This document shows positions 1-31,403 of a stretch of 31,403 bases of DNA, piece after piece. Made by a program: the position numbers and the translations under genes. This DNA comes from a virus. Numbering within the stretch: position 1 is the stretch's first letter; every line of letters starts with the position of its first letter. The notes beneath the pieces were generated by a model. It was not told the origin of the DNA and made no database searches. It was given only the letters and a program-made list of their open reading frames with translations. Where the stretch lies: the IMG/VR virus record IMGVR_UViG_3300027898_000030, positions 1 to 31,403 of that record, one strand, 5' to 3'.

Positions 1-113
1 TACCGCGCAGCATCACGCTCCACGCGCTCAATCTCTGCGACTAAGGCGGCTCGTCGAGATGGAATTTCAAATGCGTCTGCATACGCATCAGCCAGTTCGA
101 GTAGTTTGCTCAT
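1..113 (-). CDS. Small phage protein, 3' part cut by window edge
   Basis: This gene enters from the right and runs off the left edge, so only the first 37 codons are visible. It starts MSKLLELADAYADAFEIPSR and looks helical, with alternating hydrophobic and charged residues. The ATG at 113 has an AAGGAA ribosome site about six bases upstream and overlaps the stop of the preceding 45-codon gene. I do not recognise a family. The tight junction and the SD make it a real gene; its function and length are unknown. Confidence 0.7.
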   Translation of the reverse strand, partial: MSKLLELADAYADAFEIPSRRAALVAEIERVERDAAR

Positions 114-247
114 TTTGTTTCCTTGCATACCGTGCCTTTTCCGCGTCCTACAAATCGCGTCCCGGGTAGCGGTTTGACTTTGATGTTCAACCGGCGCTCA
201 ACTTTAAGGACGTACCAAAATGTTTTGCGCAGCTTTCGGAGTTTCAT
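110..247 (-). CDS. Basic 45-aa micro-protein
   Basis: This 45-codon frame begins at an ATG that overlaps the stop of the upstream 110-aa gene (ATGA junction). It ends in a TGA overlapping the ATG of the next gene. It fills exactly the only gap between those genes, the main argument that it is real. The product is strongly basic (begins MKLRKLRKTFWYVLKVERR) with one central hydrophobic/aromatic patch. It could be nucleic-acid binding or peripherally membrane-associated, but there is no recognisable domain. No function is assigned. Confidence 0.6.
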   Translation of the reverse strand: MKLRKLRKTFWYVLKVERRLNIKVKPLPGTRFVGRGKGTVCKETK

Positions 248-576
248 AGCAGTCCCCTCTCAATTTCAGCGGCTGCGCAAGTTATTGCGCGGCGGGTTGC
301 GGCGTAGGGGTCGCCGTGGTACTCAATCGCGTCTATGGTGCCAAGACCATTGTTGGCAAAACCAATTGCTTTTGTGTGCGGCTCGGATTCTTGTGGAGTA
401 TCAATACACACATAAAGGCCCAACTTCACCGCCAACCGCAGCGCATCGCCGTCGTTGGTTAGGGGGTTCCACATCAAGCGGTCTGCCATGTAATAGTCAA
501 AGCGTTCCGCAAAGTCTGGCTTCAATGGAATCCCCGCAGCCTTAGCAGCCAGTTCTAAAAGTTCGCGGTCGGTCAT
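244..576 (-). CDS. Conserved phage hypothetical protein, 110 aa
   Basis: The protein starts MTDRELLELAAKAAGI and carries a central WNPLTNDGDALRLAVKLG segment. I recognise this pattern from many short phage and prophage proteins of unknown role. The C-terminal helix (ATRRAITCAAAEIERGLL) is typical of the same group. The ATG at 576 overlaps the stop of the upstream gene (ATGA), and its own stop overlaps the next start, so it is translated inside a polycistronic chain. Such proteins usually sit in early accessory regions. No catalytic motif is visible. Confidence 0.8.
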   Translation of the reverse strand: MTDRELLELAAKAAGIPLKPDFAERFDYYMADRLMWNPLTNDGDALRLAVKLGLYVCIDTPQESEPHTKAIGFANNGLGTIDAIEYHGDPYAATRRAITCAAAEIERGLL

Positions 577-839
577 AGCATTTCCTTAATTTGTTTTATG
601 GCGGCACGACGCGCCCGCACAAACTCACATTGGCTGCAAGTGCAGGCAATCCCAGGCGGAAATGTATGTTCCGTGCTTGGCCCGTTTTCCAACGCATCCA
701 GCGCCGCCTTCAGCGCATCGTGCTGCTTGAGAAGCAATGCAGCAGAGTCGTCTATTTCATCAGCCGTCCATTCATGAGCCTGCGCGTATAACCAAGTCGC
801 CAGTTCAAGTGCGCGGGGGACTAGGATGTGGTCGGTCAT
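573..839 (-). CDS. Hypothetical 88-aa protein with a Cys-rich tail
   Basis: This small, mostly helical protein starts at the ATG at 839, which overlaps the stop of the upstream gene. The N-terminal half (LELATWLYAQAHEWTADEID) looks like an amphipathic helix pair. Near residues 65-71 three cysteines cluster (CTCSQC), followed by a basic stretch (VRARRAAIKQIKEML), which could be a small zinc-binding or redox site. No family is recognised with confidence. The reading frame is well supported by overlapping junctions on both sides. Confidence 0.75.
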   Translation of the reverse strand: MTDHILVPRALELATWLYAQAHEWTADEIDDSAALLLKQHDALKAALDALENGPSTEHTFPPGIACTCSQCEFVRARRAAIKQIKEML

Positions 840-1141
840 TTTCTAGCCTCTATAACGGCGAGGGCGATGGCCTTCTGTGGCGTGTTTGTATAAACCTGCT
901 GTGCTTCTAAACAATTGACCCAGTTGTTTGACCACCATCCGGTGCCGCTTTTTATTGGAAAACATCCGTACCTTTCTGCAATAGGCCCGATGACGGACCA
1001 GTCGCGGTAGTCGAATACGTGCAACTCCCACGGGCGTTGAAGGAGTACCACGAGCAGCTTATCTGCGCCGTCTACAAATAGGTGTTTGCGCTCCCACCCT
1101 ATCGCTAGCGCGAGGGCTTTGGAAATTTCGAGGTCGGTCAT
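836..1141 (-). CDS. Phage ABA-sandwich-like small protein
   Basis: The 101-aa product starts MTDLEISKALALAIGW, continues with aromatic segments (VFDYRDWSVIGPIAERYG) and ends in an alanine-rich helix (TPQKAIALAVIEARK). An N-terminal ISKALA..IGW, a central W-rich part and a terminal AIALAVIEA helix are the layout of the phage ABA sandwich domain family (PF18066-type), whose function is unknown. The ATG at 1141 is preceded by AGGTG. A GTG at 1147 overlapping the upstream stop (GTGA) is an alternative start adding two residues. The family call rests on pattern memory only. Confidence 0.75.
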   Translation of the reverse strand: MTDLEISKALALAIGWERKHLFVDGADKLLVVLLQRPWELHVFDYRDWSVIGPIAERYGCFPIKSGTGWWSNNWVNCLEAQQVYTNTPQKAIALAVIEARK

Positions 1142-1143
1142 TG

Positions 1144-1245
1144 TCACCTCACTAAAAGCATGCCGACTGTTACGCCAGCGAGAAATACAGACAGTGTGTT
1201 AAACACACGCACAGGGTCTTTCAGCCATTCCTTAAAGTTTTTCAT
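1144..1245 (-). CDS. 33-aa single-pass membrane micro-protein
   Basis: The frame begins at the ATG at 1245, two bases after the stop of the upstream gene, with GAGG about ten bases before it. It ends with a TGA touching the start of the next gene. Residues 1-12 are polar and basic; residues 13-32 form one hydrophobic helix (VFNTLSVFLAGVTVGMLLV). Similar micro-membrane proteins recur in this arm. A role in membrane association, superinfection exclusion or lysis modulation is possible but unsupported. Confidence 0.6.
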   Translation of the reverse strand: MKNFKEWLKDPVRVFNTLSVFLAGVTVGMLLVR

Positions 1246-1247
1246 GG

Positions 1248-1610
1248 CTACAGACCCTCGTCGGCCAGTGCTTCGGCCAAAATGAGTATTGCCAGCGCGC
1301 GCGTGCCTGTGTTTTGCTTTACCCATTCGAGGTGCCACAAGCCATCGAGGTAGCACGCCATTGCCGCGTAGAGACCTAGCGACGGAAATTGATTTTCCGT
1401 AAGCTCGTAACTGGCGGTATTTAGCAGGTCTGTACTGATTGGCCCGTACTGCAAGTGCAGGTCGTCGGGGTGGATGCGAAGCTCGTAATCACTCTCGTTA
1501 GCTACACTAAACACTTTGCAAATTTCCCAATTGTGTGGTTCATCTTTGTATTTGAACCACAAGCGTTCAATCCGCGCGCCACGGGCTGCGGCGAATAATA
1601 GGCGGCTCAT
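1248..1610 (-). CDS. Conserved phage hypothetical protein, 120 aa
   Basis: The ATG at 1610 overlaps the TGA of the upstream 40-aa gene (ATGA), so I prefer it to the GTG codons at 1622 and 1625. The product opens with MSRLLFAAARGARIERLWFK and contains ELRIHPDDLHLQYGP. That ARGARI...RIHPDD layout recurs in small phage proteins that bind no known ligand. The C-terminal half is a helical segment with W and L repeats. No enzyme motif is seen, and its role in the early region is unknown. Confidence 0.8.
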   Translation of the reverse strand: MSRLLFAAARGARIERLWFKYKDEPHNWEICKVFSVANESDYELRIHPDDLHLQYGPISTDLLNTASYELTENQFPSLGLYAAMACYLDGLWHLEWVKQNTGTRALAILILAEALADEGL

Positions 1611-1729
1611 TTCAGCATCCACCACAACATCAGGATCGTTGTCAGCGCGCCGAGGCCGAAGCCTGCGAACAGCGTTGTTAGGTACATCAGCCAGTCGTCA
1701 TACGACGGCTGTATCTTTTCTTGGTTCAT
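1607..1729 (-). CDS. 40-aa membrane micro-protein
   Basis: An AAGGAGT ribosome site lies nine bases before the ATG at 1729, among the best SD sequences in this arm. The 40-codon frame ends in a TGA overlapping the next start. The first 14 residues are polar (MNQEKIQPSYDDWL). The rest is one long hydrophobic segment ending in WWMLK, a typical interface anchor, which suggests a cytoplasmic N-terminus and one membrane pass. No family is recognised. Confidence 0.7.
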   Translation of the reverse strand: MNQEKIQPSYDDWLMYLTTLFAGFGLGALTTILMLWWMLK

Positions 1730-1742
1730 TTACGTACTCCTT

Positions 1743-1994
1743 TTAAACAGCGTTTTCACGGGCCGAAAGTTCGGCCAAAAACAGCGCGCTCTTTGCTGCG
1801 CGCCGCACCTCTTCCTTTGGCGTACCGCGGGGATACCGCAGCTCCAGCACCACCTTGCATACACGCGTGCCAAGGTTCAAGCGAACAGGTTGCTGGCGCC
1901 AAAATACCTGATGCGGGACAATCGCATCATGGTCGCGCACTTGCAGAATGACGTCCCCGTTCTCTGCCCAGAACTTGTTGACTTTAAGTTTCAC
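1743..1994 (-). CDS. Hypothetical 83-aa protein
   Basis: The frame starts with GTG at 1994, inside the last eleven bases of the upstream zinc-ribbon gene. GGGG six bases before it could serve as ribosome site. The product begins MKLKVNKFWAENGDVILQV, looks beta-rich in the first 55 residues and ends in a basic helix (TPKEEVRRAAKSALFLAEL). The beta-then-helix layout resembles neighbouring small phage proteins. The GTG is the only reasonable start before the beta-strands. Function unknown. Confidence 0.65.
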   Translation of the reverse strand: MKLKVNKFWAENGDVILQVRDHDAIVPHQVFWRQQPVRLNLGTRVCKVVLELRYPRGTPKEEVRRAAKSALFLAELSARENAV

Positions 1995-2202
1995 GGGGAA
2001 GCCCCAGCACCTTCTCGCGCAACTCAGCCCGCGCGATAGACATGCAGTTGTCGCACATGTGGTTCACGCCCACAACGTACGGAGCGAGCTTGGGAAGCGA
2101 CAGCGAGCTACCGTAGGGGGTAGCAAACCTGTACTCCTGCGGCTCGCTGCACAGGTTCTTGCACCAGTCGCAGCGCAGCTCGTAACGAACATGCAGCGTC
2201 AT
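1984..2202 (-). CDS. Small zinc-ribbon-like protein, 72 aa
   Basis: The ATG at 2202 overlaps the stop of the 293-aa gene (ATGA), which sets the start. A longer in-frame extension upstream is arginine/proline junk typical of out-of-frame GC-rich sequence. Cysteines at about residues 11, 14 and 18 and a second pair at 50 and 53 (CDWC and CDNC) could bind one zinc ion as a ribbon or knuckle. The C-terminal helix is charged (RAELREKVLG). It could bind nucleic acid or a protein partner. It is co-translated with the DUF3150-like gene, but no functional link is proven. Confidence 0.75.
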   Translation of the reverse strand: MTLHVRYELRCDWCKNLCSEPQEYRFATPYGSSLSLPKLAPYVVGVNHMCDNCMSIARAELREKVLGLPRET

Positions 2203-3080
2203 ATCTGAAACTTCCCGAGGATGCCGGCAACTGCGCTGCGCACGTCTTCGCGCTTGGCAGGGTCGTCGCGCAGGGTGTGCACCGTCACGCCCGTCAGGGC
2301 GTTCTCCAGCAGCCGGCGTGCGTGCGCCAGCGTCGGGTCGGCCGTGATGTTGTAGTCCCGCACCAGATCGCACAGCTCATACGCGCTCGTCACCAGCGTC
2401 TCCGTGAAGCGGCGCCCCACGAGGTCGCCCGTCTTGGGGTCGGTATCCGTGGTCAGCCGGTCGGCCATGCGCTTGAGGTGGCCCACGAACTTGTCAGTAA
2501 CCTCCTGCATGGCCCGCTCGACACGGGCGTTGGCCATCTTCTCCAGCCGCGCACGCAGCTCGTCCTGCGCTTGGTTGCCGATGTCCACGCGGATGTCGCC
2601 CGCCGCCGGCACAGGCATGTAGTTGACCGTCATGCCGAACTTGCCTGCGATCTCGCCCGCGCTCGGGAACTCCGAGCGGTTGAACATATCGCCCAGCGCC
2701 ATGGCCTGCGCGGTTATGAGTGTTGGATACAGCGCCACGAACGACGCCACCTTGGCATTGAACTGCTCGCGGTATTCCTCGACCTTCTTGTCGAACTCGG
2801 GGAAGCGCGCGCCGACCAGCATGCGCTGGCCAGAGTCGCTCCAAGGCAACGTGTTGTCGTACACGTAGTTGCGCACGACCGTCACCAGCTGGGAGATTTC
2901 CTCCAGCTCAGGCCGGCCCGCCAGCAGGTTCTTGTTGACCCGCGCAGCGCCCTTGCTCTTGGCGCCAGCGCCCTCGACCACCTTGTCGGACTCCTTGCGG
3001 TCCAGCTTGCGTGCGGTCCACACGCTCGCGTTGAACTCGCAAATAAGTGCCACGGAATTGAGATTGAAATTTTTGCTCAT
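2199..3080 (-). CDS. DUF3150-like protein of the MoxR/VWA operon
   Basis: This 293-aa, mostly helical soluble protein has an SD AGGAGTAATGAC directly before the ATG at 3080. The N-terminal part (VALICEFNASVWTARKLDRK, with NKNLL further on) and the middle (ARFPEFDKKVEEYREQFNAK) resemble DUF3150-type proteins. In phages and some bacteria these are encoded beside a MoxR AAA+ ATPase and a VWA protein, as here. Residues about 170-230 are a long charged helix, a likely coiled coil. No catalytic residues are apparent. It is probably a partner or substrate adaptor of the ATPase. The family call is from memory of pattern and context, so moderately sure. Confidence 0.8.
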   Translation of the reverse strand: MSKNFNLNSVALICEFNASVWTARKLDRKESDKVVEGAGAKSKGAARVNKNLLAGRPELEEISQLVTVVRNYVYDNTLPWSDSGQRMLVGARFPEFDKKVEEYREQFNAKVASFVALYPTLITAQAMALGDMFNRSEFPSAGEIAGKFGMTVNYMPVPAAGDIRVDIGNQAQDELRARLEKMANARVERAMQEVTDKFVGHLKRMADRLTTDTDPKTGDLVGRRFTETLVTSAYELCDLVRDYNITADPTLAHARRLLENALTGVTVHTLRDDPAKREDVRSAVAGILGKFQI

Positions 3081-3098
3081 GTCATTACTCCTAAATTA

Positions 3099-3410
3099 TT
3101 AAACCCACTTCTCCAGCTCGCACACATCACACCCGTACCGCACTCCCGCGATGTCCAGCAGCCACTGCGCAGCAGAGCGCCGGTCCATGCCGTCGCTTAT
3201 CCCGCGTGTCGGCTTGCGTACCTGCTTCGCAGTAACCAAGGTCTGGCTCGCTGCGTCCATCACGTCGATGATGCGCATGCTTGAGTCACCGAACGGCACT
3301 TGAAACACGACGTGCAGCGGTGCAACGATCACGTCCTCTGGCATCAGGAACTGCACCAGCGCCAGATCGTACGGGCCGCGCATCGTCTCTACAACGCCCG
3401 CTTTCTTCAT
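3099..3410 (-). CDS. Hypothetical 103-aa protein, MoxR operon
   Basis: The start at 3410 (MKKAGVVETMRG) overlaps the upstream stop (ATGA) and has GAGGGTG five bases upstream. An ATG at 3425 is a weaker alternative. The middle is beta-like (LHVVFQVPFGDSSMRIIDVM), and residues near the C-terminus hold a CDVC pair. No homologous family is recognised. It lies between the three paralogous small genes and the DUF3150-like gene in one unbroken operon, so a role with the MoxR/VWA machinery is plausible but only by context. Confidence 0.75.
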   Translation of the reverse strand: MKKAGVVETMRGPYDLALVQFLMPEDVIVAPLHVVFQVPFGDSSMRIIDVMDAASQTLVTAKQVRKPTRGISDGMDRRSAAQWLLDIAGVRYGCDVCELEKWV

Positions 3411-3766
3411 GGCAGCACCCTCCATTCGTTGAGCTTCGCAATCATCCGCTCGCCGATCTCCTCCATTACTTCCACGGGTGTCCCAGCCGGCATCGTCAGC
3501 TCAACATACACCGCAGGGTCCGAGGCGCTGCGAGCGACAACCACCTTCTGCCCCGCGTTGTTCTTTTTAAACGATACGTCGGTCATCAGCGGGCCGCGCC
3601 AGTTAGGCCCCACCTCCGCCCCACGAAAGAACGGCACGGCTTCTACTGCGTAGAATGACTGCGGGTCTTTGTTGAGGTTCCCAAACTGTCCGCGCGGATC
3701 GGTCCAGTCGTGCTGGTACCGCTCGCCTTCCCGTTTTATCGGGGCAAGTCCAAAGCCGGGAGTCAT
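3407..3766 (-). CDS. Small paralog C of the MoxR operon, 119 aa
   Basis: The ATG at 3766 overlaps the stop of the 189-aa gene. The C-terminal ~65 residues follow the order WRG, then a strand, then VYVELTMPAGTPVEVMEEIG, then a helix ending LNEWR. The two genes immediately upstream show the same order (W-x-G, two strands, a loop, then a helix ending near N-x-x-R), so I read the three as diverged tandem duplicates. The fold looks like strands packed with one helix. No enzyme motif is visible. It may be a subunit, adaptor or target of the MoxR/VWA complex. Confidence 0.8.
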   Translation of the reverse strand: MTPGFGLAPIKREGERYQHDWTDPRGQFGNLNKDPQSFYAVEAVPFFRGAEVGPNWRGPLMTDVSFKKNNAGQKVVVARSASDPAVYVELTMPAGTPVEVMEEIGERMIAKLNEWRVLP

Positions 3767-4332
3767 CCTTGCCTCTGCTGGTTAATGGCTTCGAGGTAGG
3801 TCTGCGCCATGGCGTTGACTTCAGCTCCGCTGAACTTTTCCAGATCGAAACGCACCGTGATCATTGTGTCCGACCACTTGCTGGTGAATGTCACGCGCCA
3901 GCAGTCCGCCATTGCTTGCCGGTTGACCGTCTCGTAATACGCGCCACGCCAGTCAGCGGGTAGCGGTTTGTCGCCGATCATCAGCACGCCGAACTCGTGC
4001 GCCTGCTTAGGCGCGGCCTTCATCTGCTGATTCTGCGACGATACGTTGAGCTGATTTCCTATCGACGACTGCGAAGCGGCATTGTTCTGTAGAGCACCGG
4101 CTTGCTTGTAGTACTCCTTCAACGCCGTCGAGTTGTCTGCCTGCAGCTGCATAAGGTTAATTTCAGTGGCCGTTTTTTTAATGTCCATAAGTGCGTATTT
4201 CTTTTCTAGATGTTCAAGCTGCAGCAGGTATTGCCTGCGGTGGAAGGTTGCATCGGTAAGGTCGCGTGCGTTTTGCAACGCGTATTCAAGATCACGCGAC
4301 AAGCGCTCTCGCGCTATTTCGTAGTCGTTCAT
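3763..4332 (-). CDS. Small paralog B of the MoxR operon, 189 aa
   Basis: It begins MNDYEIARERLSRDLEYALQ at an ATG overlapping the upstream stop. Residues 1-85 are helical and probably coiled coil. Residues about 78-105 are Asn/Gln/Ser-rich linker (NAASQSSIGNQLNVSSQNQQ). The last ~65 residues (DWRGAYYETV ... ITVRFDLEKFSGAEVN ... YLEAINQQR) match the C-terminal domain of the two flanking genes. The gene therefore looks like that shared domain plus a helical N-terminal oligomerisation arm. Function unknown. Confidence 0.8.
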   Translation of the reverse strand: MNDYEIARERLSRDLEYALQNARDLTDATFHRRQYLLQLEHLEKKYALMDIKKTATEINLMQLQADNSTALKEYYKQAGALQNNAASQSSIGNQLNVSSQNQQMKAAPKQAHEFGVLMIGDKPLPADWRGAYYETVNRQAMADCWRVTFTSKWSDTMITVRFDLEKFSGAEVNAMAQTYLEAINQQRQG

Positions 4333-4745
4333 TTTGCCTCCGTGCGCTGCATGTTGAGCAGCATTGTGTAGGTGCTTACGGCCATTCGTGTTTCTTCCGG
4401 CGTGAGTGCTGGCGACAGGTGCAGGACGAAAACAGTGCAGCCCGTGCCGCTGCTATCTTCCCCTGTCAGATACACCTGCAGCGTCTTGGTCCATTGCGAC
4501 ACACGCGCGCTGTAACCTGTAAGCTCCGGCCCAGTCCAAGGACTGCCAACGTCCCAGAACGGATCGGGGTTGCCGAGCTTGTGCAGCCGCCCGGGTGGAA
4601 GCGCAGTGATGCTCCCGTCCGTCTTGGCCAGCGACGAAGCTGCCAATGTTGTCACCGAACGTGAGCGCAGCTGCGGCGGTAAGGTGTTGCCTGTTGCCAT
4701 GCTGTGCCTTTGTAATTTCTCCAGCGCCTGCTCGAACTCAGACAT
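4329..4745 (-). CDS. Small paralog A of the MoxR operon, 138 aa
   Basis: The start is the ATG at 4745 (MSEFEQALEKLQRHSM), overlapping the last eight bases of the VWA gene. Longer in-frame extensions read as Arg/Ser/Thr junk. A short N-terminal helix and linker precede the C-terminal domain shared with the next two genes (PWTGPELTGY ... CTVFVLHLSPALTPEE ... MLLNMQR). Tight coupling to the VWA gene suggests its product acts with the VWA protein. No homologs are recognised outside this cluster. Confidence 0.8.
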   Translation of the reverse strand: MSEFEQALEKLQRHSMATGNTLPPQLRSRSVTTLAASSLAKTDGSITALPPGRLHKLGNPDPFWDVGSPWTGPELTGYSARVSQWTKTLQVYLTGEDSSGTGCTVFVLHLSPALTPEETRMAVSTYTMLLNMQRTEAK

Positions 4746-5946
4746 TCGGGTCGATGTGCAGGACCCTGCCACGCAGCGGGACGAACCGCGTGTTGTCCAC
4801 CACACCCCAGATGACGTTGCCCGGCGGCACCTCGTAGCTGCTCTCGATGTACCCGTCAGTCAGCATGATCACGGCCTTGGGCTTGTACTGCTTCGCACGG
4901 ATGTGCGCTGCAACGCACGACACCGTAGTGCCGCCACCGCCCTTGGGGGCCAGCGCCTTGCCCATCTGCGGGTAGTCCTTGATCGTGAACACCTGCTCGC
5001 CTGCGATGCGCGTATCCCACCAAAGCAAGCGCACCTTGGCTGGCTGCAGCTGCTGGCAGATGCGCGCCACCTCGCCGAACACGACCGGGTAGTACCCGCT
5101 CATGGAGCCGGACGTATCCGCTGCGATGATGATCTCCCCCGTCATCTCACTAAAGTGCGAGGGCATGATCACGTCCAGCGGCAGCATGCGCTTGTTCGGG
5201 GGGTTGAACCGCGACTGCTCGTCACCTTCGCAGAACTCTTGGAAGAGTCGCCGCAGCATGGGGCGCCAGTCGGTGCGCTGCTCCCGAAAGCCATTGAGCG
5301 CCACGGCCGGGCCGCTGTTGGCGCTGCGCAGCTGGCCCTGCACGATCTCGCCATGGCGCACGGCGTCGTCCAGCTTCTGCTTGGCGTCAGCCAGCTCCTG
5401 CTCGTTCTCAGGCGTGCACTCGCGCATCTCGTGCACGTCCATGGGCGAGGGCGGGCCGCTGCCCTGCCCCTTGCCCTTCATCTGCGGCGGTGGGGGGTTT
5501 TTCAGCAGCTCGCGCACAACCTCGGGCACGCTCATGTCCGCGTACTTGGGGTCGATCAGCGGGGGCACGAGCGTGGGGCGCTCAAGGAACTTGTCCGTGC
5601 CCGTGTCCATGCTCTCCAGCTGCCAGTTCACCACGTAGTCGATGGCCTGCCCAAACTCGTCGGGATGCGCCTTGAACAGCGGGATGTAGTCCGTGCAGTG
5701 GTGCAGCGCCTTGTGCATGTTCTCGTGCCCCACGAGATAGCGCAGCTGCTTGCGCGTCATGTCCTTGATGAACGCGGCGCCGTACTTGGCGTTCTCCCCG
5801 TCCGTGCAGGCCGTGAGCGTCTCGTCGTCCACCGTTACCCTGCCGATCTGCGTGACGCCCCCGAGGATGCAGAAGTCCGGGTGGCGCATGAAGTCGGTGT
5901 GCACCGCTACGATCTTCTCGTAAGGCGACAGGTCTTTAAAAGCCAT
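4738..5946 (-). CDS. VWA-domain protein with HExxH metallopeptidase-like region (DUF2201 type)
   Basis: The 402-aa protein starts at the ATG at 5946 after AGGAGATTGACT. Residues about 70-83 (LVGHENMHKALHH) hold an HExxH zinc motif, H74-E75-H78, as in the putative metallopeptidase half of DUF2201 proteins. Residues 150-172 are a Pro/Gly linker. Residues 272-400 form a von Willebrand A domain with an intact MIDAS: DTSGS at 277-281, a GGGGTT loop at 336-341 and TDG at 363-365. Such proteins are partners of MoxR AAA+ ATPases, here encoded two genes upstream. It probably is a metal-binding adaptor coupling ATP-driven remodelling to a target; peptidase activity is unproven. Confidence 0.92.
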   Translation of the reverse strand: MAFKDLSPYEKIVAVHTDFMRHPDFCILGGVTQIGRVTVDDETLTACTDGENAKYGAAFIKDMTRKQLRYLVGHENMHKALHHCTDYIPLFKAHPDEFGQAIDYVVNWQLESMDTGTDKFLERPTLVPPLIDPKYADMSVPEVVRELLKNPPPPQMKGKGQGSGPPSPMDVHEMRECTPENEQELADAKQKLDDAVRHGEIVQGQLRSANSGPAVALNGFREQRTDWRPMLRRLFQEFCEGDEQSRFNPPNKRMLPLDVIMPSHFSEMTGEIIIAADTSGSMSGYYPVVFGEVARICQQLQPAKVRLLWWDTRIAGEQVFTIKDYPQMGKALAPKGGGGTTVSCVAAHIRAKQYKPKAVIMLTDGYIESSYEVPPGNVIWGVVDNTRFVPLRGRVLHIDPNV

Positions 5947-5956
5947 AGTCAATCTC

Positions 5957-6298
5957 CTATTTACAGTGAAAGTCTGCGTCGTCAAATAGCCGGTAGTCCA
6001 GCCCGGCGCGCGTAGCGAACAGGTTGGCCATGAACTCCAGCTTTCGGCGCTGGGTGTCGAAGCTCGTACCCTGCATGACGTACTCGTCCATGACAGGGAC
6101 GCGGTACACGCGGTACACGCGTATCTCCGCGCCACTGGTGTTGTACGCCGCAGTGAGGGATGTAGCCCGGCAGTAGATGCGTAGCATTAGCTGGCCCTTG
6201 CGGTTCAGCCGGCCATACGACACCACCCGCTTGAGCTGCATGAGCCCGCCAAATATGCGGGGCGTGTACGTCCGCCCCCCATGCTCAAACGTGTACAC
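5957..6298 (-). CDS. Hypothetical 113-aa protein between moxR and VWA genes
   Basis: The frame opens with GTG at 6298, one base after the stop of the MoxR gene, so translation probably continues by coupling; no clear SD is visible. The product (MYTFEHGGRTYTPRIFGG...) is basic and beta-rich in its first 75 residues, with a short repeated VYRVYRV coded by a duplicated GGTACACGC unit. The C-terminus is helical (RRKLEFMANLFATRAGL). It is not recognised. Its position between the ATPase and its VWA partner suggests membership of the same complex. Confidence 0.7.
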   Translation of the reverse strand: MYTFEHGGRTYTPRIFGGLMQLKRVVSYGRLNRKGQLMLRIYCRATSLTAAYNTSGAEIRVYRVYRVPVMDEYVMQGTSFDTQRRKLEFMANLFATRAGLDYRLFDDADFHCK

Positions 6299-6299
6299 G

Positions 6300-7427
6300 T
6301 CAGGCGCCCAGGAACTTGCGGTTCTCGGCCAACATAGCGTTGAACGTGGCGCTCAGTGCGAAGTCCTGCAGCCGTCCCTTGCTGTTGGCCACGCAGTTCA
6401 CGAACAGCGATTTCATCTCGCCCTTCATGCGCTGGGTGTACTCGCTCACGGCCTCGGCCTGCTCACGGTCCTGCACCTGCTTGATGAACTGGAACACCTG
6501 CACGATCTGCGCGGTCGGGTTGCTTGGCAGCGGCGCGCCGGCCGGGTCCGCTATCACGCGGTCGTACGACGGCAGCTGATCGCCGAAGCGGACCATGCTC
6601 ATGATGTTGGCTGCGAACGCAGCGCCCACAGCCCCGGCAAGCGCGTGCTGCAGGGTCGCGTCGTCCATCCCTGCGCGGGCGTCCACGATGTCGCTGGCGG
6701 TGTGCAACGACCGGCCTGTGACCACCTGCCCCTGCCCGGCGTTGGCCGGGTCGCTGATGTACGGGTTGTCCCGCGCCATGCTCTTGCCAGCATGCTTGCC
6801 GCCAGCGCGATAGTCCAAGAACGAATCGAACGCCATGGGATACATCTCGCACGCAGCGATGACCGTCTCGTTCACACCGGCAGGGATGGCGAAGTTCTGT
6901 ACCCACTCGTCCTTGGTGGGCTTGCGCATCTGCACGATGATCAGCCGGTTACGCAGGTGAGGCTGCATGTGGTCGCCCAGCCCCTCGTCGGTCAGGTTGG
7001 TCGCGCCCCACACGATGCTGCCCGGAGCGAAGCCGTAGTTGCCCACGCGGCGCTCGTACACGATGGGTGCCAGCACGTCCTTGATGAACTGGCGCGTCTT
7101 GCCAATCTCGTCCAAGCAGATAAGCGCAGGGCGTGCGCCCTCGACTCCTGCGTGGTTCTCGTCGTCAACCCCGAAGCGCTCGTTGGGCAGCTCGCGCGAC
7201 ACGCCACGGCTGCGGTCGATGTCGGGCATCCACACCGAGCCATCCGAGAGCTGCGTGCAGTCGATGGGCTTGGGCGTGTAGTAATGCTTGAACTCAGGCA
7301 GCTTGGCCAGCGCGTAGTGCATGGCGGTCTTGCCCGAACCGGCTTCGCCTTCGACCAGCACGGTGCGCTTGGCGCCCACGGACTTGATCAGGTTGATAAC
7401 TTGTGCGGAAGAGAGGAGGTTGCTCAT
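6300..7427 (-). CDS. MoxR-type AAA+ ATPase
   Basis: This 375-aa ATPase carries Walker A GEAGSGKT at residues 27-34, Walker B ALICLDEIGK around 101-110 (D106, E107), a sensor-1 asparagine in GATN at 141-144 and an arginine cluster LRNR at 158-161. The wide Walker A to Walker B spacing and the lid region (GRSLHTASDIVDA) fit the MoxR/CbbQ clade. Members use ATP to remodel or load metal into partners and are encoded beside VWA proteins, as here. The ATG at 7427 follows AAGGAAATCGAC. It is soluble, probably hexameric. The substrate is unknown. Confidence 0.93.
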   Translation of the reverse strand: MSNLLSSAQVINLIKSVGAKRTVLVEGEAGSGKTAMHYALAKLPEFKHYYTPKPIDCTQLSDGSVWMPDIDRSRGVSRELPNERFGVDDENHAGVEGARPALICLDEIGKTRQFIKDVLAPIVYERRVGNYGFAPGSIVWGATNLTDEGLGDHMQPHLRNRLIIVQMRKPTKDEWVQNFAIPAGVNETVIAACEMYPMAFDSFLDYRAGGKHAGKSMARDNPYISDPANAGQGQVVTGRSLHTASDIVDARAGMDDATLQHALAGAVGAAFAANIMSMVRFGDQLPSYDRVIADPAGAPLPSNPTAQIVQVFQFIKQVQDREQAEAVSEYTQRMKGEMKSLFVNCVANSKGRLQDFALSATFNAMLAENRKFLGA

Positions 7428-7451
7428 GTCGATTTCCTTTTGTTGAAGTGC

Positions 7452-7823
7452 TTACATAATGCGCAGCAAGAAAACGCTGCGGGTCTTGGGGTCGTACTGG
7501 TGCACGATGTTCTCTGTGCCCCACATCTTCTCGGCGAACTTGCGCGCGCCCTGCGTGTAGCCGTTGTAGTCGGCTCCGTCCGGCGTGCTCAGATTAAACG
7601 TTTCGCCGGGCTCCAGCTTCCCTATCAGCGGGGCGTACACCGCTTTGTACGAGCCGCGCGGGCGCATGTGGCGCTTGCCGGGCTTCTTCTCGGGTTCAGG
7701 TGCGCGCAGCACCATGCCCCCTTTGTTGAAGACTTCCTCGCCGTCCACCAGCACGACGCCGACGGCGCCGAAAATATCCAGAAGGGCACGCACGCGTGCG
7801 ATGGATTGCTGTTTGATGTCCAT
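7452..7823 (-). CDS. First gene of the MoxR operon, 123-aa hypothetical
   Basis: The ATG at 7823 (MDIKQQSIARVRALLDIFGA) has CGGAG six bases upstream. An in-frame extension to 7907 would run through the -10 box and palindrome and is rejected. The protein has an N-terminal helix, a strand pair (VGVVLVDGEEVFNKGGMVLR), a basic loop (EKKPGKRHMRPRG) and a C-terminal Trp/Tyr-rich part. I recognise no domain. As the first gene after the promoter it could be an autoregulator, but no helix-turn-helix is convincing. Confidence 0.8.
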   Translation of the reverse strand: MDIKQQSIARVRALLDIFGAVGVVLVDGEEVFNKGGMVLRAPEPEKKPGKRHMRPRGSYKAVYAPLIGKLEPGETFNLSTPDGADYNGYTQGARKFAEKMWGTENIVHQYDPKTRSVFLLRIM

Positions 7824-7854
7824 GTCTAACTCCGTTAAAGTTGTTTGCCGGATA

Positions 7855-7884
7855 ATTTTAAACCACGATCCGGCGGCGTGGCAA
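7855..7884 (-). promoter_or_regulatory. Sigma70-like promoter of the MoxR operon
   Basis: On the minus strand the -35 box TTGCCA (7879-7884) is followed by 18 bases and then the -10 box TAAAAT (7855-7860). Each differs from consensus at one position. Transcription would start near 7848, leaving a leader of about 25 bases with a CGGAG ribosome site before the ATG at 7823. An 18-bp palindrome ends six bases upstream of the -35 box, the place for an activator or repressor. Confidence 0.6.
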
Positions 7885-7889
7885 TAGGT

Positions 7890-7907
7890 TTGTCCAAGAT
7901 TGGACAA
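7890..7907. promoter_or_regulatory. Perfect 18-bp palindrome, candidate operator
   Basis: The sequence TTGTCCAAGATTGGACAA has two perfect 8-bp arms around a GA spacer. It lies just upstream of the -35 box of the MoxR-operon promoter and does not recur elsewhere in the window. Size and symmetry fit the binding site of a dimeric helix-turn-helix regulator. The regulator itself is not identified here. As RNA it could form a hairpin, but it lies upstream of the expected transcription start. Confidence 0.55.
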
Positions 7908-7914
7908 TATTTTG

Positions 7915-7938
7915 TTAAGGGGGCAATCTGTCCCCTTA
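7915..7938. repeat. Dispersed GGGGACA/TGTCCC palindrome, copy 1
   Basis: The plus strand reads TTAAGGGGG, CAATC, then TGTCCCCTTA. It is the most diverged copy (GGGGGCA instead of GGGGACA) and lies between the stop of the zinc peptidase gene and the MoxR-operon promoter. There is no following T-tract in either direction, so it is not a standard terminator. Confidence 0.6.
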
Positions 7939-7945
7939 TGGTGCG

Positions 7946-9172
7946 TCAGCTGCTCTGGAGGTCTTCGCCCAGTATGTCCAGCAGCGTCTCGTAGTCGTAC
8001 TCACCTGACTCCAGCCCCTCGACGTACGAGGCGTACATCGTGGCGCTGAGCTTGCTGCACAGGATGTGCCGCTTCGCGGTGTCAACGTCTTCAGGCAGCA
8101 GGTGCTCGGCAACAATGTCCCGCAGCATCGAGTAGTACCCACCGGTAGCCTCCCACAGGGCATCAGCGAGCCGCTGCTCCGGTTCGTCAAGCAGTTGTAT
8201 GTGGCGCGTGAGTGGTGCGTTCACCCAGTCCAGCGACGTGTCGGTGTAGACGCCCTTGTACGATTTGTACTCGGTCACGCGCGGGTCACGCACGGTCGGC
8301 AGGCTGTCCCAGTCGATGGTCACCAGCTGCGCGGCCATGCGCTGCAGGAACGACACGTCCTGCCACTCGCCGTCACCGTGCTGGCTGCGGTAGCCCACGC
8401 TCAGGTTGGTGCACTCGGGCACGATGCCGGTCAGGTTGGCGCTGTCGGTGAACACGCCCGTGTCGTCGGGCATATACAGCATGTTGTTGTCGAACGAGGT
8501 CAGCGCATCGGCAAGCGCTTGGCCGAACACGTCCGAGCAGCAGCGCGCGCCTTGGTGCGTGATCACGTCGCTGTACCCTGCGCGGTCCAGACTGATGCAG
8601 CGGTCGATGTCCTTGAGCGCATCGGGCATGTTCTCTGCGAGCCAGCCTGAGCCGACGCCGCCGTGCTCTTCGCCACGGAAGAATATGTAGTATGCCTTCA
8701 CACCGGCCTCCATCATGTGCATCATCAGCGCGATGCCGGCGCCATCGTCTGCGCCCAGACACGCGCCCTCGTCTGCACGCCACCTGATGGCCTGCGGGTC
8801 AGACGCGTCGAGCCGCACGTTGTTGGTCCCGCCGTTGCGGTGCACGGTGTCGGTGTGCGCCGTGAACAACGTGCGGTGCGAGGGCTGCGTGCGCAGGTCC
8901 ACGTGGATGTTGCCCGCGTTGTCGATCATGCTCACCGCGCAGCGGTTGACCAGCCACGCCACGAACCGCGCTTCGGACATCGAGTTCTCTGCGCGACGCG
9001 AGCGCACTGCGCGCCACAGGGTCTGCATCAGCGTCGTGTCTGGCACATCATCTGCGCTCAGCAACGGCAGGCCTGCGTGAGCGTATGGCGGCTTCACGTA
9101 CACGGGCGGCGTGCTAAAGATACCCGTGGGCTTGGTTTTTGCGTAGCCCACCGAACGATACTTCTTGCTCAT
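7946..9172 (-). CDS. Zinc-dependent aminopeptidase/carboxypeptidase-like protein (M28/M20 type)
   Basis: The 408-aa protein carries a full set of co-catalytic zinc peptidase motifs: HTD at residues 106-108, a GADDGAG metal-bridging Asp at 142-143, GEEHGG with catalytic and metal Glu at 168-169, SLDR with Asp196, and GYRSQHGDGEW with His265. These are the five ligands and base of the M20/M28/M42 clan (MH). The ~90-residue N-terminal and ~120-residue C-terminal parts are not recognised. The ATG at 9172 follows AAGGAGAATGAC. There is no signal peptide, so it acts in the cytoplasm. It could trim peptides released by phage takeover or process a phage protein. Confidence 0.85.
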   Translation of the reverse strand: MSKKYRSVGYAKTKPTGIFSTPPVYVKPPYAHAGLPLLSADDVPDTTLMQTLWRAVRSRRAENSMSEARFVAWLVNRCAVSMIDNAGNIHVDLRTQPSHRTLFTAHTDTVHRNGGTNNVRLDASDPQAIRWRADEGACLGADDGAGIALMMHMMEAGVKAYYIFFRGEEHGGVGSGWLAENMPDALKDIDRCISLDRAGYSDVITHQGARCCSDVFGQALADALTSFDNNMLYMPDDTGVFTDSANLTGIVPECTNLSVGYRSQHGDGEWQDVSFLQRMAAQLVTIDWDSLPTVRDPRVTEYKSYKGVYTDTSLDWVNAPLTRHIQLLDEPEQRLADALWEATGGYYSMLRDIVAEHLLPEDVDTAKRHILCSKLSATMYASYVEGLESGEYDYETLLDILGEDLQSS

Positions 9173-9182
9173 GTCATTCTCC

Positions 9183-10655
9183 TTATGCGTTGTCGATCAG
9201 TTCTTGCAGCTCGTCGGCGTGGTAAGTCCCCGTCGTCTCGATCTCGATGCTGGGTTCATCTTCGCTGTACCAGTTACCTTTGGCAGACTCCCAGCAATCG
9301 TCGCGCAGGCGGTACTCGTCATCGGCACACAGCACGATGTCGTCGTCCTCCCTGTCGTACCATTCGTCGTCGATCTCGACACAATCCTCGCGTCGGCGAT
9401 ACTCGCCGTCTTCGCAGCAGACAATTTCATCCGGCGGATTCTCCGTGTCGTAGTACGTGCCGTGTACGCACACCGCGTTGTCGTTGTGCACGTAGTACTC
9501 CGCGTTGTACGAACTGCCGCGACGACGCCCGCCCTCCACGTACGTGTAGTGGTGTGCGCAGCAGCTACCGATAAGACTGTCTTCGTCGCGGCCGACGTGC
9601 ATACGTTCGTCGTCATCTTCATACACTGGCGCTCCGCAGTCTTCACACGACCCTATGCGCTCACGTCCGCCCATGACGTCCACCATGCCGTTGGTGTTGT
9701 CACAGCGGTAAAATATTTCGCTGTCGCAACTGTCTTCGTCGCACTTGACGAGGTAGTCGCCGTCACCGGCGCACACGTCGCGGTCGTCACCGTCGAGGTA
9801 GGGCATCATGATGTCCGCGCCCTTGGGATGCAGCAGCCTGCGAAACTTCAACCCTTCGGGCCAGCGGTAGCGCTTCTGGTAACCCTGCGAATCGAGCCAC
9901 GCTTCGAGCTTGTTGTCAGTCGGCGAATGGCTGCCGCCCTCGTTGAGCGCGTAGCTGCGTACGTACACACCTGCGACGGTGTCGTTGGCGCCCGTGACGT
10001 TGAGCAACGCACGCCCCAGCACTTTCTTTGGCGCAGACTTGTCAAAGCGCACCGCGATACGCCAGCCGTACTCCGGGCCGTACACTGCGTAGGGATGGCG
10101 CTCCCACGGGACCTGCACGGTCGGGTCGCCCATGTAGTCCAGCATCAGCGCGTTGTGCTCGCGGGTAAACGGTATGGAGCCGAAACTGCTTTTCATGCAG
10201 CTCTGCGGCCCCAGCTCAACGCCCATGATGATGCGCTCGCGCGTGCCCCATATCTCGTAGTGCGCGGGCTGGAAAAGCAGCATCCAGTCGCGGCGCATGT
10301 GGTCGGGTGCGTGCGGATAGTGTCGGCTCAAATATTTGCCGATGGGCGTGCGCGTCTGGCGGTCCGTGCGCCCGTTCTCCTCGCTGCGCGTGTAGGCGAT
10401 CTGGGTCTCGTCTTCCACGCTCACGTGCGGCCACTCCAGCAGTAGCTGGTGCCAGTCGATGGGCCGGTAACCCAGATTCACCAGCCGCGCGATCAGCGGG
10501 TGCAAGGCGAACATGCCCTGCAGCTCGTGGTGCCAGCGGTGCTGGGCGTTGTTGTAGCGGGCGAAGCGCGCCACATGCTCTATGGCGTCAGCGCCAAGGG
10601 CAAAAATTGTAGCGAACGCGGGATCGCGTACGAGTTCGTACTCGGTATGTTTCAT
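9183..10655 (-). CDS. 490-aa phage protein with acidic Cys-rich repeat tail
   Basis: The start ATG at 10655 follows CGGAGAATGAC. Residues 1-290 form a conserved phage domain of unknown role (IGKYLSRHYPHAPDH at 105-119, GWRIAVRF near 197-204, MPYLDG at 284-289). Residues 295-467 are very acidic with paired cysteines (C337/C340, C365/C366, C413/C414, C425, C443, C454). Residues 410-438 and 439-467 are a clear 29-residue tandem repeat (I-V-x-C ... E-Y-R-x-R-x-D-C ... W-Y). The tail could bind several metals or mimic nucleic acid. It lies directly upstream of the peptidase gene with a ten-base gap. Confidence 0.85.
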   Translation of the reverse strand: MKHTEYELVRDPAFATIFALGADAIEHVARFARYNNAQHRWHHELQGMFALHPLIARLVNLGYRPIDWHQLLLEWPHVSVEDETQIAYTRSEENGRTDRQTRTPIGKYLSRHYPHAPDHMRRDWMLLFQPAHYEIWGTRERIIMGVELGPQSCMKSSFGSIPFTREHNALMLDYMGDPTVQVPWERHPYAVYGPEYGWRIAVRFDKSAPKKVLGRALLNVTGANDTVAGVYVRSYALNEGGSHSPTDNKLEAWLDSQGYQKRYRWPEGLKFRRLLHPKGADIMMPYLDGDDRDVCAGDGDYLVKCDEDSCDSEIFYRCDNTNGMVDVMGGRERIGSCEDCGAPVYEDDDERMHVGRDEDSLIGSCCAHHYTYVEGGRRRGSSYNAEYYVHNDNAVCVHGTYYDTENPPDEIVCCEDGEYRRREDCVEIDDEWYDREDDDIVLCADDEYRLRDDCWESAKGNWYSEDEPSIEIETTGTYHADELQELIDNA

Positions 10656-10678
10656 GTCATTCTCCGAAAGGTTATGTA

Positions 10679-10702
10679 CTAAGGGGACAGGTTGTCCCCC
10701 TT
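10679..10702. repeat. Dispersed GGGGACA/TGTCCC palindrome, copy 2
   Basis: The plus strand has TAAGGGGACA, GGT, then TGTCCCCCTT. It lies about 24 bases upstream of the start of the 490-aa gene, in a 100-base gap after the 39-aa gene. In RNA of the minus strand it would form a hairpin just before the ribosome binding site. Confidence 0.65.
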
Positions 10703-10757
10703 GGCGCACTAGCGTGCGTGCGGTCTTGGTGCCGCGTTGGGAGTGGTGCGTGTCTGC

Positions 10758-10877
10758 CTACGGGCGCCAGACTACGATGTCGAGGAACACCACGCCCACG
10801 GCGAATGCGTAGGCGAGCACGATGGCGATGCGTTGCAGCAGCAGGCGCCGGCGCTCGTGTTGGTCATGGGTCAGCAT
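10758..10877 (-). CDS. 39-aa membrane micro-protein
   Basis: The ATG at 10877 has GGGAG five bases upstream and overlaps the last seven bases of the preceding micro-gene. After a charged N-terminus with an arginine run (MLTHDQHERRRLLLQR), residues 17-36 are one hydrophobic helix (IAIVLAYAFAVGVVFLDIVV). The Arg-rich side should stay in the cytoplasm. It resembles other micro-membrane proteins of this arm. A holin is unlikely with a single pass and no lysis genes nearby. Confidence 0.6.
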   Translation of the reverse strand: MLTHDQHERRRLLLQRIAIVLAYAFAVGVVFLDIVVWRP

Positions 10878-10993
10878 ACGCGCTCCCAGTACATCCACCG
10901 ACCATTGCGCATACTGCGAAAAAGATACATGTTGGCGAATCCGCCGCGGCGGTAGAACGCGTCTTTGCTGATGCGTCTTTTAGCGTAGTCCAT
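10871..10993 (-). CDS. 40-aa basic micro-protein
   Basis: A strong GGAGG lies six bases before the ATG at 10993, which falls inside the last 14 bases of the NinX-like gene. The product (MDYAKRRISKDAFYRRGGFA...) is rich in Arg, Tyr, Trp and Met, with a C-terminal RNGRWMYWERVC. Its stop lies within the start of the next gene. SD strength and overlaps at both ends support translation. No family is known. Confidence 0.6.
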   Translation of the reverse strand: MDYAKRRISKDAFYRRGGFANMYLFRSMRNGRWMYWERVC

Positions 10994-11387
10994 CAGGCAC
11001 CTCCACTTCCTCGCCCAGTTTGCTTGCCACATAGCAGCGCATGGCTGCGATCAGGGGTTTGGGGCCGTATTGCTCTGCGAACTCTGGCTTTTCTTGCGGA
11101 GTGTTTAGAAACATGTAGTTAGTAGCTTTCGCTACCCACCCATCAACGGCCCATTTGTGCAGTTCGATTTCCTCCCGCTCAATGATCGGGCCGCCTTGTG
11201 CCCAGTCGGTTGATGGCCGGAACCAAATATAGCTCCTGCCCTTCGGCACCATGATGCCGATGACTTTTCCGTGCGCATCTTTGCGTATGTCAGGCCACAT
11301 CATGTATTTTTCGGAGTCCCACCCTTCACACTTCGCTACCAGCCAGTCGAGCATGGTGCCCGTGGCTTCAGATACTTTGATCTTCAT
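10980..11387 (-). CDS. NinX-like DUF2591 protein, copy 1
   Basis: The 135-aa product has the DUF2591 (lambda-family NinX) signature: MKIKVSEATGTMLDWLVAKCEG at the start, STDWAQGGPIIEREEIEL in the middle and PLIAAMRCYVASKLGEEVEVP at the end. These proteins are common in phage nin-type accessory regions; their biochemical role is unknown. The ATG at 11387 overlaps the stop of a second, similar gene. The two copies keep long identical DNA stretches, showing a fairly recent tandem duplication. This copy has an extra ~20 residues in the middle. Confidence 0.9.
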   Translation of the reverse strand: MKIKVSEATGTMLDWLVAKCEGWDSEKYMMWPDIRKDAHGKVIGIMVPKGRSYIWFRPSTDWAQGGPIIEREEIELHKWAVDGWVAKATNYMFLNTPQEKPEFAEQYGPKPLIAAMRCYVASKLGEEVEVPDGLR

Positions 11388-11728
11388 ACGAGTTCCTCTG
11401 GTACTTCGACTTCAGTACCTAGCTTGCTTGCCACATAGCAGCGCATGGCTGCGATCAAGGGTGTGGGGCCAGTGCGATTTGCTTTTATGTCAAGCCCTGT
11501 GCCTGCGTAGATGTCAGCGCCCCATTTTGTTTCGCCAATGCACATACCCACGGTCATCTTCTCTCGCTCAATGATCGGCCCGCCTTGTGCCCAGTCGGTG
11601 GAATACATTTCCCAATTAGCAGACGACCAGAAGCTAAGGTCCATGATTTTTTCTACCTGGACACCTTCGCACTTCGCCACCAGCCAGTCCAGCACAGGGC
11701 CGGACGCTTCAGATATTTTGATCTTCAT
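11384..11728 (-). CDS. NinX-like DUF2591 protein, copy 2
   Basis: The start is the ATG at 11728 (MKIKISEASGPVLDWLVAKC). It has GGAG seven bases upstream and overlaps the stop of the lipoprotein gene; longer in-frame extensions are out-of-frame junk. The 114-aa product shares STDWAQGGPIIERE and GPTPLIAAMRCYVASKLG with the gene immediately downstream, but the central region is replaced (KWGADIYAGTGLDIKANRTG versus the other copy's VDGWVAKATNYMFLNTPQ). Function unknown, as for the family. Confidence 0.9.
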   Translation of the reverse strand: MKIKISEASGPVLDWLVAKCEGVQVEKIMDLSFWSSANWEMYSTDWAQGGPIIEREKMTVGMCIGETKWGADIYAGTGLDIKANRTGPTPLIAAMRCYVASKLGTEVEVPEELV

Positions 11729-11946
11729 TTGCAACTCCATGCGATTGTTTTCGTTCCGTCGGTCGCACTGCATATCTGTGTAGCGCGCAGGGACACGATC
11801 AGTTCTTGGTCGAACTTGGGCACGCCCGAGGACGTGTAACGCTGCTGATGGGCAAACGTGGCCGGCGTACCGTCGGGATTGGTAGCGCAGCCAGCCAGCG
11901 CAAGGGCCACGCATGCGATCGTGAGTGCTCGTTGTGTCTGTCTCAT
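11725..11946 (-). CDS. Small predicted lipoprotein, 73 aa
   Basis: The N-terminus is a lipoprotein signal: charged MRQTQR, a hydrophobic run (ALTIACVALALAGC) and a lipobox LAGC with the modified Cys at residue 20. The mature part is about 54 residues with two further cysteines near the end (IC and SC), possibly disulfide-bonded in the periplasm. The start at 11946 overlaps the upstream stop. Phage lipoproteins of this kind can be superinfection-exclusion proteins or spanin subunits. There is no spanin partner or proline-rich mature region, so exclusion or envelope modification is the likelier guess. Confidence 0.8.
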   Translation of the reverse strand: MRQTQRALTIACVALALAGCATNPDGTPATFAHQQRYTSSGVPKFDQELIVSLRATQICSATDGTKTIAWSCK

Positions 11947-12161
11947 AGGTCATTCTCCAGAGTGATGCCCGAGAGTTCCCAGTCTGTGATCTTGGGAAGG
12001 TCCACGGTGCGGGTTTGTAACGGCTCGCTGTGCAGGCGTGGCACAAAGATAAAGTTGTTGGCCAGCCTGCCGTCGAGCATGTATAGCAGCGTGCCATCTT
12101 GGCTGGGGCTGAACAGCGCCTTGCCCGTGCGCGCCAGTGCGCGTGCTTCTGCGTAGGTCAT
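11943..12161 (-). CDS. 72-aa protein, weakly DUF2829/Tad2-like
   Basis: I place the start at the ATG at 12161 (MTYAEARALARTGK), with GGAG six bases upstream and an ATGA overlap with the preceding 45-codon gene. The N-terminal T-(Y/F)-x-EA-x-x-(A/L)-x-x-GK pattern, a strand (GTLLYML) and a terminal I-T-D-W-E-L recall DUF2829 proteins. That family includes Tad2, a phage inhibitor that traps Thoeris immune signal molecules. The typical GW motif after the GK is missing, so this is only a weak resemblance. Otherwise unknown. Confidence 0.65.
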   Translation of the reverse strand: MTYAEARALARTGKALFSPSQDGTLLYMLDGRLANNFIFVPRLHSEPLQTRTVDLPKITDWELSGITLENDL

Positions 12162-12295
12162 CGGATACTCCACGTGATGTTGGGGTTCAGCTGCTTGCGT
12201 GCCTGCCAGTACGGCAGTGCCCAGCGCAGGTTCGTCTCGACGACTATCGGTGCGGTGCGCCGCGTCAGCGGGCGCAGGTAGACGTACATCCTCAT
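12158..12295 (-). CDS. 45-aa basic micro-protein
   Basis: The frame from the ATG at 12295 overlaps the upstream stop (ATGA) and ends in a TGA overlapping the next ATG. It exactly fills the space between two better-supported genes. The product begins MRMYVYLRPLTRRTAPIVVE and ends with a Trp/Arg/Gln-rich helix and strand. A competing longer frame from 12302 through this interval has poor composition and was rejected. No known family. Confidence 0.6.
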   Translation of the reverse strand: MRMYVYLRPLTRRTAPIVVETNLRWALPYWQARKQLNPNITWSIR

Positions 12296-12558
12296 ACGTC
12301 ATCCCCGAACAGTTCTAGCTGCTGCTCTTCCACGTCGGTCATGTCCTCGCGCACGATGAACCCGGCAGACGTCAGGGCACGCGCCAAGTGCACATTGATG
12401 TTGCGCCACTGCATGGTGATGCTGTCTTGGAACTGCCAGCTATTGGTACGCCAGCTCCAGCGCAGGTAACGCCCGTTCATCAGTTTCTGCGTGAGCGCGC
12501 ACGGGTAACGCTTGCTCACAGGCCCATAGTGGGCGGTCTTCATACGATCACTGCTCAT
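12292..12558 (-). CDS. Hypothetical 88-aa protein
   Basis: The ATG at 12558 (MSSDRMKTAHYGPVSKRYPC) follows TGGAGAATGAC, the leader shared by several genes of this arm. The middle is Trp-rich (RYLRWSWRTNSWQFQDSITM), probably a compact beta-sheet. The end is an acidic helix (MTDVEEQQLELFGDD). It is the first gene of a chain of overlapping small genes running to the NinX-like pair, so it probably begins a transcription unit. Function unknown. Confidence 0.75.
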   Translation of the reverse strand: MSSDRMKTAHYGPVSKRYPCALTQKLMNGRYLRWSWRTNSWQFQDSITMQWRNINVHLARALTSAGFIVREDMTDVEEQQLELFGDDV

Positions 12559-12573
12559 GTCATTCTCCAAATG

Positions 12574-12597
12574 TTAAGGGGACAAAATGTCCCTTTA
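12574..12597. repeat. Dispersed GGGGACA/TGTCCC palindrome, copy 3
   Basis: The plus strand has TTAAGGGGACA, AA, then ATGTCCCTTTA. It lies in the 44-base gap between the end of the 303-aa gene and the start of the 88-aa gene, 16 bases upstream of that start. Confidence 0.65.
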
Positions 12598-12602
12598 GTG
12601 TT

Positions 12603-13514
12603 TCACTCCTCGCCGTTGCCCGCGGCGCTTGGTCCTTTCTCTACGTAAAAGTCTCGTATGCCTTCGAGGTCCACCAGCTGGGGCTGCTCGTCGGCCTTGC
12701 GCAGGCGCTCGCGCATCGCCGGCTCCAGCAGGTGGCGCCAGTCCACCGGCAGCGGATCGCTCAGCGCGTGCATGGCGTCGATGGCGCGTGTCTGTTCCCA
12801 CGCATCCACTGCTCGCTCAGCCATACGTATTGCAGCGAGCTGCAGAGCAGCGTACGGGGTCGTCGCCAGCGGCGTGTCGTCGCGCGCGGTCACGTCTGGG
12901 TCCGCCAGTATGCGGCGCTGATTGGCGAAGAATGCGCGCAGCCGGGTCAGCTGGGTCTTGGTCACGCGTCGCACGTTGGTGGCGAGGAATGGGCGCGGCT
13001 TGGTACCCTTGCCGCCGGTGGCGGCGATGAATGCGTCATCGAACCTGCGCTCAATCGCGTGGCGCGCTGCCGGGTCTATCCACGTCTGCCACATGGTGCT
13101 GCAGGTAGGACCGTCGATGCCGTTCTTCTGGTTCATCAGGCGTGCTCGGCGCGAAATCTCGGCCACGCTTGCCGGCACACGCGGCGCGTCGGGGTTACCC
13201 TTGGCATCGGGGTCGGGCATCATGGCCGTGGCCCACGTGGACTCGATCGTGTCCCGCGTCTGGCGCAGGAGCTTGAGATAGTCCTCGAAGATGTCTACAT
13301 AGTCTGCGCGCCAGTTTCGGCGGTTCGATGCTGTAGACGCTATTGCGCCACGGATGTCGCGCTTGAGCTGCTCCCACGTCATCTCGGTGGCCACGCGCTT
13401 GCGTGAACCGGCCTTGGGAGCGAATACATAATTGAAAATCTTGCGCTGTATGTCTTCGCGCAGGCCGTGCACTTCGAGTGCATAACGCAGGCGGTCTTGT
13501 GCTGAGGTCTTCAT
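12603..13514 (-). CDS. Hypothetical helical protein, 303 aa
   Basis: The ATG at 13514 has GGAG six bases upstream. The protein (MKTSAQDRLRYALEVHGLRE...) is mostly helical and basic; residues 40-95 hold a Trp/Arg-rich segment (EMTWEQLKRDIRGAIAS, NRRNWRADYVD). There is no Walker, nuclease, polymerase or helix-turn-helix signature I can defend. It is the largest gene near the AT-rich gap, so a DNA-binding or replication-associated role is possible. That is inference from position and charge only. Confidence 0.75.
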   Translation of the reverse strand: MKTSAQDRLRYALEVHGLREDIQRKIFNYVFAPKAGSRKRVATEMTWEQLKRDIRGAIASTASNRRNWRADYVDIFEDYLKLLRQTRDTIESTWATAMMPDPDAKGNPDAPRVPASVAEISRRARLMNQKNGIDGPTCSTMWQTWIDPAARHAIERRFDDAFIAATGGKGTKPRPFLATNVRRVTKTQLTRLRAFFANQRRILADPDVTARDDTPLATTPYAALQLAAIRMAERAVDAWEQTRAIDAMHALSDPLPVDWRHLLEPAMRERLRKADEQPQLVDLEGIRDFYVEKGPSAAGNGEE

Positions 13515-13526
13515 GGTGGCTCCGGG

Positions 13527-13550
13527 TTAGGGGGACAAAGTGTCCCTTTA
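13527..13550. repeat. Dispersed GGGGACA/TGTCCC palindrome, copy 4
   Basis: The plus strand has TTAGGGGGACA, AAG, then TGTCCCTTTA. It lies 13 bases upstream of the 303-aa gene and marks the left edge of the AT-rich gap. Confidence 0.65.
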
Positions 13551-13976
13551 GCGCCATTCTGCCACAATATACATAGCAGTTGGAGCGTTAAAGTTGTAAA
13601 TGCTGGCACGCGTGCCAAGATATACATAGGTCTGTGCCATTTGAGCAGCTATGTGGACTGCTATATGAACGGGCCGCAAAGGCCCTATCCATCAACATAC
13701 AGAGCAAAACAGACTGGCTCTAAAGGCAATGTGGCTAATGGCCAGAAAAAAAACACACACAATTATAGAGGCACAAAAAATGAGTGCTGAATATAAGCGC
13801 GTGTGTATAGAGAAACAGATAGCCTCATACGTATATATTTATTTTAAGAGTTATATATATGTATGGTTGTCTGATAGAAAAGCCTTATGAATCAACACAC
13901 TGCGCTCACCAAGCTGGGTGGCTTATGGCTGGCGCAGCGTGCTGTAAACACTGGCATGTGCTCTGAGTCGTACCAA
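13551..13976. other. AT-rich intergenic region with repeats, possible origin or control region
   Basis: About 425 bases lack a convincing gene. Visible elements are a 14-bp perfect palindrome TGGCACGCGTGCCA (13604-13617), two copies of ATATACATAG (13567-13576 and 13620-13629), and a GGGCC/GGCCC hairpin near 13672. A run of A's is followed by a very AT-rich stretch (about 13741-13880). One short plus-strand frame (about 13780-13890, 36 codons, GAGG upstream) could exist but has no other support. Low melting energy beside palindromes would suit a replication origin or a control region. Confidence 0.4.
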
Positions 13977-14240
13977 TTACATGTTTACATAGCGAAACGA
14001 TACTGTAAACACTTTGCCTATGTACTTCTTGTGGATCACCTTGACGGGCTTGGGCAGTTCGTAGAGGTCTTCGCGGGCGCCGAAGGCGTTGGTGTAGCTG
14101 GCGTATGGGCGCGGCTCGTTGAGGGATAGCAGCTCGGCCAGTTCTGCGCGTGCCTTGGCGCGCTCGGCCAGTCCCATGTAGGCCAGCATGCCGGTGCGTT
14201 GGGTGTGCATCGTGGTGTAGCGGGTTGCGTTGTAGCTCAT
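13977..14240 (-). CDS. Hypothetical 87-aa protein
   Basis: The ATG at 14240 (MSYNATRYTTMHTQRTG) follows TGGAGAATGAC. The central helix is charged and Ala/Glu/Arg-rich (GLAERAKARAELAELLSL). The C-terminal part ends in a strand pair (KKYIGKVFTVSFRYVNM) with a likely basic face. Nothing is recognised. The first base after its stop borders the AT-rich gap, so this gene and the 303-aa gene are probably separate units, each preceded by a copy of the dispersed palindrome. Confidence 0.75.
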   Translation of the reverse strand: MSYNATRYTTMHTQRTGMLAYMGLAERAKARAELAELLSLNEPRPYASYTNAFGAREDLYELPKPVKVIHKKYIGKVFTVSFRYVNM

Positions 14241-14260
14241 GTCATTCTCCATTGGTGTTG

Positions 14261-14283
14261 CTAAGGGGACACTTGTCCCTTTA
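14261..14283. repeat. Dispersed GGGGACA/TGTCCC palindrome, copy 5
   Basis: The plus strand has CTAAGGGGACA, CT, then TGTCCCTTTAG. It lies 21 bases upstream of the start of the 87-aa gene. Confidence 0.65.
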
Positions 14284-14295
14284 GGATGCTGACGC

Positions 14296-14336
14296 ATCCG
14301 TGTATCACGCTGACTCGCGCCAACAGATACACGGAT
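14296..14336. repeat. 11-bp inverted repeat in a gene gap
   Basis: ATCCGTGTATC at 14296-14306 is repeated in perfect inversion as GATACACGGAT at 14326-14336, with a 19-base spacer. It lies between the 134-aa and 87-aa genes. No T-tract follows in either direction, so it is more likely a protein-binding site or an RNA structure than a simple terminator. Confidence 0.5.
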
Positions 14337-14408
14337 AGGAACAGCGCCAACCCCATCGCCTGCAACTTAACATAAGCACAGGCAACAGGGTTTACATAGC
14401 GTCTGTAC

Positions 14409-14813
14409 TTACTCGGCCTTGGCAGTAGCGATAGCAGCAGCGATCAACTTGCCTGCTTGCTCGTACGTGTTGCCCAGCTTCACCAGCTTGCGCGCCAGTG
14501 CCAGCATCTCGGCCGGCACTTCCAGTTCCTCGGCCTGCGCCTTGGACTTGCCCACGATGTCTGCCGTCAGACGCTGCAACGCCTTCTTGGCCGCCTCGAA
14601 CTTCTTGGCATTCACGTCGAAGGTCTTACCCTCACCGCGCTCCTTGTCAACCAGCGCCACGCCATAGAACGTCGCCACATAGGGCAGCAAGGTAGCGCGC
14701 ACCTCGGGGGACAATTGTCCCTTTAGTGCGCTGCGCAGCGCGTCGATCGAGACGCTATAGGCGCCAGCTGCGGTCAGGGCTGCGGATACATGGGATTGGA
14801 TAGATGCGTTCAT
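14409..14813 (-). CDS. Helical 134-aa protein, first gene of the left arm
   Basis: The ATG at 14813 (MNASIQSHVSAALTAAG) has GGAG eight bases upstream. The product is Ala/Lys-rich and almost fully helical (KKFEAAKKALQRLTADIVGK and ELEVPAEMLALARKLVKLG). It is the leftward gene closest to the divergent region, so probably expressed early. A copy of the dispersed palindrome (14705-14725) lies inside it in frame and codes for LKGQLSPE. No domain is recognised; it may be a small DNA-binding or host-interaction protein. Confidence 0.8.
   Translation of the reverse strand: MNASIQSHVSAALTAAGAYSVSIDALRSALKGQLSPEVRATLLPYVATFYGVALVDKERGEGKTFDVNAKKFEAAKKALQRLTADIVGKSKAQAEELEVPAEMLALARKLVKLGNTYEQAGKLIAAAIATAKAE
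14705..14725. repeat. Dispersed palindrome copy 6, inside a coding sequence
   Basis: CGGGGGACA, AT, then TGTCCCTTTAG lie within the 134-aa gene and are read as LKGQLSPE without disturbing the frame. The other five copies lie between genes. Confidence 0.6.
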
Positions 14814-14903
14814 GTCAGATACTCCACGGAACGGGTTGATGTAGTGCCGATCTAGTTCCATCAATCGACAGCCATAGTGTACCAATAGGGGTTCTTTTGA
14901 CCT

Positions 14904-14921
14904 GTTTACGAGCCCGTAAAC
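14904..14921. promoter_or_regulatory. 18-bp palindrome in the divergent region, candidate operator
   Basis: GTTTACGAGCCCGTAAAC has perfect 7-bp arms and a 4-base spacer and lies about 90 bases upstream of the first leftward gene. It could be the operator of the left-arm promoter. I could not identify a convincing -35/-10 pair beside it. Confidence 0.45.
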
Positions 14922-15013
14922 CGGCGTGGCTCGACCCCACTATCCCCCCACCCACCTAATTGCAGTGAACATGGGGGCTTGGGCTACAACACTGTTCCTC
15001 ACCCGCTCCCACC

Positions 15014-15040
15014 ACTTTCCGTGAGATTCGTTGCAGCGAA
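15014..15040 (+). repeat. 27-bp direct repeat, copy 1
   Basis: It begins ACTTTCCGTGAGATTCG and ends in TTGCAGCGAA. The last 14 bases (TTCGTTGCAGCGAA) form a near-palindrome centred on TGCA. A second identical copy starts 49 bases downstream. The pair lies about 200 bases upstream of the small terminase gene. Confidence 0.85.
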
Positions 15041-15062
15041 TTCAATAGAATCCGGCCAGAGA

Positions 15063-15089
15063 ACTTTCCGTGAGATTCGTTGCAGCGAA
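15063..15089 (+). repeat. 27-bp direct repeat, copy 2
   Basis: Identical over 27 bases to the copy at 15014-15040, with a 49-base period, close to five helical turns. Both copies would therefore face nearly the same side of the DNA. Confidence 0.85.
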
Positions 15090-15131
15090 ACACCCCCGGC
15101 ATCGAAAATGCTGCACTGCACCAAAAAATTA

Positions 15132-15158
15132 TAAAAAAAAGGCCCCAAAAAGGGGCCT
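15132..15158 (-). terminator. Hairpin terminator facing the left arm
   Basis: On the minus strand a GGCCCC/GGGGCC stem with a TTTTT loop is followed by an eight-base T run, a canonical intrinsic terminator. In the plus direction the stem is followed by TAAGTACC and would not terminate. No minus-strand gene is visible to its right, so it probably stops antisense transcription from the late arm before it enters the left arm. Confidence 0.8.
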
Positions 15159-15192
15159 AAGTACCGGGAGCAACCCGATCAAGGGAGACGAC

Positions 15193-15246
15193 ATGAAACA
15201 ACTGCCGTTGCTGCGACAGTGCGCAAAGTATATCATCGGGCCATGA
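15193..15246 (+). CDS. 17-codon leader ORF coupled to terS
   Basis: AAGGGAG lies five bases before the ATG at 15193. The frame codes MKQLPLLRQCAKYIIGP and stops in a TGA that overlaps the ATG of the small terminase gene (ATGA). The small terminase start has no good SD of its own, so ribosomes would reach it through this leader. It could instead be a true micro-gene. A weak sigma70-like pair (TTGCTG, 17 bases, TATCAT at 15231-15236) lies inside it. Confidence 0.5.
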   Translation: MKQLPLLRQCAKYIIGP

Positions 15247-15833
15247 CGCCGCACATCCTCGCCCACTTGGAAGCGCTAGACCCCGCACAGTTCGTGTCGC
15301 TGGAAGACGCCGACGCGTTCCAGACCATTGGCGCGCAAGCCGCAACCGCGCAGGAAATCCTGATGCAGATGGGCAGCCCCGAGCACGTGCTGCGCGCAGA
15401 CCAAGCCCAGCAGGTACGTGACACTTTCGGCGCCATCCTGTCCCCCGCGCTCAATGACGTAGACAAGAAGGCCGCGGTCCTGAGTCTGCGCGCGCCCCAA
15501 GCGGTACGGCACTTGACGGGCATGCTTTCTGCTTTTGACTGGGCGTACGTTGAGCACGTCAACGAGTTGCGTGGATACGTTGTGGCGAAGCTGCTGGAAG
15601 AGACCAAGCACCCCGACGCGAAAATCCGGCTGCGCGCGCTGGAGCAGTTGGGCAAGGTCACCGAGGTGGGCGTGTTTACCGAACGCATCGAGGTCAAGAA
15701 GACCGAGATTTCAGACGCGGAGATCGACGCGAAGATCAAGGAGAAGATCAACCGGTTCATGGGCGTGATCGACGTGGCGGACGTCTCCGACGCGCCGGTA
15801 CTGGAAAGTCAGTCCTCCAATGCAGCTGGATAA
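15243..15833 (+). CDS. terS: Terminase small subunit (probable)
   Basis: This 196-aa helical protein directly precedes the large terminase gene and overlaps it by 14 bases. The stretch LRGYVVAKLLEETKHPDAKI followed by RALEQLGKVTEVGVFTER and a charged C-terminal helix is a pattern I associate with small terminase subunits. The family recognises the packaging site and regulates the large subunit. I chose the ATG at 15243 because it overlaps the leader stop; a GTG at 15219 would add eight residues. Its binding sites may be the 27-bp repeats upstream. Confidence 0.75.
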   Translation: MTPHILAHLEALDPAQFVSLEDADAFQTIGAQAATAQEILMQMGSPEHVLRADQAQQVRDTFGAILSPALNDVDKKAAVLSLRAPQAVRHLTGMLSAFDWAYVEHVNELRGYVVAKLLEETKHPDAKIRLRALEQLGKVTEVGVFTERIEVKKTEISDAEIDAKIKEKINRFMGVIDVADVSDAPVLESQSSNAAG

Positions 15834-17361
15834 GCTGACCTCGCTCACGCGTGTCGAGCTGCAAGCGCTGACTGCGGCGCTGCCCTCCATGTCGCTCAAG
15901 GAGAAGATTGAGCTGATGGAGATGCTGGAGAAGCGCGAGCGGCGCGCGCGCCTGCAGGTGGCCGAGCAGAGCATGCTGGGGTTTGCCACCGCCGTGTACC
16001 CGGGGTTCAAGATCGGCCCGCACCACCGCAAGCTGGCCAAGGTGTTCACCGACGTAGTCGAGGGGCGCAAGAAGCGCGTGATCATCAACATCGCGCCACG
16101 TATGGGCAAGTCCGAGTTTTCGTCGTACCTGTTCCCGTCGTACTTCTTGGGCAAGTTCCCGGAGAAGAAAATCATCATGGGCACGCACACGGCGGGCCTG
16201 TCCGAAGACTTCGGTCGTCGGGTACGTAACTTGCTTGGATCAGAGGAGTACCATGAAATCTTCCCGAAAACGCTGGTTGCGGATGACCAAAAGGCGGCGG
16301 GCAAATGGTCTACGTCTGCGGGCGGCCAGTACTACGCGGCGGGCGTCGGTGGCGCTCTGGCGGGCCGCGGAGCTGATCTTTTTGTCATTGACGACCCCCA
16401 TTCTGAGCAGGACGTAAAGATCAACAGCCGCCTTGCGTTCGACACGGCGTGGAGCTGGTTCCAGACGGGTCCGCTGCAGCGCCTGATGCCCGGCGGAGCG
16501 ATCATCGTCATCATGACGCGCTGGGGGTTGCTGGACCTGACCGGGCGGTTGATCGACTACCAGATCAGGAACCCCGACAGCCCGCCGTGGGAGATCGTGG
16601 AGCTGCCGGCCATCCTCAACGAGGGCGAGGAGACGGAGAAGAGCCTGTGGCCCGAGCAGTGGCCGCTGGAGACGCTCAAAAGCACCAAGGCCTCCATGGA
16701 CCCGCGATACTGGAACGCCCAGTACATGCAGCAGCCCACCGCGGACGTCTCGGCCATCATCAGCCGCAAGAACTGGCGCATATGGGAGAAGGACGAGCCG
16801 CCCAAGTGCGATATAATCGTACAGACTTGGGACACGGCGTTTGAAGCGAGCACGTCAGCCGACTTTTCTGCCTGCACTACGTGGGGCGTGTGGTACAACG
16901 AAGAAGACGGAAATACTCCGCATGCAATTTTGCTTGATGCGTTCAAAGATCGCATGCAGTTTCCAGAGTTGAAAGCGGTTGCCTACAAGCAGTACAAAGA
17001 ATGGGAACCGGACGTACTGATTGTGGAAAAAAAGGCTTCGGGCGCCCCGCTCATTTACGAGTTAAGAGCCATGGGCGTGCCGGTGCAGGAATTTACGCCC
17101 AGTCGTGGAAATGATAAGGTTGTGCGGCTAAATGCGGTGTCTGATGTTTTTGCATCCGGCAGGGTGTGGGTACCTGATCGCCGTTGGGCGCGCGAGGTGG
17201 TTGAAGAAGTAGCCAGTTTTCCTGTAGGGGCGAACGATGACTACGTGGACTGTGTGTCGATGGCACTTTTGCGCATGCGTCAAGGAGGGCTTGTCGGCAG
17301 CGAAAAAGATGAAAAAGACGAGCCTGCTTTATTTCGTAGGAGAGCACGTGCATATTACTAG
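15820..17361 (+). CDS. terL: Terminase large subunit
   Basis: The 513-aa packaging motor has an N-terminal ATPase with a Walker A-like APRMGKSE (92-99), Walker B LFVIDDPHSE (187-196) and coupling motif MTRW (232-235). Its C-terminal RNase H-like nuclease has TWDTAFE with D338, VEKKASG with E403 and GANDDYVDCVSMAL with D474/D477. It translocates DNA into the prohead and cuts it. Codon usage is uniformly GC-ending up to about residue 330 and mixed afterwards, breaking exactly at the ATPase/nuclease junction. The last 14 bases overlap the HNH gene. Confidence 0.96.
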   Translation: MQLDKLTSLTRVELQALTAALPSMSLKEKIELMEMLEKRERRARLQVAEQSMLGFATAVYPGFKIGPHHRKLAKVFTDVVEGRKKRVIINIAPRMGKSEFSSYLFPSYFLGKFPEKKIIMGTHTAGLSEDFGRRVRNLLGSEEYHEIFPKTLVADDQKAAGKWSTSAGGQYYAAGVGGALAGRGADLFVIDDPHSEQDVKINSRLAFDTAWSWFQTGPLQRLMPGGAIIVIMTRWGLLDLTGRLIDYQIRNPDSPPWEIVELPAILNEGEETEKSLWPEQWPLETLKSTKASMDPRYWNAQYMQQPTADVSAIISRKNWRIWEKDEPPKCDIIVQTWDTAFEASTSADFSACTTWGVWYNEEDGNTPHAILLDAFKDRMQFPELKAVAYKQYKEWEPDVLIVEKKASGAPLIYELRAMGVPVQEFTPSRGNDKVVRLNAVSDVFASGRVWVPDRRWAREVVEEVASFPVGANDDYVDCVSMALLRMRQGGLVGSEKDEKDEPALFRRRARAYY

Positions 17362-17911
17362 CTGGACAAATGCAAAAGCGCAAGGGCTAAAACAATACTT
17401 TACGGGCATTCCCTGTAAAGCGGGACACGTGGCTGCGCGAGACGTGTCCGACCGTTCTTGCTACCTTTGCAAATTGCAAAAAGCTGCAGCGTGGAAGCAC
17501 CAAAACGCAGAAAAGCACGCCGCCGCTAACCGTGCGTGGGCAGAACGCAACAATAAGAACGTGCGACGCACGCAGTTGAAAGTTCGAGCTAAAGACCCCC
17601 GCGGTTATTGGGCATCGAGCACTTTCCAAAACGCACGTAAGCGCGCATTGCGCAAAGGGGTGCCGTTTAGCATAACCCGGCAGGACCTGTTGGACGCACT
17701 TACAGATAAATGCCCGGTTTTTGGCACAGTGTTCGATTTCATTGGGGCGGGGCGCATAACACCCGAAAGTCCGTCACTAGACAGAGCGCGTCCAGAATTG
17801 GGATACGTGCGCGACAATATTGCGATAATCTCCATGAAAGCCAATGCGATAAAACAAAACGCTACTTGGGAACAAGTGCGGGCAGTGGCAGACTGGATGC
17901 AGAACCGTTAA
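17348..17911 (+). CDS. HNH-type homing endonuclease between terL and portal
   Basis: I start at GTG 17348 (MHITSWTNAKAQG), with AGGAG six bases upstream, inside the end of terL. The 187-aa protein has an N-terminal zinc module YFTGIPCKAGH...C-x-x-C (residues about 17-42) and a basic middle. Its C-terminal core is PSLDRARPELGYVRDNIAII with SMKANAIKQNAT, typical of one HNH/endonuclease VII-like phage group. Free-standing HNH genes next to terL are frequent and spread by copying themselves and flanking DNA. Codon use is poorer in GC than portal and matches the 3' part of terL. Confidence 0.82.
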   Translation: MHITSWTNAKAQGLKQYFTGIPCKAGHVAARDVSDRSCYLCKLQKAAAWKHQNAEKHAAANRAWAERNNKNVRRTQLKVRAKDPRGYWASSTFQNARKRALRKGVPFSITRQDLLDALTDKCPVFGTVFDFIGAGRITPESPSLDRARPELGYVRDNIAIISMKANAIKQNATWEQVRAVADWMQNR

Positions 17912-17920
17912 GGATTTTCC

Positions 17921-20527
17921 ATGGCCGCAAACTCATTTGACAAGTCCCTGACAGCCGCCCCCGAAGGCATCGCCAATCTGGCCAACGTCGAGGACCCGGT
18001 GGAGATCGAGATTGAGATACAGGCCGACCCGGGCGACTCGGAGTTCGGGGACAGTGACTTCGGCGACAGCGAGATGGGCGAGGAGAACTCCCCAGCGTTT
18101 GACGCCAATCTGGTCGAGACGCTGGACGCCGGCGTGGTAGCGGGCATCCTGAGCGACCTTGACAGCGACATCGAGAACGACAAGAACTCGCGCCGCGACT
18201 GGGAGAAGGCTTACAAGGAAGGTCTCAAGCTCTTGGGCCTGCAGTACGAGGAGCGCACCCAGCCGTGGGATGGCGCCTGCGGGGTGTTCCACCCGATGAT
18301 CACCGAGGCCGTGGTGCGGTTCCAGTCCGAGACCATCACCGAGATGTTCCCCGCCGCCGGGCCGGTGCGCACCAAGATACTGGGCGAGGAGACGCCGGAC
18401 AAGAAGGCGGCCGCGCAGCGCGTCGAGGATGATATGAACTACGAGCTGACGGAGGTCATGCGCGAGTTCCGGCCAGAGCAGGAGCGCATGCTCTGGAGCC
18501 TGCCGGCGACGGGCTCGACGTTCAAAAAGGTTTACTTCGACCCCAGCATCAACCGCCAAGTCTCCACGTTCATTCCGGCCGAGGACATGATCCTGCCCTA
18601 CGGCACGACCGATATGGACACCTGCCACCGCGCGACCCACGAGATGCGCAAGGTGCCCAACGAGATCAAGAAGCTCCAGCGCGCGGGGTTTTACTCCGAC
18701 ATCCTGCTGCACGACCCGGTGCACGAGTCCGACGAGATCAAGAGCGCCAAGGACAAGGAGACCGGGTTTACCGACCTCAACGACGAGCGTATGATCATCC
18801 GCGAGTGCCACGTGGACCTGTACATCCCCGGCGCGGAGGATGATGAGGACGAGGACCAGATCGCGCTGCCATACGTGGTGACGTACATCAAGGGCACGAA
18901 CCAGTGTCTGGCGATCCGGCGCAACTGGCTGGAGGGCGACAAGTTCAAGCTCAAGCGCCAGCACTTCGTGCACTACCAGTACATCCCGGGCTTCGGCGCT
19001 TACGGCTTCGGGCTGTTCCACCTCATTGGCGGCTACGCCAAGTCCTCCACCTCCATCCTGCGCCAGCTCATTGACGCCGGCACCCTCTCCAATCTGCCCG
19101 GCGGACTCAAGTCCCGAGGCCTGCGGATCAAGGGAGATGACACCCCCATCGCCCCGGGCGAGTTCCGCGACGTAGACATCGGCTCCGGCGCGCTCAAGGA
19201 CAACATCCTGCCGCTGCCCTACAAGGAGCCCAGCCAAGTCCTGCACGCGCTGCTGCAAGGGCTGGTCGAGGAAGGCCGGCGCTTCGCCTCTACCGCCGAT
19301 TTGAAGATCAGCGACATGAGCGCGCAGGCGCCGGTGGGCACCACGCTGGCCATCCTAGAGCGCCAGCTCAAAGTGCTGACGGCCGTGCAGTCGCGCCTGC
19401 ACTACACATTCAAGCAGGAGCTGGGCCTGCTGGCGGGGATCATCCGCGACTACACCGACGACGACTACGACTACACCCCGACCAAGGGCAGCCGCAGCGC
19501 CAAGAAGGCCGACTACGACTGCTGCGACATTATCCCGGTGAGCGACCCCAACGCGGCCACCATGAGCCAGCGCGTCGTCCAGTACCAAGCCGTCATCCAG
19601 ATGGCCCAGATGGCGCCGGACATTTACAACCTGCCGCAGCTGCACCGCTCCATGCTGGACGTGCTGGGGGTGAAGAACGCCGACAAGCTCGTCCCGCTGC
19701 CCGAGGACATGAAGCCGATTGACCCGGTGACGGAGAACATGTGCCTGCTGCGCGGCGAGCCCGTGCGCGCGTGGGCGTACCAAGACCACAAGTCGCACAT
19801 CATGGTCCACCAGATGATGATGCAGGACCCAACCATCGCGCAGGCCATGGGGCAGAACCCCAAGGCACAGATGATCATGGGCGCGCTGCAGGCGCACATC
19901 GCCGAGCACACCGGGTATATGTACCGTCGCCAGATCGAAGCGCAGCTGGGCATGGCCCTGCCGCCCGAGGACAAGGAGCTGCCGCCGCAGATCGAGATGG
20001 CGCTCTCGGGCATGATGGCGCAGGCCGCACAGCAGAACCTGCAGCTCAACCAGCAGCAGGCTGCGCAAGCCGCCGCGATGGGTCAGGCCAAGGACCCGTT
20101 GGTGCAGATTCAGCAGCAGGAGCTGGGACTCAAACAGCAAGACCTGATGTTGAAGCAGCAAAAAATTGCCGCCGACATTCAGAACGCCAAAGACAAGCTG
20201 CAGCTCGATGCGCAGAAACTGCAGGTGCACGCCGCCGAGAAAAACGACGCGCTACACTTAAAGGAGCAGACTAGCGTTGCTGAGCTTAGTTTGCAGCGCC
20301 AACAGATGACGCTCGACGCCCACAAGGACAACGAGGACCAGAACATCAAGGAGCGCGCCACAGGCATGCAGGTGGGCGCGGACTTGCACAAGAACAAGAT
20401 GCAGCAGGCGTTCCAAGCTCGCCAAAACGCGTTGCAGCATGAGAAAGAAGCTCGGCAGACCGCGTTGCAGCACGCGCAAACCGCACAAACTGCGTCGGAC
20501 GCCGGCGCGCAGGAGATACCTGAATGA
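17921..20527 (+). CDS. Portal protein
   Basis: The 868-aa protein follows the terminase block and precedes the scaffold and capsid genes, the standard portal position. AAGGA lies before the ATG. Residues about 65-160 (RRDWEKAYKEGLKLLGLQYE, with WDGACGVFHPMITEAVVRFQ further on) and 320-480 match large podovirus portals. About residues 660-868 are an Ala/Gln/Lys-rich helical extension (for example QIQQQELGLKQQDLMLKQQK), probably a coiled coil forming a barrel inside the capsid as in P22. The dodecamer forms the DNA entry vertex and docks the terminase and adaptors. Confidence 0.88.
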   Translation: MAANSFDKSLTAAPEGIANLANVEDPVEIEIEIQADPGDSEFGDSDFGDSEMGEENSPAFDANLVETLDAGVVAGILSDLDSDIENDKNSRRDWEKAYKEGLKLLGLQYEERTQPWDGACGVFHPMITEAVVRFQSETITEMFPAAGPVRTKILGEETPDKKAAAQRVEDDMNYELTEVMREFRPEQERMLWSLPATGSTFKKVYFDPSINRQVSTFIPAEDMILPYGTTDMDTCHRATHEMRKVPNEIKKLQRAGFYSDILLHDPVHESDEIKSAKDKETGFTDLNDERMIIRECHVDLYIPGAEDDEDEDQIALPYVVTYIKGTNQCLAIRRNWLEGDKFKLKRQHFVHYQYIPGFGAYGFGLFHLIGGYAKSSTSILRQLIDAGTLSNLPGGLKSRGLRIKGDDTPIAPGEFRDVDIGSGALKDNILPLPYKEPSQVLHALLQGLVEEGRRFASTADLKISDMSAQAPVGTTLAILERQLKVLTAVQSRLHYTFKQELGLLAGIIRDYTDDDYDYTPTKGSRSAKKADYDCCDIIPVSDPNAATMSQRVVQYQAVIQMAQMAPDIYNLPQLHRSMLDVLGVKNADKLVPLPEDMKPIDPVTENMCLLRGEPVRAWAYQDHKSHIMVHQMMMQDPTIAQAMGQNPKAQMIMGALQAHIAEHTGYMYRRQIEAQLGMALPPEDKELPPQIEMALSGMMAQAAQQNLQLNQQQAAQAAAMGQAKDPLVQIQQQELGLKQQDLMLKQQKIAADIQNAKDKLQLDAQKLQVHAAEKNDALHLKEQTSVAELSLQRQQMTLDAHKDNEDQNIKERATGMQVGADLHKNKMQQAFQARQNALQHEKEARQTALQHAQTAQTASDAGAQEIPE

Positions 20528-20727
20528 GCGTTTCGGCACATGACTTCGGGCGGGTGACGCGTGAGCACATCCGCAAGCAGATGAACGACTACTGCGATGA
20601 CCTCGCAAGTGGCGCTTGTAAATCGTACGATGAGTACGCAAAACTTTGCGGGGTGATTCGGGGCCTTGCCATCGCAGAGGAATACATCGTGGCCTTGCTA
20701 GAGAAAGTTGAAAAATCCGATGACTAG
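20524..20727 (+). CDS. Small 67-aa protein after portal
   Basis: The ATG overlaps the portal stop (ATGA). The product (MSVSAHDFGRVTREHIRKQM..., with NDYCDDLASGACKSYDEYAK and VIRGLAIAEEYIVALLEK) is a compact helical protein. I recall it as a frequent neighbour of portals in environmental phages, with unknown function. Two or three cysteines are present without a clear metal motif. It may be a minor virion protein or an assembly factor. Confidence 0.8.
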   Translation: MSVSAHDFGRVTREHIRKQMNDYCDDLASGACKSYDEYAKLCGVIRGLAIAEEYIVALLEKVEKSDD

Positions 20728-21151
20728 TATCATTTTGCCGCCGGGCATCACCATGCCCGAGCCCATAAAGCCGATAACGGCGCCCGAGGAGGCTGCGCCG
20801 GAAGAAAAAGCTGCCCAACTTCCAAAACCCGTGGGGTTCAAAATCCTGTGCATCGTGCCAGACGTCACTGAGACGGTCGAGGGCACATCGCTGGACCTGA
20901 TCAAGCCTGCGGCGCAGCTCAAAGCGGAGGAGCACGGCACCACGGTGCTGTTTGTTCTCGACGTTGGGCCGGATGCGTACAAGGACGCGGACAAATTTCC
21001 GAGCGGGCCTTGGTGCAAAAAGGGCGATTTCATCTTGACGCGGACCTACACGGGCACGCGCTTCAAGATGTACGGCAAAGAGTTGCGGATGCTCAACGAT
21101 GACCAAGTCGAAGGTGTCGTTGCGGACCCGCGCGGTATCACACGCGTCTAG
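20720..21151 (+). CDS. GroES-like co-chaperonin
   Basis: The start ATG at 20720 overlaps the preceding gene by eight bases; a TTG at 20708 is less likely. After a Pro/Glu-rich N-terminus (residues 1-35), the sequence follows the Cpn10 layout: FKILCIVPDVTETVEGTSLD, a mobile-loop-like acidic stretch, VLFVLDVGPDAY, PWCKKGDFILTRTYTGTRFK, then GKELRMLNDDQVEGVV. Phage co-chaperonins such as T4 gp31 replace host GroES so that GroEL can fold the capsid protein. The location between portal and scaffold supports the same role. Confidence 0.75.
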   Translation: MTSIILPPGITMPEPIKPITAPEEAAPEEKAAQLPKPVGFKILCIVPDVTETVEGTSLDLIKPAAQLKAEEHGTTVLFVLDVGPDAYKDADKFPSGPWCKKGDFILTRTYTGTRFKMYGKELRMLNDDQVEGVVADPRGITRV

Positions 21152-21162
21152 GAGGACACAAC

Positions 21163-22101
21163 ATGGCAAGCAGCGATTTCAAATTTCCCGACGAACTTGA
21201 GGCCGAAGGCCTCGCCGCCGGCGGAAAAACCAAGGAAAAAGACGACGATCTCGAAATTGAGGTCGTTGATGACGTGCCCCCGCAGGACAGGGGCCGTAAA
21301 CCCCTCGAAAAAGAGGTCACCGAGCCCACGGACGAGGAGCTGGACAGCTATTCCGACACCGTCAAGAAGCGAATCAAGGAGCTGACGCACGCGCGGCACG
21401 ACGAACGGCGTAACAAAGAGGCCATTTTGCGTGAAAAACAAGAGCTGGAGCGCATGGCGCAGCAGCTCGTGGCTGAAAATCGCCAGCTCAAGGGCTATGT
21501 GGACAACGGCAGCAAGCATATTGCAGCCAGCGCCGTCGCGGCGGCTGAAGCCAAGCTGGCGAAGGCCCGTCAAGAGCTGAAAGCAGCCACCGAAGCGTTC
21601 GACACGGACAAAATCGTCGAAGCGCAAGAGGCGCTGTCCGGCGCGAAGTGGGAATTGGAGAGCGCGAAGAGTTTTCGTCCTCCCACTTTACAGCAGCGGG
21701 ATAATGAGGTACAAACGCAGCAACAAGCACCTCAACAGGTCCGCCCCGACGAAAAATCCCTGCGCTGGCAGGCAAAAAACCAGTGGTTCGGCGCAGACGG
21801 TTTCGAGGAAGTCACCAGCTACGCACTAGGGCTGCACCAAAAGCTAGTCAATTCGCAGATTGATCCGCGCAGTGATGACTATTACGCGCAGATTGACAGC
21901 CGCGTAAGAGAAAAATTCCCTGAAGTGTTCGGACAGTCCACGTCCAGCCAAACTCGGCGCCCCGCTTCGGTTGTCGCCCCGGGAGCACGGTCCACTGGGG
22001 TGAAAAAGGTCACGTTGACGAGCACGCAAGTTGCGCTTGCTAAGAAACTGGGCATTCCGTTGCAACAATATGCTGCGCAAGTGGCAAAACTGGAGGGTTA
22101 A
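21163..22101 (+). CDS. Scaffolding protein (probable)
   Basis: AGGAGG lies seven bases before the ATG. The 312-aa product is acidic at the N-terminus (KEKDDDLEIEVVDD) and has a long coiled coil at residues 60-170 (AILREKQELERMAQQLVAEN). It ends in a conserved-looking helix pair (KKVTLTSTQVALAKKLGIPL). Acidic head, coiled coil and a small basic C-terminal capsid-binding domain are the usual layout of scaffolds. It lies after the portal and before the capsid genes. It should guide prohead assembly and then leave the head. Confidence 0.8.
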   Translation: MASSDFKFPDELEAEGLAAGGKTKEKDDDLEIEVVDDVPPQDRGRKPLEKEVTEPTDEELDSYSDTVKKRIKELTHARHDERRNKEAILREKQELERMAQQLVAENRQLKGYVDNGSKHIAASAVAAAEAKLAKARQELKAATEAFDTDKIVEAQEALSGAKWELESAKSFRPPTLQQRDNEVQTQQQAPQQVRPDEKSLRWQAKNQWFGADGFEEVTSYALGLHQKLVNSQIDPRSDDYYAQIDSRVREKFPEVFGQSTSSQTRRPASVVAPGARSTGVKKVTLTSTQVALAKKLGIPLQQYAAQVAKLEG

Positions 22102-22105
22102 GAAA

Positions 22106-22567
22106 ATGGCTGAAGCAAAGAACGAGTCCCGCACACCACGTGAATTGACCACGCGCGAGAAAGAAGCGCGCTATGAGTACAAGCCGGCGAGCACATTGCC
22201 GACACCGAACCCCGAGCCGGGGTATGCGTTCCACTGGGTGGCCACGCATATTCTTGGGCAGTCCGACCCGACCAATGTGTCGCGGAAGTTCCGGGACGGT
22301 TTCGTGCCCTGTAAGGCGGCGGATTATCCCGAACTCATGATCGACGGCAACGAGAAGACTGGAAATGTCGAGGTAGGTGGCCTGATGTTGTGCAAGATCA
22401 GCATCGAGAAGGCGAAAGCCATGACCGAGTACTACGACAAGCAGGCTCGTGCCCAGATGGAGTCCGTGGATAACACGTTTATGCGCGCGAATGATCCGCG
22501 GATGCCGCTGTTTTCTGAGAAGAAATCGACGGTTACCCGGGGTGTTTTTGGTTCAGGAACTAAATAA
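22106..22567 (+). CDS. Capsid-associated protein, 153 aa
   Basis: The ATG at 22106 has GGAGGG upstream and lies five bases after the scaffold stop. The sequence contains PGYAFHWVATHILGQSDPTN followed by VSRKFRDGFVPCKAADYPEL. This NVS-R-(F/R)-R-(D/E)-G-(W/F)-x-P-V-like pattern occurs in a conserved phage protein encoded between scaffold and major capsid genes. A structural or maturation role in the head is likely; its exact job is unknown. Confidence 0.82.
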   Translation: MAEAKNESRTPRELTTREKEARYEYKPASTLPTPNPEPGYAFHWVATHILGQSDPTNVSRKFRDGFVPCKAADYPELMIDGNEKTGNVEVGGLMLCKISIEKAKAMTEYYDKQARAQMESVDNTFMRANDPRMPLFSEKKSTVTRGVFGSGTK

Positions 22568-22578
22568 CGGAGCTTTAT

Positions 22579-23433
22579 ATGGCATATCCCACGATTGCGG
22601 CCCCTTACGGGCTAAAGCCTGTAAACCTTGTTGGCGGACAGCTGTTTGCGGGCTCTACCCGCAGCCTGCCCATTCCTTACGGATACGCCACCAACATCGG
22701 TTACGGCGATTTTGTGCAGCTGACCCGCGGCTTTGTGAACCGTTTGTCGGTCACTTCCGGTTCGGCAACCACCTTCCCGGTGGGCATTTTCCTTGGCTGC
22801 TCGTACACCGACCCGGTGACGAAGCAAAAACGGTTCAGCCAGTATTGGCCCGCGAGCACGCTGGCAGGCGACGCGGTGGCGGTTGTTACCGACGACCCTG
22901 ATACCGTATTCAAGGCTGTCATGCTGTCCTCTGGAACGACCGTGGCTTCGGCTTCGAGCGCGCTGGTAGGCCAGAACGTGGCGCTGCTGGACAACGGCGT
23001 GAACCTGAACACCGGCGACAGTCTGGACGGCGTGGCTTCCCCCACGACCACCCCGGCAACCACATCCACCCTGCCCGCACGTGTTGTTGGTCTGGTGCAG
23101 GAGACCGCTTACGGTCTGGCCTTCACCGGCTCGTCGTCTACTACGACCTTGACGCTGACCACGGCGCTGTCTACCACCGGTGTTTTGCCGCTGGTTGGCT
23201 GCGAAGTTGGATACCTTGCTGCGAACGGCCAGTACATCGGTACCGGTTCTTTCGTGGTCAGCGGTATCTCCGCCGGCGCCACGGTGTTGACGCTGAACCA
23301 GCAGCCCATTGTGCTGGGCTCGTCGGCCAACATTCCTGCCTCTTCGACGGTGATTCTCACCTCGTACCAAGAGGCCCTCGTCAAAATCAACTTCGGTCAG
23401 CACGCGTACTACGCGGGTCTGGGCGTTGCCTAA
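22579..23433 (+). CDS. Capsid decoration-like structural protein, 284 aa
   Basis: CGGAG precedes the ATG. The protein opens with MAYPTIAAPYGLKPVNLVGG and contains FSQYWPASTLAGDAVAVVTD and DPDTVFKAV, marks of a head protein that is found next to gpT-like capsid proteins. Two Ser/Thr/Gly-rich beta regions (residues 150-185 and 190-265) suggest exposed beta-domains on the capsid surface. It probably is a decoration or cement protein made in large amounts. Codon use is uniform and GC-rich. Confidence 0.8.
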   Translation: MAYPTIAAPYGLKPVNLVGGQLFAGSTRSLPIPYGYATNIGYGDFVQLTRGFVNRLSVTSGSATTFPVGIFLGCSYTDPVTKQKRFSQYWPASTLAGDAVAVVTDDPDTVFKAVMLSSGTTVASASSALVGQNVALLDNGVNLNTGDSLDGVASPTTTPATTSTLPARVVGLVQETAYGLAFTGSSSTTTLTLTTALSTTGVLPLVGCEVGYLAANGQYIGTGSFVVSGISAGATVLTLNQQPIVLGSSANIPASSTVILTSYQEALVKINFGQHAYYAGLGVA

Positions 23434-23450
23434 TTCAAGGAGAATGAACC

Positions 23451-24365
23451 ATGGCCATTTCTCGTGCCCAGCTACTCAAAGAACTGCTCCCCGGTCTGAA
23501 CGCGCTGTTCGGGATGGAATATGCCCGCTACGGCGAAGAGCACAAAGAAATCTACGAGACCGAGCAATCGGAGCGTAGCTTTGAAGAAGAAACCAAGCTC
23601 GCCGGTTTCTCCGCTGCTCCTGTGAAGAACGAAGGTCAGGCGATCACGTACGACAACGCGCAGGAAGCCTACACCGCTCGCTATAACCATGAGACCATTG
23701 CCCTCGGCTTTGCAATCACGGAAGAAGCGATCGAAGACAACCTGTACGACAGTCTGTCCTCGCGTTATACCAAGTCGCTGGCGCGCGGCATGGCATACAC
23801 CAAGCAGGTCAAGGCAGCCTCCGTGCTGAACAACGCGTTCAACTCGGCCTACCCCGGTGGCGACAACGTGTCTTTGCTGAACAGCGCGCACCCGCTGGTC
23901 AACGGCGGCGCCAACAGCAACATTCCTTCGACCTCGGCCGACCTGAACGAGACTTCCTTGGAAGCCGCCGTTATCCAGATCGCCGGCTGGACCGATGAGC
24001 GTGGCCTGCTGATCGCTGCGAAGCCCCGCAAGCTGATCATTCCGCCGAACTTGATGTTCGTTGCCACCCGTCTGCTGGACACCAGCCTGCGCGTTGGCAC
24101 GACCGACAACGACGTGAATGCGCTCAAGAACAACGGCAGCATCCCCGAAGGGTATGCCGTCAACCACTTCTTGACCCACACCAGCGCGTGGTTCCTGACC
24201 ACGGACATCCCCAACGGCCTGAAGCACTTTGTGCGTACCCCGCTGGTGAACACAATGGACGGTGATTTTGACACGGGGAACGTGCGTTACAAGGCACGTG
24301 AGCGCTACTCGTTCGGATGGAGCGATCCTTTGGCGCTCTACGGAAGCACTGGTTCTACCTACTAA
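23451..24365 (+). CDS. Major capsid protein (Mu gpT-like HK97 fold)
   Basis: The 304-aa protein starts MAISRAQLLKELLPGLNALF after AAGGAGAATGAACC. Motifs KEIYETEQSERSFEEETKLA, GFSAAPVKNEGQAI, ETIALGFAITEEAIEDNLYD and AYTKQVKAASVLNNAF match the Mu-like major head subunit gpT family (PF10124-type), which adopts the HK97 fold. Several hundred copies form the shell. It is followed at once by a strong terminator, consistent with the end of a highly transcribed head block. Confidence 0.93.
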   Translation: MAISRAQLLKELLPGLNALFGMEYARYGEEHKEIYETEQSERSFEEETKLAGFSAAPVKNEGQAITYDNAQEAYTARYNHETIALGFAITEEAIEDNLYDSLSSRYTKSLARGMAYTKQVKAASVLNNAFNSAYPGGDNVSLLNSAHPLVNGGANSNIPSTSADLNETSLEAAVIQIAGWTDERGLLIAAKPRKLIIPPNLMFVATRLLDTSLRVGTTDNDVNALKNNGSIPEGYAVNHFLTHTSAWFLTTDIPNGLKHFVRTPLVNTMDGDFDTGNVRYKARERYSFGWSDPLALYGSTGSTY

Positions 24366-24382
24366 AATAAGTAGAAAGCAGC

Positions 24383-24410
24383 AAAAAGGCCCCGAAACGG
24401 GGCCTTTTTT
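24383..24410 (+). terminator. Strong intrinsic terminator after the capsid gene
   Basis: A 7-bp GC stem (GGCCCCG, AAA loop, CGGGGCC at 24388-24404) is flanked by AAAAA and TTTTTT, so it can terminate in both directions. It lies 18 bases after the capsid stop codon. The tail genes downstream therefore need read-through or a new promoter. Confidence 0.92.
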
Positions 24411-24418
24411 GTGTCCGC

Positions 24419-24447
24419 TTGCTTTTGCGGCCTTGCTTTGGTATATT
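24419..24447 (+). promoter_or_regulatory. Sigma70-like promoter for the second HNH gene
   Basis: TTGCTT (24419-24424), a 17-base spacer and TATATT (24442-24447) lie between the capsid terminator and the HNH start. The -10 box matches consensus in five of six bases, the -35 in three. It would let the HNH gene, and perhaps the tail genes, be transcribed independently of the head block. Confidence 0.45.
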
Positions 24448-24475
24448 ACCGGTGTCGTAACACAAGGAGCAGAAA

Positions 24476-25063
24476 ATGGACACAACCGGAATACCAAAAA
24501 CTAGAGCTGAAGCAAAGGCTGCGGGGGCTACGCACTATTTCACGGGGGTACCGTGCGCACACGGCCATATCGCACCTCGAAAAACAAAAGGCGTTTGCGT
24601 CGAGTGCGTCAAGGCGGAGACTGCCAAATACGCGGATAGCCGCGCGGTGTACTTTGAAGAGTACAACAGTTCGGAAGCGGGAAAAGCCGCCAAGCGCGCG
24701 TACTATGAACGCAATCGCGCACAGGTTTTGGCGCGGGCGGCAGCGCGCCCAATCGAGGACAAGCAGCGGTATCGGAAAAAGCACAAAGAAGAAAACCCGG
24801 ACATGTACAAGGCCCTGACCAGCCTCCGCCGTCGGCGCTTCCGCGACGCCACACCGCCGTGGATAACTGCGGAGCACAAGCGCCGCATCCGAGAGCTGTA
24901 CCGCATGGCGATCGCGATGACGCGCACAACGGGCGAGCGCTACGTGGTGGATCACATCGTGCCGCTGCAGGGCGAAGCCGTGTGCGGGTTGCATGTGCCG
25001 TGGAATCTGCGCGTGATAACACAGGAAGAAAACCTTGCTAAGTCGAACGCGCATGTGCTATAA
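24476..25063 (+). CDS. HNH homing endonuclease after the capsid gene
   Basis: AAGGAGC precedes the ATG. The 195-aa protein begins with the zinc module HYFTGVPCAHGH...C-x-x-C (residues about 20-43) shared with the HNH gene near terL. A basic helical middle follows, then a full HNH core: VDHIVPLQGEAVCGLHVPWN followed by LRVITQEENLAKSN. The core His is in DHIVPL and the Asn in the WNL and EEN positions. It probably is a mobile nuclease that inserted between the head and tail blocks. The two HNH proteins differ in their catalytic cores. Confidence 0.92.
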   Translation: MDTTGIPKTRAEAKAAGATHYFTGVPCAHGHIAPRKTKGVCVECVKAETAKYADSRAVYFEEYNSSEAGKAAKRAYYERNRAQVLARAAARPIEDKQRYRKKHKEENPDMYKALTSLRRRRFRDATPPWITAEHKRRIRELYRMAIAMTRTTGERYVVDHIVPLQGEAVCGLHVPWNLRVITQEENLAKSNAHVL

Positions 25064-25147
25064 ATGCACATCGGGGTTTCCCGGTATATCAAGCGGACCC
25101 GACCGACGCCATGCAGATTGATGTACCTTAACGCATGAGGTGAAATT
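25064..25147. other. Short spacer after HNH gene
   Basis: The 84 bases hold no gene. An ATGTGC/GCACAT inverted repeat with a TATAAAT loop spans the HNH stop region (about 25053-25071), without a T-tract. GAGGTGAAATT at the end is the ribosome site of the next gene. Confidence 0.35.
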
Positions 25148-25630
25148 ATGGGATTGGCTACACATCTTGGCCCGTGGTTGCTCGGCACCCGCCGCTCCAC
25201 CATTGGTTCCAGCGCAGTTCTCGGACAGGTGGCAAACATTGCGCCTGTGACGGTCGGACAAACCAAAAACATCACGTACAGCGATGCAGCCGCGAGCAAC
25301 GCGTTTGCAATTCCTGCCGGTGCGATGATCACCAATGTGGCGTTCTATTCGGCGTCCGGCATCACCGGGACGACCCCTACGTTGACCGTGTACATCGGTG
25401 GCGTGCAGGTGGCTACCCAGACCCTGACCACGGCAACGCCTTTTGCGGCATCGCTTCCTTTCACGGCAGCAGCATCCGCCACGCTAGCCAATATCGGCGC
25501 CACCGATCAATGGGTTACCTACACCTTCGGCGGCACAGGCCTGAGCGCAGGCTCCGGCACGCTGCTGGTCGAGTACGGCGTACGCCAGCCTGACGGTACT
25601 TACCTGCCGTCTACTGTTACCGGCCCCTAA
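25148..25630 (+). CDS. Beta-rich virion protein, 160 aa
   Basis: It starts MGLATHLGPWLLGTRRSTIG, an N-terminus I recall from small virion proteins of environmental phages. The rest is a Thr/Ala/Gly-rich beta-sandwich-like sequence (PTLTVYIGGVQVATQTLTTA). GAGG lies before the ATG. There is no membrane segment or enzyme motif. A head-surface or neck decoration role is likely because it lies between the capsid and adaptor genes. Not assigned further. Confidence 0.75.
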   Translation: MGLATHLGPWLLGTRRSTIGSSAVLGQVANIAPVTVGQTKNITYSDAAASNAFAIPAGAMITNVAFYSASGITGTTPTLTVYIGGVQVATQTLTTATPFAASLPFTAAASATLANIGATDQWVTYTFGGTGLSAGSGTLLVEYGVRQPDGTYLPSTVTGP

Positions 25631-25652
25631 TCCTTAAAGGAGTACCTGCATC

Positions 25653-25940
25653 ATGATGCAAGGTGACGTAAGCAGTGCGGCGGTAACGGCCACGGGTCTT
25701 TTGATTGCGGGCCGTGGCCGACTCAAGCAGCTGACTTTTACGGGGAATACGTCGGGCAACGCCGCACTGGTACTGTACGACAACGCCAGCGCCGGTTCAG
25801 GCAAGATTCTGTTTCAGATCAATGCCCATTTGTCCAACGTGCCGACCCCAATCGACCTTCCGGGCGAAGGCATTTTGTTCACGAACGGGTGCTACGCGGT
25901 GCTGACGAACGTGGTGGGCTTGACGATTTGCTACGGCTAG
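25653..25940 (+). CDS. Small beta-rich virion protein, 95 aa
   Basis: AAGGAG lies about eleven bases before a double ATG; the second ATG gives better spacing loss but the same frame. The sequence (TATGLLIAGRGRLKQLTFTG, then ALVLYDNASAGSGKILFQIN) has evenly spaced strands and a single C-terminal GLTICYG. It resembles small phage structural proteins co-encoded with adaptors. It could be a head-closure or decoration protein. The precise role is unknown. Confidence 0.75.
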   Translation: MMQGDVSSAAVTATGLLIAGRGRLKQLTFTGNTSGNAALVLYDNASAGSGKILFQINAHLSNVPTPIDLPGEGILFTNGCYAVLTNVVGLTICYG

Positions 25941-25943
25941 GCC

Positions 25944-26576
25944 ATGCCCTCGACAAGCGAAAAGCAGCGTAATTTCATGGCGGCCGTGGCGCACTCGCCC
26001 GGTTTTGCCAAGAAAGCAGGCGTCCCCCAGAGTGTCGGACGTGATTTCAACGAGGCCGACAAGGGCCGTAAGTTTTCAAAAGGCGGTGATACCATGGCAA
26101 CGAATCCCAAGATGGCGGCGATCATGGCCGCAAAGCGCGCTGGCCCTTCTCGCGGCGCCCCTATGGGCGGTATGCCGCCCGGTGCTGGCGCAGGCGCTGG
26201 CGGCCCTCCCATGCCCACTGCGCCGGCTCCCGGCGGCATGCCCGGCATGAAGAAGGGCGGCGAGACCAAGAAGATGGCCAAGGGCGGGCGCACCGACGTG
26301 ATGGACGGCGACACCGGCGACCGTTTTGCCGATGGCGAGAAGAAAGAGCGCAAGGTCGGCTCTTCGCGCGGTCCCGGCGGCATGATGATGGCCAAGGGCG
26401 GCGTGGCCAAGGATGGCGCGCCTCGCCAGCTGCCCGACAATGGCCGGATCAGCAAGTCCCGGATGGACATCCACGAGGGCAAGAAGAAGCCCGAGAAGGC
26501 GTTTGCCAAGGGCGGATATGTACGCGATGCCGACGGCATCGCATCGCGCGGTAAGACCCGCGGCAAGTTCATTTAA
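25944..26576 (+). CDS. Basic Gly/Met/Lys-rich protein with KGG motifs, 210 aa
   Basis: Residues 1-48 (MPSTSEKQRNFMAAVAHSPG, then GVPQSVGRDFNEADKGRKFS) match a widespread small phage motif. The rest is low-complexity: Pro/Gly/Met linkers and repeated MKKGG, MAKGG and FAKGG motifs, ending DGIASRGKTRGKFI. A second ATG at 26094 with AAAGGCGG upstream could give a shorter form. Such basic, disordered proteins may be packaged with DNA or interact with the portal. The same C-terminal motif recurs in the gene at 26903. Confidence 0.8.
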   Translation: MPSTSEKQRNFMAAVAHSPGFAKKAGVPQSVGRDFNEADKGRKFSKGGDTMATNPKMAAIMAAKRAGPSRGAPMGGMPPGAGAGAGGPPMPTAPAPGGMPGMKKGGETKKMAKGGRTDVMDGDTGDRFADGEKKERKVGSSRGPGGMMMAKGGVAKDGAPRQLPDNGRISKSRMDIHEGKKKPEKAFAKGGYVRDADGIASRGKTRGKFI

Positions 26577-26586
26577 GGAGCAGACC

Positions 26587-26775
26587 ATGTCTGGAAAATC
26601 TGAGCGCCCCGAGCACAAAGAGCCGGCCGTCAAGCACGAGCACAAGTTGCACCACGAGCACATCATGCGCGAGTGGGGCGGTGACGGTCACAAGCACCAG
26701 AAGGAAGATACCGCGCGCCACAAGGGCGGTTTCATCCACGAGCAGGACGACGTTAAGCGCAAGCACAACCTGTGA
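26587..26775 (+). CDS. Histidine-rich 62-aa protein
   Basis: AAGGAG precedes the ATG. About one residue in five is His (for example HEHKLHHEHIMREW and GDGHKHQKEDTARHKGGFIH), with many Lys and Glu. The composition suggests metal binding or a charged disordered linker. It sits in the block of Lys/Gly-rich micro-proteins. No family is recognised. Overlap with the next start (GTGA) supports translation. Confidence 0.75.
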   Translation: MSGKSERPEHKEPAVKHEHKLHHEHIMREWGGDGHKHQKEDTARHKGGFIHEQDDVKRKHNL

Positions 26776-26936
26776 ACCCACGGCTGTTCTTCGTCCTGTC
26801 GTACCTAATCTGGGACTACGCACTGGACATACCGGATGACGCGGCCTTCATGCTCGTCATTCTGGTGTTCCTGATTTTGTTTTTGGCATCTAGGAGCTAC
26901 TCATGCCGATCACTGATAAAGATGTCGAGGACCTGA
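26772..26936 (+). CDS. 54-aa membrane micro-protein
   Basis: The GTG at 26772 overlaps the preceding stop (GTGA). Residues 4-17 (RLFFVLSYLIWDYA) and 25-40 (AAFMLVILVFLILFLA) are hydrophobic, giving one or two membrane passes with a short acidic loop (DIPDD), and the C-terminus is basic. The last 34 bases overlap the next gene. A two-pass topology with a charged tail is holin-like, but no endolysin gene is visible nearby, so the role stays open. There is no strong SD. Confidence 0.5.
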   Translation: MNPRLFFVLSYLIWDYALDIPDDAAFMLVILVFLILFLASRSYSCRSLIKMSRT

Positions 26937-27199
26937 GCGCAATTGCCAGCAAGAAAGCTGGCCCGTTCAGCTCGGCCTACGGGCGTCAATTTCGCGGCGG
27001 CGCACGTAGCACGGCTGATGCCGCACCGCCTCCTCCCAATGTCGTTGGCGGCGCCAACCCGGCCAATGCCGAAGCGATCAAGGCTGCCGGCATGAAGAAG
27101 GGCGGCAAGACCAAGAAGTATGCCAAGGGCGGCGCGATCAAGGCGCAGCGTGGCGACGGCATCGCAGAGCGCGGCAAGACGCGCGGACGCTTTGTATGA
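26903..27199 (+). CDS. Basic KGG-motif protein, 98 aa
   Basis: TAGGAG lies six bases before the ATG. A helical start (MPITDKDVEDLSAIASKKAG) leads to a Pro/Ala linker and a basic C-terminus (MKKGGKTKKYAKGGAIKA...), which ends DGIAERGKTRGRFV. The last 40 residues match the C-terminus of the 210-aa protein two genes upstream, so the two share a duplicated module. It probably is a minor virion or DNA-associated protein. Confidence 0.78.
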   Translation: MPITDKDVEDLSAIASKKAGPFSSAYGRQFRGGARSTADAAPPPPNVVGGANPANAEAIKAAGMKKGGKTKKYAKGGAIKAQRGDGIAERGKTRGRFV

Positions 27200-27333
27200 T
27201 GCCCAGCCGGGGCATGGGAGCGGTAAACCCCAATAAGCTCCCCAAGCGGGTCAAACGCAAGGATGACCCGAACGAAGTGGACATGTACGCCAAGGGCGGT
27301 AAAGCCAAGGTCCGCAAGAAAGAACGCAAATGA
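27196..27333 (+). CDS. 45-aa Lys-rich micro-protein with KGG motif
   Basis: The frame opens at an ATG overlapping the previous stop (ATGA) and closes with a TGA overlapping the adaptor start (ATGA). It is coded MMPSRGMGAVNPNKLPKRVK and ends MYAKGGKAKVRKKERK, sharing the YAKGG motif with its neighbours. The coupling at both ends and the shared motif make it credible. It is highly basic and likely disordered. Function unknown. Confidence 0.72.
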   Translation: MMPSRGMGAVNPNKLPKRVKRKDDPNEVDMYAKGGKAKVRKKERK

Positions 27334-28040
27334 CCACTTCTGGAACCAGCGCCTTCAATATGCCCTTGACGGAGATCGTCGAGGAAGCATTTGAGCGCGC
27401 CGGCTCCGAGATGCGGTCGGGCTACGATCTCAAGACCGCGCGGCGGTCGCTCAACCTCCTGTTCGCAGACTGGGCTAACCGGGGCGTAAATCTCTGGACC
27501 ATCGACTCGAACACGATCACGCTGGTGGCGGGCACGGCCACCTATACGCTGCCAGCCGACACCGTGGACCTGCTGGAGCACGTCATCCGCACCAACGCGG
27601 GCAGCACGTCTTCGCAGGCGGACCTGACGATCTCGCGCATTAGCGTCTCGACGTACGCGACGATCCCGAACAAGCTCAACACCGGCCGCCCCATTCAGGT
27701 GCTGATTACCCGGCTGGACACGGCGCCGACGATTACCGTTTGGCCGGTGCCAGACGCTTCCACCACCTACACCTTCGTCTATTGGCGCCTGCGGCGCATC
27801 CAAGACGCCGGCAATGGGGTAAACACCATGGACGTGCCGTTTCGCTTCCTGAGCGCGATGGTGGCCGGGCTGGCCTACTATTTGGCACTGAAGAAGGATG
27901 CGGACTTCGGCAAGTCGTTCTTTGGGCAGCAGCGCATCCAGATGCTCAAGCAGCAGTACGACGAGGCGTGGCAAGCGGCCCAAGAGGAAGACCGCGAGAA
28001 GGCGCCTATTCGGTTGGTGCCACGGCGCATGTACTTGTAG
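27330..28040 (+). CDS. Head-tail adaptor / connector protein
   Basis: The 236-aa protein (FNMPLTEIVEEAFERAGSEM, then GYDLKTARRSLNLLFADWAN) starts with the helical bundle of phage adaptor proteins. It follows with strands containing LPADTVDLLEHVIRT, ISVSTYATIPNKLNTGRPIQ and YWRLRRIQDAGN. This matches adaptors of the P22 gp4 / SU10 type, which form a 12-fold ring under the portal. A Gln/Glu-rich C-terminal helix (QQRIQMLKQQYDEAWQAAQE) ends the protein. It should join the head to the tail nozzle. Confidence 0.85.
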   Translation: MTTSGTSAFNMPLTEIVEEAFERAGSEMRSGYDLKTARRSLNLLFADWANRGVNLWTIDSNTITLVAGTATYTLPADTVDLLEHVIRTNAGSTSSQADLTISRISVSTYATIPNKLNTGRPIQVLITRLDTAPTITVWPVPDASTTYTFVYWRLRRIQDAGNGVNTMDVPFRFLSAMVAGLAYYLALKKDADFGKSFFGQQRIQMLKQQYDEAWQAAQEEDREKAPIRLVPRRMYL

Positions 28041-28047
28041 GTGATGT

Positions 28048-28422
28048 GTGGGCAACAGATTCTCTTCCGGCAAACACGCGATCGCCATATGCGATCGCTG
28101 TGGGTTCCGATACAAGCTGCTAGAGCTTAAAAAAGAGGTCGTCAAGCTCAAGGAAACGGGCCTGCTGGTCTGCCCTGAATGTTGGGACCCCGACCACCCG
28201 CAGCTGCAGCTGGGCATGTATCCGGTTGAGGACCCGCAGGCGCTGATGAACCCACGGCGCGACAGCACGTACGACACGTCCGGCTCTACCAGCCCGGGCA
28301 GCAGGGATATACAATGGGGCTGGGCGCCGGTGGGCGGCGCGTACGGCGCGGATGCAACCCAGACGCCGAATAACCTCGCAGCCGTTTCCGCCATCGGTAC
28401 GGTCACGATCATCCTTACCTAG
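28048..28422 (+). CDS. Zinc-ribbon virion-associated protein, 124 aa
   Basis: The GTG at 28048 has AGGTGATGT upstream. The sequence MGNRFSSGKHAIAICDRCGF, then YKLLELKKE and LLVCPECWDPDHPQLQLGMY, has two Cys pairs (C15/C18 and C42/C45) for one zinc. I recall this exact layout beside adaptor genes in many aquatic phages. The C-terminal half is Gly/Ser/Thr-rich and ends in a hydrophobic strand. Role in neck assembly is probable but unproven. Confidence 0.8.
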   Translation: MGNRFSSGKHAIAICDRCGFRYKLLELKKEVVKLKETGLLVCPECWDPDHPQLQLGMYPVEDPQALMNPRRDSTYDTSGSTSPGSRDIQWGWAPVGGAYGADATQTPNNLAAVSAIGTVTIILT

Positions 28423-28431
28423 GAGTGAACC

Positions 28432-28560
28432 ATGAGCAAGAAAGAAGCCAAGCGGGAAGAGCCCAAGAAGCCGGCCGGCGGCAAGCAGGGCGGACCTACC
28501 GAGGCGGACCGCATGAAGTACGGCCGCAATGAATCACGCGCCAAGAATCAGGAGCGCTGA
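28432..28560 (+). CDS. 42-aa Lys/Arg-rich micro-protein
   Basis: TAGGAG lies seven bases before the ATG. The product (MSKKEAKREEPKKPAGGKQG...) is almost entirely charged and disordered, with a KYGRNESRAKNQER end. The next gene begins one base after its stop. It belongs to the same group of basic micro-proteins as its neighbours. There is no hydrophobic core or known motif. Confidence 0.7.
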   Translation: MSKKEAKREEPKKPAGGKQGGPTEADRMKYGRNESRAKNQER

Positions 28561-28561
28561 G

Positions 28562-28738
28562 ATGAAACGCAAGCTCGACAACAAGCCTGCCGAAGGCCCG
28601 CGCAAGGCCAAGGACGTGCCTGTCAACAAGATTCCGCCCGAGGCCGGTGGGCGTGAGCGGCAGGTGGAGACGGGCGGCATCAAGATGCGCGGCTACGGCG
28701 CGGCCACTAAAGGCTTCATGGTACGAGGTGGCGTGTGA
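28562..28738 (+). CDS. 58-aa protein with RGxGAATKG motif
   Basis: GGAG lies seven bases before the ATG at 28562. The C-terminus GIKMRGYGAATKGFMVRGGV carries the RG-x-GAATKG-x-x-x-RG motif, which recurs in small proteins of many marine and freshwater phages. The N-terminal part is basic (MKRKLDNKPAEGPRKAKDVP). The stop overlaps the next GTG start. Such proteins are probably virion components, but none has a defined role that I know. Confidence 0.8.
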   Translation: MKRKLDNKPAEGPRKAKDVPVNKIPPEAGGRERQVETGGIKMRGYGAATKGFMVRGGV

Positions 28739-29394
28739 ATTACAGCGCGCTGGTAACTGCGATTCAGGACTATACGGAGAATGCGTTTCAGACAACGGAC
28801 GTAAACAACTTCATTGTCCAAGCGGAGCAGCGCGTCTTCAACACCATTCAGTTCCCTTCGCTGCGGGAGAACGTCACTGGCACGCTGACGGCGGGTAACC
28901 CCTACGTCTCGGCGCCGACGGATTTCTTGGCGGCGTACTCGCTGGCGGCGATCGACACGACCGGCGCGTACAACTTCTTGATCATCAAGGACGTGAACTT
29001 CATTCGGGAGGCCTACCCGAACCCGACCACGTCCACAGGCCTGCCGCTGTACTATGCCATTTTTGGCCCGCAGACGGGCAATCCCGATCTGCTGTCGTTC
29101 ATTGTCGGCCCCACGCCCGACACCAACTATACTGTCGAGCTGCACTATTTCTTCTACCCGCAGTCGATCACGACGGCGTCCAACGGGCAGTCGTGGCTAG
29201 GTAATAACTTCGATACTGTGCTCCTCTACGGAGCGCTGGTCGAGGCGTACACCTTCATGAAGGGCGAGGATGACTTGCTCAAGATGTACGACGCCAAGTT
29301 CAAGGAAGCCCTCGATATGGCCAAGCGTCTGGGCGACGGCATGGAGCGCCAAGACTCGTACCGCAACGGGCAAGCTAGGACGGTCGTGAAATGA
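28735..29394 (+). CDS. SU10-type phage adaptor protein
   Basis: The GTG at 28735 overlaps the previous stop. The 219-aa protein begins NYSALVTAIQDYTENAFQTT followed by DVNNFIVQAEQRVFNTIQFP, the helical start of the SU10 adaptor family. A beta-rich middle (GTLTAGNPYVSAPTDFLAAY) follows, then a helical end (VEAYTFMKGEDDLLKMYDAK). It should form a second ring below the first adaptor, connecting the portal to the tail. Two adaptor genes five genes apart imply a stacked neck. Confidence 0.87.
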   Translation: MNYSALVTAIQDYTENAFQTTDVNNFIVQAEQRVFNTIQFPSLRENVTGTLTAGNPYVSAPTDFLAAYSLAAIDTTGAYNFLIIKDVNFIREAYPNPTTSTGLPLYYAIFGPQTGNPDLLSFIVGPTPDTNYTVELHYFFYPQSITTASNGQSWLGNNFDTVLLYGALVEAYTFMKGEDDLLKMYDAKFKEALDMAKRLGDGMERQDSYRNGQARTVVK

Positions 29395-29804
29395 GCATTG
29401 TTCAAGGGCTCACTACCAGCTTCAAGCTGCAGGCATGGCAGGCAGGGCAGAACCTTGCCACTGACACGCTCAAGATTGCGCTATACACCAGCTCGGCGGC
29501 TCTGGACTACACCACCACCGCGTACTCCCCGACAAACGAGGTGGTGGCTACGGGCTACGCCGCTGGCGGGCAGGTGCTCACGGGGCAGGTGTTGGCCAGC
29601 TCGGGGCAGACGGTGTACCTGACGTTTAACAACCCCGTGTGGAGCGCTGCGCTAACCGCGCGCTGCGCGCTGATTTACAACACAACGCGGGCGAATGCGT
29701 CGGTTGCCGTGCTGGACTTTGGCTCGGACAAGACGTCGAGCACCCTGTTCACGATTTCGATGCCGGGCAATACAGCCACCACGGCGCTGATACGGGCTAC
29801 GTGA
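29391..29804 (+). CDS. Virion structural protein, 137 aa
   Basis: The ATG overlaps the adaptor stop (ATGA). The sequence MSIVQGLTTSFKLQAWQAGQ, then TLKIALYTSSAALDYTTTAY and SPTNEVVATGYAAGGQVL, is a layout I know from numerous phage virion proteins near the neck and tail. It is beta-rich with no enzyme motif. It could be a tail tube-associated, decoration or tail-tip protein. Its stop overlaps the next start. Confidence 0.82.
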   Translation: MSIVQGLTTSFKLQAWQAGQNLATDTLKIALYTSSAALDYTTTAYSPTNEVVATGYAAGGQVLTGQVLASSGQTVYLTFNNPVWSAALTARCALIYNTTRANASVAVLDFGSDKTSSTLFTISMPGNTATTALIRAT

Positions 29805-30142
29805 TGAATACCGAACCTGCTTTCGAGCGCGGCACCGGCCAGTGGGAAGGTGTCGTGATGATTATTCGCCCGGACGTCTCGAAGCTGTCCGCAGGCGTGG
29901 TGCCGCACTGCCAAATTGTCAGCGCCCGCACTGTACAGCTGATGGGCAGGCGTGCTATAAACTGCACGTTGCCGTATGAGCTGTTCAAACCTTTTTTCAA
30001 CGCGGACGATGGGGACCATATTTTCTGCGAAGCGGAGTTCAAGGACGGCCATCTGGAAGTCTACGGGCGGGCACGGACCAATCTGAAAGAATGGGTCTTG
30101 TTCTCAATGACGGCAGAGCAGTCTGCTGGTTTAACTAACTAG
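29804..30142 (+). CDS. Hypothetical 112-aa protein
   Basis: The ATG at 29804 shares one base with the preceding stop (TGATG); longer in-frame extensions run antisense-like through the previous gene and are rejected. The product (MNTEPAFERGTGQWEGVVMI...) looks beta-rich: CQIVSARTVQLMGRRAINCT, then HIFCEAEFKDGHLEVYGRAR. It might be a small tail or neck component. It is not recognised. No strong SD is visible, so translation is probably coupled. Confidence 0.7.
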   Translation: MNTEPAFERGTGQWEGVVMIIRPDVSKLSAGVVPHCQIVSARTVQLMGRRAINCTLPYELFKPFFNADDGDHIFCEAEFKDGHLEVYGRARTNLKEWVLFSMTAEQSAGLTN

Positions 30143-30151
30143 GAGTTTTCC

Positions 30152-30637
30152 ATGATTCTCTACAACGTCGTGCGTAACAACGTGACCCCCACGGTCAATA
30201 CCGACTTTCTTACCATCACCTCTGGCGCAACGCGCTCGTTGGGCATTATCGAAATCGACGCAGAAGGCGGCGGTACCGCTTCGGCTTACACCGAAGTCGG
30301 CATCTTCCGCGTGTCTTCGCTGGGCGTGACCCCGGTGGCGCTGGCCACGGCTACCACGACCCCGATTTCCGGTGTGGTGCCCGTGAACTCGGCTTCGCCG
30401 GCACAGGCATTTACTGCCGCGCAAGGTTGGACGACCCAGCCGACCGTGAGTGCTGTGCTGTCCTCGTTCCCCGTGAACGCCAACGGCCAGCGCTACTTCT
30501 GGCGTGCAATGCCCAACCTGAGCAACGTGCTGTGGGTTCCCGGCGGCGGTACAGCGGCAGCTGCTGGCCAGCTGTCTTTCCGTCCCACCGTGGTCTCTGG
30601 CGCACTGTCCCTGCGGGTTCAAGTTGGTGAAATTTAA
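30152..30637 (+). CDS. Beta-rich virion protein, 161 aa
   Basis: TAGGAG lies before the ATG. The protein (MILYNVVRNNVTPTVNTDFL..., with GIIEIDAEGGGTASAYTEVG and a C-terminal SGALSLRVQVGEI) is Thr/Ser/Ala/Val-rich with regular strands and no enzyme motif. Proteins of this look are common as small structural subunits in the neck-to-tail region. I cannot name its partner. Composition is uniform with the capsid genes. Confidence 0.75.
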   Translation: MILYNVVRNNVTPTVNTDFLTITSGATRSLGIIEIDAEGGGTASAYTEVGIFRVSSLGVTPVALATATTTPISGVVPVNSASPAQAFTAAQGWTTQPTVSAVLSSFPVNANGQRYFWRAMPNLSNVLWVPGGGTAAAAGQLSFRPTVVSGALSLRVQVGEI

Positions 30638-30812
30638 AGCTGTCTATCCTGTGCAGACCCCTGTGCAGGAGCGCCACAACCCGGACTGGTCGGAGGCATT
30701 CGATCAGGACGGGGAGACGGGTTCTGTGCGCAAGCGCGACCGTCTGACGAGACAGCAGCTAGAATATCACGAGCACATTAGACGCACCCAGAAGCAACGA
30801 AATGATCGCTAA
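30627..30812 (+). CDS. Charged 61-aa protein
   Basis: The frame begins at a GTG (30627) inside the last eleven bases of the previous gene; a TTG at 30624 is the alternative. No clear SD is seen, so it may be coupled. The product (MKFKAVYPVQTPVQERHNPD...) ends in a highly charged helix (RDRLTRQQLEYHEHIRRTQK). It is not recognised. It resembles small assembly or bridging proteins in size and charge only. Confidence 0.6.
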   Translation: MKFKAVYPVQTPVQERHNPDWSEAFDQDGETGSVRKRDRLTRQQLEYHEHIRRTQKQRNDR

Positions 30813-30829
30813 AACGTCTTTCATTTAAA

Positions 30830-30880
30830 GACTGGGGAGACCACCTCAGTCGCGGGCCTCGGTGCATTAACCCACCGGAG
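30830..30880 (+). promoter_or_regulatory. Two-hairpin 5' leader that hides a ribosome site
   Basis: Hairpin 1 pairs GACTGGGG (30830-30837) with CCTCAGTC (30844-30851) around a six-base loop, with one G-U pair. Hairpin 2 pairs CTCGGTG (30858-30864) with CACCGGAG (30873-30880) with one bulged G. The GGAG at 30877-30880 is the ribosome site of the next gene and is buried in hairpin 2. This looks like a translational control element or an RNA switch. Confidence 0.5.
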
Positions 30881-30885
30881 TATCC

Positions 30886-31403
30886 GTGTCTGATAACACC
30901 ACACTCAACCCCGGAACAGGCGGGGACGTAGTTCGTACGGTTGACCGTACAACGGCCAAAACGCAGGTCGTCGGCCTCGATTTTGGTGGAGACACCGGCG
31001 CAGGTAACGAGCAGATCGTCACCACGACCAACCCGCTGCCGATAGGCAAGACGGGCTCGTACTTCGTTAAGAGCACGCTCAACAGCAGTACCGCGCAGCT
31101 GGCCCCGGGCCAGTCTTTCGTGGGCACCATTGAGCCCATCCCTACCGCGCTGGACCTCTCAATCAACATTCCGACGGATCAGAACCTAACTGGCGCCGTG
31201 AACTTCTACCAGGGCGGGGCGGCCAACACCTTCATCGGCTCCAAGCCTTTTACTGTGCAGGCCAACAGCGGGGCCAACATCGCGGTCGAGGCGAACGGGA
31301 ACTACTGCAATGTGGTGGTCACCAACGTCGGTTTTGCCACGACCACGCTGCTTGTGATCGACTCGCAGTATGGCGACATCACGGCCCTGACGCAGCTGGG
31401 CAA
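30886..31403 (+). CDS. Virion structural protein, cut by the window edge
   Basis: The GTG at 30886 has GGAG five bases upstream. The visible 172 residues (MSDNTTLNPGTGGDVVRTVD..., with TTTNPLPIGKTGSYFVKSTL and QANSGANIAVEANGNYCNVV) are beta-rich. They begin with the NTTLNPGTGGD motif I recall from phage tail or neck proteins. The gene is incomplete at the right edge. It is probably a tail-associated or receptor-binding component, but that is inference. Confidence 0.8.
   Translation, partial: MSDNTTLNPGTGGDVVRTVDRTTAKTQVVGLDFGGDTGAGNEQIVTTTNPLPIGKTGSYFVKSTLNSSTAQLAPGQSFVGTIEPIPTALDLSINIPTDQNLTGAVNFYQGGAANTFIGSKPFTVQANSGANIAVEANGNYCNVVVTNVGFATTTLLVIDSQYGDITALTQLG

Follow-up and report, generated by a model that had tools for sequence, protein, structure and literature searches.

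A MoxR ATPase, a VWA protein and a DUF3150 protein form a constant trio in phages and plasmids and may act as an early remodelling machine

A compact run of genes occupies positions 7823 to 2199 of the window, the whole 31,403-nucleotide stretch of viral DNA that was analysed (IMG/VR record IMGVR_UViG_3300027898_000030). Its products, encoded on the minus strand, are three core proteins (a MoxR ATPase, an HExxH-bearing VWA protein and a DUF3150 protein) plus six small ones. The features are listed in the 5' to 3' order of that strand.

7914 to 7939, no strand: dyad repeat, one of six found in the early half, and the probable operator just upstream of the s0-MoxR-VWA-DUF3150 unit
7452 to 7823, minus strand: s0, accessory, 123 aa, the most widespread small gene (related reading frames in 27 loci including the window, position variable)
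6300 to 7427, minus strand: MoxR-type AAA+ ATPase, core, 375 aa (PHROG 1297 and conserved motifs)
5957 to 6298, minus strand: s1, accessory, 113 aa, GTG start (syntenic relatives 31-37% identical, a cluster of 10 loci)
4738 to 5946, minus strand: VWA protein with N-terminal zincin-like domain, core, 402 aa (DUF2201_N and DUF2201 matches, motifs)
4329 to 4745, minus strand: s2, accessory, 138 aa, weakly related to s3 (relatives in the closest phages only)
3763 to 4332, minus strand: s3, accessory, 189 aa (s2/s3 cluster in 5 loci)
3407 to 3766, minus strand: s4, accessory, 119 aa (GC3 0.72)
3099 to 3410, minus strand: s5, accessory, 103 aa (49% identical relatives adjoin DUF3150 in loci L001 and L002)
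2199 to 3080, minus strand: DUF3150 protein, core, 293 aa, mostly helical (homology to annotated relatives)

Neighbouring genes are separated by -8 to +24 nt, several of them overlapping by 4 nt, and all nine reading frames show the high GC3 that serves as the coding signature in the window; the run is therefore operon-like. An earlier note on this DNA had described one unbroken operon at this location, and the reading frames are indeed all present there on the minus strand, with six small proteins rather than the five it had counted. The dyad repeat just 5' of s0 parts the unit from an upstream peptidase gene. Exact dyads are far more frequent in the window than expected (5 observed versus 0.24), and the relative G005 carries similar dyads at the same place. 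Scans for sigma-70 promoters and terminators detected nothing above chance.

The MoxR protein matched PHROG 1297 ('ATPase') at E 2.9e-34, while its Pfam AAA matches were weak and below cut-off and PF07726 AAA_3 was not found. Across 65 aligned relatives, G32 and K33 of Walker A, D106 of Walker B, N144 of sensor 1, the arginine finger R161 and the sensor-2 R239 are invariant, and position 107 is glutamate in 60 and aspartate in 5. A search of isolated phages with this protein returned no close relative; its matches were confined to Schitoviridae and Erwinia phages, with 25-28% identity over partial length. The VWA protein matched Pfam DUF2201_N (3.6e-12, 46.9 bits against a cut-off of 23.2), Pfam DUF2201 (7.8e-13, 49.1 bits against 26.4) and PHROG 1314 (1.4e-60), and the Pfam CobT profile gave no match to it at E up to 1. 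Its HExxHxxxxH motif spans residues 74-83. In the alignment of 74 sequences H74 and E75 are retained in 73, and H78 and the candidate third ligands H83 and D103 in all 74, as are the MIDAS residues D277, S279, S281, T340 and D364. The earlier note's description of intact Walker, sensor and arginine residues in MoxR, and of an intact MIDAS and N-terminal HExxH in the VWA protein, is confirmed. Judging from its motif, the N-terminal domain of the VWA protein is a putative zincin metallopeptidase. An AlphaFold model of the VWA protein (pLDDT 82) found its best PDB fold match in the MDN1 MIDAS domain (E 1.9e-5), and the closest solved fold is a MIDAS domain (8ql1, 6qta).

The third core protein is assigned to DUF3150 through its relatives. 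The window protein itself scores below the gathering threshold of PF11348 (E=0.018, 14.8 bits against 24.9). Full-length homology links it to proteins annotated as DUF3150, including one from MinM2 (26% identity over 98%, E 7e-23), and with an E limit of 1 PF11348 matches 31 of the 39 members of the family, the best at 2.6e-8. Its structural model (pLDDT 80, pTM 0.45) gave no match in a fold search of the PDB (best E 0.1), and a viral library yielded 8 matches with E < 0.001, all to similar-sized unnamed proteins apart from one named DUF3150. Among isolated phages the sequence query reached only three deposited 65-kb records. Across 399 genomes of one phylum the profile recovered the starting genome only, which indicates that DUF3150 is rare in chromosomes. 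Two proteins that take the same slot in other phages, Nmad5 (L105) and DUF6744 (L107), were considered as homologues and rejected, profile comparison revealing no link.

Co-conservation, which the earlier note had proposed as a check, was evaluated through a neighbourhood survey. The MoxR, VWA and DUF3150 genes proved strictly co-conserved and the small genes did not. Every one of the 50 phage contigs with at least 4.5 kb upstream has all three core genes. They also occur together in conjugative and other plasmids, including all 7 inspected loci of the DUF2201 type, and in prophage-like or bacterial loci, including all 7 uncut bacterial ones. One DUF3150 plasmid locus departs from this: its AAA protein is another one, and no VWA gene is annotated in the vicinity. 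Within this large set of related phages the trio is constant, as it is in most of the plasmid and bacterial loci examined. It occurs in four gene orders (MoxR-VWA-DUF3150, VWA-MoxR-DUF3150, MoxR-DUF3150-VWA and DUF3150-MoxR-VWA), which makes the linkage more than inherited synteny. Across 61 loci the evolutionary distances of the core proteins are correlated with one another (0.87-0.89), with a terL control that covers 7 loci and does not discriminate. These results support the view of MoxR, VWA and DUF3150 as a single functional set.

Phage copies of the trio share the early strand with polymerase, helicase and primase genes, and terL and the capsid genes are opposite (terL in 13 of 13 loci where it was detected). 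DNA polymerase A is present in 15 of 17 phage records and a PD-(D/E)XK nuclease in 16 of 17; where both were placed, the polymerase is on the same strand as the trio and follows it in the 3' direction at about 5-11 kb. RecT was found in none of 17 trio phages. The IncC/pAQU1-type version, in which the ATPase that accompanies DUF3150 is CbbQ-like and the VWA protein CobT-like, sits beside ssb-Bet/RecT-exonuclease genes. The trio is flanked by RecT and a toprim primase in Rhodocyclus, by a toprim gene on a Rhodovastum plasmid and by a sliding clamp in Pseudovibrio, while in most Burkholderiales plasmid loci it flanks T4SS or PRTRC genes and not recombination genes. Recurring neighbours of known function are replication, recombination and conjugation genes. 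Given its early placement, the trio plausibly acts within the host cell.

We put at about 0.5 the probability that the trio encodes an early-expressed remodelling machine of mobile elements with three constant parts, whose client is a replication or recombination nucleoprotein complex. MoxR would form an AAA+ ring that hydrolyses ATP, and the MIDAS of the VWA protein would grip an acidic residue or peptide of the client and pass on the pull. The zincin-like domain may cut the client too, and the DUF3150 protein would serve as a mainly helical adaptor or linker joining client, VWA protein and ring. The client, which we infer solely from the gene neighbours, is most likely a nucleoprotein complex of the element or of the host, met in DNA replication and recombination. 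Such a machine would aid the establishment of mobile DNA. The nearness of the VWA fold to the MDN1 MIDAS counts in favour of it; Midasin/Rea1 and RavA-ViaA provide both the closest solved MIDAS folds and the principle of remodelling by a motor with a VWA protein. These are cellular ribosome-assembly and respiratory-complex factors, and to our knowledge they have neither an HExxH domain nor a DUF3150 partner.

The trio could instead be directed at the host: at an early stage of infection or plasmid entry it would take apart or degrade a complex of the host that serves defence or housekeeping. Location on the early strand would fit such a role, as would the conserved HExxH, which would suit destruction of a client, and the presence of the trio in phages, plasmids and prophage-like loci alike, all confronted with the same host. 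We nevertheless consider it unlikely. A PADLOC-DB search returned only weak generic P-loop matches to MoxR and one weak match to the upstream peptidase, no known anti-defence gene was identified among the recurring neighbours, and the accessory genes that adjoin the core vary by lineage without a recognisable effector.

A MoxR-VWA(metallopeptidase) pair has already been reported in phages (Iyer et al. 2021, PMC7824862), and in group 2.2 jumbo phages, where the domain architecture is the same, it was proposed to be a virion assembly chaperone and processing protease, as reported for the tail of the archaeal virus ATV. The account of the pair in the relevant part of that report describes no third protein, whereas the trio described here has a constant DUF3150 protein and also resides on plasmids, which make no virions. 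Its early-strand position in the phages, with the DNA polymerase gene 3' of it and the virion genes on the other strand, likewise argues against virion assembly, which we regard as improbable.

Still less probable is that all nine genes encode one multi-part complex, as the earlier note had suggested from its richer gene set. The tight spacing would favour this, and s1, s2 and s5 are kept in the closest relatives. However, relatives of s1 occur in only 10 loci and the s2/s3 cluster in 5 (a profile of s2 picks up relatives of s3 at E about 2e-3), no relative of s4 was found outside the window, and at least 13 phages carry the bare three-gene core. GC3 is also lower in the small genes than in the core. 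The small genes are lineage-specific and not constant parts, so that the suggestion is supported for MoxR, VWA and DUF3150 but not for the remainder. Least credible of all is a viral cobaltochelatase (CobST) that raises cobalamin through host CobN, since, although phage MoxR-VWA pairs are often annotated cobS/cobT (PMC8651126, PMC9503304), the Pfam profiles, DUF2201_N/DUF2201 and not CobT, argue against cobalt chelation, no CobN-like gene was noted among the inspected loci, and even the CobT-like plasmid form has recombination neighbours and DUF3150, which is no described cobaltochelatase subunit.

Comparison with related systems further delimits the trio. The viral cobST clusters (Liu et al. 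2021, PMC8651126) are likewise AAA+ and VWA/MIDAS two-gene clusters of tailed viruses, but their VWA protein is of the CobT type, they are read as cobalamin synthesis genes, and the relevant portion of that source does not name DUF3150. As the earlier note had stated, N4-like phages carry a MoxR/VWA pair; in the Schitoviridae, for example in Zuri (gp42/gp44), and in Delftia phage RG-2014 (genes 33 and 36) MoxR is paired with a DUF2201-type VWA protein and lies near dCTP deaminase/dUTPase and thymidylate synthase genes. The Zuri proteins are 21-28% identical to those of the window, and a 60-aa protein lies between them with no DUF3150 detected, unlike the window. Such pairs without detectable DUF3150, found in Schitoviridae and other phages, indicate that DUF3150 is not needed by every MoxR-VWA pair. 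The IncC/pAQU1-type set shares all three kinds of component, and its DUF3150 is matched by 1,130 plasmid records; it differs in the lack of DUF2201_N from its VWA protein and in a DUF3150 protein of 434 aa that is only remotely related in sequence. The MoxR-vWA-VMAP ternary systems (PMC7159879) also combine MoxR and vWA with a constant third protein, but there it is VMAP and the setting is host conflict; none of ten window proteins scanned matched Pfam VMAP. The literature searched makes no mention of DUF3150, and the MoxR-VWA-DUF3150 ternary form appears to be undescribed so far.

A broader version of the remodelling machine, which we offer only tentatively, would make it common to phages, IncC-type and other plasmids and prophage-like loci: an ATP-driven MoxR-VWA-DUF3150 remodeller or protease that clears or reshapes protein-DNA complexes in recombination-coupled replication, with DUF3150 as the defining subunit and two MoxR/VWA subtypes. 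If so, a three-gene system that mostly goes under the labels 'hypothetical', 'CobS/CobT' and sometimes even 'HNH endonuclease' would be a tool common to phages and conjugative elements, among them the IncC plasmids that spread drug resistance. DUF3150 would gain a role, and the MoxR-VWA pairs of phages, a puzzle of long standing, could be tested in the context of early replication and recombination instead of virion assembly or vitamin B12.

In the SXT element, s067, s068 and s070 are positional candidates, unmatched to DUF3150 or VWA; their deletion lowers transfer at most 10-fold (PMC2791158). The SXT gene s063 has a 100-fold effect and was set aside as a candidate for the ATPase, being divergent from that operon (PMC4344509).

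The minus-strand left half of this 31.4-kb IMG/VR virus record carries a run of genes encoding a MoxR-type AAA+ ATPase, a VWA protein with an HExxH motif and a DUF3150 protein (the trio), and the plus-strand right half carries the portal and other structural genes together with a terminase gene that has relatives in Pelagibacter phages HTVC027P and HTVC023P and in phage MinM2. The earlier note was correct in the coordinates (7823-2199) and domain calls of this run but counted five small genes, where six are found. The nine ORFs follow in the order s0, MoxR, s1, VWA, s2, s3, s4, s5, DUF3150 (s0 to s5 being the small genes), with intergenic gaps of -8 to +24 nt; GC3 is higher for the large core genes, all three of which fall at 0.87-0.90, than for the small genes (0.68-0.82). 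A putative metallopeptidase gene 5' of this unit (Pfam M28, 3.4e-6; PHROG 4191 'peptidase', 2.8e-67) is restricted to the nearest relatives plus a handful of other loci (L024, L025, L046).

15820-17361, plus strand: terminase
7946-9172, minus strand: putative metallopeptidase

DUF3150 searches of viral contigs returned 132 related stretches, the best 80 of which were used. MoxR and VWA genes were present in all 50 DUF3150 contigs from this set with at least 4.5 kb upstream (some of them close relatives, so that the figure does not count independent events), ordered MoxR-VWA-DUF3150 in 48 and VWA-MoxR-DUF3150 in two. Among the loci compared, s0-like genes occur at 27, s1-like genes at 10 and the s2/s3 cluster at five; s4 was seen in the window only, and at least 13 loci hold the bare three-gene core. 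Because the small genes vary while the core is kept, the multi-part complex proposed in the earlier note loses support for its small proteins and keeps it for the core. We put the probability that MoxR, VWA and DUF3150 constitute a real three-part unit at roughly 85%. HNH-type genes, homing endonuclease-like by eye, interrupt the module in relatives (L003 9483-9992 and 11126-11605; L007 9446-9991). In other phages, an Nmad5-like protein (L105 8763-9377) or a DUF6744-like protein (L107 8403-9230) occupies the slot between MoxR and VWA instead of DUF3150, and these are possible functional stand-ins for it.

The trio also occurs outside this phage group. MinM2 has the order MoxR, small gene, DUF3150, three small genes, VWA. 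Seven inspected plasmids (Simplicispira, Rhodovastum, Caballeronia, Cupriavidus, two Burkholderia and Variovorax) carry ATPase-DUF3150-VWA, often close to T4SS or PRTRC genes; the genes are directly adjacent in six, and several small genes separate ATPase from DUF3150 in Simplicispira. Bacterial loci show MoxR-DUF3150-VWA (e.g. Rhodocyclus) or DUF3150-MoxR-VWA (Bartonella, and Pseudovibrio with a terminase gene close by). A second trio type combines DUF3150 with an ATPase (CbbQ-like or AAA) and a VWA protein (CobT-like or other); its carriers are pAQU1, one IncC plasmid and plasmids of Pseudomonas and Xanthomonas. Its neighbours are ssb and Bet/RecT plus a lambda-type exonuclease, except in Xanthomonas, where ssb is accompanied by a PD-(D/E)XK nuclease and toprim. 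The DUF3150 of this type resembles that of the phages only distantly, the two being connected by PF11348, which scores 277.6 bits on the second type and, at E up to 1, matches 31 of 39 relatives from phages and plasmids (2.6e-8 for the best match); direct hhalign comparison was weak, yet colinear. An exception to the trio is L131, the Candidatus Manganitrophus plasmid CP114559.1, where the neighbours of DUF3150 are DUF1257, DUF2997 and an AAA protein of another kind, and the surrounding annotation shows no VWA gene.

Residues were compared on alignments of phage and plasmid sequences, 65 for MoxR and 74 for VWA. In MoxR, the Walker, sensor and arginine positions are invariant apart from the Walker B glutamate (E in 60, D in five); in VWA, every MIDAS position is invariant. 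HExxHxxxxH and D103 are retained in 73-74 of the 74, the sole loss being a Variovorax plasmid copy, and this near-invariance suggests a zinc site, either working or structural. PHROG 1314 and deposited records (e.g. Zuri gp44) name this VWA/metallopeptidase family 'HNH endonuclease', which looks like an annotation error. In monomer models, the VWA protein (pLDDT 82) has a C-terminal part that comes nearest in fold to the MIDAS domain in human MDN1 (E 1.9e-5) and in Rea1, NorD ranking lower; DUF3150 (pLDDT 80, pTM 0.45) combines long helices with short strands, and no solved structural relative was found for it.

The trio likely belongs to the MoxR-VWA remodelling class. A MoxR-vWA(metallopeptidase) pair is already reported from jumbo phages with a proposed role in virion assembly (PMC7824862); viral cobST pairs have been read as cobaltochelatase parts (PMC8651126), and host conflict systems include a ternary MoxR-vWA-VMAP kind (PMC7159879). 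DUF3150 had no mention in the literature searched (5.39 million papers), which covers subscription journals thinly, and within it the DUF3150-containing trio appears undescribed.

In G005, a 69 kb relative, the trio heads a rightward block continuing with DNA polymerase A, a PD-(D/E)XK nuclease, an SNF2 helicase and a primase/helicase-like protein, and capsid, portal and terminase lie on the opposite strand. DNA polymerase A is present in 15 and PD-(D/E)XK in 16 of 17 related records; the polymerase is on the trio strand, about 5-11 kb 3' in contig coordinates, in 14 of the 15, the fifteenth having a contig break between the two. The terL gene is on the strand opposite the trio in 13/13 loci. 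Six copies of a dyad, AAGGGGACA-N-TGTCCC, all lie within the early (minus-strand) half of the window, mostly directly 5' of gene starts (five exact dyads against 0.24 expected):

7914-7939: dyad copy directly 5' of s0
10678-10703: dyad copy
12573-12598: dyad copy
13526-13551: dyad copy
14265-14291: dyad copy
14707-14733: dyad copy

G005 has five similar dyads, in its early block only, one at the place matching the copy before s0. The dyad is probably an operator of the early genes. Strand layout, polymerase-side neighbours and dyad placement lead us to infer that the trio would be expressed early. The client and the step that the trio serves may, tentatively, lie in replication/recombination; a host-directed role is less likely.

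Elsewhere in the window, a perfect 27-nt direct repeat (15014-15040 and 15063-15089, spacing 49 nt) lies at the early/late strand divide. A plus-strand ORF with an HNH-like look (17237-17911) overlaps the end of terL, between terL and portal, and a tandem paralogous pair of small minus-strand genes (10980-11387 and 11384-about 11730; MKIKVSEATG.../MKIKISEASG...) corresponds to repeats D2, D4 and D5.
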